Shown here piece after piece: positions 1 to 46,165 of a DNA stretch of 46,165 nt. A program made the position numbers and the translations under genes. A model generated the notes under the pieces. The model ran no database searches, was not told the DNA's origin, and was given only the letters and a program-made list of their open reading frames with translations. Source of the stretch: a virus. Each line of letters opens with the position of its first letter. Within the stretch, counting starts at the first letter, position 1. Location of the stretch: positions 1 through 46,165 of the IMG/VR virus record IMGVR_UViG_3300042465_003176; one strand, written 5' to 3'.

Positions 1-156
1 TTGATTAGGTTCATCTGCTAATACTTGTAAAGCCCAATCGATCAATCTACCATAATCATCAGTGTGAAATTCACGGTTGTTAATTAAAACTTTATACATT
101 ACTACATCCGGATAATACGGATTTGTATACTCTACTACTTCAAAATCTCCTATCAT
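1..156 (-). CDS. Partial small early protein, unknown function
   Basis: The ATG is at 156 and the frame stays open to the window edge, so only the first 52 residues are seen. The protein begins M-I-G-D-F-E-V-V and continues with aromatic and acidic residues; no domain is recognised. The start lies 2 nt after the stop of the upstream gene (159-404), whose protein begins M-I-E-D-Y-E-I-V. The similar openings and tight spacing suggest a duplicated pair translated from one message. It was too short in this window for routine ORF calling. Function is unknown. Confidence 0.6.
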   Translation of the reverse strand, partial: MIGDFEVVEYTNPYYPDVVMYKVLINNREFHTDDYGRLIDWALQVLADEPNQ

Positions 157-158
157 AA

Positions 159-404
159 TTAGTTTATAATTTTTATTAAAAATGGATTAAAACATCCACT
201 AATATATTGAACTTTATATTTTTTACTTTTATATATAGTAAAACAAAAATCGGCATCTTCTTTATTGTGGTCAATAGTGTGTATGTATTTATAATCTTCG
301 TTTAAATACACGTTATTTATGTCAAATCCATATTCTTTAGCCATTTGACGTAAAACAGCGTTGCCAATCCTATTATCTCTTACAATTTCATAATCTTCTA
401 TCAT
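159..404 (-). CDS. Small early protein, unknown function (81 aa)
   Basis: An 81-residue soluble protein rich in Tyr, Asp and Asn. I recognise no domain and see no signal peptide or membrane segment. It sits fourth in a tight leftward cluster (1002-1100, 531-974, 421-528, 159-404, 1-156) that would be read from the promoter-like element at 1134-1168. Its N-terminus resembles that of the next gene, hinting at a local duplication. Small unknown proteins like this are typical of phage early regions; the early role is inferred from position only. Confidence 0.6.
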   Translation of the reverse strand: MIEDYEIVRDNRIGNAVLRQMAKEYGFDINNVYLNEDYKYIHTIDHNKEDADFCFTIYKSKKYKVQYISGCFNPFLIKIIN

Positions 405-420
405 AATTTACTTTTTAATA

Positions 421-528
421 TTAATCTTCATCTTCACATTCATTCCAATCAGCGTGTTCACCACAATCTGGACATATATCTATATCATCCCAACAACTTG
501 AGTACGCACCACAACAATCACTTTCCAT
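421..528 (-). CDS. 35-residue acidic zinc-ribbon-like microprotein
   Basis: The ATG at 528 opens a 35-codon frame ending with TAA at 421. The protein carries five cysteines plus a late sixth: C5, C6, C12, then C-P-D-C-G (C19, C22) and C31, with an acidic tail. The C-P-x-C-G knuckle preceded by a C-C-G-A motif resembles the very small zinc-finger proteins common in phages. The start is 2 nt past the stop of 531-974 and the gene sits between two other leftward genes. Metal binding is inferred from the motif; the target is unknown. Confidence 0.6.
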   Translation of the reverse strand: MESDCCGAYSSCWDDIDICPDCGEHADWNECEDED

Positions 529-530
529 AT

Positions 531-974
531 TTATTCTTTATTTAATTTACTTATTTTCTTTAATAACTTCTCAATCTTTTCTTCCTTAGTAGGCTCATAC
601 AATTCAATTTCATCTAACTTTGAATTGTTAGCCCAATCTCTATCGGATATACCTTTAACAATAACTCTACAACGAGAATTAACTACATTTAATTCAGATA
701 TAATACCTATACTACCAACAGGGTTTTTAGACAAACTAGTGTTTTTTATTATTCTTACTTTACTACCTACTTTAAACGGAGTATATAATGCCAAATCAGA
801 AGCAATACTACTATTACCAAAATTATCTTCAGATATACCTTCAACTATAACTCTAAAAGCCCTACCATCTCCGTACTTGTCTTCGGAAACAATTCCTATA
901 GAACCAATAAGATTTATAGAACCCGTAGTATTTCTCACTATTCTTACTTTACTACCAACTTTAATGTTTTTCAT
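531..974 (-). CDS. Tandem SH3/KOW-like repeat protein (147 aa)
   Basis: The protein consists of two copies of a unit of about 60 residues (roughly 5-66 and 69-128), followed by a short Lys/Glu helix. Each unit starts F/I-K-V-G-S-K-V-R-I, has an N-x-x-G-S-I-G-I turn and an R-V-I-V-x-G-I-S strand, and ends in L-Y-x-P. This beta-rich pattern with a leading K-V-G-x-x-V-R-I is like KOW/SH3-type small barrels. A nucleic-acid or RNA-polymerase-associated role is possible but not shown. It is the largest gene of the first leftward cluster. Confidence 0.65.
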   Translation of the reverse strand: MKNIKVGSKVRIVRNTTGSINLIGSIGIVSEDKYGDGRAFRVIVEGISEDNFGNSSIASDLALYTPFKVGSKVRIIKNTSLSKNPVGSIGIISELNVVNSRCRVIVKGISDRDWANNSKLDEIELYEPTKEEKIEKLLKKISKLNKE

Positions 975-1001
975 ATTTTACTTATTTATTTGATTACTTT
1001 A

Positions 1002-1100
1002 TTAGTTTCTTAAGGCAATAGCCGCGTATTTCGCTTGAATTAAGAACTCTTTTTTAATGGTTAATAATACCACCCTAATTGCACTTGAATAACTTCTCAT
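1002..1100 (-). CDS. Possible 32-residue basic microprotein
   Basis: The ATG at 1100 follows an A-rich leader and opens a 32-codon frame ending TAA at 1002. The peptide is basic and aliphatic (I-R-V-V-L-L-T-I-K-K). The start lies 34 nt downstream of the 35-bp promoter-like element at 1134-1168, inside the 24-43 nt range seen for the other seven elements, which is the main support. It would be the first gene of the leftward cluster. No homology is known to me and it could be a chance frame in a leader. Confidence 0.4.
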   Translation of the reverse strand: MRSYSSAIRVVLLTIKKEFLIQAKYAAIALRN

Positions 1101-1133
1101 AATTGTTTGTTTTAGTTTGTTTTTGTTACACTT

Positions 1134-1168
1134 ATATTATCATTTCAACATCGTATTGTTGTTGTAAG
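1134..1168 (-). promoter_or_regulatory. 35-bp early promoter-like element, copy 1
   Basis: Read on the minus strand it matches the consensus CTTACA-R-N4-RAYACG-N7-AW-TGATAATAT. The TGATAATAT block looks like an extended -10. It lies 34 nt before the start of 1002-1100 and would drive the leftward cluster down to the window edge. Confidence 0.75.
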
Positions 1169-1229
1169 AAGGTTGAACATTATTTGTATGAATTTAAAGT
1201 ATCACAGGTATAATGAAGAACCCCTTTGT

Positions 1230-1517
1230 TTACAAGGCTTTTCTCTCATATTTAGCCACTTTAAACTCATAATACGCCCAAATTGCTTGGTTAATACGGT
1301 CGAATTCACTTGCTCCGCTTAAGTAAGGCGCTACGGAGTTATAGAAGTCGGTTAATTCTTCATCAACATCACTAAATTGCTTTTTAAACTCTTCAATGTA
1401 ATCGCCTTGCATGTAATTTAATCCAATTACTTTACCATCTTGCTTAACCACAAGTATATAACGGTCATCACTTGGGCACCAAACTATCTCTCTACTCTCT
1501 ACTAATCTATAATTCAT
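1230..1517 (-). CDS. Small early protein, unknown function (95 aa)
   Basis: A 95-residue acidic, aromatic-rich soluble protein. The N-terminal half looks like beta strands (V-E-S-R-E-I-V-W, Y-I-L-V-V-K-Q-D-G-K-V-I-G-L) and the C-terminal half helical (F-D-R-I-N-Q-A-I-W-A-Y-Y-E-F). No family is recognised. The start is 24 nt downstream of promoter-like element copy 2 (1541-1575), so it appears to have its own transcription unit. Function is unknown. Confidence 0.65.
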   Translation of the reverse strand: MNYRLVESREIVWCPSDDRYILVVKQDGKVIGLNYMQGDYIEEFKKQFSDVDEELTDFYNSVAPYLSGASEFDRINQAIWAYYEFKVAKYERKAL

Positions 1518-1532
1518 ACTATTTGTTATTTG

Positions 1533-1631
1533 TTACATATATATTATCAATTTAGTATCGTGTTTGTCTTGTAAGGCTATATATAGGTATATCTGGAATA
1601 TAGGTAGGACGGAGTCTACTCTTCCGGTCAT
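1533..1631 (-). CDS. Possible 32-residue microprotein overlapping a promoter element
   Basis: The ATG at 1631 opens a 32-codon frame ending TAA at 1533. The start is 24 nt downstream of promoter-like element copy 3 (1655-1689), the same distance as for copy 2 and its gene. No other gene is available for copy 3. The frame runs through element copy 2, so translation and initiation at copy 2 would compete. The peptide is mildly hydrophobic. It may be a real leader peptide or a chance frame. Confidence 0.3.
   Translation of the reverse strand: MTGRVDSVLPIFQIYLYIALQDKHDTKLIIYM
1541..1575 (-). promoter_or_regulatory. 35-bp early promoter-like element, copy 2
   Basis: Full match to the consensus on the minus strand (CTTACA, AACACG, TGATAATAT in the fixed register). 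It lies 24 nt upstream of the start of 1230-1517. Confidence 0.75.
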
Positions 1632-1654
1632 TATTTCAGTGCCAGGCTACACAT

Positions 1655-1689
1655 ATATTATCATTAGGTGGCCGTATTCTCGTTGTAAG
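1655..1689 (-). promoter_or_regulatory. 35-bp early promoter-like element, copy 3
   Basis: Full consensus match on the minus strand (CTTACA, AATACG, TGATAATAT). Only the small frame 1533-1631 follows before copy 2. It is preceded, on its upstream side, by the GC-rich 12-bp repeat at 1705-1726. Confidence 0.7.
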
Positions 1690-1704
1690 AGCTTTTAGCG
1701 GAGT

Positions 1705-1726
1705 GCTATACGCGTTGCTATACACG
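1705..1726. repeat. GCTATACGCGTT repeat, site A
   Basis: One complete 12-bp unit GCTATACGCGTT followed by a partial unit GCTATACACG. The same unit recurs at 3100-3125 and 3508-3538, each time just upstream of a leftward promoter-like element. It is GC-rich against an AT-rich background. Confidence 0.6.
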
Positions 1727-1751
1727 TGTTTTGGGTAAACCCGTATAAAAG

Positions 1752-1798
1752 TGTGACACTAGCCTATTAAACTAGTAATAGTAGGCTAACGTCGCACT
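1752..1798 (-). terminator. Long hairpin, probable terminator after 1819-2187
   Basis: An imperfect inverted repeat pairs GTGCGACGTTAGCCTA with TAGGCTAGTGTCACAC (minus-strand sense), with a short loop, followed by ACTTTTAT. It sits just past the end of the leftward gene 1819-2187. One arm (AATAGTAGGCTAACGTCGCACT) recurs almost exactly at 3967-3988, so it may be a regulated or structural hairpin rather than a plain terminator; the T-tract is short. Confidence 0.45.
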
Positions 1799-1818
1799 AT
1801 TTTAGAGAGCAGAAGAGA

Positions 1819-2187
1819 CTATTCAGCCTCAACTACATCTAAGTTAACAATAGTTGCCAATGTTCTTACATTACTTGGCATATCGGTTGATTGTGACCAG
1901 TACTCTCTTTTAATCCAACATGGCATTATAGATAACTTTGGTAACATTACTTTTAATACTTCGTCGTGGTTGTAAGTCACTCGTTGGTTCTTGTTATTAA
2001 CAAAGGTTATTACTTGATTTCTACCAAACCAACTTTTTCTTACTACAAAGTTAGCACGTTCTATTGGCGGATATATTAAGGCCAAGTCTTCAGGACTTAA
2101 TTTAGCGATCGCTTCAGTTAATAATTCTTTGTTAGTTTTCACTACTTCAACTACTTCTGCTACTACTTCTTTTTTAAATTTGTTCAT
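1819..2187 (-). CDS. Early protein, unknown function (122 aa)
   Basis: A 122-residue protein with an N-terminal helix rich in Lys, Val and Glu, then an aromatic middle (V-V-R-K-S-W-F-G-R-N-Q) and a beta-rich end. No signal peptide, membrane segment or known motif is seen. Its start lies 42 nt downstream of promoter-like element copy 4 (2229-2263) and it is followed by the hairpin at 1752-1798, so it looks like a single-gene transcription unit. Function is unknown. Confidence 0.65.
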   Translation of the reverse strand: MNKFKKEVVAEVVEVVKTNKELLTEAIAKLSPEDLALIYPPIERANFVVRKSWFGRNQVITFVNNKNQRVTYNHDEVLKVMLPKLSIMPCWIKREYWSQSTDMPSNVRTLATIVNLDVVEAE

Positions 2188-2228
2188 CTTTATTATATTT
2201 AATTTGTTATTTATTATTTGTTACATTT

Positions 2229-2263
2229 ATATTATCAATTACTATCCGTATTCTTATTGTAAG
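2229..2263 (-). promoter_or_regulatory. 35-bp early promoter-like element, copy 4
   Basis: Full consensus match on the minus strand (CTTACA, AATACG, TGATAATAT). It lies 42 nt upstream of the start of 1819-2187. Confidence 0.75.
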
Positions 2264-2268
2264 AACGT

Positions 2269-2457
2269 TTAGTTATATATTAAGTCTTTTTGTTCTTGAG
2301 TCAAGTCGTCACTATCTTGCATTTTAAGTTTTAAAGCATGATATGCATATTGCACGTCAACATCTAAGTCGTCGTCAGAATCAATATCTGCTAATAATTC
2401 TTTTGCTTCATACAATAAGTCTAAAACTTTCATTATTGTTGTTGTTAAATCTTTCAT
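2269..2457 (-). CDS. Acidic small early protein (62 aa)
   Basis: A 62-residue, strongly acidic, mostly helical protein with an Asp run near residues 26-32 (I-D-S-D-D-D-L-D-V-D). Highly acidic small proteins in phage early regions often act as DNA mimics or bind host polymerase or nucleases, but nothing here shows the target. Its start lies 27 nt downstream of element copy 5 (2484-2518); its stop is only 6 nt from element copy 4, which serves the next gene. Confidence 0.6.
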   Translation of the reverse strand: MKDLTTTIMKVLDLLYEAKELLADIDSDDDLDVDVQYAYHALKLKMQDSDDLTQEQKDLIYN

Positions 2458-2483
2458 AGTATTAGTATTTATTTGTTACATTT

Positions 2484-2518
2484 ATATTATCAATTACTAG
2501 CCGTATTAAGACTGTAGA
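2484..2518 (-). promoter_or_regulatory. 35-bp early promoter-like element, copy 5
   Basis: Minus-strand match with TCTACA in place of CTTACA in the upstream block; AATACG and TGATAATAT are intact in the fixed register. It lies 27 nt upstream of the start of 2269-2457. Confidence 0.7.
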
Positions 2519-2523
2519 TAATA

Positions 2524-2550
2524 AAGCCTTTTTAAAGCTTGCTTAGGCTT
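2524..2550 (-). terminator. Hairpin after 2558-2764, weak terminator candidate
   Basis: AAGCCT pairs with AGGCTT around a 15-nt loop; the minus-strand sequence continues TATTATC, so the U-tract is poor. Its position between the end of 2558-2764 and the next promoter element fits a terminator or processing hairpin. Confidence 0.35.
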
Positions 2551-2557
2551 GAGGGTA

Positions 2558-2764
2558 TTAGGCATAGTTATTTATTATAAACTGTAACCATACCTTATGG
2601 TCTGACCCATCTACTAAGACTCCATAATAATCCGCTATTTGATCTTCCTCCTCCTCTGTTGGATATAGGTCTGGATTATTATATAGGTCTTCCAATAATT
2701 CTATTAATCCTTCCTTAGTCAATAACCTTTTTAATTCCTTTTTAGATAATTTAGATTGTTCCAT
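2558..2764 (-). CDS. Acidic small early protein (68 aa)
   Basis: A 68-residue acidic helical protein with an N-terminal Lys-rich helix (S-K-K-E-L-K-R-L-L) and a Glu/Asp cluster (P-T-E-E-E-E-D-Q-I-A-D-Y-Y-G) near the middle. No family is recognised. Its start lies 37 nt downstream of element copy 6 (2801-2835) and a hairpin follows the stop. It appears to be a single-gene unit of the leftward array; the early role is inferred from position. Confidence 0.6.
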   Translation of the reverse strand: MEQSKLSKKELKRLLTKEGLIELLEDLYNNPDLYPTEEEEDQIADYYGVLVDGSDHKVWLQFIINNYA

Positions 2765-2800
2765 TTTTTATTTATTTATTATTAATTATTTTATTCAATT

Positions 2801-2835
2801 ATATTATCATTTTCACCTCGTGTCCTTACTGTAAG
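2801..2835 (-). promoter_or_regulatory. 35-bp early promoter-like element, copy 6
   Basis: Full match on the minus strand (CTTACA, GACACG, TGATAATAT). In this copy the upstream block forms a near-perfect palindrome GTCCTTACAGTAAGGAC at 2822-2838. It lies 37 nt upstream of 2558-2764. Confidence 0.7.
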
Positions 2836-2838
2836 GAC

Positions 2839-3015
2839 TTATATAACTTTATATTTATATAAATTTCTAGTCAATAATTTATCAACTTCTTCTAAGTCTT
2901 TTTTATTTATTATTAAATTTGAATTTAATATATAAAAAGAATAATTTAATTTGTTAGAATTAATTAATATTGAATTAATTAAAGATTTGAAATTTTGATT
3001 GATTTTTAAAGTCAT
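2839..3015 (-). CDS. Small early protein, unknown function (58 aa)
   Basis: The ATG at 3015 opens a 58-codon frame ending TAA at 2839; it is just too short for common ORF cut-offs. The protein is rich in Asn, Leu, Ile and Lys, with a more charged C-terminal third (K-K-D-L-E-E-V-D-K-L-L). The start is 43 nt downstream of element copy 7 (3058-3092), the same distance as copy 8 to its gene, which strongly supports expression. The stop abuts element copy 6. No domain is recognised. Confidence 0.6.
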   Translation of the reverse strand: MTLKINQNFKSLINSILINSNKLNYSFYILNSNLIINKKDLEEVDKLLTRNLYKYKVI

Positions 3016-3057
3016 TTTATTTGATTTATTTATTATTATTAATTTCTTTATTCATAT

Positions 3058-3092
3058 ATATTATCATTTTCTTGTCGTATTAAGACTGTAAG
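3058..3092 (-). promoter_or_regulatory. 35-bp early promoter-like element, copy 7
   Basis: Full match on the minus strand (CTTACA, AATACG, TGATAATAT). This copy happens to contain TAATACGAC, the first nine bases of the T7 promoter, but the rest of the T7 site is absent. It lies 43 nt upstream of 2839-3015. Confidence 0.75.
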
Positions 3093-3099
3093 AATTTTT

Positions 3100-3125
3100 G
3101 CTATACGCGTTGCTATACGCGTTGC
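3100..3125. repeat. GCTATACGCGTT repeat, site B (two tandem units)
   Basis: Two perfect tandem copies of the 12-bp unit GCTATACGCGTT followed by GC. They lie 7 nt beyond the outer edge of promoter-like element copy 7, on its upstream side. Confidence 0.65.
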
Positions 3126-3159
3126 CCACGGCTCCACCTGCTAATTCCATCTAGTGGAG

Positions 3160-3184
3160 TAAAAAGAGCCATGTTACAGGCTCT
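3160..3184 (-). terminator. Rho-independent terminator after 3212-3415
   Basis: On the minus strand AGAGCC and GGCTCT form a 6-bp stem around an 8-nt loop, followed directly by TTTTA. It sits 28 nt past the stop of the leftward gene 3212-3415. This is the clearest intrinsic terminator of the early array. Confidence 0.7.
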
Positions 3185-3211
3185 AGTATTTAGCTTATAA
3201 AATAACTTCTT

Positions 3212-3415
3212 TTAAGAGACTAGTTCATTTAAAGCGTCTTCAATACTGCTTATTATTAGTTCTGCATGAATTTGTTCTACTAATACTAATTTAAGTTCTT
3301 CTAGTTCTTGCAGTTCATCTATATATTCATCTTCTTCTATAGTTTCATAAAAAGCAAATATCTTTGTTTCTACTAAGTCTAATAGCATACTAAGTTGTTC
3401 TAAGTCTAATGTCAT
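3212..3415 (-). CDS. Acidic helical early protein (67 aa)
   Basis: A 67-residue, very acidic, Leu-rich protein with a predicted helical heptad pattern along most of its length (M-L-L-D-L-V-E-T-K-I, then E-L-Q-E-L-E-E-L-K-L-V-L). No known domain is seen. It is the first gene of the leftward array, starting 43 nt downstream of element copy 8 (3458-3492) and ended by the terminator at 3160-3184. Being nearest the control region it is probably expressed very early; the target is unknown. Confidence 0.6.
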   Translation of the reverse strand: MTLDLEQLSMLLDLVETKIFAFYETIEEDEYIDELQELEELKLVLVEQIHAELIISSIEDALNELVS

Positions 3416-3457
3416 AATTTTTAATTTTATTGTTTATATTAATTTCTTTATTCATAT

Positions 3458-3492
3458 ATATTATCATTTATATAATGTGTCCAGACTGTAAG
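3458..3492 (-). promoter_or_regulatory. 35-bp early promoter-like element, copy 8
   Basis: Minus-strand match with CTTACA, GACACA (instead of RAYACG) and TGATAATAT in the fixed register. It is the outermost copy, 43 nt upstream of 3212-3415 and next to repeat site C. Confidence 0.7.
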
Positions 3493-3507
3493 TATATGTA
3501 GTTGGTT

Positions 3508-3538
3508 GCTATACACGCTTGCGCGTTGCGCTTCGCGT
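3508..3538. repeat. GCTATAC-type repeat, site C (diverged)
   Basis: GCTATACACGCTT followed by GCGCGTTGCGCTTCGCG: a diverged and extended version of the GCTATACGCGTT unit. It again lies just upstream of a leftward promoter-like element (copy 8). It is strikingly GC-rich for this genome. Confidence 0.5.
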
Positions 3539-3550
3539 TATCATATCACA

Positions 3551-3608
3551 TCATATAACATACCAGCCAGGAGTGCATACGCCACGCCAGATCGTATAAC
3601 ATACCAGC
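3551..3608. repeat. 17-bp direct repeat pair
   Basis: TCATATAACATACCAGC at 3551-3567 recurs as TCGTATAACATACCAGC at 3592-3608, with one mismatch. Lying in the gene-free control region, the pair may be a protein-binding site. Confidence 0.5.
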
Positions 3609-3811
3609 TATATCATATACATATACATCAAACGTTATGATCACACATACATATCCCAATCGAAACTAGCAGCAGTAGCCATGTCATGCATGCCGTAGGA
3701 AAAGGCAAACCAAATTGTACAAAGTCAAAAATCATCCGGGGGGTGGGGTAAACCAGAATCGTTTTCTTTTGTAGGGGGTTGGTCAGAAACTGCGTTGTAA
3801 CAACAAACTTA

Positions 3812-3838
3812 TATATTTGCAACAACATCATATATTTG
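3812..3838 (+). promoter_or_regulatory. Twin TATATTTG boxes, possible Bacteroidota -7 elements
   Basis: TATATTTG occurs at 3812-3819 and 3831-3838, each an exact match to the Bacteroidota -7 consensus TAnnTTTG and facing the rightward genes. No TTG -33 box is found at the usual distance (the nearest is 14 nt upstream), so promoter activity is uncertain. A leader of about 200 nt would follow. Confidence 0.35.
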
Positions 3839-3942
3839 TAACATACTTTTAAATCAACATAAAAATTTTTTATAATATTTTTTTACATCTTATTATAATA
3901 AACGCACGTCAACTTATAATAACAAATGAACGAAAAGAGTGA

Positions 3943-3986
3943 CGTTAGGTAGTTATATATAAAAATAGTAGGCTAATGTCACACTG
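3943..3986 (+). other. Hairpin upstream of the rightward genes
   Basis: GTGACGTTAG pairs with CTAATGTCAC around an A/T-rich loop. The right arm with its flank repeats the arm of the 1752-1798 hairpin. It could be a leader hairpin, an attenuator or a protein-binding site. Confidence 0.4.
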
Positions 3987-4036
3987 TAAGAATTTATGAC
4001 TATGCGTAATTGTTATACTATAAATAATAAGTAATT

Positions 4037-4315
4037 ATGGCATTCCAATTAAGAAGTCAATCATCACCTTTAAAGAAACAGAATCTTTCTCCTAAAGCTG
4101 CTAAAGCTAAAGCGGAAAGAGATTTGGCTTATGCTAAAACCGATGATAGGAGAATTAAGAAAGCACATTCGCAAAGGATGCATCGTAAGGACCCTAAAGG
4201 TAAAGGTATGGATTACGACCATGAAGATGGTAGGTTTGAATCTGTAAAACAGAATAGGGGCAATGAAGGTGAAGGTACAAAAAAAGAAAGCGGTAAAAAT
4301 TATAAAAGAGGCTAA
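4037..4315 (+). CDS. Small lysine-rich basic protein (92 aa)
   Basis: First rightward gene. The protein is very basic and low in hydrophobic residues, with S-P-L-K-K near the N-terminus and a Lys/Arg/Asp-rich remainder (R-R-I-K-K-A-H-S-Q-R-M-H-R-K-D). No folded domain is obvious. S-P-x-K motifs resemble the DNA minor-groove-binding S-P-K-K motif of histone tails, so a DNA-binding or virion-DNA role is possible. Three further small basic genes follow directly. Confidence 0.7.
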   Translation: MAFQLRSQSSPLKKQNLSPKAAKAKAERDLAYAKTDDRRIKKAHSQRMHRKDPKGKGMDYDHEDGRFESVKQNRGNEGEGTKKESGKNYKRG

Positions 4316-4316
4316 T

Positions 4317-4520
4317 ATGAATGTAAAAGGTATAGGTCCCCAGGGATTGGGTATTAAAGGCCATAACGGATTATGGATTGGAGACGCTAGTGCTTCTACT
4401 CCGTTTAAGCAAACAGTAAAAGATAGTTGTTATAAAAAAGTAAAAGCTACCTATGATGTATTCCCTTCCGCATACGCGAGTGGAGCTATAGCCAAATGTA
4501 GAAAAGCTAAATCAAAATAA
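4317..4520 (+). CDS. Small basic Cys-containing protein, PSAYASG motif (67 aa)
   Basis: I place the start at the ATG at 4317, 1 nt after the preceding stop, rather than the in-frame ATG at 4263 that would overlap the upstream gene by 53 nt. The core C-Y-K-K-V-K-A-T-Y-D-V-F-P-S-A-Y-A-S-G followed by A-K-C-R-K is a compact motif that I recall from small phage and giant-virus proteins of unknown function. Two cysteines and many lysines suggest a small metal- or DNA-binding module. Its stop overlaps the next start (TAATG). Confidence 0.65.
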   Translation: MNVKGIGPQGLGIKGHNGLWIGDASASTPFKQTVKDSCYKKVKATYDVFPSAYASGAIAKCRKAKSK

Positions 4521-4771
4521 TGATACGCAAGACTGAAAAAGGGGCATCGTTAAAAAGATGGTTCCAAGAAAAGTGGACAGATGAAAAAGGCAATGTATGT
4601 GGGTCTGCGGAGAATAAGAATACAAAAGCATGCAGGCCTTCCGTAAGAGTTAATAAAGATTCCCCAAAACCGTGGAGTCAAATGACGCAAGACGAAAAAA
4701 CAAAAGTGGTGTCTGCTAAAAAGAAAGTGGGCATGGGGGCTAAAAGATCAAGTAAAAGTAACGTATCATAA
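4520..4771 (+). CDS. DUF5872-like small basic protein (83 aa)
   Basis: The protein contains L-K-R-W-F-Q-E-K-W near the N-terminus, two cysteines (C-G-S and A-C-R-P-S), a W-S-Q-M box and a basic tail. This layout resembles the DUF5872-type domain found in phages and large eukaryotic DNA viruses; the assignment is from memory and unsearched. Translation is coupled to the upstream gene by a 1-nt overlap. It is part of a run of four mini-genes that each encode one small basic module. Confidence 0.6.
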   Translation: MIRKTEKGASLKRWFQEKWTDEKGNVCGSAENKNTKACRPSVRVNKDSPKPWSQMTQDEKTKVVSAKKKVGMGAKRSSKSNVS

Positions 4772-4782
4772 ATAATAATAGG

Positions 4783-5097
4783 ATGAAGAAACAATGTTCA
4801 TGTGAAGCACCTAAGGTTTCGCCATTAAAAAAAACAGCAGCTTGGACTCGCAAAGAGGGTAAGGACCCAGCAGGAGGATTAAACGCTAAAGGAGTTGCAA
4901 GTTACAGGAGAGAGAATCCAGGTAGTAAACTACAAACAGCGGTAACTAAAAAACCTTCTGAGTTAAAGGCAGGTAGCAAAGATGCTAATCGTAGAAAATC
5001 TTTCTGCGCTAGAATGTCTGGCATGCCAGGAGCAATGAAAAAACCAAACGGAGAACCAACAAGAAAAAAACTTGCATTAGACAAGTGGAACTGTTAA
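4783..5097 (+). CDS. DUF6321-like small basic protein (104 aa)
   Basis: The motif W-T-R-K-E-G-K-D-P-A-G-G-L-N-A-K-G, then Y-R-R-E-N-P-G-S-K-L, then R-R-K-S-F-C-A-R-M is characteristic of the DUF6321 domain seen in many phage and large DNA-virus proteins. Two N-terminal Cys (C-S-C) and an S-P-L-K-K motif precede it. Function is unknown; the high charge suggests nucleic-acid contact. It closes the cluster of small basic genes. Confidence 0.7.
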   Translation: MKKQCSCEAPKVSPLKKTAAWTRKEGKDPAGGLNAKGVASYRRENPGSKLQTAVTKKPSELKAGSKDANRRKSFCARMSGMPGAMKKPNGEPTRKKLALDKWNC

Positions 5098-5114
5098 TAT
5101 ATAAATAATCAAAA

Positions 5115-5363
5115 ATGGCAATACAAATAAGTTACCCAACAGCAACTAATGTAACATTAAGCGATAGATTGTTAGGAACACAATATGATCCAGAAACGGG
5201 TTCTGCGGTTACAAAAAATTTCAGTATAAGCAGCGTAGCTAATCTAGCAAAAGACGTTACATTGAATAATGGTGTATCAGGGGTATTTGAGACAAGTTCA
5301 AATGATATTTGGCAGATAACAGTAGTTGAAGGAATTATAACGGGAATAGAATTAGTAGGATAA
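5115..5363 (+). CDS. Short fibre-anchor-like protein (82 aa)
   Basis: The first 45 residues (M-A-I-Q-I-S-Y-P-T-A-T-N-V-T-L-S-D, then T-K-N-F-S-I) match the N-terminus of the 743-residue fibre protein encoded next (M-A-I-I-Y-S-Y-P-D-N-T-N-I-L-L-T-D, T-K-N-F-T-V). It may be a stand-alone copy of the virion-attachment domain of a fibre, or a small structural protein. It is followed after 12 nt by that fibre gene. Confidence 0.6.
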   Translation: MAIQISYPTATNVTLSDRLLGTQYDPETGSAVTKNFSISSVANLAKDVTLNNGVSGVFETSSNDIWQITVVEGIITGIELVG

Positions 5364-5375
5364 TAATAGAGATAC

Positions 5376-7607
5376 ATGGCTATAATATACAGTTACCCAG
5401 ATAATACAAATATCCTTTTAACAGATTTGTTAATTGGAACGTCTACTGTTAGGATAGCAGGTAAAAAAAAGAACCTAACAAAAAACTTCACGGTTGAGGC
5501 ATTGGGTAATTTTATAAGTTTAAATAATCCAACTGTTTGGGGAACCATAGATGGTGACCTAGAGAATCAAATTGATTTATGGAATGCATTACAATCTAAA
5601 CAAGGTAATATAACGTTAACCACTAGCGGGACAGAAGGTCCTTCAACTTTAATAGGGGATGTTCTTAATATACCGCAATATAGCGGAGGAGGTAGTCAAA
5701 ATCTTCAACAAGTAACTGACATAGGAAATATCACTACCAATGATATAATAGTAAGTGACGGCGCTTACGAAAGTTATATTGGACCTGAAGGAACTATTTA
5801 TAGTAAAAATATTTTAAGCGATAGATTTATCGCAATTAATGCTGATTATGGATTAGCATTTATTTATTATGGATTTAACTTTTACCTACAAGCAGATAAT
5901 TATACCCCTACGAATGATATAAAATTTTTCTTACCTACTTCAAAATTAGGTGCTGAATATACAATCGCAACTACTGACGACATTCCAACTATAGGTACTT
6001 GGGGAGCATTAAATTATCCAATTTGGTCAAGTGGCACACCATTTGTAAAGATGACTGCTGCCGGAACATTTGCATTGGATACAAATACATACCTAACTAC
6101 GGCTGTAACGTCTATAGATATTACTGTGCCTCCTGCATTTAGTGTTACACCGAGTTCTATTACAACATCAGGAACATTTGCAATAACAGGAGCAGGAACA
6201 GCTTCACAATATGTTAGAGGCGATGGAACATTAGCTAATTTCCCAACATCCACAGGGGGCGGTTCATCTTTTAATTATTATCTTAATGGTAGTATTTCTC
6301 AAGGTACATTTGGAGGAAATACTTATTATCAAATGAGTAGAACGCCGATACTTGGAGCTGGTACTAATTTTACAAGAACAAATGGAGCTGGTAATGGATA
6401 TATTGCATCATTTATAACTGACGCAGGAGATCCTAATCAATTAAATATACCTGGTGGTAATTGGAATGTAGAGTTTTGGTTTCAAGCAAGCAGTGGTGGT
6501 GGTACACCTAGTTTTTATGCTGAACTTTATAAGGTAGATGCAATTAATGTTTTTACACTCATTGCAAGTGACTCTTTAAATCCTGAAGGCATTACAAATG
6601 GTACAGTTGTTGACCAATACTTTACTTCAATTCCAGTGCCTCAAACCGCATTACTTACAACTGATAGATTAGCTGTTAGAATATTTGTAAATACAGGAGG
6701 TAGAACTATTACACTACATACTGAAAATGGTAATTTATCAGAAGTATTAACTACATTTTCATCAGGACTAACAGCATTAAATGGATTAACCCAACAAGTG
6801 CAATATTTAGCAGTAGGAACTTCAGGAACAGATTTTAATATCGATAGTGCGCTTGAAACACATACATTCAATTTACCGTCTGCATCAGCAACCGCAAGAG
6901 GATTAGTAACTATAAACGGGCAAACATTTGCGGGAGCAAAGACGTTATCAACTGCTCCGATATTAAGTTCATTAACTGCATCACAGTTATTGGCATTAGA
7001 CGCAAGTAAAAACGTTCAGTCATTAGATACTGCAACATATCCTTCATTAACTGAATTAAGTTATGTAAAAGGAGTTACAAGTCCTATTCAGGCGCAGTTA
7101 AATAAAATAAAAACATTGGTGCGACAAACGCCAAATGCAAGATACCAATTAAGTTCCGACCTCACTTGGAAAGGTTGGGCAGCAGATGTATTTTTCTTTA
7201 CTGCTTTGCCATCTACTATTTTAGGCACGGGAACAGAACCTACATTAACAAACATTAATTTTGAACAAGGAATTATCACAACTAATGTGATTAAAGTTTT
7301 GAAAAATATAAGGTTTAATATGTTTGGAACAAACCCTTTTGAAGTTGAAATTGCAATATACAAATCAGATTATAATGCGACAGTTAATAGTAATGTCTCT
7401 AACATTAGAAAAATATATGGTGGCTCGTTAATTTTTACAAGTGGTTCAGGTGGTCCATTGTACACAACCGCACAAAGAATTATTAATATAACAGATATTG
7501 ACGATACTCCGATTAACCATATTAGTAAATACACGTTGTATTTTAAGAATATTACTGGTGGTAATTATTTAAGATATTATTTAGATTGGAATTTTGAAAA
7601 TAGTTAA
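5376..7607 (+). CDS. Tail/head fibre-like protein, probable receptor-binding (743 aa)
   Basis: A long Thr/Ser/Gly/Asn-rich beta-type protein with no signal peptide. Residues 1-45 form the anchor-like segment shared with the upstream gene. The middle has collagen-free repeats typical of fibres (T-T-S-G-T-F-A-I-T-G-A-G-T-A-S-Q-Y-V-R-G-D-G), and a segment with A-T-A-R-G-L-V-T followed by T-F-A-G-A-K-T-L. The latter pattern is common in phage tail fibres. The C-terminal 180 residues look like a separate beta-sandwich tip. Host recognition is inferred; the next gene may assist assembly. Confidence 0.7.
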   Translation: MAIIYSYPDNTNILLTDLLIGTSTVRIAGKKKNLTKNFTVEALGNFISLNNPTVWGTIDGDLENQIDLWNALQSKQGNITLTTSGTEGPSTLIGDVLNIPQYSGGGSQNLQQVTDIGNITTNDIIVSDGAYESYIGPEGTIYSKNILSDRFIAINADYGLAFIYYGFNFYLQADNYTPTNDIKFFLPTSKLGAEYTIATTDDIPTIGTWGALNYPIWSSGTPFVKMTAAGTFALDTNTYLTTAVTSIDITVPPAFSVTPSSITTSGTFAITGAGTASQYVRGDGTLANFPTSTGGGSSFNYYLNGSISQGTFGGNTYYQMSRTPILGAGTNFTRTNGAGNGYIASFITDAGDPNQLNIPGGNWNVEFWFQASSGGGTPSFYAELYKVDAINVFTLIASDSLNPEGITNGTVVDQYFTSIPVPQTALLTTDRLAVRIFVNTGGRTITLHTENGNLSEVLTTFSSGLTALNGLTQQVQYLAVGTSGTDFNIDSALETHTFNLPSASATARGLVTINGQTFAGAKTLSTAPILSSLTASQLLALDASKNVQSLDTATYPSLTELSYVKGVTSPIQAQLNKIKTLVRQTPNARYQLSSDLTWKGWAADVFFFTALPSTILGTGTEPTLTNINFEQGIITTNVIKVLKNIRFNMFGTNPFEVEIAIYKSDYNATVNSNVSNIRKIYGGSLIFTSGSGGPLYTTAQRIINITDIDDTPINHISKYTLYFKNITGGNYLRYYLDWNFENS

Positions 7608-7609
7608 TT

Positions 7610-7954
7610 ATGAAATATTATATAGATAAAGAAGGAAAATATAGAGGCGAATATACTCGTTTGGACTTAGTTGAAAAATATGAATTGATAGAAGTTCCAT
7701 TTCCTCCAAGTTCAGATTTATTAATTCCTATTTGGAATGGATTAGAGTGGGCTGAGGGAATTACTGAACAGGAATTTCAAATCATAAAACAGCAAAAAAT
7801 TGAAGAATTAAACAAACTTCAATATAATGAAATGGAACCGTATGATTGGTATTTTATAAGATTGTTTAGAAAAGGGACAGCAGTTCCGCAAGAGATATTA
7901 GATATTATTACTGAAATTGAATTAAGATATAATAATTTAAAAAATGGAATATGA
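7610..7954 (+). CDS. Fibre-associated protein, possible assembly chaperone (114 aa)
   Basis: A 114-residue protein starting 2 nt after the fibre gene. The first half is beta-rich with an I-W-N-G-L-E-W-A-E-G-I-T motif, of the W-D/N-G-x-x-W type found at fibre tips and in tail-fibre assembly proteins. The second half is a helix with many Gln/Glu (E-E-F-Q-I-I-K-Q-Q-K-I-E-E-L). Role as fibre chaperone or tip accessory is inferred from position. Its stop overlaps the next start (ATGA). Confidence 0.5.
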   Translation: MKYYIDKEGKYRGEYTRLDLVEKYELIEVPFPPSSDLLIPIWNGLEWAEGITEQEFQIIKQQKIEELNKLQYNEMEPYDWYFIRLFRKGTAVPQEILDIITEIELRYNNLKNGI

Positions 7955-8154
7955 GCACAAAAGAAAAAGTAGATTTATTATTAAGTAAATGGGTTAGTAG
8001 AAAACTGATGGTATTTATAATAGCGTCGTTTGGATTATTTTTTGGTAATTTAGAATCTAATGATTGGGTAATTGTAGCGACAGCGTATATTGCGATAGAG
8101 GGAACAACAAGCATTGTAGAAAGATTAATGAAGTCTAAACTAGACTTAAAATAA
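7951..8154 (+). CDS. Probable holin (67 aa)
   Basis: A short membrane protein with a charged N-terminus (M-S-T-K-E-K-V), two predicted hydrophobic segments (about residues 18-32 and 38-52) and a basic C-terminus. It lies directly before an endolysin-like gene and a spanin-like gene, the usual order of a lysis cassette. Holins form the inner-membrane lesion that times lysis. Sequence families of holins are diverse, so the call rests on topology and neighbours. Confidence 0.6.
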   Translation: MSTKEKVDLLLSKWVSRKLMVFIIASFGLFFGNLESNDWVIVATAYIAIEGTTSIVERLMKSKLDLK

Positions 8155-8163
8155 ACAATACTA

Positions 8164-8547
8164 ATGGTAATAACAATAAAAAGATTATATAAAACTGAAA
8201 CCTCAACAATAGGAGAACTTTTAGTTAATGGAGTATGGGAATGTTTTACGCTAGAAGATACGGAAAGAAAAATAAAAATAAAAGGCGAAACAGCAATACC
8301 TAAAGGGACTTATAGGGTAATAATAAATGAATCAAATAGATTTAAAAGACTATTACCTTTATTAATTGATGTTCCTAATTTTGAAGGTGTGCGTATTCAT
8401 AGTGGAAATTCAAATCATGATACAGAAGGATGCATACTTGTAGGTCAAACAAGAAATAAGAATTACATTGGTCAATCAAGGAAGGCGTTTGAAAAGTTAT
8501 TTAAAAAAATACAAACTGCTAAAGATATAACATTAACAATTTTATAA
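8164..8547 (+). CDS. DUF5675-type lysis protein, probable endolysin (127 aa)
   Basis: The protein has P-K-G-T-Y-R-V near residue 46, and V-R-I-H-S-G-N with H79, then D-T-E-G-C-I-L-V-G with C90. A conserved His before S-G-N and a G-C-I motif resemble the catalytic His/Cys arrangement of L,D-transpeptidase-like (YkuD-type) folds and are the hallmark of DUF5675 proteins. These occur in phage lysis regions. Peptidoglycan cleavage is therefore likely but unproven. It is flanked by the holin-like and spanin-like genes. Confidence 0.65.
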   Translation: MVITIKRLYKTETSTIGELLVNGVWECFTLEDTERKIKIKGETAIPKGTYRVIINESNRFKRLLPLLIDVPNFEGVRIHSGNSNHDTEGCILVGQTRNKNYIGQSRKAFEKLFKKIQTAKDITLTIL

Positions 8548-8548
8548 T

Positions 8549-9049
8549 ATGAAGAATATAATAACAATGCTCCTTTTGGTTTTAATTACATCTTGTGGAG
8601 CTAGGAAAGTTAGTAAAGAAACACTGGCGATAAAAAAAGATAGTATTGTAAAAACAGACATTGCGGTTACAACTATAGAAAACCAAAATAAAAAAGACTC
8701 TACAAATATAAACACATTAGTTTTAACAGACGAGTTTATTATAACACCAATAGATACAGCTAAGCCGATATTCGTAAATAACGTAGAATATAAGAACGTT
8801 GTTTTAAAGATAAAAAAAACTAAAGCTAATACTTTATATACAAATAACAAAACGGAGTCTAATACTAAGCTTAAAGACTCAATAGTAGGCATTGTAGCCA
8901 TTAAAAAAGAAACTGTAAATGAAGACTCAAAGTTTATTGACAAAAAAGAAAGCATTGTTGGGAATATTATCGTATATTCACTACTATTATTATTTTGGAT
9001 TATTGTTATATTGTTTATTAGAAAAACGTATAAAGAGTATGTTGCGTAG
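8549..9049 (+). CDS. Probable unimolecular spanin (u-spanin, 166 aa)
   Basis: The N-terminus is a lipoprotein signal with lipobox L-I-T-S-C, lipidated cysteine C16. About 120 hydrophilic Lys/Thr/Asn-rich residues follow. A single C-terminal transmembrane helix (about 139-157, Y-S-L-L-L-L-F-W-I-I-V-I-L-F-I) ends in a basic tail. An outer-membrane lipid anchor plus an inner-membrane helix in one chain is the u-spanin design known from phage T1 gp11, which fuses the two membranes in the last lysis step. Its position after the endolysin fits. Confidence 0.7.
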   Translation: MKNIITMLLLVLITSCGARKVSKETLAIKKDSIVKTDIAVTTIENQNKKDSTNINTLVLTDEFIITPIDTAKPIFVNNVEYKNVVLKIKKTKANTLYTNNKTESNTKLKDSIVGIVAIKKETVNEDSKFIDKKESIVGNIIVYSLLLLFWIIVILFIRKTYKEYVA

Positions 9050-9109
9050 TTAAAGTTAAAAATTATACGTAATAATAAAATTATTCAATCAAATCAAATC
9101 AAATTAAAT

Positions 9110-10669
9110 ATGTCAGATGCAATAGTAAAAAATCTTAGCTTTGGTGATGAAGCCAGAGATAAGATATTTGAAGGTATTACGAAACTAACAAAAGCAGTTA
9201 GTTCAACATTAGGGGCCGGTGGTAAATGTGTTATGTTAGAAGACAATCACGGTAGACCTATTATAACAAAGGATGGAGTAACGGTGGCAGATAGTATTAT
9301 ACTATTAGATCCTGTTGAGAATATGGGGGCAAGGCTTTTAAAAGAAGCAGCTCGTAAAACTGTTAAAGAAGCCGGAGATGGTACCACTACAGCAACAGTG
9401 TTAACTCACGCTATTTTAGAAGAAGCTTATAAAGTACAATCTAAAACAAACTCTAGAGAATTAAAAAATGGTATTGAAGCAATGACAGAACAAGTAATAG
9501 CTTACTTAGAGTCGATTGCTGTGCCAGTTACTGGGGATATGATTGATAACATTGCAACTATATCTACAAACAACGATCCAATACTTGGTAAAATTATTGG
9601 CGATGCTTTTAGAGCAGTTGGTGAGAATGGTATTGTAATGATGGAGTCATCAACATTGCCTGAAACAGAAATAGAAATTATAGATGGAGTTCAATATGAT
9701 AAGGGATTAGTTAATTCACATTTTATAACTAACCCAAATAAAAGAGTTGCTGAATTAGACAACCCTTTAGTTTTGATAATTGAATCTCCAGTTGAAAGCA
9801 TTAGGCAGATACAGTCTGTTTTGGAATATGTAATAAAAACAAATAAATCTTTATTAATTATAGCAGATATTGAAACTAATGTTTTAGCAGCGCTTGCAAT
9901 GAATAAAGTAAAAGGAAATATAAAGGTTAATGTAATCAATGCTCCAACCTATGGTATCAGTAAGAAAGATACATTAATGGATTTAGCATTATTAACCGGA
10001 GCAACCATTATAAATGAGGATCTTGGAGATGATATGGATCTTATCCAACCAGATCATTTAGGTAGTTGCTTAAAAAGTACAACAGATGATTCCGAGACTA
10101 TAATTCAAGTTGGCGAAACAACTGAAGAAGTGCAGGAATTAATTGATGGATTAAAAGAGCAATTAGAAAGCAAACTTAACCCGGGCGAAGTAATAAGATT
10201 AGAAAAAAGGCTTGCTAGATTATCAGCTAAAGTAGCGGTAGTAAAAGTAGGTGCTAATTCAGATATTGAATTAAAAGAAAAAGCAGATAGAGTAGAAGAT
10301 GCCATTTGCGCAACTAAAGCAGCTATTAAAGAAGGTATTGTTCCTGGAGGCGGAATTGCTCTACTTGATGCATCCAAAAGTTTTGAAATATCAAATACAG
10401 GAGGAGATGTATTATTAAAAGCTATCCAAGCCCCTTTTAAAACAATATTAAATAACGCGGGTATTGGTTACTCAATAGACGGATCTAAAGCGCCAGGTTA
10501 CGGCTTAAACGTAGTTACAAGTGAATATGTGAATATGATTGAAGCTGGGATTATTGATCCATTACTTGTTACTAAGTCAGCATTAAAGAATGCAGCATCC
10601 GTAGCTGTTACAATATTATCAACCGATTGTGTAATCAATAACTTAAGAGTAAATGAAAGCAATAGGTAA
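9110..10669 (+). CDS. groEL: Phage-encoded chaperonin GroEL (519 aa)
   Basis: Clear full-length group I chaperonin with equatorial, intermediate and apical domains. ATPase motifs are intact: T-K-D-G at 53-56, D-G-T-T-T at 90-94, G-G-G at 413-415 and the intermediate-domain Asp in R-V-E-D (D397, E. coli D398). The apical substrate-binding segment reads G-L-V-N-S-H-F, so E. coli Y199 and Y203 are replaced by Leu and His while F204 is kept. The C-terminus ends N-N-L-R-V-N-E-S-N-R with no G-G-M tail, making it shorter than the 548-residue E. coli protein. Probably folds phage structural proteins. The GroES-like gene overlaps its 3' end. Confidence 0.95.
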   Translation: MSDAIVKNLSFGDEARDKIFEGITKLTKAVSSTLGAGGKCVMLEDNHGRPIITKDGVTVADSIILLDPVENMGARLLKEAARKTVKEAGDGTTTATVLTHAILEEAYKVQSKTNSRELKNGIEAMTEQVIAYLESIAVPVTGDMIDNIATISTNNDPILGKIIGDAFRAVGENGIVMMESSTLPETEIEIIDGVQYDKGLVNSHFITNPNKRVAELDNPLVLIIESPVESIRQIQSVLEYVIKTNKSLLIIADIETNVLAALAMNKVKGNIKVNVINAPTYGISKKDTLMDLALLTGATIINEDLGDDMDLIQPDHLGSCLKSTTDDSETIIQVGETTEEVQELIDGLKEQLESKLNPGEVIRLEKRLARLSAKVAVVKVGANSDIELKEKADRVEDAICATKAAIKEGIVPGGGIALLDASKSFEISNTGGDVLLKAIQAPFKTILNNAGIGYSIDGSKAPGYGLNVVTSEYVNMIEAGIIDPLLVTKSALKNAASVAVTILSTDCVINNLRVNESNR

Positions 10670-10913
10670 TAATATTATAATCCTACCAAAAAAAACGGGG
10701 TTATCAAAAACAGAAAACGGATTATTATTAAAAGAGAAAGATAGAGAAAACATACGTTATAAAGAAGCTATTGTAGTATCGGTAAGCGATGATATAAAGA
10801 GTTTAAAAGAAGCGGATGTTATATACTACGATAAAAGCGCAGGTCATGGTATTGAGTTTGATGGAAATAATTATCAGGTTATAAAATTACAAGATGTTGT
10901 AATAGTTTTATGA
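10653..10913 (+). CDS. groES: Phage co-chaperonin, GroES-like (86 aa)
   Basis: The start lies inside the end of groEL (17-nt overlap), so the pair is translationally coupled, in reverse of the usual groES-groEL order. The fold pattern fits GroES: first strand N-N-I-I-I-L-P-K, mobile loop with G-L-L-L (23-26) in place of the E. coli I-V-L contact, A-D-V-I-Y-Y, and last strand Q-V-I-K-L-Q-D-V-V-I-V. The roof hairpin is shortened (S-D-D-I-K-S-L). It would cap the phage GroEL, possibly also host GroEL. Confidence 0.8.
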   Translation: MKAIGNNIIILPKKTGLSKTENGLLLKEKDRENIRYKEAIVVSVSDDIKSLKEADVIYYDKSAGHGIEFDGNNYQVIKLQDVVIVL

Positions 10914-11353
10914 GAAAGCCAGAAGCAAAAGATATAAAAGATCTTGGCTTATTAAAACATTATCGTTTAATACGTAGATGGGCTTGTAGAAACAACAATT
11001 TAACCGATGCTGATTTAGAACTACTCATATACTTTGATTGTATGGATTTCTTTACCAAACAAGATTATAAGATAGGTACTTACGCATATAGTTGGGACAA
11101 TAAACGCTGGAACAATTTGTTAAAAGAAGGGTGGATAGTAGTGTGGCGAAATAGAAACCATACAACCCAAAAGTATAACATATACAAAGTTTCATTTAAG
11201 TGTAAACAACTAATAAGCAGGATGTATCGAATTATGTTAGGAGAAGAAGACATACCAACAAGTCATAGGAATGTTATAATGAACGGCAAAACGTATACTG
11301 ATATAGTATTGCAAACTGCAATAAAGCATGTAAATAAAGATAAAACAAGATGA
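10910..11353 (+). CDS. Basic protein, possible winged-helix DNA-binding (147 aa)
   Basis: A 147-residue basic protein rich in aromatic residues. Helices (L-L-K-H-Y-R-L-I-R-R-W, A-D-L-E-L-L-I-Y-F) are followed by N-L-L-K-E-G-W-I-V-V-W-R-N-R and a strand-like K-Y-N-I-Y-K-V-S. This helix-helix-strand-wing order is reminiscent of MarR-type winged helices. The start overlaps the stop of the GroES gene by 4 nt (ATGA). A late transcription or packaging role is possible; evidence is only the pattern. Confidence 0.5.
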   Translation: MRKPEAKDIKDLGLLKHYRLIRRWACRNNNLTDADLELLIYFDCMDFFTKQDYKIGTYAYSWDNKRWNNLLKEGWIVVWRNRNHTTQKYNIYKVSFKCKQLISRMYRIMLGEEDIPTSHRNVIMNGKTYTDIVLQTAIKHVNKDKTR

Positions 11354-11607
11354 TGAATAATTTGAATCCACAAATAGATCAACCAATCAATCCTGGTATT
11401 AAACAATCAGGTGCGCCAGTGCCTTTTTCGCCAAAAGCGCAAACTAATATAACTGGGGTATTTGGTAATCCTATATCTAATTCATACGATAGATCTATGG
11501 CAACTAATCCAGGATTAGGAGTTAACAATAATGTAGTGCCCACTGAGGGATTTGCTCCTCCAGTTCCTACTATTGCTCCAATAGTTCCACCTAATAATTT
11601 ATATTAA
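11350..11607 (+). CDS. Proline/asparagine-rich small protein (85 aa)
   Basis: An 85-residue, low-complexity protein rich in Pro, Asn and Ala (P-P-V-P-T-I-A-P-I-V-P-P near the end), with F-S-P-K in the first half. No folded domain is recognised. It overlaps the upstream gene by 4 nt, so it is part of one operon. Small disordered proteins such as this are frequent near phage structural genes; the role is unknown. Confidence 0.55.
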   Translation: MMNNLNPQIDQPINPGIKQSGAPVPFSPKAQTNITGVFGNPISNSYDRSMATNPGLGVNNNVVPTEGFAPPVPTIAPIVPPNNLY

Positions 11608-11624
11608 TAAACAACTATATAACA

Positions 11625-11846
11625 ATGGATATAAAAGCAAAAGTGCATCCAATGCACGTATTTGATAAAGAAGCTAAAATGAGTGGCGTTGGCGCTAACG
11701 CTTTATGGGATGGACCGTTTGATACAACTGGTTATCCAAAAGGCAAAGGGTCAAGTTCTGGCATAAACGGGATAAAATTAAGATTTGACGAACCAACTTG
11801 CAATGGATGCGCTCCTATTACTCAAAGAGTAAAAGCGAAGATTTAA
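11625..11846 (+). CDS. Small protein, unknown function (73 aa)
   Basis: A 73-residue Gly/Lys-rich protein with N-terminal H-P-M-H-V-F-D-K, a G-K-G-S-S-S-G-I-N-G turn and C-x-x-C near the end (C-N-G-C-A-P). No family is recognised. The TAA stop overlaps the ATG of the next gene (TAATG), indicating translational coupling. Possibly a virion component, by company only. Confidence 0.55.
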   Translation: MDIKAKVHPMHVFDKEAKMSGVGANALWDGPFDTTGYPKGKGSSSGINGIKLRFDEPTCNGCAPITQRVKAKI

Positions 11847-12013
11847 TGCATGGGCATGATTTAAGATTGTATATTCTTAATATAATCACATTAGCATTAA
11901 GCTTCAGCAACAAAGTGGAAAACACATTAAAGATAGTATTACTTATAGTTTCTATTGTATACACATGTATGAAAATAGCGGACTATATAAAGACTAAACG
12001 TATTAAAGAATAA
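11846..12013 (+). CDS. Small membrane protein (55 aa)
   Basis: I choose the ATG at 11846, overlapping the preceding stop by 1 nt, over the in-frame ATG at 11798, which would overlap the upstream gene by 49 nt. The protein has two hydrophobic stretches (L-Y-I-L-N-I-I-T-L-A-L and I-V-L-L-I-V-S-I-V-Y-T) and a basic C-terminus (K-T-K-R-I-K-E). It could be an accessory holin or another small inner-membrane protein. It lies away from the lysis cassette. Confidence 0.5.
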   Translation: MHGHDLRLYILNIITLALSFSNKVENTLKIVLLIVSIVYTCMKIADYIKTKRIKE

Positions 12014-12044
12014 CCAATAATTAATAACCAAAAACAAAAACAAA

Positions 12045-12323
12045 ATGACAAATTTCATTTCAATTCCTGTAACTAGCGCAACAGAGTACGCGGCGGGAGA
12101 CAGATTAGTTAATGTAAATACTATTTTAGGTATTTTTGCTACTGATACAAACAAAGTAACACTTTTTACAGCAGGTGAAAATGTTGTACTTACAACTACA
12201 GCCGCTAAAGCAATTCCTGTTCTTGAGGCAATCAACGCAGCTATTGGAGCAACCCCCGGAGGGCAAGTAGTGGAAGTTGATTTACCAACCGGATCTCAAG
12301 TTACATCTGTAGCAATAGCATAA
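12045..12323 (+). CDS. Small beta-rich protein, possible virion decoration (92 aa)
   Basis: The protein starts M-T-N-F-I-S-I-P-V-T and is rich in Thr, Val and Ala, with strand-like segments (V-T-L-F-T, V-V-L-T-T-T) and a helix (A-I-P-V-L-E-A-I-N-A-A-I-G). Proteins opening with F-x-x-I-P-V-T and ending in an A-x-x-A-I helix are common in phage structural regions, as I recall. It is followed at once by a strong terminator, suggesting high, separately ended expression. Function is inferred weakly. Confidence 0.5.
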   Translation: MTNFISIPVTSATEYAAGDRLVNVNTILGIFATDTNKVTLFTAGENVVLTTTAAKAIPVLEAINAAIGATPGGQVVEVDLPTGSQVTSVAIA

Positions 12324-12336
12324 TAATAATTTAGAC

Positions 12337-12367
12337 CAGCCGTAATTAATTTTGCGGCTGTTTTATT
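12337..12367 (+). terminator. Rho-independent terminator after 12045-12323
   Basis: CAGCCGTAA pairs with TTGCGGCTG (9 bp with one T-G pair) around TTAATT, followed by TTTTATT. It is a textbook intrinsic terminator 13 nt past the stop. Confidence 0.85.
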
Positions 12368-12380
12368 AAACTAATATAAT

Positions 12381-12680
12381 ATGGCAACTAAAAAAAAGAT
12401 TGTAGAAAAAGGCAGTTATGAGAAAGGTAAAGTTGAAACTTACCCATCTAAAAAAGCAATGGTAAAACACGAAAAGAAAGAAACTAAAACTTTTGAAAAA
12501 GGAGAAAGTAAAAAACCGTCTCCAATGAAAGCAAAAACTTCTTTTCCAACTAAAGCTATAACTGGGGCTATAATAAAACCAGGTAAAGCAACAGTTATTG
12601 CTGTAAAACCAAAAGGTAAACCAACAACTCAAAGTCCTGTAGCGCAAAAGAAGTCGCCTACTAAAATGAAAAAGTGTTAG
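12381..12680 (+). CDS. Lysine-rich basic protein (99 aa)
   Basis: About a third of its residues are Lys, with Pro, Thr and Ser, and no hydrophobic core, so it is probably disordered. It contains K-P-S-P-M-K-A-K and K-S-P-T-K-M-K-K, both S-P-x-K type motifs like those in 4037-4315 and 4783-5097, and a single C-terminal Cys. DNA or RNA binding is likely from charge alone. It begins 13 nt beyond the terminator, so it needs read-through or its own promoter. Confidence 0.6.
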   Translation: MATKKKIVEKGSYEKGKVETYPSKKAMVKHEKKETKTFEKGESKKPSPMKAKTSFPTKAITGAIIKPGKATVIAVKPKGKPTTQSPVAQKKSPTKMKKC

Positions 12681-12701
12681 GGATTATAAAATAAACAATA
12701 T

Positions 12702-12890
12702 ATGGAGAGTAAAGGATTAGGAGATGTGATTGAAAAAATTACTACTTCAACAGGTATAAAAGCAGTTGTTGATAAAGTTTCGGAAGTTACAAAAAAACCT
12801 TGTGGTTGCGCACAAAGAAAAGAAGCATTAAATAATCCAAACCTTTTAGTTAACAAGATATTATTCAAAGGCAATGTTCAAACTAAATAA
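12702..12890 (+). CDS. Small C-G-C protein (62 aa)
   Basis: The core G-L-G-D-V-I-E-K-I-T-T-S-T-G-I-K, then V-V-D-K-V, then C-G-C-A-Q-R-K-E-A-L-N is a compact motif I recall from many phage proteins of unknown function. Two close cysteines suggest metal or disulfide chemistry. The end overlaps the start of the metallopeptidase-like gene by 17 nt, so the two are translated together. Confidence 0.6.
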   Translation: MESKGLGDVIEKITTSTGIKAVVDKVSEVTKKPCGCAQRKEALNNPNLLVNKILFKGNVQTK

Positions 12891-13224
12891 CCCATTCTCA
12901 ACATTATCTAATACGCCTATACATAAAAAGAAATTACCTAATGGCATTAATGCTGAGGCAAATTCTGATGGCAGTATTAATGTAGATAAAAGTTTAAAAG
13001 GAAAAGAACTTGATTTAGCTATAGGCCATGAAATGGTGCATCTAGATCAAATGAAAAACCCTATTAAGCAATTAGGTTATGATGATGATTATGTATTCTG
13101 GAAAGGCAAAAAATATGCTCGTGATTCTATGGAAGAAGGAAGTAAAAATCTACCTTGGGAAAAAGAAGCTTGGGCAAAACAAGGTGCTTATGCTAAAATG
13201 TTAAAAAGCAAAAAAAGCACGTAA
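12874..13224 (+). CDS. Small zinc metallopeptidase-like protein (116 aa)
   Basis: Residues 51-60 read G-H-E-M-V-H-L-D-Q-M, an H-E-x-x-H zinc site (H52, E53, H56). Downstream, W-E-K-E-A-W supplies a possible third ligand (E98), as in gluzincin-type folds. At 116 residues it is a minimal catalytic domain with no signal peptide, so it should act in the cytoplasm or virion. No prohead protease is evident elsewhere, so processing of the capsid or the giant virion protein is a reasonable guess. It overlaps the preceding gene. Confidence 0.6.
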   Translation: MFKLNNPFSTLSNTPIHKKKLPNGINAEANSDGSINVDKSLKGKELDLAIGHEMVHLDQMKNPIKQLGYDDDYVFWKGKKYARDSMEEGSKNLPWEKEAWAKQGAYAKMLKSKKST

Positions 13225-13258
13225 TAATAATATTATATAAATCTAATATTATTTAATT

Positions 13259-13618
13259 ATGAAAAAAGTATTTTTAATTATCGTAGTTGCATTATTTAGT
13301 TTAAATATTTTTGCTCAGTCAAAAATTAGTTCTAATAATTTAGTTGGTTTTTGGGAGCCAGATAAACATTCGTCAAATATGGTTTTTTGGTTAGATGCCA
13401 AACATAATTTACAAATGGTAGAATTTGATACAATGGATGGAGCACCATTACGTTTGTTATCAATGAAGATTATAAATGATGAATTAGTAGTTAAAACTAT
13501 ATGCGACGAAAAGAATTGGGAAATAGAAAGTACTTATACTTTCATAGATAATAATACTTTGCAATGTTCTATCAAAGGGCCGATTAGTGGCACTGTAATA
13601 TATACAAAAATAAAATAA
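13259..13618 (+). CDS. Secreted lipocalin-like protein, possible host-derived gene (119 aa)
   Basis: It begins with a clear Sec signal peptide (M-K-K-V-F-L-I-I-V-V-A-L-F-S-L-N-I-F-A-Q-S, cut near A19-Q20), the type usual in Bacteroidota. The mature part is beta-rich, with L-V-G-F-W-E-P near its start, a pattern seen in small lipocalin-like proteins. It has its own intergenic leader and differs from the basic proteins around it. It may be a morphotype or envelope-modifying accessory gene; no function is shown. Confidence 0.6.
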   Translation: MKKVFLIIVVALFSLNIFAQSKISSNNLVGFWEPDKHSSNMVFWLDAKHNLQMVEFDTMDGAPLRLLSMKIINDELVVKTICDEKNWEIESTYTFIDNNTLQCSIKGPISGTVIYTKIK

Positions 13619-13640
13619 CAAACAACTAAAAACAAACACA

Positions 13641-14114
13641 ATGGCATACAAACAATCACCTGGTAGAGGAAACAACGCTAAGACGGGGCACGGAATACCT
13701 TCTCCTTTTAAACAAGAAGGTCCAAAAACAGAAAAGATTAAAGCACAAGTTGCTAAAAAAGAAGCTTCTGGAGCGACTTACGCAGAAACTAAATCTGCAG
13801 AAAAGTTTGCTAATAAGGCTCCTGGTACTGGATTAATACCTGGTACAGAAACTAATATTAAATCTGGTAAGACTCAGCCTAAGGCTTATGAAAAGTCTTT
13901 AAAGTCTGGTAAAGAACTGGGGTTAGAGAAATCTCCAAATGACATGTTCATTACCGATTCTGCCGGAAAAATTATTAAGAAAGCAGAGGCTAAAAACCCT
14001 AAAGCTATTGAAGCATTGAAAAAAGAATATGGTTCAGCAAAGGCATCTACAAAAGATGCTAGAACAGCAAATTCAGCTGCTCAAAATTACAGATTAAAAT
14101 TAGCCGGAAAATAA
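13641..14114 (+). CDS. Basic Lys/Ala-rich protein (157 aa)
   Basis: A 157-residue, highly charged, Ala/Lys/Gly-rich protein, probably largely disordered, opening with Q-S-P-G-R-G-N-N-A and then P-S-P-F-K-Q-E-G. The S-P-F-K motif echoes S-P-L-K and S-P-M-K in three other small basic proteins here. A helical C-terminal part contains A-K-N-P-K-A-I-E-A-L-K-K-E. The stop is immediately followed by the next start. Possibly a virion DNA-associated protein. Confidence 0.55.
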   Translation: MAYKQSPGRGNNAKTGHGIPSPFKQEGPKTEKIKAQVAKKEASGATYAETKSAEKFANKAPGTGLIPGTETNIKSGKTQPKAYEKSLKSGKELGLEKSPNDMFITDSAGKIIKKAEAKNPKAIEALKKEYGSAKASTKDARTANSAAQNYRLKLAGK

Positions 14115-14372
14115 ATGAAAAACCTATCAATAACAGGTTATAAAAAAAATAGTCCTGATAAAGATAGACCTTATAATGTAATACCAAGCGGGGAGATCAC
14201 AATGAAAGATGTAGATTTTCCCGTATTAGGTATTGATAATAAAGGTAACTCTAAAGAAATGCAGCCAGGTGAAGATTATTCATTTCCTGGAGATACTGTT
14301 TTAGAATTTCCTATGTTAGGAGATATTATAAAAAACAAAAAACAAATATACAATAATATATTTAAAAAATAA
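14115..14372 (+). CDS. Small protein, unknown function (85 aa)
   Basis: Starts directly after the upstream stop. The sequence S-P-D-K-D-R-P-Y-N-V-I-P-S-G-E-I-T-M-K, then V-L-G-I-D, then P-G-E-D-Y-S-F-P-G-D is a compact beta-type domain. I believe this recurs in crAss-like and related phages, but have not checked. No catalytic motif. Likely a minor structural or assembly protein by neighbourhood. Confidence 0.55.
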   Translation: MKNLSITGYKKNSPDKDRPYNVIPSGEITMKDVDFPVLGIDNKGNSKEMQPGEDYSFPGDTVLEFPMLGDIIKNKKQIYNNIFKK

Positions 14373-14374
14373 TT

Positions 14375-14671
14375 ATGGGACAATACGGAAATCAACCAGA
14401 TTTTGGAACAAGAGGAGCTAATTTAGAACCAAGTGGGGATGCTGATCCAGGGCAAGAAAATCCTGGCGTAAGTTGGGATTCGGCCGCATTATATATTGGG
14501 ACCGGTGGCGATTTATATGTTGACTTAGTCGGTGGGAATAGTGGAGCTTATTATACTTTTTTCAAAGCAGTACCTAGCGGTACATTTTTACCAATTATAG
14601 TAAATAAAGTTTGGGCAACCATTGATGGAGAACAGGGTACAACTTGTCTTAATATAGTAGCTCTTTACTAA
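14375..14671 (+). CDS. Spike-base-like structural protein (98 aa)
   Basis: The C-terminal half (D-L-Y-V-D-L-V-G-G, F-K-A-V-P-S-G-T-F-L-P-I-I-V-N-K-V-W-A-T, I-V-A-L-Y) matches the pattern of the small phage spike-base protein family, a beta-sandwich that anchors spikes. The first 35 residues are Gly/Asn/Pro-rich and likely flexible. Its last base is shared with the start of the next gene. Assignment by remembered pattern only. Confidence 0.55.
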   Translation: MGQYGNQPDFGTRGANLEPSGDADPGQENPGVSWDSAALYIGTGGDLYVDLVGGNSGAYYTFFKAVPSGTFLPIIVNKVWATIDGEQGTTCLNIVALY

Positions 14672-14949
14672 TGGGGTGGGGAATGGGTATTGGCATAGGT
14701 TGGCCTAATGCAACTTCTGGAGGCGTTAATACGCAAGGCTGGTTCAGTGTTCCGGAAACTTGCGTAAGCGGGCCGGTGGGCGGAGCGTACACTCAATACT
14801 TCGAAAGCACTAATTATAAAGAAGGGGATTACGTGTATGCCCTTGAAGATTCTGGATATGTATTATTAGGCCCTTTTCAAAAAACAACTCCTATAATAGC
14901 AAAGTTATTTACAATAGAAGGAGAACCTATCGGTAGTTGCCCAATATAA
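14671..14949 (+). CDS. Glycine-rich small structural-type protein (92 aa)
   Basis: Opens M-G-W-G-M-G-I-G-I-G-W, a glycine/aromatic leader typical of small proteins in phage virion regions, followed by a beta-rich part with three cysteines (C31 and two near the end region S-C-P). It overlaps the preceding gene by 1 nt. No enzymatic motif. Probable virion accessory, low certainty. Confidence 0.5.
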   Translation: MGWGMGIGIGWPNATSGGVNTQGWFSVPETCVSGPVGGAYTQYFESTNYKEGDYVYALEDSGYVLLGPFQKTTPIIAKLFTIEGEPIGSCPI

Positions 14950-14964
14950 TAAATAAAATAAAAT

Positions 14965-15037
14965 AGCAGGTGGGAGGTAAGGTATCTCACGGGTCTCATA
15001 AGCCCGCTTAAATCAGTTCGACTCTGATACGTTGCTA
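14965..15037 (+). tRNA. tRNA-Met-like gene (anticodon CAT)
   Basis: The cloverleaf is mostly canonical. The D-arm pairs GAGG with TCTC. The anticodon stem pairs CGGGT with GCCCG around the loop CTCATAA (anticodon CAT at 14997-14999). There is a 5-nt variable loop, and the T-arm pairs ATCAG with CTGAT around TTCGACT. The acceptor stem is imperfect: AGCA pairs with TGCT, but a bulged G (15031) is needed to pair the inner GGT with AC. No CCA is encoded. It lies in a gap between structural-type genes and could read AUG, or AUA if the C is modified. It may be functional or degenerate. Confidence 0.6.
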
Positions 15038-15062
15038 CTAATTAATAATTAAATCAAATAAA

Positions 15063-15311
15063 ATGGAAGTAGTAAAACAAATTACAAAAGAACAATTAGA
15101 AAAAGTAGTTGCTCAACAAAAAGATCTAACAGGGATATTAACTAACTTAGGTGTTTTAGAAACGCAGAAGCATAGTCTATTACATAAGATTGCAGATTTA
15201 AACAAAGAAGTAGAAGAGTTTAAATTTGAATTAGAGCAAGAATATGGTCCAGTAAATATTAATTTAGAGGATGGTTCATATACTGTAATTGAAAAAGAAA
15301 ATAAAGAATAA
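15063..15311 (+). CDS. Coiled-coil small protein (82 aa)
   Basis: Residues 1-62 form a predicted coiled coil with regular Leu/Ile/Val heptads (L-E-K-V-V-A-Q-Q-K-D-L-T-G-I-L-T-N-L-G). They are followed by a short beta end V-N-I-N-L-E-D-G-S-Y-T-V-I. Similar small proteins occur upstream of the terminase in crAss-like phages, as I recall. It overlaps the next start by 1 nt. Function unknown. Confidence 0.6.
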   Translation: MEVVKQITKEQLEKVVAQQKDLTGILTNLGVLETQKHSLLHKIADLNKEVEEFKFELEQEYGPVNINLEDGSYTVIEKENKE

Positions 15312-15538
15312 TGACTTCTATCATTAGAAAAATAAGTATTGGGGCTGATTACAAAAATGATGCAATGCATTATTCAGTAGGGCAAAATGTTTATGGTGGA
15401 CATGAAATATCCCATATCTTGTTAGAGGAAGAAGACAACTCCTATAATATCTATATAAAGAAAGAAGACGAAGTAATGCCATGGAAGAAATTCAACTCTA
15501 ACATGGCAATTTCGGTTGAATACGATTTAGAATATTAA
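15311..15538 (+). CDS. Conserved-type small protein (75 aa)
   Basis: The sequence I-R-K-I-S-I-G-A-D-Y-K, then A-M-H-Y-S-V-G-Q, then P-W-K-K-F-N-S-N-M is a compact beta domain that I recall from crAss-like phages in the same place. No catalytic residues are evident. Translation is coupled to the coiled-coil gene upstream (ATGA-type overlap of 1 nt), and the next gene starts 1 nt after its stop. Confidence 0.6.
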   Translation: MTSIIRKISIGADYKNDAMHYSVGQNVYGGHEISHILLEEEDNSYNIYIKKEDEVMPWKKFNSNMAISVEYDLEY

Positions 15539-15539
15539 A

Positions 15540-16148
15540 GTGACGGGGGTCTTTGATTTCATAGTTAAACCAGTTGGGTCTAGGTATGAAAATAGTGTTG
15601 AAATTGATGGTAAAGAATTAATTTTAAATACTAAGATAGAAAGTTTTAAATCTGTTAATAATACCGCAATTGTTGTAGCAATACCGCTTGCATATAAAAC
15701 AGATATAAAAATAGGGGATACTATAATCATACATCATAATGTCTTTAGGAGATTTTATGATATGAAAGGTAAACAAAAAAACAGTAGAGCATACTTCAAA
15801 GAAGATCTATATTTTTGTAGTTTAGATCAAATCTACTTATATAAAACAGATACAGAATGGAAATCATTTGGAGATCGTTGTTTTATAAAGCCATTAAAGA
15901 ATATCGATCATTCTAAGCTTGATAAAGAGAAAAAGCTTATTGGTATATTAAAATATGGTAATGACTCTTTAAAAGAGCTTAAAATCAATCCTGGAGACTT
16001 AGTGGGTTATACTCCTTTTGGAGAATATGAATTCATTATAGAAGGCCAGAGATTATATTGTATGAAATCTAATGATATTGTTATTAAATATGGATATAAA
16101 GGAGACGAAGAAGAATATAATCCTAGCTGGGCACAAAGCGGTTCTTGA
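15540..16148 (+). CDS. Tandem GroES-like protein (202 aa)
   Basis: Starts with GTG. Two consecutive GroES-like folds can be traced. Domain 1 (about 4-95): F-D-F-I-V-K-P, then mobile-loop-like G-K-E-L-I-L, then I-K-I-G-D-T-I-I-I and D-Q-I-Y-L-Y. Domain 2 (about 108-185): D-R-C-F-I-K-P, then L-I-G-I-L-K-Y-G, then I-N-P-G-D-L-V-G-Y, then Y-C-M-K-S-N-D-I-V-I. The order equals GroES D-R-V-I-V-K, V-G-D-I-V-I-F, S-D-I-L-A-I-V. Only domain 1 keeps a mobile-loop candidate. Located just before the terminase, so it may assist capsid assembly. Confidence 0.6.
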   Translation: MTGVFDFIVKPVGSRYENSVEIDGKELILNTKIESFKSVNNTAIVVAIPLAYKTDIKIGDTIIIHHNVFRRFYDMKGKQKNSRAYFKEDLYFCSLDQIYLYKTDTEWKSFGDRCFIKPLKNIDHSKLDKEKKLIGILKYGNDSLKELKINPGDLVGYTPFGEYEFIIEGQRLYCMKSNDIVIKYGYKGDEEEYNPSWAQSGS

Positions 16149-16365
16149 ATTAATTAAAGTTGCTGAAGAGGCTATTTTAGATAATGGGGAAGATGATTTA
16201 TCAGCGGATAAACTTAAGAATGCTGCAGCCACAAAAAAACTAGCAATATTTGACGCTTTTGAAATTCTAAATAGAATTGAGGATGAAGAGCGCATGTTAG
16301 AAGATGCTGATAAAGATATTACAACTAAGCCTTTTAAAGGTTTTGCAGAGGGGAGGTCTAAATAA
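16090..16365 (+). CDS. Possible small terminase subunit (91 aa)
   Basis: I prefer the ATG at 16090, although the frame also opens at 16072; either start overlaps the upstream gene (59 or 77 nt). The protein is helical and charged, with D-D-L-S-A-D-K-L-K-N-A-A-A-T-K-K-L-A-I-F-D-A-F-E-I-L-N-R-I and a C-terminal F-A-E-G-R-S-K. It ends 1 nt into the large terminase gene. Its position and size fit a small terminase subunit, which would bind the packaging site, but no DNA-binding motif is certain. Confidence 0.45.
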   Translation: MDIKETKKNIILAGHKAVLELIKVAEEAILDNGEDDLSADKLKNAAATKKLAIFDAFEILNRIEDEERMLEDADKDITTKPFKGFAEGRSK

Positions 16366-18584
16366 TGTACGAACAAACACTATATAGAATATTACCCGAT
16401 CATATAAAACAAAATGTTATAAAGAAAACAAATCGCTATAACAATTGGAAATATGGATATAACAAAGAACACGATGTTATTGTTATAAGTAAGACTGGAA
16501 AGATTGGCGAAATATATGAGATACAAAATCTTAAGATAGCTTTGCCGTTGGTTGAAGATGGATATAAGAGAAACGCTAAAAAAGAAGAACAATACTGGCA
16601 ACAGTTAGAGGTTCCAAAAGAGCTTGAAAAAATAAAGAATGTATTTGACTGGAATAAATACCCAGACACGTTTAAAGAGAAGTGGTACGATTATATTGAT
16701 ACAGAATTTAAGTATCGAGATGAAGGATTTTCATTTTATAGTAATGGTACACCAACATATATAACAGGTACGCATTATATGTACTTGCAATGGAGTAAGA
16801 TAGATGTAGGTGCCCCGGATTTTAGAGAGTCTAATAGATTATTCTTTATATTTTGGGAAGCCTGTAAAGCGGATTCGAGAAGTTATGGAATGTGTTATTT
16901 AAAAAATAGACGTTCCGGATTTTCATTTATGTCTTCTGCTGAATTAGTTAATCAAGCGACAATGTCAAGTGATTCAAGATTTGGTATTTTATCAAAGTCT
17001 GGAGCAGATGCTAAAACAATGTTTACCGACAAGGTTGTTCCAATATCGCTTAATTATCCTTTTTTCTTTAAACCTATACAAGATGGTATGGATAGACCTA
17101 AAACAGAACTTGCTTATAGAGTTCCTGCTTCTAAGTTTACCAGAAGAAAATTAGATAATAGCGAAACATCAGAAGAAATCACAGGATTAGATACTACTAT
17201 TGATTGGAAGAATACCGGAGACAATAGTTATGATGGTGAAAAATTAAAACTATTAGCACACGATGAGTCTGCTAAATGGTTAAAACCAGATAATATTCTT
17301 AATAACTGGAGGGTTACTAAAACTTGTTTAAGATTAGGTAGTAAAATTATTGGTAAGTGTATGATGGGTTCTACCTCAAACGCTTTAGATAAAGGAGGAT
17401 CTAATTATAAAAAACTTTATTATGACTCAGACGTTACCAAAAGAAACCGCAACGGGCAGACTAGCTCAGGATTATATAGTTTGTTTATACCTATGGAGTG
17501 GTCCTACGAAGGATTCATTGATACTTATGGATTACCTGTATTCGATACTCCGGAAAAACCAATCAAAGGAGTTGATGGAAATGAAATAGATTATGGTGTA
17601 ATTGAACACTGGCAAAATGAAGTAGATGGTTTAAAATCAGATTCTGATGGATTAAATGAATACTACCGACAATTTCCAAGAACAGAGCAACACGCTTTCA
17701 GAGATGAAACAAAACAATCTTTATTTAATCTAACTAAAATCTATGAGCAAATAGATTATAATGAAGACTTAAGGAATACAAATGTTTTAACTAGGGGAAG
17801 CTTCCAATGGGAGAATGGAATACTGGATTCAAAAGTACAATTCTTCCCTAATAAAGACGGTAGGTTTTTAATTACTTGGGTTCCGCCTAAGTATATGCAA
17901 AACCGCGTAATAATGAAAGATGGGTATAGGTTCCCAGGTAATGAACACTGTGGCGCTTTTGGGTGTGATAGTTATGATATATCAGGAACTGTTGATAATA
18001 GAGGATCTAACGGTGCTCTTCATGGATTAACTAAATTCTCTATGGAGGATGTTCCTGCTAATCATTTCTTTTTAGAATACATTGCCAGACCTCAAACCGC
18101 TGAGATATTCTTTGAAGAAATATTAATGGCTTGCGTTTTTTATGGTATGCCTATATTAGCAGAGAATAACAAAGCAAGATTATTATACCATTTCAAAAGA
18201 AGAGGTTATAGAGGGTTCTCAATGAATAGACCTGATAAAGTATGGAATAAATTATCGCCAGCTGAAAAAGAAATAGGCGGTATACCAAACTCAGGGCAAG
18301 ATATAATACAAGCACACGCGGCAGCAATTGAAACATATATTGAAAGTTATGTTGGATATAGTACTGATTCTCATGGAGATATGTATTTTCAAAAAACATT
18401 AGAAGATTGGGCAAGATTTAATATAAATGACAGAACAAAGCATGATGCTTCTATTAGTTCTGGATTAGCTATAATGGCATGTAATAAACACATGTATACG
18501 CCAACCAGTAGTTTTCAAAAAGACAAAGTTCCTTTAAACTTTAAAAGATATAACAATAACGGTGATAGTTCAAAAATAATATAA
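16365..18584 (+). CDS. terL: Terminase large subunit, crAss-like (739 aa)
   Basis: Packaging motor ATPase and nuclease. The P-loop is K-N-R-R-S-G-F-S (180-187+), with the Lys at the start of the loop rather than in G-K-S, as in lambda-type terminases. Walker B is L-L-A-H-D-E (D300, E301). The nuclease domain starts with F-G-C-D-S-Y-D (D535) and extends to about 690. The segments T-H-Y-M-Y-L-Q-W-S-K-I-D-V and P-F-F-F-K-P-I-Q-D-G-M-D-R-P are ones I associate with crAss-like terminases. Portal follows after 3 nt. Confidence 0.9.
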   Translation: MYEQTLYRILPDHIKQNVIKKTNRYNNWKYGYNKEHDVIVISKTGKIGEIYEIQNLKIALPLVEDGYKRNAKKEEQYWQQLEVPKELEKIKNVFDWNKYPDTFKEKWYDYIDTEFKYRDEGFSFYSNGTPTYITGTHYMYLQWSKIDVGAPDFRESNRLFFIFWEACKADSRSYGMCYLKNRRSGFSFMSSAELVNQATMSSDSRFGILSKSGADAKTMFTDKVVPISLNYPFFFKPIQDGMDRPKTELAYRVPASKFTRRKLDNSETSEEITGLDTTIDWKNTGDNSYDGEKLKLLAHDESAKWLKPDNILNNWRVTKTCLRLGSKIIGKCMMGSTSNALDKGGSNYKKLYYDSDVTKRNRNGQTSSGLYSLFIPMEWSYEGFIDTYGLPVFDTPEKPIKGVDGNEIDYGVIEHWQNEVDGLKSDSDGLNEYYRQFPRTEQHAFRDETKQSLFNLTKIYEQIDYNEDLRNTNVLTRGSFQWENGILDSKVQFFPNKDGRFLITWVPPKYMQNRVIMKDGYRFPGNEHCGAFGCDSYDISGTVDNRGSNGALHGLTKFSMEDVPANHFFLEYIARPQTAEIFFEEILMACVFYGMPILAENNKARLLYHFKRRGYRGFSMNRPDKVWNKLSPAEKEIGGIPNSGQDIIQAHAAAIETYIESYVGYSTDSHGDMYFQKTLEDWARFNINDRTKHDASISSGLAIMACNKHMYTPTSSFQKDKVPLNFKRYNNNGDSSKII

Positions 18585-18587
18585 TAG

Positions 18588-20987
18588 ATGATTTATACTA
18601 ATAGTAATAGTTCTTTTCCTAGCCAGGTGGTACCTGATGAAGAAAAACAAAGTTATGAATACGGTAGAGCCGTTGGAAGAGCTATAGAGAATGAATGGTT
18701 TAGAGGAGACAGAGTTGGTAATGGAGTTGGAAACAGATGGGGATCAAACTGGCAAAACTTTCATAGACTTAGATTATACGCAAGGGGAGAACAACCTGTA
18801 CAAAAATATAAAGATGAATTATCTATAAATGGTGATTTATCGTATCTTAATTTAGATTGGAAACCTATTCCTGTTATCCCTAAATTTGTAGATATTGTTG
18901 TAAATGGAATATCAAATAAAGCGTGGGAAATAAAAGCTTATGCTCAAGACCCTGAAGCTACTAAAACAAAAACTAGATATGCAGAAGGTATTCTAAGAGA
19001 TATGATGGCTAAAGACCTATTGAATGATATTCAATCAAAGTTAGGTGTTAGTTTATACAATACAACAGATCCTGCGAATTTACCTGAAACAAAAGAGGAG
19101 CTTGAAATTCACTTGCAATTAAACTACAAACAAGCAGTTGAAATTGCAGAAGAAGAAGTGATAAATCAAATACTTGATCGCAACAGATATACTTTAATTA
19201 ATAGAAGATTAAATTATGATCTTACTGTATTAGGTATTGCGGCAGTAAAAACAAATTGGAATCCAGCAAATGGAGTAACAATTGAGTATGTTGATCCTGC
19301 TAACTTAGTTTATTCTTACACGGAGGATCCAAACTTTGAAGATATATATTATGTTGGGGAAGTTAAATCTATTAGCTTAGAGGAGCTTAAAAAGCAATTC
19401 CCTCATTTGAGTGATGCGGATTTAAAAGAAATAGAAAAATATCCTGGGGACGTTAATTACACTCGTAATTATTATGGCCAAGATCAAAACGATAATACAG
19501 TACAAGTACTTTACTTTGAATATAAAACATATTCTAATCAAGTATTTAAAATTAAGCAAACAGAACAAGGATTAGAAAAAGCATTAGAGAAACCTGATAC
19601 TTTTAATCCGCCAGAAAGTGATAATTTTAATAGAGTATCAAGAAGCATCGATGTATTATACTCAGGAGCAAAGATCCTAGGATTTGAAAAAATGCTAGAA
19701 TGGAAACTTGCTGAGAACATGACAAGACCTTTCGCTGATACTACTAAAGTCGAAATGAATTATACCATTTGTGCTCCAAGAATGTACAAAGGCAGAATTG
19801 AATCTATCGTAAGTCGTACAACCACGTTTGCTGATATGATACAATTAACGCATTTAAAACTACAACAAGTATTATCCAGAATGGTACCTGATGGAGTATT
19901 TGTAGATGTTGATGGATTAGCAGAAGTTGATTTAGGTAATGGTACAAATTACAACGCAGCTGAGGCCTTAAATATGTACTTCCAAACAGGTAGTATTGTA
20001 GGTAGATCACAGTCACAGGATGGTGGTCAAAACCCTGGAAAAGTGCCTATCCAAGAATTACAAACATCTTCTGGTAATGCAAAAATTTCTTCATTAATAA
20101 GTACATATCAGTATTACTTACAAATGATCAGAGATGTAACCGGGCTGAACGAAGCAAAAGATGGTAGTATGCCAGACAGAGATGCTTTAGTTGGATTACA
20201 AAAAATGGCTGCTGCAAATTCAAATACAGCGGTTAGACATATATTACAATCAAGCTTATTTTTAACGTTAAGAATATGTGAGAATATTTCACTTAGAATT
20301 AATGATTCATTAAATTATCCATTAACAAAGCAGTCGCTTATTGAAAGTATCTCTATATCTAATGTAGAAACTTTAAAAGAAATGGAAAATTTAAACCTTC
20401 ATGATTTTGGTATCTATTTAGAACTAGAACCGGAAGAAGAAGAGAAAGCACAATTAGAACAAAACATTCAAGTTGCTTTACAGTCAGGTGGAATTGATCT
20501 TGAAGATGTAATTGATTTGAGACAAATTAAAAATCTTAAACTAGCTAATCAATCTTTAAAATATAGAAGAAAGAAAAAGTTAGAAAAAGATCAAGCTAAT
20601 CAACAAGCAAATATACAAGCGCAAGCACAGGCAAATGCTCAAGCAGCAGAAGCGGCGGCAATGTCAGAAGTACAAAAACAACAAGCATTAGCGCAGACAG
20701 AAATACAGGTATTGCAATCTAAATCTCAATTTGAAATCCAAAGAATGCAACAAGAATTATTAATTAAGAAACAATTAATGGCAGAACAGTTTGGATATGA
20801 TTTACAATTAGCACAAGCTGGAATACAAACAAAACAACAATTACAAGCAGAAGCAGAAGATCGAAAAGATAAAAGAACAAAAATACAAGCCACTCAACAA
20901 TCAGAATTAATAGATCAAAGAAAGAATAATGCAATGCCAAAAGACTTTGAATCACAAGATGATTTAGGAGGAATGTTTGGTATGTAA
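18588..20987 (+). CDS. Portal protein, crAss-like (799 aa)
   Basis: Forms the dodecameric ring at the unique capsid vertex through which DNA passes. The N-terminal region contains F-H-R-L-R-L-Y-A-R-G-E-Q-P and D-L-S-Y-L-N-L-D-W-K-P, which I recognise from crAss-like portals. The stem and clip region lies in the middle. Residues 660-785 form a long Gln/Ala-rich helix with heptads, like the P22-type portal barrel. Located directly after the terminase and before scaffold and capsid genes, as expected. Confidence 0.9.
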   Translation: MIYTNSNSSFPSQVVPDEEKQSYEYGRAVGRAIENEWFRGDRVGNGVGNRWGSNWQNFHRLRLYARGEQPVQKYKDELSINGDLSYLNLDWKPIPVIPKFVDIVVNGISNKAWEIKAYAQDPEATKTKTRYAEGILRDMMAKDLLNDIQSKLGVSLYNTTDPANLPETKEELEIHLQLNYKQAVEIAEEEVINQILDRNRYTLINRRLNYDLTVLGIAAVKTNWNPANGVTIEYVDPANLVYSYTEDPNFEDIYYVGEVKSISLEELKKQFPHLSDADLKEIEKYPGDVNYTRNYYGQDQNDNTVQVLYFEYKTYSNQVFKIKQTEQGLEKALEKPDTFNPPESDNFNRVSRSIDVLYSGAKILGFEKMLEWKLAENMTRPFADTTKVEMNYTICAPRMYKGRIESIVSRTTTFADMIQLTHLKLQQVLSRMVPDGVFVDVDGLAEVDLGNGTNYNAAEALNMYFQTGSIVGRSQSQDGGQNPGKVPIQELQTSSGNAKISSLISTYQYYLQMIRDVTGLNEAKDGSMPDRDALVGLQKMAAANSNTAVRHILQSSLFLTLRICENISLRINDSLNYPLTKQSLIESISISNVETLKEMENLNLHDFGIYLELEPEEEEKAQLEQNIQVALQSGGIDLEDVIDLRQIKNLKLANQSLKYRRKKKLEKDQANQQANIQAQAQANAQAAEAAAMSEVQKQQALAQTEIQVLQSKSQFEIQRMQQELLIKKQLMAEQFGYDLQLAQAGIQTKQQLQAEAEDRKDKRTKIQATQQSELIDQRKNNAMPKDFESQDDLGGMFGM

Positions 20988-21021
20988 GAATACTTATTAA
21001 CTAATTTTATATTATTATATC

Positions 21022-22197
21022 ATGTCAGAAAACGTAAAACAAGAAGGAGAATTTAAACTTCCGAAAAGGAAAGCTCCAATGAAAAAGTTAGATAAACCTA
21101 ACGAAGTATCAAGAGTAGATTTATCAACTAAAAAAATAGACGCAGATGCCATTCAAGAGCAAAACCCAAATGAAAGCCTGTTGGGCAGCGAAGAGCCCAA
21201 AGTGGGACTGCAAGAAGTGGGCCAAGGAAACACCGAGGTTAAGCCAATTGCCAATCAAGTTGTCCAAGAAGAAATAATTATAATGCAAGAGGTAACTGAT
21301 GAAGAAGTAGCAAGTGCTTCACAAACATTAGTTGACGAAGCAAATGAAGCTATTACTCATACAGAAAATACTGGTAAACCATTACCAGAAAATATAAACA
21401 AACTTGTTTCTTTTATGGAAGAGACAGGCGGAACTGTTGAGGATTATGTAAGATTAAATCATGATTACTCTTCTGTTAACAACGAAGCATTAATAAAAGA
21501 ATATTATAGAAAGTCAAAACCACATTTAGACGCTGAAGAAATTGATTTCTTGATGGAAGATGAATTTAGTTATGACGAAGACGAAGATGATGAGCGAGAC
21601 ATCAGAAAGAAAAAACTTGCGTTCAAAGAAGAAGTTGCAAAAGCTAGAAACTTTTTAGAAGATCTTAAAGGAAAATACTACGATGAAATCAAGTTGAAAC
21701 CATCGGTATCCAAAGAACAACAAAAAGCGGTAGACTTTTTTAACCGATACAACGAAGAACAACAAAATGTAGAAACACAGCATTCAAAGTTCAAGAATGA
21801 TACTAAAGGTTTCTTTTCTCAAGAATTCAAAGGTTTTGATTTTAAATTGGGAGAGAAAAATTTTAGATATGGAATTCAGAACACAGAGGTTGTGGCAGAT
21901 AAACAATCAAATATTACAAACCTAATCAAGAAGTTCTTGAATGAAAAAGGTGAAGTAGTAGATTTGAAAGGGTATCATAAAGCTATGTATGCTGCAGAAA
22001 ATGCAGACACGATTGCAAATCATTTTTATGAGCAAGGTAAAGCCGATGCTATTAAAGAAGTAGTAGCAAAATCTAACAACATTACGACAGCCCCAAGACA
22101 AACGTCAACGGGTGAGATATTTGTTAATGGATTTAAAGTGAAAGCAATTAACGGTGTTGATTCTACAAAACTGAAAATTAAAAAATTTAACAATTAA
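21022..22197 (+). CDS. Probable scaffolding protein (391 aa)
   Basis: An acidic, mostly helical protein with no hydrophobic core domains. The N-terminal 100 residues are low complexity, followed by an acidic run D-E-D-E-D-D-E-R-D (about 190-198). A charged coiled-coil (I-R-K-K-K-L-A-F-K-E-E-V-A-K-A-R-N-F-L) and a basic C-terminus come next. The segment G-G-T-V-E-D-Y-V-R-L-N is one I link to the portal-capsid interval of crAss-like phages. Location between portal and major capsid gene fits a scaffold, which shapes the procapsid and leaves before packaging. Confidence 0.7.
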   Translation: MSENVKQEGEFKLPKRKAPMKKLDKPNEVSRVDLSTKKIDADAIQEQNPNESLLGSEEPKVGLQEVGQGNTEVKPIANQVVQEEIIIMQEVTDEEVASASQTLVDEANEAITHTENTGKPLPENINKLVSFMEETGGTVEDYVRLNHDYSSVNNEALIKEYYRKSKPHLDAEEIDFLMEDEFSYDEDEDDERDIRKKKLAFKEEVAKARNFLEDLKGKYYDEIKLKPSVSKEQQKAVDFFNRYNEEQQNVETQHSKFKNDTKGFFSQEFKGFDFKLGEKNFRYGIQNTEVVADKQSNITNLIKKFLNEKGEVVDLKGYHKAMYAAENADTIANHFYEQGKADAIKEVVAKSNNITTAPRQTSTGEIFVNGFKVKAINGVDSTKLKIKKFNN

Positions 22198-22210
22198 AAA
22201 TTAAACAATT

Positions 22211-23656
22211 ATGGCAAATGTTACGCCTACGTTTGGAAGTATAGTTCCTTCTCAGAAGCAACAAGCTTTAAACACAAACTATTTGAATTTCACGGATCCA
22301 ACTAATCCTGATTTTTCATCTTTCGCACAGCAATACTTACCTGAAATCTACGAAGCTGAAGTAGAGCGTTATGGAAACAGAACTCTTTCTGGATTCTTAC
22401 GTATGGTTGGAGCAGAAATGCCAATGACTTCAGATCAAGTTATCTGGTCAGAACAAAATAGATTACACGTTGCTTACAATGATGTAGAGATTATTGATGG
22501 AAATACAATCAGCATTCCTGTTGATGTTACGCCAACTGTAGCTTCTGATTATGTAGCCAATGTACTTTCTATCAATCAAACAATTGTTATCATGAACCCT
22601 GCTACAGGCGTTGAATTGAAAGCAATTGTAACTAGCAAACCGGTTTATGATAATGGTACAGTTGATGTAGCGTCTTACACGACTGCCGCTTTGACTCCAA
22701 CATTTACTGCTGGTGACTTAGTTAAGATCTTTGTTTTTGGTTCTGAGTATGCAAAAGGTTCAACATTAGCAAATGATGATTACCAAAGCATTACACCATC
22801 ATTCACTCAATATTCTAACTCTCCAATCATTATCCGTAACAAATATGTTGTTAATGGTTCTGATACTGCACAAGTAGGATGGGTAGAAATTGCTACTGAA
22901 GACGGGGCTGGTGGGTTTTACTGGTATTTAAAAGCTGAATCTGAAACAAGGTTACGTTTTGAAGATTATCTTGAAATGTCTGTTGTTGAGGGTGAATTAG
23001 CTGCGACAGGTTCTGCTGCTGCTTCTGCTGGTAAAAAAGGTACTCAAGGTTTATTCTCTGCTGTTCAAGATAGAGGTAATGTATTGAATAACTTCTCAGC
23101 TGCTGCTGGATTACAAGAGTTTGATTCAATCTTGAAAAACTTAGATACTCAAGGGGCTATCGAAGAAAACATGTTGTTCTTAAACCGTTCTACTTCTCTT
23201 GACTTTGATGATATGCTTGCTGCATTATCTTCTGGAGCCGCTGGTGGAGTTGCTTACGGTTTATTCGAGAACTCTGAAGAAATGGCGCTGAACTTAGGTT
23301 TCTCTGGATTCCGTAGAGGTTCTTACGATTTCTATAAAACTGACTGGAAATACTTAAATGACGCATCGACTCGTGGAGCTGTTGCAAATTCTGGTATTGA
23401 TGGATTGCTTATTCCTGCTGGAACATCTACTGTATATGACCAAATCTTAGGAACTAATATTCGTAGACCATTCTTACACGTTCGTTATAGAGCTGCACAA
23501 GCTGACGATAGAAGATTAAAATCTTGGGTAACTGGTTCTGTTGGAGGAGCTTACACATCTGATCTTGATGCAATGGAGGTAAACTTCTTATCTGAAAGAT
23601 GCTTATGTGTTCAAGGAGCTAACAACTTTGTATTGTTTACTTCTGTAGATTCATAG
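22211..23656 (+). CDS. Major capsid protein, crAss-like (481 aa)
   Basis: Main shell protein, presumably of the HK97 fold. The N-terminal segment L-P-E-I-Y-E-A-E-V-E-R-Y-G-N-R-T-L-S-G-F-L, followed by M-V-G-A-E-M-P-M-T-S-D-Q-V-I-W-S-E-Q-N-R, is one I recognise from crAss-like capsid proteins. Codons here are visibly biased to C-ending forms (aac, ttc, tac) compared with neighbours, fitting very high expression. A strong terminator follows. No N-terminal delta domain cleavage site is evident. Confidence 0.9.
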   Translation: MANVTPTFGSIVPSQKQQALNTNYLNFTDPTNPDFSSFAQQYLPEIYEAEVERYGNRTLSGFLRMVGAEMPMTSDQVIWSEQNRLHVAYNDVEIIDGNTISIPVDVTPTVASDYVANVLSINQTIVIMNPATGVELKAIVTSKPVYDNGTVDVASYTTAALTPTFTAGDLVKIFVFGSEYAKGSTLANDDYQSITPSFTQYSNSPIIIRNKYVVNGSDTAQVGWVEIATEDGAGGFYWYLKAESETRLRFEDYLEMSVVEGELAATGSAAASAGKKGTQGLFSAVQDRGNVLNNFSAAAGLQEFDSILKNLDTQGAIEENMLFLNRSTSLDFDDMLAALSSGAAGGVAYGLFENSEEMALNLGFSGFRRGSYDFYKTDWKYLNDASTRGAVANSGIDGLLIPAGTSTVYDQILGTNIRRPFLHVRYRAAQADDRRLKSWVTGSVGGAYTSDLDAMEVNFLSERCLCVQGANNFVLFTSVDS

Positions 23657-23674
23657 ATTAAACTTTGTAAATTT

Positions 23675-23710
23675 CGCCCTCATGTATTTTGGGGGCGACT
23701 TTTACTTTTT
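23675..23710 (+). terminator. Rho-independent terminator after the capsid gene
   Basis: CGCCCTC pairs with GGGGGCG (7 bp) around ATGTATTTT, followed by ACTTTTACTTTTT. It probably lowers transcription of the downstream, low-copy virion genes. Confidence 0.8.
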
Positions 23711-23734
23711 AAAAACAATTAATTATATTATATT

Positions 23735-24499
23735 ATGTCAAAAGAAAAACAAACTCCAGCTGAAGGTTGGGAAATTAAAGATAGAACTTATCTATTAACA
23801 GGGAACCATAACCCTTTAACTTACACGATCTCTTCAAGACACTCAAGAAGATTTCCTTTACTCTGGGTTGATAAAGTAACCGGAGAACAAAAAGAATTAA
23901 GATACGCTACTAACATGAGTACCCCGTTCATTGACGAACAAAAAGGAGAGGCTACATTAGGACATATCATGTTTAAGAATGGTACACTATTTGTGCCTAA
24001 AGAAAAACAAAATTTACAAAAATTATTATCTTTATTTCACCCAATGCTTAATAAGAAATACCGCGAATTTGATGCGGTTATTAAAGCGGTGAATGAATTA
24101 GATATTTTAGAACTCCAGGTTGAAGCAATGACTGCTGCAATGAATATGGAAATTGATCAAGCAGAAGCGATTATACGCGTTGAGGTTGGATCTAAAGCGT
24201 CTAAGATGACTTCTAAGGAGATAAAAAGAGATTTATTACTATTTGCTAGGAAGAATCCAGGTTTGTTCTTAGAATTAGCTAATGACGAAAACGTACAACT
24301 TCGTAATTTTGCTATTAAAGCATGCGAAGCAAATATCATAAAATTATCTCAAGACCAACGTGATTTTAAATGGTCAAGTAATGGCAAAAAGTTAATGACT
24401 GTGCCTTTCGATGAAAACCCTTATTCAGCTATGGCTGCGTTCTTTAAGACCGATGAAGGTATAGAAATATTCCAGTCTATTGAGAAAAAATTTCAATAA
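23735..24499 (+). CDS. Conserved virion-module protein, unknown role (254 aa)
   Basis: The N-terminal third is beta-rich (W-E-I-K-D-R-T-Y-L-L-T, H-S-R-R-F-P-L-L-W-V-D), and the rest helical with D-I-L-E-L-Q-V-E-A-M. The protein occupies the slot right after the capsid gene in crAss-like phages. Possibly a capsid auxiliary or an assembly protein. No enzyme motif is visible. It lies between two terminators (23675-23710 and 24516-24541), so its expression level is set separately from capsid and ring proteins. Confidence 0.65.
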   Translation: MSKEKQTPAEGWEIKDRTYLLTGNHNPLTYTISSRHSRRFPLLWVDKVTGEQKELRYATNMSTPFIDEQKGEATLGHIMFKNGTLFVPKEKQNLQKLLSLFHPMLNKKYREFDAVIKAVNELDILELQVEAMTAAMNMEIDQAEAIIRVEVGSKASKMTSKEIKRDLLLFARKNPGLFLELANDENVQLRNFAIKACEANIIKLSQDQRDFKWSSNGKKLMTVPFDENPYSAMAAFFKTDEGIEIFQSIEKKFQ

Positions 24500-24515
24500 C
24501 ACGTAATACTAATAT

Positions 24516-24541
24516 AAGGCGGTGGTTTCGACTACCGCCTT
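24516..24541 (+). terminator. Hairpin terminator after 23735-24499
   Basis: AAGGCGGT pairs with ACCGCCTT (8 bp) around a 10-nt loop. The 3' tract is TAATATTA, poor in U runs, so it may be a partial terminator or attenuator. Confidence 0.65.
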
Positions 24542-24563
24542 AATATTATAATAAAGATACAAG

Positions 24564-25352
24564 ATGGCAATAAACGTAGATACAGTTTACAAAACAGTTT
24601 TATTAATCCTTAATAAGGAGCAACGTGGTTATATGACACCACAAGAATTTAATAGTATTGGAACTCAGGTTCAGTTAGAAATATTTGAAAAATATTTTGA
24701 AGATTTAAACCAAGATTTACGAGTGCCTCAAACAGATATTGACTATTCTGATAGAGTTGAAAATCTTGATGAGAAAATAGCGATATTCAAAACATTTGGG
24801 ACTGCAGATTATAATTACAGCCCAGTTAAAAGTTATTTTAAATTACCTGTTGCGGACGCATATAATACTACCGTAAACGGTATACTACCTACATTCTATA
24901 GATTAGGTTCCGTAGTATATACAGATGCTTATGGTCGTCAAGTAGAATTAGATAGGCTCCAAAGAAATGAATATTATAATATTCAAGCTTCACAACTTAC
25001 AGCTTCTACAAAAGCATTCCCAACCTATTTATACGAAAACCAAAGATTATTCGTTAGCCCTAGCACTATAATAGATAATATAGGTGTAAATTATATTCGT
25101 AAACCGATAGATATTATATGGGGGTTTGTTGTTGGTGGTAGAGGTCAATATATATATGACTCTAATCCATGGGTTTATACGCCCTTACCTCCCTATTCTA
25201 CTGGATCTATAAATTTTGAACTTCATGTATCAGAGCAAACCCACGTTATAATGCGCATTCTTATGTATGCGGGTGTTGTTATAAAGGATCCTCAGGTTAT
25301 TCAGATAGCTGCACAACAAGTTCAAGCAGAACAAATCAACTCAAAAAGCTAA
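24564..25352 (+). CDS. Ring/neck (head-tail connector) protein, crAss-like (262 aa)
   Basis: N-terminal N-K-E-Q-R-G-Y-M-T-P-Q-E-F-N, followed by Q-L-E-I-F-E-K-Y-F, is a helical segment I recall from crAss-like connector proteins. The C-terminal half is beta-rich (T-Y-L-Y-E-N-Q-R-L-F-V-S-P, N-Y-I-R-K-P-I-D-I-I-W). It is likely the adaptor that stacks under the portal. It precedes the next connector gene by 7 nt. Confidence 0.7.
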   Translation: MAINVDTVYKTVLLILNKEQRGYMTPQEFNSIGTQVQLEIFEKYFEDLNQDLRVPQTDIDYSDRVENLDEKIAIFKTFGTADYNYSPVKSYFKLPVADAYNTTVNGILPTFYRLGSVVYTDAYGRQVELDRLQRNEYYNIQASQLTASTKAFPTYLYENQRLFVSPSTIIDNIGVNYIRKPIDIIWGFVVGGRGQYIYDSNPWVYTPLPPYSTGSINFELHVSEQTHVIMRILMYAGVVIKDPQVIQIAAQQVQAEQINSKS

Positions 25353-25359
25353 ATAAACT

Positions 25360-26580
25360 ATGGCATTTCCAAACGGTGGTTTAATAACCGAAACTAATAG
25401 ACAATATTATGCAGGTTCGCAAGGATTTCAGGTAGCTGATCTTGCTGGGCAGTCTTCTTTTACTTTTACATTTGATACAAACTTAATATTAGGCAGTCCA
25501 ACCGCGTGGGATCCTGCTACACCAGAATATGCTTTAAATAATTTTAAATTGTATATAAGTGAATTTGGCCTTGTTTATGACGAGGTTGATTTTGAATACG
25601 ATTTAGTCGGCAATACAATTACTTTTGCAGGAGCTCCGGTGCCTTACGACTGGATTATTGTATGCCAATTAAAAGCCATCGACGGTGGAGCATACGGAAA
25701 CAGAGACGCTTATGGCAATACTGTAGAAGAGAATTACGGTAGTTATGCCTACATAAAGCTTAATGATCTTATAAACAACTTTGAGGTTGCTTATGTTGGA
25801 GCAGACAAGTTGATACCAAGCATTAAAAGAACAGATATTATATTTCATGCAAAACGTGGGTTACAGGAGTTTAGTTATGATACATTGAAAAGTATTAAAG
25901 CTCAAGAGTTAACAGTGCCACCGAGTTTAAGTTTAGCGATACCTCAAGACTATGTAAACTACGTTAAAATGTCGTGGGTAGATAATCAAGGCGTAAAGCA
26001 TATTATATATCCTACCAGGCTTACAAGCAGCCCTACCGGTACACCAGTGCAAGATAATCAAGGGGTTCCGATACAAAGCAACTTTGATGATAACATTGAC
26101 GGCACATCGTTAATAGACGAAAGATGGAGAACGCAAAATAATGGTATAATTGTAAACAACCTTAATTTTGTATACAATGGTAATGGCGGTTATGGATATG
26201 GAAGCAATGTTTATGGGCAAAGATATGGATTAGATCCGCAATATGCAAACTTTAACGGTAGTTTTACAATAAATGAAAGAGAAGGTAAATTTTCTTTTAG
26301 CAGTGATTTAGTTGGTTCTCTAATTATATTAGAATATATATCAGATGGACTTGCCTATGAGCTCGACACAAAGGTGCCTAAAATGGCTGAAGAAGCTATG
26401 TACGCTTATATATTACATGCTATTATATCCTTGCGTTCTAAGCAGCCTGAGTACTTAGTACAAAGACTTAAAAGAGAAAGCTTTGCTAAATTAAGAAATG
26501 CAAAAATAAGATTATCAAACGTTAAGATAGAAGAGATTACTCAGATAATGAGAGGCAAATCAAAATGGATTAAACACTAA
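25360..26580 (+). CDS. Ring/tail-adaptor structural protein, crAss-like (406 aa)
   Basis: The N-terminal 130 residues are beta-rich. The middle has R-T-D-I-I-F-H-A-K-R-G-L-Q-E-F-S-Y-D-T-L-K and S-L-A-I-P-Q-D-Y-V-N-Y-V-K, the signature of a crAss-like neck protein I recognise. A Gly/Tyr-rich loop follows (about 265-285), then a helical end. It probably forms a dodecameric adaptor between portal/ring and tail hub. It lies between the ring and hub genes. Confidence 0.7.
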   Translation: MAFPNGGLITETNRQYYAGSQGFQVADLAGQSSFTFTFDTNLILGSPTAWDPATPEYALNNFKLYISEFGLVYDEVDFEYDLVGNTITFAGAPVPYDWIIVCQLKAIDGGAYGNRDAYGNTVEENYGSYAYIKLNDLINNFEVAYVGADKLIPSIKRTDIIFHAKRGLQEFSYDTLKSIKAQELTVPPSLSLAIPQDYVNYVKMSWVDNQGVKHIIYPTRLTSSPTGTPVQDNQGVPIQSNFDDNIDGTSLIDERWRTQNNGIIVNNLNFVYNGNGGYGYGSNVYGQRYGLDPQYANFNGSFTINEREGKFSFSSDLVGSLIILEYISDGLAYELDTKVPKMAEEAMYAYILHAIISLRSKQPEYLVQRLKRESFAKLRNAKIRLSNVKIEEITQIMRGKSKWIKH

Positions 26581-26586
26581 AATTAA

Positions 26587-29500
26587 ATGGCAGAAATTAA
26601 AAATAATTTTATAAGTTGTAAAATGAACCGCGATATTGATGATAGGTTATTACCTAATGGTCAATACCGTGAAGCTAGAAATTTACAAGTAAGTAGATCT
26701 GAAGGAGCGAATGTTGGAGCATTGCAAAATGTATTAGGCACAGAGATTGCGGTTAACTTTAATGATTTAACCGGAGTTGATAATTTAGAGTGTATTGGCA
26801 CCTATGTAGACACTTCAAATAATGATATTTATATATTTTTAACAGATTACACAAACCCGGTTGGCCCAGAAGAATATAATCCTGATGCTAATAATTTTAT
26901 ATATGTTTATAATGTTTTAAGTGGCGTACCTACGCTTCTTGTACAAGGAGAGTTTTTAAATTTTTCTACAACTAATCCTATATATGGAGTGAACCTATTG
27001 GAACAATTGTTATTTTGGACAGACAATAGGAATCAACCTAGAAAAATAAATGTTATATCAGCAAATCCGCAAAGACTACCTGTACCTACATACTATACTT
27101 TAGAAGATCAAATTTCAGTTGCTAAAATAAACCCATACCAACCAATAACTTTATACAAGCAAAGCGAAGTACCCGGAGCAACTACTGATTACGAAACAAC
27201 AATGTACGATGTTTCTAGTGAATTTTTGCCCTCTCCTAACCCTGGATCCGCAACTGTCAACGGCGCTGTATCTGCTTCAGATACTATTATATTAAGTGAT
27301 CTTTCTAATAATACTAATTTTTGGCCTATTCCAAAACAAATTGTTTCGGGCATTGGAGTAGTTCCAGGTACTAGAGTTGTGTCTTATGATAATATAACAT
27401 TTACATTAGTAGTAGACGTAGACCAAACATTATCAGATAATACCGATTTAAAGTTTGATGCCAATCCATATTATATAGAAGATTATACAGGCGATACTCA
27501 ATTTTTACAAGATAAATTTGTAAGGTTTAGTTATAGATTTAGATTTGACGATGGGGAATATTCTTTATTTGCTCCGTTTACTCAAATAGCATTTATACCA
27601 AAGCAAGATGGTTATTTTACACATTTAGGATTTGAATTAGAAGTAGGTGTTGGAACATCCTATACTAGACAGCAAATAGACGATGAAACAGCGGCATATA
27701 GAAGTACCATTGTTGAGTTTATGAAAAACAAAGTTAATAATATATTATTGCAAATACCTATGCCTCTCAATGCCGAAGGGGAGCCTTGTAAGGCATCTGA
27801 GTTATTTGATATGTATAAAATAACTGAAATTGATATATTATATAAAGAGTCAGATGGATTAATTGTTAATGTAATCGACACCATATCCTCTCCAATTATT
27901 GCTGATGAAGCAGGAGAAAATAATTTTTATGAATATAATTATAAATCAACAAAACCATACAAAACATTACCAACAAAAGATATAACCAGGGTTTATGATA
28001 GAACGCCTGTAAGAGCATTGGCTCAAGAAATAGTTAGCAATAGGGTTGTATATGGTAATTATCAAGATAAGTTTAGTTATCCTAAGTTTTTAAATTATAC
28101 GGTAGGATACAATGAAAAAGCAGATTTTAATATAGAACTCAATCCAACTACAAGTACAACTAGTATAGTAGAATATCCTAATAGTTCTGTTAAGCAAAAT
28201 AGAACATATCAAGTAGGGGTAGTCCTTTCAGATAAGTTTGGAAGGCAGTCTGGGGTTATTTTATCAAATGCAACAACAAACATTGGAAACCTAGGTCCTT
28301 CTACAATATATGTACCATATAGTTCTGAACCAGAGGTTTCTGGATATAATCCATTGCTTTTTCCAGGATTAGCCTTAAATATCCTGTTTATTGAACGGAT
28401 ACAATTGCAGTCTAATGATAATACTATAGGTTGGCCTGGATTTTATAATGGTAATACTAAAGATGCTGGATATAATCCGCTGGGTTGGGTTACTTATAAA
28501 ATTGTTGTTAAACAAACACAACAAGATTACTATAATGTATACTTGCCTGGAGTAATGGCTGCATACCCAAATGCAACTGCTAGAGATAGAACCACTATAT
28601 CCCATATTTCTTTAATAAGCGATAATATAAATAAAATACCTAGAGATTTAAAAGAAGTTGGACCGGTCCAATTGCAATTTAGAAGCAGTGTAAATTTATA
28701 TCCAAGAGTAAATAATATTTGCGTAGCCCCAGTTGCTAGTTGCGGAATTCTAGATTTAGAAGAATTAGTTACGCCAAGACCTACAGAGGGCAATGTTCAA
28801 TTTTATCCAGGTATAAAATATGCTTTTGCAACTACAATTGCAACTATTGATTCACTTTTTAATACCGGTGATGGTACTACATTTGTTGGTGAATATAATC
28901 AATTTTATGAAAGAGAATCAAACCCATTAATTGCTAGATTGTCTGTGCCATGGCAATTAGGGGTCGATGCCAATTGTCATAAAGAAGAGCAAGGCGTTAT
29001 TAATTTAGCTGTTTTAGAGACAGAGCCAGACGAATCTCGCTTAGATATATTTTGGGAAACAGTAACTGTTGGTACAATAGATTTTTTAAACATTGCTATA
29101 GGTCAAGGAGAATGTATGGCAAGCACAATTTATGGACTTAATAATAATACTTTTAATTTAATAGAGTCATTAGATAATAACGATATTATTGCTGGCCCAT
29201 TTTATCCTGTCAATGCACAGGGTCTTGCTTTTGATTGCACAGAAATGTCTATGGTTGTATGGGATCATACCATTGGGGGAGCTAATAATAGAACAAATGA
29301 TTTTCGATTAGAGAGAATACTGCGTAATACAGCGCCTCCGTTTGGCCCTACTGTAGATTATGATACCTACTTCTTATATACAAACAATTATTTTTATTTT
29401 GGGCCTGGAGCCGCTAATACCCAAGTATTTGATTTTGTATTTACAGTGCTTTCTAATTGCGCTTGTGAACCGGAATATACTAGTAGTGCAACTGTTCCGG

Positions 29501-30195
29501 TTAATAATCTTAGACTAAAAAACGCTATTCCAACAATAGATGTGTGCCCAGAAGAACCTATTCTTTATAACCCAGTAGTTGACCAAAGTCGTTTGTATAA
29601 TTTTTTTGGAAAAAACGGATCAAATGCTGGTGGATTAGTAAATAACCATGATTTAATATGGCAAGTTGAACAAATATTGCCAGCAGCACCCGGGGGCGGG
29701 AATTTTCAAATGGAATACGATCCCGCAACACCTAACGAAGGAGCGTGGTTGGTTGCTGATTTTCCAAATCCTGGGGAGTATGTATTACATGTTACTGTAA
29801 AAGATGCAGGTGGAACTCTAGGGTCGCTTGAGTCGACATACTGCGAAGTTACAGTAAGTGTTGCGGGCGCAATATCATATTATTGTAGTTCAGGATGTGG
29901 GACAACGGGTCAACCTGGAGAGCCTAGTCAAACATTAGCGGAATGTCAAGCCAGTTGTTTCCTTTGTAGAAGGTGGCAGGGAACTATGAGTGGCTTTACA
30001 GGCGGAGGAAGTGTGCAAGTTACGTACAGAGATTGTAATGGAGGAGGAAGCCAGGGCTTGCCAATAATAGAAACTTTTGCAGGAAGAGCAGATCCTAATT
30101 TTATTTTTACATTTTGTGCACAAAGTATTGTTAGCTACACAAACCTTAATCCGCCTGAAGCAACTGTAACTTTTAATATTGTTGGGGGTTGTTAA
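26587..30195 (+). CDS. Tail hub / stabilization protein with C-terminal Cys-rich domain (1202 aa)
   Basis: The N-terminus C-K-M-N-R-D-I-D-D-R-L-L-P-N-G-Q-Y-R-E-A-R-N and S-R-S-E-G-A-N-V-G-A-L is a motif of T7 gp12/P22 gp10-like tail nozzle proteins, called stabilization proteins in crAss-like phages. Beta-propeller-like repeats fill about 60-750. The last 300 residues are different: a PKD-like part (G-E-Y-V-L-H-V-T-V-K-D-A-G-G-T) and a Cys-rich end (C-S-S-G-C-G, C-Q-A-S-C-F-L-C) finishing in V-G-G-C. The following gene seems to carry related nozzle sequence. Confidence 0.75.
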   Translation: MAEIKNNFISCKMNRDIDDRLLPNGQYREARNLQVSRSEGANVGALQNVLGTEIAVNFNDLTGVDNLECIGTYVDTSNNDIYIFLTDYTNPVGPEEYNPDANNFIYVYNVLSGVPTLLVQGEFLNFSTTNPIYGVNLLEQLLFWTDNRNQPRKINVISANPQRLPVPTYYTLEDQISVAKINPYQPITLYKQSEVPGATTDYETTMYDVSSEFLPSPNPGSATVNGAVSASDTIILSDLSNNTNFWPIPKQIVSGIGVVPGTRVVSYDNITFTLVVDVDQTLSDNTDLKFDANPYYIEDYTGDTQFLQDKFVRFSYRFRFDDGEYSLFAPFTQIAFIPKQDGYFTHLGFELEVGVGTSYTRQQIDDETAAYRSTIVEFMKNKVNNILLQIPMPLNAEGEPCKASELFDMYKITEIDILYKESDGLIVNVIDTISSPIIADEAGENNFYEYNYKSTKPYKTLPTKDITRVYDRTPVRALAQEIVSNRVVYGNYQDKFSYPKFLNYTVGYNEKADFNIELNPTTSTTSIVEYPNSSVKQNRTYQVGVVLSDKFGRQSGVILSNATTNIGNLGPSTIYVPYSSEPEVSGYNPLLFPGLALNILFIERIQLQSNDNTIGWPGFYNGNTKDAGYNPLGWVTYKIVVKQTQQDYYNVYLPGVMAAYPNATARDRTTISHISLISDNINKIPRDLKEVGPVQLQFRSSVNLYPRVNNICVAPVASCGILDLEELVTPRPTEGNVQFYPGIKYAFATTIATIDSLFNTGDGTTFVGEYNQFYERESNPLIARLSVPWQLGVDANCHKEEQGVINLAVLETEPDESRLDIFWETVTVGTIDFLNIAIGQGECMASTIYGLNNNTFNLIESLDNNDIIAGPFYPVNAQGLAFDCTEMSMVVWDHTIGGANNRTNDFRLERILRNTAPPFGPTVDYDTYFLYTNNYFYFGPGAANTQVFDFVFTVLSNCACEPEYTSSATVPVNNLRLKNAIPTIDVCPEEPILYNPVVDQSRLYNFFGKNGSNAGGLVNNHDLIWQVEQILPAAPGGGNFQMEYDPATPNEGAWLVADFPNPGEYVLHVTVKDAGGTLGSLESTYCEVTVSVAGAISYYCSSGCGTTGQPGEPSQTLAECQASCFLCRRWQGTMSGFTGGGSVQVTYRDCNGGGSQGLPIIETFAGRADPNFIFTFCAQSIVSYTNLNPPEATVTFNIVGGC

Positions 30196-30239
30196 TGTTA
30201 ATAATGTAATTTAGTATATAAATAAGTAATAATAATAAT

Positions 30240-31739
30240 ATGGCAGCATTACTAGAAATAAAATATTTTAATACTTTCATTTTAAAAAAAGTATTAGATT
30301 ATGGCGAATATCATAGAGTCTTTTGCCCTCCTCCTCTAGAAGAACCTCCTCAACCCGCTTGGGCAGTGTGGAATGGTTCTTTTGGAATACCTCAAATTAT
30401 TGGGGGGTTTAATATGGAATACGGCAATCCTGAAAACGAACGTAATTGGGTAATTGAAGAATCTAGGATAACGGGTGGTTATAATAATACAACTGTAGAT
30501 TTTGGAGTTAGAGCTTATGTTGTGGACGAAGATACTTACGCTACAATAAAATTTAGTTCTTTAATATATTCTGGGGTTTTTAATTCCAGAACAGGTGTTA
30601 ATAATACAAATCAATTCTCTGTTGGCGAAGAAATTACTAGAACTATTCAACCTGCAGATGGATCAATACAAAAACTATTTGCAGAGGACACTAACTTAAT
30701 TATTTTTCAAGAAAGCAAGGTTAGTAGAGCATTGATAGATAAAGATGCAATATACTCAGCTGAAGGCGGTGGGACAATTACTTCTTCAAACGCGGTTATT
30801 GGGCAGGTACAAGCTTATTCTGGTAACTATGGCATAAGTAGAGACCCGGGTAGTTTTGCTGTTTATGGATATAGAAAGTATTTTACAGATAAAAATAAAA
30901 ACGCAGTATTAAGATTATCTCAAGACGGTATTACGGAACTTTCAGAATACGGAATGGTTGATTACTTTAGAGATGAATTTAATAACATAGATTCTACTGG
31001 GTATCCAGGTATAATTATTGGTGGTTGGGATATTTACAATAAAGAATATGTATTATCATTACAAACTAATCCTGCAGCAAGTGCTCAATTTTATAGCACA
31101 TTAACTTTCGATGAAAACATATTAGGGTTTACATCATTCTTTGATTATAAACCAAGTCAGGCAATAAGTATAAATAATAAATTTTATAGTTTAAATAGCG
31201 GATCTCTTTGGCTACATTATAGCGCTGGAGTTCCTAGAAATAGTTTTTACGGTGCAGCAATTGTTCCATCAACTATAACTTTTGTATTTAATGACGAACC
31301 TAGTTTGATTAAGAATTTTAAGACTGTAAATTACGAAGGCACAAATGGCTGGCAAGCAGATAGTTTTGTTTCTGATTTTACAGGGCCAGATAATTTTAAC
31401 GGCGCTATAGTTAATTATCAAGATACAACTACATCGGTATATAGTTATACAGAGGGAGCTTATGACAATTATGGTAATGAATATCCGGAACCGGGATTCC
31501 CAAATAATTTAGTACCGCCTTTAAACTATGCTGGTTTTATGCGTCAAGAAAATAAATATAAAGCTAATCTTGTAAGTGATAGTTTGCCGCAAGAAGCTGA
31601 AATATCATTTGGAGATAGCGTAACCGGTATTAAAGGGTTTTATGCTGTTGTAACAATGTCTACAGACATTTCTACAGACCCAGGTGGATATAAAGAGTTA
31701 TTCGCGGTATCAACTGAATTTATAAATTCATCTTACTAA
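30240..31739 (+). CDS. Tail nozzle/hub protein, second part or partner (499 aa)
   Basis: The protein has no N-terminal hub motif; it opens with a Pro-rich F-C-P-P-P-L-E-E-P-P-Q-P. It continues with F-A-E-D-T-N-L-I-I-F-Q-E-S-K-V-S-R-A-L-I-D-K and a Y-R-K-Y-F-T-D-K-N motif, typical of the distal part of crAss-like and other tail nozzle proteins. It may be the second half of a hub split into two genes, or an independent subunit. The gap to the preceding gene is 44 nt. Confidence 0.65.
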   Translation: MAALLEIKYFNTFILKKVLDYGEYHRVFCPPPLEEPPQPAWAVWNGSFGIPQIIGGFNMEYGNPENERNWVIEESRITGGYNNTTVDFGVRAYVVDEDTYATIKFSSLIYSGVFNSRTGVNNTNQFSVGEEITRTIQPADGSIQKLFAEDTNLIIFQESKVSRALIDKDAIYSAEGGGTITSSNAVIGQVQAYSGNYGISRDPGSFAVYGYRKYFTDKNKNAVLRLSQDGITELSEYGMVDYFRDEFNNIDSTGYPGIIIGGWDIYNKEYVLSLQTNPAASAQFYSTLTFDENILGFTSFFDYKPSQAISINNKFYSLNSGSLWLHYSAGVPRNSFYGAAIVPSTITFVFNDEPSLIKNFKTVNYEGTNGWQADSFVSDFTGPDNFNGAIVNYQDTTTSVYSYTEGAYDNYGNEYPEPGFPNNLVPPLNYAGFMRQENKYKANLVSDSLPQEAEISFGDSVTGIKGFYAVVTMSTDISTDPGGYKELFAVSTEFINSSY

Positions 31740-31770
31740 GTAAAAAAATATAAACTTAAACAAATAAATT

Positions 31771-32727
31771 ATGCCATTTCCATTAGTAGCCGCTGCTGCA
31801 ATATCAGGCGGAGTTCAAATTTTAGGGGGGATATTTGGTGCTAGTTCTGCGTCAAAAGCCGCTAGAAGAGCAGCGAGAGAAAAAGATAGATTGCAAAAAG
31901 AATTAAATAGCCTGGAATCAAGTAGGCAAGCAATCATTAATCCGTATGCTGGAGTTAAGGATATTAGCGGAATGGCTAAAGATTTATCCGGCATGCTTTC
32001 TAATCCATTCGCTAATTTAGGTGTAGCCACTCAAGCAGCTAAATTTGAAGCAGAACAACAAGATATTTCGTTGGCGAATACTTTAGATACTTTAAAAGAA
32101 ACTGGGGCGAGCGCTGGAGGGGCAACTGCTTTAGCCCAGGCTGCATTACAAGGTAAGAAAGGTATATCCGCAAATATTGAGCAACAAGAAGCTGATAATC
32201 AAAAAATGCAAGCTCAGGGAGAGCAACAATTGCAGCAAATGAAAATGAGCGAGCAACAAAGAATTCAAGGCGTTCAAATAAGTGAGGCTCAAAGAGTTCA
32301 ACAAGCGCAAGCGCAAGGGCAAGCATTTATGTTCGAGACTAGAGAAGGTAGAGAGGTTGCAAAAATGAATAGAGTAGCTGGTCAATTAGGCCAAGCGCAA
32401 GCTCAGCAAACGCAGGCTAACGCGGATCGCATGGGAGCGATTACAGGGATGATTGGTGGATTAGCTTCAACTGCTGGATCTTACATGAGCGCAATGGGAC
32501 AAAAAGGCTCTGATAGAAGATTAAAAAATAATATAAAACTTATTGGTAAATCAGATAGTGGATTGAATATATATTCTTTTGAATATATAAATAAAAAGTT
32601 TGGAGTTGGATTATTCCAAGGGGTAATGTCGGATGAGGTGCCTAGTGAGTCCGTAATAAAAGGAAACGATGGGTATGATAGAGTCAATTACTCGTTATTA
32701 GATGTAGAATTTAAAAAAATACAATAG
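31771..32727 (+). CDS. Internal virion protein with C-terminal S74-like chaperone domain (318 aa)
   Basis: Residues 1-25 are Ala/Gly-rich and hydrophobic (F-P-L-V-A-A-A-A-I-S-G-G), as in membrane-inserting ejection proteins. Residues 30-230 form a Gln/Ala-rich helix. The end, S-D-R-R-L-K-N-N-I-K-L-I-G-K (about 249-262), then Y-S-F-E-Y and G-L-F-Q-G-V-M-S-D-E-V, matches intramolecular chaperone (peptidase S74) C-termini. Such domains trimerise and often cleave themselves off. It is probably packaged in the virion and ejected with DNA. Confidence 0.7.
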   Translation: MPFPLVAAAAISGGVQILGGIFGASSASKAARRAAREKDRLQKELNSLESSRQAIINPYAGVKDISGMAKDLSGMLSNPFANLGVATQAAKFEAEQQDISLANTLDTLKETGASAGGATALAQAALQGKKGISANIEQQEADNQKMQAQGEQQLQQMKMSEQQRIQGVQISEAQRVQQAQAQGQAFMFETREGREVAKMNRVAGQLGQAQAQQTQANADRMGAITGMIGGLASTAGSYMSAMGQKGSDRRLKNNIKLIGKSDSGLNIYSFEYINKKFGVGLFQGVMSDEVPSESVIKGNDGYDRVNYSLLDVEFKKIQ

Positions 32728-34200
32728 ATGGGAGCATACGAAAATCCAGAAATAATAGTAGACACGCAAACAGGGCAGCATTTAAGAAACTTGCAGGCAA
32801 CTATAGCAGGTTCCTTCTCAAATTATGCTAAAACATACGCTGAAAGAGAATCTGATAAACAGGGTGAATTAAAAAAGCAACAAGCGATTAATACTAAGAA
32901 GTTATACGACGATCAAAAAGAAGTTGAAGATTATGCCTTAGCTTTAAGGACTAAAATGGGGGAAGCTCAGGAGGGTAATAAACAATTAAACTTATCTGAA
33001 ACGTTTGAACCTCTAATACAAGAAGCCGTTAAGCTTAAATCTGGATTATTAAATGGCTCAATACAAGATCGTCAAGCTGCAATTGCAAAAATAGCCAAAA
33101 TAAATGGGTCTGTTTCTGGTTTCACTAGTAGTTTAGCAGAATTTGATTCGTATTCAAATGATTTAGAAAATGTCATGCTAAAACCTATAGGAGTAGAAGG
33201 AGGACTTAGTCAAGAAATGCCTGCGGGAGATATTAGAGCTATTAGAATTATGCAAGGCAGATTACCTGGTAGTAAAAAAGCTATATACGAAGATGGAGAT
33301 CCGGATAAATTAGCATGGGAAATTTACGAGCCAGGTAGCAACGTGCCAATTAAAAAATACTATGCCAATAAAATGACCGACATGGATTTATATTCTGATG
33401 GCAACTATGTTAGAACTGTTCCTGATATGTCTGTTTCTAATGAAAAACTTAAAAATACAGTAAGTACTGTATTTGAAACTAAAACTCAAACCGTAAAAGG
33501 AGAGGAAGTAAAAGAATCTACAGGCCGTTTGACCGATGCGATGTTAGCAACGAAAAAAGATATGCCTCAAGAAATAGATTATCAAAAAGAATATATTGGA
33601 GGACAACCAGGCGTTTATAAATTGGTAGCTAAAGTAGACAAAAATAAAGTCATGAACAACGGAGACATTGGAGTGTTATTAAAATCGCGCATTTCCGGTA
33701 TGACTGACAGCGAGATTATAATATATAACAATAATATTTTAGATAAAACCATAAAGGACGCTCCTACTCTTGAAAATACAACTGCTTTAACTGAAGAGCA
33801 AAGAACAAAGTTCTTAGAGAACTACAAAGAACATTTTTGGAATACACAAGTTAAACATACGCAGGATTTATTAAAAGAAGATAGCAGCGTAGAAACCTTT
33901 CAAGACCCTAAGCCAACTGAGTCTACTATACCAAAAAGTAACAATGCCAAACCTTATTTTAGCGAAGCTCAGATTGATGATTATAAAAATAAATACGTTC
34001 AATTAGTTAATGAAGAGGTTACAGAATTAGTTGTGCCATCAAAAGGAGGGCAAAGAAAATTTATATTTAATAAAGAAAAAGGCGTGGTACAGGAAGTTTC
34101 CGCAGATATGTTAGAAGTGCGTAACAATAAAGTAAGTGGCCCTTATTTTAGAGAAACTATTCTTGGTATTCCAGCAAAAACAAAACCAAAATTAAAATAA
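32728..34200 (+). CDS. Probable internal virion protein (490 aa)
   Basis: Begins 1 nt after the upstream stop. The N-terminal 100 residues are helical and charged (D-T-Q-T-G-Q-H-L-R-N-L, E-R-E-S-D-K-Q-G-E-L-K-K-Q-Q), and the middle has mixed strands. The C-terminus is Lys-rich. No enzyme motif or membrane helix is seen. Its place between an ejection-type protein and the 2,915-residue giant suggests a virion-internal or tail-channel component. Family not recognised. Confidence 0.6.
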   Translation: MGAYENPEIIVDTQTGQHLRNLQATIAGSFSNYAKTYAERESDKQGELKKQQAINTKKLYDDQKEVEDYALALRTKMGEAQEGNKQLNLSETFEPLIQEAVKLKSGLLNGSIQDRQAAIAKIAKINGSVSGFTSSLAEFDSYSNDLENVMLKPIGVEGGLSQEMPAGDIRAIRIMQGRLPGSKKAIYEDGDPDKLAWEIYEPGSNVPIKKYYANKMTDMDLYSDGNYVRTVPDMSVSNEKLKNTVSTVFETKTQTVKGEEVKESTGRLTDAMLATKKDMPQEIDYQKEYIGGQPGVYKLVAKVDKNKVMNNGDIGVLLKSRISGMTDSEIIIYNNNILDKTIKDAPTLENTTALTEEQRTKFLENYKEHFWNTQVKHTQDLLKEDSSVETFQDPKPTESTIPKSNNAKPYFSEAQIDDYKNKYVQLVNEEVTELVVPSKGGQRKFIFNKEKGVVQEVSADMLEVRNNKVSGPYFRETILGIPAKTKPKLK

Positions 34201-34218
34201 TAATTGAATTAAAACTAT

Positions 34219-37200
34219 ATGGAAGAGTACATTAACGAAGAAGGCGATTTATATACAATAGATGAAATAAATCAAACCGCTAAAGATAATAACACAACAT
34301 TTGATGATATTATTAAAAGAAATAAATTAGCTTTAAAACCTAAAAAACAAGAGAAAGTACAAGAAGTTAAAGTTGAAGTGCCGGGAAAGCGAAAGTCAGT
34401 TGCAAAAAAGGATGCGGGTGCAACTGTAAAAAGTACGGTATCCAAGCCGGTAAAACCTTCATCGGCATCGTCAAAAGTTAATTTATTAAAAACTAGTGGT
34501 GTTGATGATTTTGCGTCTAGTTTAATAAAGGATGATAATAAAATAAAAACTGGGTTAGGTAGTTCTTCTATTATGTGGAAATCCACTAATAAAAAGATGG
34601 TCGCAAAAAAAGTTGTTGAACAAGAGCAACAAGCAAAAAAGCAATTAGAACTTAATAAAACGGCAGATTATAGAACAAAAATAGCAAAGGACGAAATAAG
34701 CTTTGAAAGTCCTGATACTATTTTAAAGTATGATTTAGAAAACGATAGCCAAGTTGAAACAGTTGCGGGTTTAAATAAAAAATTAAATAGATTAGGAATT
34801 GAAGTATCTCAAAATGAATTTGGGGATAATTTTAATTTTAAGCCTATTGGGGCTGTACCTAACAAATTTTCGTCAAGCGAAGTTGCATCTACATTAGGGC
34901 AAGATTTTGATCCAAAAGATCAAAAAAGCATGAATGAATATATTGCTAAAATAAAAGACCCTAATTATATAAGTAAAGCAAAACAAAGGATAAGTAAAAC
35001 AAATCCTGATTACTTATTAAAAATAACGCCTCCTGCTTTATTGCCTGAAGAAAAAATAAAACAAGCTAGGACTTCTATGGTTTCTAAGTTTAAGGATTTA
35101 GAGCAATCAAATAGAGCGGATACATCCTCTATAGGTATTGGAGGAAGTGCAGGTTCAAGTTATACTGGTATTACAAAGCAAGATTTTGAAAACCCGGAAG
35201 ATTATGACTTATATTCAACTTGGAAGAAAACTGGCATATTGCCAGAATTAAAAGAAGAGAAAGTAATTGCATGGGATAAGAGTAGAAAAGAAAATTTTAT
35301 AGATAGAGCATCAACTGATTACGCTAGAACATTGCCAACCGCCGCTAGAAAAGATTTACAAATAGTTACTCAGGAAATTGTAAATGAAAATAAGCATGCT
35401 TTAAAAGCGTTTGATAGATCTATTAATAGCTATAATGTAAGAACTAAAGATTTTGAAAATAAATTTAATGCTTACAAAATATCTCCAATTAAAACACCAG
35501 AAGAAGGAAAATTATTACAGGATGAATTTATAAGTTTACAAACAGAGCAAAATAGGTTAAACGATAGACAAAAACAATTAGAGCAAGAAACAGGTACGGC
35601 TAATGAAGTTATGTTACCTGCTATTGAAAGTTTTGGGGCTAATTATAATAGATTTAGCCAATTAGCTACAGCTACAAAGGCTACGGTTGGAAATGTAGGG
35701 GTGGCATTAAAGGATTTATCTGCCTATGGTAGTGGCATATTAACGGGATCAACCCACGAAGAAGTAATGAAAAGAGACACTTCGGGATTTGTTTATTTAG
35801 CTAGTGAAATGGATAAAAAACAAAAGGAATATCAAAAGTCGGTTGGCATTGATAAAATCCGTAATATGGACGATGCCGGCAATTGGCTTATGAGCGGCAT
35901 TGTAAATAACGTGCCGTCTATAGGTATGGCATTTACAGGACCTGCAGCAATGCCTTTATTTTTTGCTAGTGGTTATGGTGGTAAATCAACCCAAATGGCT
36001 ATCGAAGCATCAGATGCTAAAGAAAGATTAAGTACAAACTATTATGCATTAAAGAATACAGATAATCCGTTTGAGCAGGCTGGCTTAGAACAACAAATTG
36101 CATCCGATGAGGAATTGTTAAACTTACCCGAATATAAAAAATTTGCCGGTAAAGCATTATATGGTGGAGCTGAGGTTACTTTTGAGATATTAGGCACTTT
36201 AAAAATATTAAAAGGACTAGGTAACGCTACAAAAATGTTGCCTAAAAAAACATTACAAGAAGGTTTAAAATGGGCTATTAACACTGGCGCTAAAAATTTT
36301 AAAACTGAGGGGTTATCTGAATTAGGAACAACTTTATCAAATAATTTTATTGACTACGCTATATTAGGTGAAGACAAAAACTTTTTTGACGTTGCAAAAG
36401 AATCCTTAGAATCATTTGCTCAAGGAGGAATAATGGGTATTGGTTTTGGTGGTGTTGAAACTGCAAAGGTTATTAAAAGAGCAGTTGTTAGTGAACTAGC
36501 AAGTAAAAAACAGTCAAGAAGAATACAAGATATAGCCAACCAAATAAGCGAATTAACAGGAACTCCCGCGTATGCTTTAAATCAGGGTATTCCGTTAATG
36601 GAACAATCTATACCCGTGCAAAAATTAATAACCGAATTAATAGATGAAAGCGACGCATTGGAAAATAATGTTATTAATCGTGTAGGGATTGATTTAACAG
36701 TTGAACAGGCTATACAAATTGGGGATATTAATAGAGAAATTAGAAGCATAAATAAAGATTTTTATGAAGCAGCGCAAGACGGAAGTTTAGAGCCTGCTCA
36801 ATTAAAGGCTTTAGAAACACACTATAGAGGAAAGTTTAATGAATTAGTAGATCAAAGAGAAACATTATTAACTGACCCAAATATTACAGCAGAAAGCAAG
36901 AAAGTAAATACTGACGCTAGATTTGAATTTGATCTAACACAAGGATATAATATGTACAATACTAGAATGCAACAAACTAGTATTAATCAAGTAATAACAA
37001 ATTTTAATAATTTAGATACTAAAACATCAGAAGAATTGTTAACTACTGCAAAACAAGAATTAGAACTTGAAACAGGAAAAACCGATATTTCAACAGAAGC
37101 TATAAAGGAAAAAGCTTTTGAAAATTACGCATATTCTCATTATGAAAAATCTATAAAAGACGGAATAATTAATGCAGAAGCATTTGCTGAAAACAATGGG

Positions 37201-40200
37201 GTAGACATCACTATCCAACAATTTGAAGGAGCAGATGCTGATAATCAAATAATAAAAGCATATAATAGTTCTGAACAAGCAAAAGAAAATCCAAAATCAA
37301 AAAAAGAATTTGCTGACGCTATTAAAAACGGATCTGCTGAAGGCGCTAATATAATAATAAATGGCGAACAAGTAGCCTTAGTCCATATAAAAAATTCAGC
37401 AAATAACGGCAGAACAGGGGTTGGGTCCCATGAAGTATTACATTCTGCTGTTAAAAAAGCATTTGTAGACCAAAAAGGAGTAGATAAAGCTGGAGCAGAT
37501 TTATTAACATATTTAGAAAAGTATGATCCTAATTTGTATGCTTTAGTTACTGCTCGCCTTGATTCAAGTTATGCTAAAAGAAGTAAAAACGGATTAAGAT
37601 TAAGAGATGAAAAAGGAGATATAATAAAAGATACTGACTATTACGAAGAAGCTTTAAATGCTTTATCTGATTTGGGGTCTGACGGTGTTGAATTGCCTGC
37701 TGATTCCTTAAATGCAGTTCGTAACTTTATAAATAATATTCTTCCAAAAGGGTTCCCTAAATTTAAAGAAAACGAAGGAGCAGATATATATCAATTTGTA
37801 AAAGATTATAATAAAGAAGCTCATTTTGGTAAAAAACAATCGTCCAATTTAATTAAATTTGGAGGCATGGCTTTTGGTGGAGATCAAGAAGAAAAACAAA
37901 AAAGTAAATTTTCAAAAACGCCTGTAGAATTAGTAAAAGAAAAAATCGCTGATTTAGAAGAAAATGAAGGTGATTATGATCCAGATGAATATGATCAAGA
38001 AGTAAGAAAATTAGAAGGCGAGCTTAAAAGAGCAATTGCAAAAGAAACAACTGAAAAACCAATTGCTAAAAAAGAAATAAGCGAAGAAGATACTGTTAAA
38101 GAAATAATTAAGAATGAAAGCGGTTCAATTTCTTCTAATAAAGTGCAACAAATTTATGATACTAAGGGAAGAGAAGGCGCCGCGGAAATAATAAAGTTAT
38201 TTAAACCTATTACTAATAAGATAGTTGATAAGCGTAGAGATGCTCCGGATTTTGACAGAGAGTTACTTACAGATGAAATTGAAACTGGAGTTGGTGGTAT
38301 TTTAGACTTAATTACAAAATACAAGCCAGAATCAGGAACGCCGTTAGCTGCTTGGATAAATAAGTATTTACCTGTTAGAGCTATTGCAACATCTAGAAGA
38401 ATATTAGGTAAGCAATTTAGTAAAGACGCATCGGAAGAAAAAGGCTTAATGGCAACTGAAACAGCAGATCAAGGATTTACTGAAACAGCAAAAGAAAAGC
38501 CAAAGTATAAGAATGCGTTAGAATCAAAAGTTTTCTCAACAGAAGTGTTAGAAACAGTTACAAAGAAGATCGTAACTATACTTAGAACATTAAAGACTAG
38601 GATAGATGCTCCTGTGTCATTAAACAAAACAGTAACGCCTTTAATTTCTGAAATTAGGGACGAAGTTGGAAAACAATTAGATATTGATGTTAAAACTGCA
38701 ATGGGTGGTAAAAAAGATAATCAGCTTCAAAATTGGTTATTAGATAACAAACAATATGTTCTTGAGAATATGACCACTACGTGGTCAATGGGTAAAGATG
38801 GACAAGGTGGAATGCCTATTGCTATTCAAAAACAAATTGATGGTAAATGGACTAACTTTCCAGAATGGGTTGGTAAAAAAATTGATAGAGAAAAAACAAC
38901 TACAGATCAAGCAGGAAGAACTTCTGGGGCTGAATTAGTTAGAAGATTACCTAATGTTAATAATAATATATCAGACTCGCAATTTCTTGATCAAGTAATT
39001 GGACCAGATGGTAATCCATTAAGAGGTAGAAAAGAATCATTAGCTAAGGCTGTGGCTGAAGAAACAGCATTTGATATTATTAACAATGATTTAGAAAATG
39101 AAGGTGTTATTTATGAAACACTTGCAACTAACCAACAAAGATTGGGTGTTGAGTTAATAGACAATATTGCCACAGAAGTTGCTAGACAATCGGAAAGGGG
39201 TAATATTAAATTCTCGCTTACTGTAAAACAATTTAATGATTTTTCAGCAGATTTGTTTCACGCAGCATCCGATTATGGTGTTGATTCTAAGGAAGTTTTG
39301 TCTATATTAAATACTATTCCAGAAGAAGATAGAGATAAAGTAAAACAACATGCCCTTGAAGACCATCTTGACTTAGTTGCAAAATTACAAAAAATTAAGG
39401 CTGGTATTAGAGGTATTGCTTATGAAAAAATAATATTAAAAGAATTAAAAGCATTAAAAATAAAAGGAATAAAGCTCCTGACTAAAAAAACGAAAGGATT
39501 TGACTCTACAGGAGAGGGTGACATTAATATTCAGTTAGGCAAAGATATATTAAATATTGAGGTAAAATTAAATGCATTAGCTCAAATGGGTAGTTTTTCA
39601 ATAGATGCTGATTTAAATAATAATGTTTTTTCAACTACTAAAAGTTTAGAAATTTCTAAGGATTTAATTGATGCTTTAAAAGAAAAAAATAATGAATTTG
39701 AAAAATATAAAGAGGAAGCGGGGAAAATAGGGATTGATACAAAATCATGGCCTTATAAGATGACAAAAGAACAACATGCTATTCTAAAAACCAAAGGTTT
39801 CCAAAAAAAATTAACTGTATCAATAAATACAGACCAAAAAATAATAGAGCAATTATATAATAACAAAAATGTTTATTATATTAACATTGGCAAACAAGGA
39901 CTATTTGCTTTAGGTAAAGATATATTAAACTTAGGGGTGCCTTTATTATCCAGCGATGTTAAGTTAACGGCTAGATTAGTTAGGGGTGGAGAATATAATA
40001 GAATTAGAGTATTTCCAACATTAGTTAATTTTAAAGATAAGTCAAAATATAATATTGATAATGCCGCATCTAACAATGCTTTATTTACAAAATACCAACA
40101 AAATTTAGCAATTAGGCAAAGTAAAACAACAGAAGATGCTGTTGTAAACTCATTGAATCCTAAATTCTCTAAAACCCCGAAAGGCATTTCAGTATTTGAC

Positions 40201-42966
40201 TTTGACGACACTGTTGGTTTGACAAAAGGTAGTGTGCTATACACAATGCCTGATGGTTCAACTGGTAAATTAAATGCAGAAGAGTTTGCAAAAGAAGGAG
40301 GGAATATGTTAGATGCTGGGGCAGTATTTGATTTTTCTGAGTTTAGTAAAGTTGTTGACGGTAAGCCAGGTCCAATGGTTGAGAAGATGAAGAAAATGAT
40401 TGGTAAGTTTGGGCCTGAAAACTTCTTTATACTTACAGCCCGCCCAGCAAATTCTGCAGTACCTATTCATGAGTTTTTATCTTCTATAGGCATTGATATA
40501 CCGTTGAAAAATATAACAGGACTAGGAAGCAGTTTGGCACAGTCAAAAGCAGATTGGATGGTAGCGAAAGCAACTGAAGGTTATAATGACTTTTACTTTT
40601 CAGATGATGCAATACAGAATGTAACCGCAGTTAAAAATGCATTAGATGTTTTAGACGTTAAGTCAAAAATACAGCAAGCAAGGATCAAGTTTAGTAAATC
40701 TATATCTCCTGAGTTCAATAGAATAATATCTAAGAACACTGGGATTGGACCAGCCATATCATATTCTGATATTGTTGCAAAAAGAAAAGGAGCAGGTAAA
40801 AATCTATTTGATATATATGTTCCAGCATCGGCTGCGGATTTTGAATTATTATTGTATAACTTTATAGGTAAAGGCAAAGAAGGCGAAGCTCAAAAAGAAT
40901 TCTTCACAGATGCATTGTTAAAACCTTATGCAAATGGTAATGATTTGATGGACGCAGCAAGACAGTCTATTAAGAATAATTATAAGGACCTAATAAAGTC
41001 TTTTCCAAACGTTGCTAAGAAGCTTGAAAAATTAACCCCAGACGGAAACTTTACATACGATCAAGCTTTGCGTGTTGCAATGTGGAATGGATCAGATGTG
41101 GAGATCCCAGGACTATCTAAAACAGATACAAAAGCATTAACCTCTTTAGTTAATAATGATGCGGAGTTATATGACTTTATGTCTGGATTAATTGTATTAG
41201 GAAGACAAGGAAACGGGTGGACAAAACCAGGTGAATATTGGGATTCAAGTACTATTATTTCTGATCTTCATAATCTAACTGAAGGTGATGGTAGAAAACA
41301 ATTCCTTACTGAGTTTATTGACAATGCTGAACAGATGTTTGGCAAATGGGAAAACGGTAAATTAGTAGGGCCTAATATAAATAAGGTTGAAGCTATATAC
41401 GGAACCGACGTTAGAGAAGCTATAGAGGACGTACTTTATAGAATGACTACTGGTAAAAACAGATCCCAGGGAAAAGATAAAATAACTAATGCTTGGTTTG
41501 ATTGGGTTAGTGGATCTACAGGAACTATAATGTTCTTAAATACAAGATCTGCTGCGTTGCAATTAATTGGAGCTGTCAACTTCTTAAACTTAAGAGATAA
41601 CAATCCTATAGCAGCCGCTAAAGCATTAGCTAATCAACCACAATATTGGAAAGACTTTTCACGTATTTGGAATTCTGATAAAATGAAAGAAAGACGCGGT
41701 GGACTTAAGGAAGATGTAGCGGCCGCTGAAATTGCAAATGCTGCAGCAACTAGTAAGAATAAGCCAAAAGCTGTAGTTTCATATTTATTAAAGATAGGAT
41801 ATACACCAACGCAATTAGCAGATAGTTTTGCAATTGCATCAGGAGGAGCGCCTTTCTATAGAAACAGAATTAAGTCTTATCAAGCAGAATATGAAGGGCT
41901 TGATGAAAACGGTAATCTAAAAAGAAAGTATACCGACGAGCAAGCTGAAAAATTAGCATGGAATGATTTTACTAAAGTTTCAGACGAAACACAGCAATCT
42001 GGGGACCCAAGAGATATATCTAAACAACAAGCGAGCGGAGCTGGTAGATTATTACTTACTTTCCAGAACACTGCAATGCAACAATCTCGTATTGTTAAGA
42101 AATCTTTCTTAGATCTTAAAAATGGTAGAGGAGACGCTAAAACACATATTGCAAAAATTACTTATTATTTAGCAATACAGAATTTAATGTTTGCTACATT
42201 ACAACAAGGATTATTTGCAGTACTGCCCGGATTAGGTGATGATAAGGAAGAAGAAGAAGCTAAAAAGAAAAGACTAAAAGAAAAAGATAAAAAAATAATA
42301 GAGATCGCGAGTGGCGTTGTTGATTCTGTGGTAAGAGGCACGGGCTTATTAGGAGGTGTAATGGTTACATTGAAGAATGTAATTAAGAAATATAGAGAAG
42401 AAGAACCTAAAGAATATAAGGCCGATTATACTAAGGTATTATTAGAAGGTGTTAATATATCTCCTCCAATTGGATCTAAGATTAGAAAAATATACACTGG
42501 ATTACAGCAAACTAAATTTGAAAAAGATCTTATAAAAGAAAGAGGTTGGGGTGTTATGCAAGATGGAAGAGTTCACTTAGGGCCTATGTATTCCGTAGTG
42601 GGTAAAATGACTGAAGCCACCACAAACTTTCCTATGGATAGACTAGTGACTAAAATTGAAAATGCATCACAAGCAATGAATTCACAAAACAAAGCATGGC
42701 AACGTGTAATGGTTGGAATGGGTTGGACACCTAGAAGTGTTGGTATTGAAGATACTCCTGGAGATATTGCTATTGAAGCAACAGCAAAAGAAGTTAGAAA
42801 AGAAGAAGGTAAAATAAAGGGAGAAGATACAAGAAAACGTACAAAAGATTCTATCAGAGCTTTACCAATTGCTGAACGAATTAAAATAAAAAGGGAAGCC
42901 ACTTTAAAAAGAAGAGAGGAAAAGCTTAAGAAAAGAGAAAGAATGAAAAAAAGAAAAATGGGTTAA
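34219..42966 (+). CDS. Giant polyvalent virion protein (2915 aa)
   Basis: Probably packaged and ejected. Modules visible in order: (1) about 1-1229, helical, with H-E-V-L-H (H1071, E1072, H1075), a zinc-peptidase-like site; (2) about 1230-1663, with S-G-T-P-L-A-A-W-I-N-K-Y-L-P-V-R-A, resembling sigma region 2 as in other phage polyvalent proteins; (3) about 1664-1981, PD-(D/E)XK-like, G-D-I at D1768 and I-E-V-K at E1781/K1783; (4) about 1982-2156, HAD-like, with D-F-D-D-T (D1994), L-T-A-R-P and F-S-D-D (D2129); (5) about 2157-2915, helical with a hydrophobic stretch and a very basic tail. K-F-S occurs at 1230, 1664, 1982 and 2157, at each boundary. No RNA polymerase motif is seen. Confidence 0.75.
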   Translation: MEEYINEEGDLYTIDEINQTAKDNNTTFDDIIKRNKLALKPKKQEKVQEVKVEVPGKRKSVAKKDAGATVKSTVSKPVKPSSASSKVNLLKTSGVDDFASSLIKDDNKIKTGLGSSSIMWKSTNKKMVAKKVVEQEQQAKKQLELNKTADYRTKIAKDEISFESPDTILKYDLENDSQVETVAGLNKKLNRLGIEVSQNEFGDNFNFKPIGAVPNKFSSSEVASTLGQDFDPKDQKSMNEYIAKIKDPNYISKAKQRISKTNPDYLLKITPPALLPEEKIKQARTSMVSKFKDLEQSNRADTSSIGIGGSAGSSYTGITKQDFENPEDYDLYSTWKKTGILPELKEEKVIAWDKSRKENFIDRASTDYARTLPTAARKDLQIVTQEIVNENKHALKAFDRSINSYNVRTKDFENKFNAYKISPIKTPEEGKLLQDEFISLQTEQNRLNDRQKQLEQETGTANEVMLPAIESFGANYNRFSQLATATKATVGNVGVALKDLSAYGSGILTGSTHEEVMKRDTSGFVYLASEMDKKQKEYQKSVGIDKIRNMDDAGNWLMSGIVNNVPSIGMAFTGPAAMPLFFASGYGGKSTQMAIEASDAKERLSTNYYALKNTDNPFEQAGLEQQIASDEELLNLPEYKKFAGKALYGGAEVTFEILGTLKILKGLGNATKMLPKKTLQEGLKWAINTGAKNFKTEGLSELGTTLSNNFIDYAILGEDKNFFDVAKESLESFAQGGIMGIGFGGVETAKVIKRAVVSELASKKQSRRIQDIANQISELTGTPAYALNQGIPLMEQSIPVQKLITELIDESDALENNVINRVGIDLTVEQAIQIGDINREIRSINKDFYEAAQDGSLEPAQLKALETHYRGKFNELVDQRETLLTDPNITAESKKVNTDARFEFDLTQGYNMYNTRMQQTSINQVITNFNNLDTKTSEELLTTAKQELELETGKTDISTEAIKEKAFENYAYSHYEKSIKDGIINAEAFAENNGVDITIQQFEGADADNQIIKAYNSSEQAKENPKSKKEFADAIKNGSAEGANIIINGEQVALVHIKNSANNGRTGVGSHEVLHSAVKKAFVDQKGVDKAGADLLTYLEKYDPNLYALVTARLDSSYAKRSKNGLRLRDEKGDIIKDTDYYEEALNALSDLGSDGVELPADSLNAVRNFINNILPKGFPKFKENEGADIYQFVKDYNKEAHFGKKQSSNLIKFGGMAFGGDQEEKQKSKFSKTPVELVKEKIADLEENEGDYDPDEYDQEVRKLEGELKRAIAKETTEKPIAKKEISEEDTVKEIIKNESGSISSNKVQQIYDTKGREGAAEIIKLFKPITNKIVDKRRDAPDFDRELLTDEIETGVGGILDLITKYKPESGTPLAAWINKYLPVRAIATSRRILGKQFSKDASEEKGLMATETADQGFTETAKEKPKYKNALESKVFSTEVLETVTKKIVTILRTLKTRIDAPVSLNKTVTPLISEIRDEVGKQLDIDVKTAMGGKKDNQLQNWLLDNKQYVLENMTTTWSMGKDGQGGMPIAIQKQIDGKWTNFPEWVGKKIDREKTTTDQAGRTSGAELVRRLPNVNNNISDSQFLDQVIGPDGNPLRGRKESLAKAVAEETAFDIINNDLENEGVIYETLATNQQRLGVELIDNIATEVARQSERGNIKFSLTVKQFNDFSADLFHAASDYGVDSKEVLSILNTIPEEDRDKVKQHALEDHLDLVAKLQKIKAGIRGIAYEKIILKELKALKIKGIKLLTKKTKGFDSTGEGDINIQLGKDILNIEVKLNALAQMGSFSIDADLNNNVFSTTKSLEISKDLIDALKEKNNEFEKYKEEAGKIGIDTKSWPYKMTKEQHAILKTKGFQKKLTVSINTDQKIIEQLYNNKNVYYINIGKQGLFALGKDILNLGVPLLSSDVKLTARLVRGGEYNRIRVFPTLVNFKDKSKYNIDNAASNNALFTKYQQNLAIRQSKTTEDAVVNSLNPKFSKTPKGISVFDFDDTVGLTKGSVLYTMPDGSTGKLNAEEFAKEGGNMLDAGAVFDFSEFSKVVDGKPGPMVEKMKKMIGKFGPENFFILTARPANSAVPIHEFLSSIGIDIPLKNITGLGSSLAQSKADWMVAKATEGYNDFYFSDDAIQNVTAVKNALDVLDVKSKIQQARIKFSKSISPEFNRIISKNTGIGPAISYSDIVAKRKGAGKNLFDIYVPASAADFELLLYNFIGKGKEGEAQKEFFTDALLKPYANGNDLMDAARQSIKNNYKDLIKSFPNVAKKLEKLTPDGNFTYDQALRVAMWNGSDVEIPGLSKTDTKALTSLVNNDAELYDFMSGLIVLGRQGNGWTKPGEYWDSSTIISDLHNLTEGDGRKQFLTEFIDNAEQMFGKWENGKLVGPNINKVEAIYGTDVREAIEDVLYRMTTGKNRSQGKDKITNAWFDWVSGSTGTIMFLNTRSAALQLIGAVNFLNLRDNNPIAAAKALANQPQYWKDFSRIWNSDKMKERRGGLKEDVAAAEIANAAATSKNKPKAVVSYLLKIGYTPTQLADSFAIASGGAPFYRNRIKSYQAEYEGLDENGNLKRKYTDEQAEKLAWNDFTKVSDETQQSGDPRDISKQQASGAGRLLLTFQNTAMQQSRIVKKSFLDLKNGRGDAKTHIAKITYYLAIQNLMFATLQQGLFAVLPGLGDDKEEEEAKKKRLKEKDKKIIEIASGVVDSVVRGTGLLGGVMVTLKNVIKKYREEEPKEYKADYTKVLLEGVNISPPIGSKIRKIYTGLQQTKFEKDLIKERGWGVMQDGRVHLGPMYSVVGKMTEATTNFPMDRLVTKIENASQAMNSQNKAWQRVMVGMGWTPRSVGIEDTPGDIAIEATAKEVRKEEGKIKGEDTRKRTKDSIRALPIAERIKIKREATLKRREEKLKKRERMKKRKMG

Positions 42967-43000
42967 CTAAAATAGGCACCATACCTAACAATCCATAAAT

Positions 43001-43035
43001 AAAAAAGGGACACTTTAATTAGTGCCCCTTTTTTT
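43001..43035. terminator. Bidirectional terminator between convergent operons
   Basis: GGGACACT pairs with AGTGCCCC (one A-C mismatch) around TTAATT, flanked by A6 on the left and T8 on the right. It can therefore end the rightward virion operon and the leftward reductase operon, which converge here. Confidence 0.85.
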
Positions 43036-43041
43036 ATTTAA

Positions 43042-43260
43042 TTAAATTTCAAATTTAGGTTCTTCAACTTTTTGAATTTCTTCTTTAGCCCTTTCAGTCA
43101 TTGCTTTAATAGCATCGTCATAACCAGGCATGAGTTTTAAAGTTTCCAAAGTACCTGCGGCAAGAACAGTTAAATGTTTTTGTTCTTCCATAACTTGCTG
43201 TAGAACTCTTATAAGAGCATCTACCTTGTTTTTCATTTCAACTAATGTTTGTTCTTTCAT
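43042..43260 (-). CDS. Small helical protein downstream of the reductase (72 aa)
   Basis: A 72-residue helical protein (M-K-N-K-V-D-A-L-I-R-V-L-Q-Q-V-M-E-E-Q-K) with acidic C-terminus E-E-P-K-F-E-I. Predicted coiled coil in the first half. No domain is recognised. It is the last gene of the leftward operon, starting 9 nt after the reductase stop and ending next to the bidirectional terminator. Role unknown. Confidence 0.55.
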   Translation of the reverse strand: MKEQTLVEMKNKVDALIRVLQQVMEEQKHLTVLAAGTLETLKLMPGYDDAIKAMTERAKEEIQKVEEPKFEI

Positions 43261-43269
43261 ATTTATTTA

Positions 43270-45138
43270 TTAAGTTATTTCACATCCAGCTGGTCCGCAA
43301 GCAACAGACTCACTAAAGTTTGTATTATCTTGCACTTCAATTACTTTAGATAGATCTACGTCTTTTAATGTAGCCATCATGGTATTATAAACTTCTTCAG
43401 TACAATCTTCAAATGGAGTCTGCTTATATGTTCCACCGTGATATGGTAATACAGATAATCCATTGTAATAATCTTTATTTGCCCACATCCATTCGCCAAT
43501 AATTTTCCATTCGTCGTCTCTAACTGAAACTGTACAAGAAACATTATGCGTATTGTTACCTTTAACATGACCTGTTTTAACCCAATCCTTAGATATTAGT
43601 TTAACTCTTTCTAACAAATCTAGTGTAGACTCATATCGTGTTATAGCGCCATTAGGGGCCTTCTGTGGAACAGATATAACTGACTGTAATGTTGGATTAA
43701 AATATTCATCTTCTAACAGTTCTGGATGATTAATTGCAAGATAAGTGTATATTGCTTCATTTTTGCCTAAACGCATGCGGCGAATATAATAGTCATTATG
43801 CCAAGCGTGAATACCGCTAGAAGTGCCAAGTACAAGGCTAGTCGTTCCGGCCGGCTTAACTGCGGTGGTTCTGGCCGCTTTGTTGATATTAAGAGCCGCT
43901 GCAATAATATTATTTGTTTCCTTAACAGTTTGTGCTGCTTCTTCATAATTTAATTTTAAGTTAGATTCTGATGCAATACCTGTCATTGATACACCAAGTA
44001 ATGCGTCTTTTTCTGTATTCTTTCTCCATATATCTCTTAAGTAATGGAAGTCTGAATACGATGCTTGCAATGTCCCTAAGAATGATGCAGCTGAAGATCT
44101 AGCATTAAAATCTTCTTGACTTTCAATATCAGACATATTGATCTCTGTTAAATTACAAAACTGATAAGGACGTAAAGCAATCTCACAACAAGGATTAGTA
44201 CCCCAATCTTTATCATTAGTAAGATAAATGCCTGGCTCGCCCGATCCAGAAGCTTCAATACGTTCCCAAACTTTATCAAATGTTTTCTTATCAATTTTAT
44301 GTCTTAAAAGTACTACTGAATTATTTGATCTACCCCTTTGTGGATTGTCTTCCCACCAATTTCCTGCTTTACAATTTAACATTGCATTGCTATCAAGATC
44401 AAACAATGAAATCATTGCAGCACGCCTAATACCGCCGGCTAAAACAGCATCGGCAATATGACATTGAATATCATGACACTCAATATCGGTAAGCTTAGAT
44501 CTATCTTCTTTTGTTCTTAATATAGCTTCAACTTTTACTAATGCAATACGCAATGGTTCTGGTCCTGGCGCTTTACCACCTGCTGTAACAAGCAATGCTC
44601 CTTTTTGTCTAATATCAGAAAGATCAAATTCAATATGAGAAGTCATTGCTCCTGTATAAGATTTGAATAGCGTTTTTATCGCGTCTGCCCATCCGATAAT
44701 ACTGTCTTGCACAACATACTTTTTCTTGCGATCATAATTAGGTTTCCTAATCTCAGGTAACTTATCAATTTGATGTTGCTGGACCGAATAGCCCACCCCA
44801 GTACCTCCAAGCAATAAAAACATAGTCTCAGAAAAACTATGAATACTATCAATAGGTAGGAAAGCGCAGTTATAAATGCGAGCGTTATTAAGCTCAATAG
44901 CCTTACCACCAAACTGTAGGCTTCGCATCGAAGGTAAAACCTTTTTATTGAATACGAAATTCTGATAAATTTGTTCAATTGATTCTTTCATTTCTGGGAA
45001 TTTGGCAATGTGCATTTCCATATTCCTGGTTACTAGCTCTTCCCATGTTTCTCTTCTTTCTTTGTTAGGCAAATATTTTGCATACTTAGTATACACTGTT
45101 ATATCGCTTAAGATCTGTTTATCTAAAGTTAAACTCAT
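43270..45138 (-). CDS. nrdJ: Class II (B12-dependent) ribonucleotide reductase (622 aa)
   Basis: Makes deoxyribonucleotides for phage replication using adenosylcobalamin. The barrel begins with I-Y-N-C-A-F (C91), a redox Cys. The thiyl-radical loop is N-P-C-C-E-I (N315, C317, E319), the second redox Cys is in F-C-N-L (C328), and the C-terminal shuttle pair is A-C-G-P-A-G-C (C614, C619). It lacks an N-terminal ATP cone and is near the short monomeric (Lactobacillus RTPR) type, though somewhat shorter than that 739-residue enzyme. No class I small subunit or activase is nearby. Host B12 would be required. Confidence 0.9.
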   Translation of the reverse strand: MSLTLDKQILSDITVYTKYAKYLPNKERRETWEELVTRNMEMHIAKFPEMKESIEQIYQNFVFNKKVLPSMRSLQFGGKAIELNNARIYNCAFLPIDSIHSFSETMFLLLGGTGVGYSVQQHQIDKLPEIRKPNYDRKKKYVVQDSIIGWADAIKTLFKSYTGAMTSHIEFDLSDIRQKGALLVTAGGKAPGPEPLRIALVKVEAILRTKEDRSKLTDIECHDIQCHIADAVLAGGIRRAAMISLFDLDSNAMLNCKAGNWWEDNPQRGRSNNSVVLLRHKIDKKTFDKVWERIEASGSGEPGIYLTNDKDWGTNPCCEIALRPYQFCNLTEINMSDIESQEDFNARSSAASFLGTLQASYSDFHYLRDIWRKNTEKDALLGVSMTGIASESNLKLNYEEAAQTVKETNNIIAAALNINKAARTTAVKPAGTTSLVLGTSSGIHAWHNDYYIRRMRLGKNEAIYTYLAINHPELLEDEYFNPTLQSVISVPQKAPNGAITRYESTLDLLERVKLISKDWVKTGHVKGNNTHNVSCTVSVRDDEWKIIGEWMWANKDYYNGLSVLPYHGGTYKQTPFEDCTEEVYNTMMATLKDVDLSKVIEVQDNTNFSESVACGPAGCEIT

Positions 45139-45154
45139 GTTTGTTTTTTGGTTT

Positions 45155-45337
45155 TTAGTTATCTATTTCTAATGCAAAATCAATAAATGGCAAGTAAAAT
45201 ACATGCGTTGAAAATGTTTCTTCCTGATAAGTTCTAAATCCAAATAATATTCCTGGATAAAACCCAATTGTTATACTCCAATACTTTTCTTCATTCTGTT
45301 CCGGTTCTGGCACTAGTACTTGTTTCTTTTTTGTCAT
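45155..45337 (-). CDS. Small protein, unknown function (60 aa)
   Basis: A 60-residue protein with a Lys-rich start (M-T-K-K-K-Q-V), then Y-W-S-I-T-I-G-F-Y-P-G-I-L-F-G-F-R and T-H-V-F-Y-L-P-F-I-D. The hydrophobic Y-P-G-I-L-F-G segment is too short and broken for a clear membrane helix. I recall similar small proteins beside nucleotide and recombination genes in Bacteroidota phages. It overlaps the endonuclease gene by 4 nt and precedes the reductase by 16 nt. Confidence 0.6.
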   Translation of the reverse strand: MTKKKQVLVPEPEQNEEKYWSITIGFYPGILFGFRTYQEETFSTHVFYLPFIDFALEIDN

Positions 45338-45780
45338 TTGTTTCTGTTTTTTAAAATTAATTCAATTGTAATATCACAATCTTTGTGATTTTGAGGTTTG
45401 TATAAAGTTGTTTTTATATTTTGTTGCTTTAAATAATTTTTAAACAACTTCCATCGTAAAGGAAAAGAATCATTAGCTCTACCTTTTGTTTCAATTATAA
45501 AATCATATCCAAAAAAATCTGGTGTATATTTTAAATTTAAAACTTTTTTATTGCCCCTATTTATAAAATCGCCTTTGCCATTTGATTGCTTTTCAAAACA
45601 ATCGTTTTCAAATGTAAATGATGGTAGCAATTCAAAAGTATATTTTTCATATTCGCATCGTATTCCAGCGTCTTGCAACGCTTTATACATGTACTTTTCT
45701 AAGCCCGAGGCGAAAGTAATCCCGTCATATACTATTTTTTTAGATACAACCGGACCTTTCTTTCTACTTATTTTTCGCAT
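45334..45780 (-). CDS. T7-type endonuclease I, Holliday junction resolvase (148 aa)
   Basis: PD-(D/E)XK nuclease that cuts branched DNA. Key residues appear in order: S-G-L-E (E28), Y-T-P-D-F (D88), E-T-K-G (E97, K99), matching T7 endonuclease I E20, D55, E65 and K67. The basic N-terminus fits DNA binding. Length is close to the 149-residue T7 protein. It would resolve replication and recombination intermediates before packaging. It overlaps the MazG-like gene by 13 nt upstream and the small gene by 4 nt downstream. Confidence 0.85.
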   Translation of the reverse strand: MRKISRKKGPVVSKKIVYDGITFASGLEKYMYKALQDAGIRCEYEKYTFELLPSFTFENDCFEKQSNGKGDFINRGNKKVLNLKYTPDFFGYDFIIETKGRANDSFPLRWKLFKNYLKQQNIKTTLYKPQNHKDCDITIELILKNRNK

Positions 45781-46165
45781 GGTAAATCTCTAAGACGCAA
45801 GTGGCTATTTGTTAGGTCAGATATAAATCTTATTGGCTCGTCTATTGTAAATGAATAGGTATCACCACGACCACTCCCAGGCTTCGAACGTTTGTTTTTT
45901 TTTATACGAACTTCAAAAGCATCTATAACGTCAATATCATTTACATCAGCATAAGAAGCATTTAACTCTTCAAGTAATGCTTTTTCTTCACGTAACGTAG
46001 ATACTTCTTCTTTTAAACGTTGAAGATACAATGTAGCGTCCATTAATTCTTCTTGTAAATGATTAAGCCAAACAAATACATCAGATTGATCATCACGTAA
46101 TGTTTTACCGTACTTTGCAAAGCCAACATCAGATCTGTCTACAAATTTGTTCACTACAGATTGCA
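45768..46165 (-). CDS. MazG-like nucleotide pyrophosphohydrolase-like protein, partial at 5' end
   Basis: The frame is open to the window edge; the GTG at 46154 is only the first possible start inside, and the true one may lie beyond. V-D-K/N-K-F-V-D-R-S-D-V-G-F-A-K-Y-G is followed by L-N-H-L-Q-E-E-L-M-D-A-T-L-Y-L-Q-R-L-K. E-E-x-x-D within a helical repeat is the metal site of all-alpha NTP pyrophosphatases, and only the first helical half looks conserved. A coiled-coil and beta C-terminal part follow. It is the first visible gene of the nucleotide-metabolism operon. Confidence 0.6.
   Translation of the reverse strand, partial: QSVVNKFVDRSDVGFAKYGKTLRDDQSDVFVWLNHLQEELMDATLYLQRLKEEVSTLREEKALLEELNASYADVNDIDVIDAFEVRIKKNKRSKPGSGRGDTYSFTIDEPIRFISDLTNSHLRLRDLPCEK

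Follow-up and report, generated by a model that had tools for sequence, protein, structure and literature searches.

A rigid 35-bp element, here called class I, very probably represents an early promoter class, as judged from its sequence, strand and placement in a family of related viruses. We consider it reasonably probable that class I serves as the early-gene promoter of this Bacteroidota phage family under the direction of a phage-borne specificity factor. The element appears to be family-wide, with an unusual three-block architecture, and is apparently phage-specific. The DNA analyzed (the window) is a 46-kb fragment, 46,165 nucleotides in full, of IMG/VR virus record IMGVR_UViG_3300042465_003176, whose relatives measure 58-67 kb. 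Its left end holds the early array, followed by the late operon (4037-42966) and then by leftward RNR and resolvase genes. TerL and portal of the window matched PHROG families, and the nearest named relatives were MW202828.1 (TerL 64%) and the Flavobacterium elemo phages (TerL 45%), joined, when judged by portal, by the Cellulophaga Pervagoviridae (e.g. phi38:1). The elemo phages and Pervagoviridae fall outside Crassvirales, and only one muzzle-protein domain pointed to crAss-like phages. The viruses with class I are podoviruses of Bacteroidota and form an uncultured family whose genomes measure about 60-70 kb.

As shown in Table 1, all eight minus-strand copies reported in a preliminary description of the window were found again. 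Six of them matched 24 of 24 specified positions, and the two exceptions were also as reported, with two mismatches in copy 5 and a single one in copy 8. The best match elsewhere in the window, at 9930, had 5 mismatches, and 20 simulated windows (second-order Markov model) gave best matches with 5-7 mismatches of 24. The gap of 23 bp between CTTACA and TAATAT was correct, and so was the remark that TAnnTTTG is not conserved: the strict host box is absent, while the window's clade retains TA-n4-TG. Other parts of that description needed amendment. The 35-bp length holds for the pattern, but conservation extends beyond it, to TATAwrTGTAAC; spacing by helical turns fits the first interval (~11 bp) but not that from block 2 to GATAAT (~15 bp); and the placement of the copies before microgenes fails for copy 3, which has no conserved gene behind it and precedes a conserved non-coding RNA. 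The words TGCTATACAC and GTGTATAGCA were also repeated across the early array, at 3090-3130 and 3500-3540 of the window and in many related loci.

Table 1. Features of the window, in order of position
Feature	Position	Strand	Remarks
Class I copy 1	1134..1168	-	33 nt before ATG of conserved 32-aa ORF 1002-1100
Class I copy 2	1541..1575	-	23 nt before ORF 1230-1517 (95 aa)
Conserved structured RNA, GCCTGR-hairpin-YCGRAAGAGTAGACTCCGTCCTAC	1604..1647	-	Downstream of copy 3
Class I copy 3	1655..1689	-	Precedes conserved non-coding stretch 1604-1647
Terminator-like hairpin, arms GTGYGACRTTAGC / GCTAAYGTCRCAC	1741..1810	-	After ORF 1819-2187
Class I copy 4	2229..2263	-	41 nt before ORF 1819-2187 (122 aa)
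Class I copy 5, TCTACA variant	2484..2518	-	26 nt before ORF 2269-2457 (62 aa)
Class I copy 6	2801..2835	-	36 nt before ORF 2558-2764 (68 aa)
Class I copy 7	3058..3092	-	42 nt before ORF 2839-3015 (58 aa)
Class I copy 8, GACACA variant	3458..3492	-	42 nt before ORF 3212-3415 (67 aa)
Hairpin of the same family as 1741..1810	3935..3992		Junction of early array and late operon
Late-operon start signal, YRCGTRATNRTATATACTATA type	4000..4022	+	At the junction in 10/11 genomes
Class II-like site	9048..9085	+	Before groEL (9110-10669); score 18.1, just below chance maximum 19.8
Class II-like site	13200..13239	+	23 nt before 119-aa ORF 13259-13618; score 20.4
Giant late protein, 2915 aa	34219..42966	+	In place of virion RNAP gene

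The exact 35-bp pattern matched 62 stretches of IMG/VR contigs. Ten near-complete relatives (61-67 kb) were then examined over their full length by PWM, which gave 8-15 class I sites per genome with scores of 16-62 bits, against a simulated chance maximum of 0.2. Every copy in these genomes lay on one strand within the small-gene/replication arm, with sites reaching the replication genes, and the structural genes were without class I elements. De novo EM, blind to the pattern, rediscovered class I upstream of early genes and not of late ones. The conservation past 35 bp (A-W-N-TG-W-A) was also seen in the relatives at positions left unfixed by the search pattern, namely T38 (91%), G39 (93%) and A41 (94%).

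Another set of 141 related loci was selected by the sigma protein alone (see below), and class I was present in 125 of them, where 833 sites shared the strand of the sigma gene and 5 lay on the opposite one. The loci with sigma but without class I mostly had short upstream DNA, lay on a rearranged contig (L120) or carried a motif that had drifted (L257). One further locus, L230, encodes a sigma homologue (59%) with neither promoter class recognized, and is a possible exception. Among 734 distinct sites, 60% lay 15-45 nt before a start codon, compared with 10% of random positions, and only 15 were inside large ORFs. When TACA-N6-AYACG was fixed, the gap to GATAAT was 10 in 450 sites, while any other length occurred in at most one site; the family-wide core reads TACA / AAYACGA / GATAATA. 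Strong support for the earlier proposal of a promoter for leftward early genes comes from the element's single strand, restriction to the early arm, nearness to starts and rigid spacing, from its absence from structural genes, and from the one copy that precedes an RNA and not a protein gene.

That class I consists of operators or iterons (e.g. for replication or partition), or of leader or translation signals, is hardly probable. Such a role would agree with repeated, rigid elements that gather at one end of the early arm, but their orientation always matches the downstream gene, their distances to the start codon show a peak, and the sites extend into replication genes. Moreover, class I directly precedes about 15 of the 33 versions of the structured RNA found among related loci (e.g. 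L037:736, L056:12576, L240:2112), in place of an ORF. The hairpin of this RNA showed compensatory changes, with 20 double-change cells versus 9.3 in shuffles (0 of 500), and pair 6-30 was CG in 24 versions and UA in 4. A slid control gave 0.366 versus at most 0.184, which leans in favour only, since the structure was named after viewing the same sequences. Rfam gave no match for 1604-1647. The RNA is family-specific and would often, though not in every case, have a class I promoter in front of it. A non-coding product behind copy 3 argues that class I is a transcription signal and not a translation signal. The TGCTATACAC / GTGTATAGCA words sometimes lie within the structured-RNA hairpin (L195).

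A sigma70-family protein of about 250 aa was encoded in 18 of the 18 relatives checked (G001-G018), in the same arm as class I. Its identity was recognized by Pfam (Sigma70_r2/r4), PHROGs (phrog_351), 67 PDB sigma chains and Foldseek, and its AlphaFold model had a mean pLDDT of 76. The gene is absent from the window fragment; the relatives' copy falls in the part of the genome that is missing there. Because class I recurs in more than 100 related viruses that encode their own sigma, it looks virus-specific and unlike a host promoter. Neither this sigma nor class I was found in any named relative examined (MW202828, elemo, phi38:1, phi14:2). MW202828.1 (ctfjg026) and the elemo phages resemble the class I viruses in gene order and have a homologous terminase and portal, but differ in having no class I element and no sigma gene. 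In MW202828.1 (L072/L073), a perfect palindrome, GTGTCGTTAACGACAC, flanked by TAA..CG and AACAA, precedes roughly half of 15 early genes, and would be a different early-gene signal in this sigma-less closest named relative.

Transcription by host core RNA polymerase would begin a few bases past GATAATAT and yield leaders of about 15-35 nt, and initiation at class I would be directed by a phage-borne specificity factor, rather than by a virion polymerase or the primary sigma of the host. The leading candidate for this factor is the sigma70-family protein from the same arm. As the predicted reader of class I, we give this sigma somewhat less than an even chance; host RNAP with an accessory factor seems unlikely, another phage or virion factor more unlikely still, and a crAss-type virion RNAP very unlikely. 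Co-variation between sigma and motif was tabulated across clades, a comparison that shared ancestry would confound, and the co-occurrence of sigma and class I could be plain co-inheritance within one virus family. Phage-encoded sigma factors such as SPO1 gp28/gp34 and T4 gp55 act at phage middle and late promoters. The viruses with class I resemble SPO1 and T4 in that a phage-specific promoter class co-occurs with a phage sigma and that two classes suggest a cascade. Unlike in SPO1 and T4, class I has three blocks instead of two, lies in the early arm and stands upstream of the sigma gene itself, and its reader is predicted only.

The second class, class II, reads GTAAA-N12-AYRYGTAATTATA(W)(W)AATA and was found in most loci between the sigma gene, which it directly follows, and the ERF recombinase gene. 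Its spacing is rigid, 66 sites sharing one spacer. An ORF similar to 13259-13618 of the window was preceded by a class II-like site in four relatives (G001, G002, G009, G010). The YRCGTRATNRTATATACTATA signal at the start of the late operon is a relative of class II, and weaker variants precede middle and late genes. Class II, and not class I, resembles an ordinary two-box sigma promoter, and the sigma may read class II only. The two promoter classes suggest an early-to-middle/late cascade, and in the simplest programme class I would serve the early genes, including sigma, and class II would follow with the middle and late genes. We put slightly below an even chance on the full proposal that the phage sigma, or an unrecognized phage polymerase or specificity factor, reads TACA / AYACG / GATAATA and runs a two-class cascade throughout the family, the structured RNA included.

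Several other signals were considered. The terminator-like hairpins of the window belong to a family with conserved arms, GTGYGACRTTAG / CTAAYGTCRCAC, and a partly conserved AT-rich loop, present in 1-4 copies per relative, and the early/late junction held one copy in the same orientation in 11 of 11 genomes. A role of this palindromic hairpin as late promoter was rejected; A/T runs flank most copies, which makes a bidirectional terminator more likely. The motif found by EM on the late strand was also rejected, as it combined terminator hairpins with conserved coding sequence, and so was the resemblance between AATACG of class I and ACGTAAT of class II, both of which drift independently across clades. 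In one relative (L077, G002), a tRNA-like sequence separates the late-operon start signal from the first late gene; it is absent from the window.

The preliminary description had also offered a host promoter with an activator site. This reading is disfavoured by a scan of 84,980 bacterial species genomes, in which the strict class I motif, which recovers only 54 of 719 sites of the family, occurred in only one contig. This contig belongs to the same phage family and sits inside a Sphingobacteriales MAG, the remainder of which contained no class I site within one mismatch. The three-contact promoter TACA / AYACG / GATAATA is apparently not found in cellular genomes, as far as the strict-pattern scan reaches. 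Were the reader a host factor, host targets should exist; none was found with the strict pattern, which favours a phage-borne reader.

The architecture of class I was compared with host promoters as well. The E. coli sigma70 type (TTGACA-N16-18-TATAAT) differs from class I, which is CTTACA-N23-TAATAT with invariant spacing. The primary sigma promoter of Bacteroidota has a TTG at -33, about 19 bp ahead of its -7 box. Column frequencies of class I showed TATA-W-R-TG, with no TTTG and no TTG at -33, and so depart from the Bacteroidota sigma-A boxes; in Flavobacterium, the -7 box of the primary sigma promoter is TAnnTTTG (PMC9723704). Class I is like the Bacteroidota promoter in its AT-rich box, its equally spaced TA and TG and its short A-rich leader before ATG, but differs from it, besides the two missing boxes, in the extra rigid TACA and AYACG and the invariant GATAATA.

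It remains a rather unlikely reading that host RNAP with a host sigma and a host activator bound at CTTACA/AYACG reads class I, while the phage sigma serves class II only. In the relatives examined, class I sites lie upstream of the sigma gene, and this temporal logic speaks for a host reader. The cycle would need another starter, unless sigma is brought in along with the DNA. The position of class II directly behind the sigma gene, its variants at the start of the late operon, and the TA-n4-TG that the window's clade retains where the Bacteroidota -7 box would stand point in the same direction. Against it stand, in addition to the missing boxes and the result of the strict scan, diverged clades that lose TG while keeping GATAATA.

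The preliminary description had also suggested the promoter of a phage-encoded polymerase such as the crAss-like virion RNAP, and this polymerase is probably the wrong one. In the crAss-like phage phi14:2, early genes are transcribed by its own virion RNAP (Drobysheva et al., as reviewed in PMC10136315). The class I viruses are like phi14:2 in having Bacteroidota hosts and an early/replication arm opposite a structural arm that ends in giant proteins, but no homologue of its virion RNAP was found in them, and phi14:2 is without the class I motif (best score 7.1 versus a threshold of 16). No DFDxD-type motif was found in ORFs of at least 300 aa from 11 genomes, and the phi14:2 RNAP (gp66) gave no phmmer or profile (hhalign) match among the ORFs or to the giant-protein profile. 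The giant-protein family showed no RNAP motif, its profile had no match to PDB structures, and its consensus contains a HAD-like DFDDT motif. A search with RNA_pol_Rpb1_1 (Pfam) gave no match in the relatives, but weighs little, since phi14:2 itself also gives none; the search for a T7-type RNAP (PF00940) had no match in the relatives and none in the control genomes. There is only a very slim chance that class I is read by a virion or phage-encoded RNAP as in crAss-like phages or N4, even though the giant late protein sits where the crAss-like virion RNAP gene lies, the elements are restricted to the early arm, and the muzzle-like domain hints at a distant crAss relationship.

Transcription in Bacteroidota phages is experimentally known from very few isolates, and the literature searched contained no report of the class I motif or of any promoter motif for its virus family. 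A motif of tens of bits flags early genes, the early/late boundary and the micro-gene repertoire in many uncultured genomes, and class I might supply compact phage-specific promoters for use in Bacteroidota. In one relative (G018), the same class I site was present at 10-44 and at 60993-61027, that is, at both contig ends, suggesting terminal repeats or a circular map.
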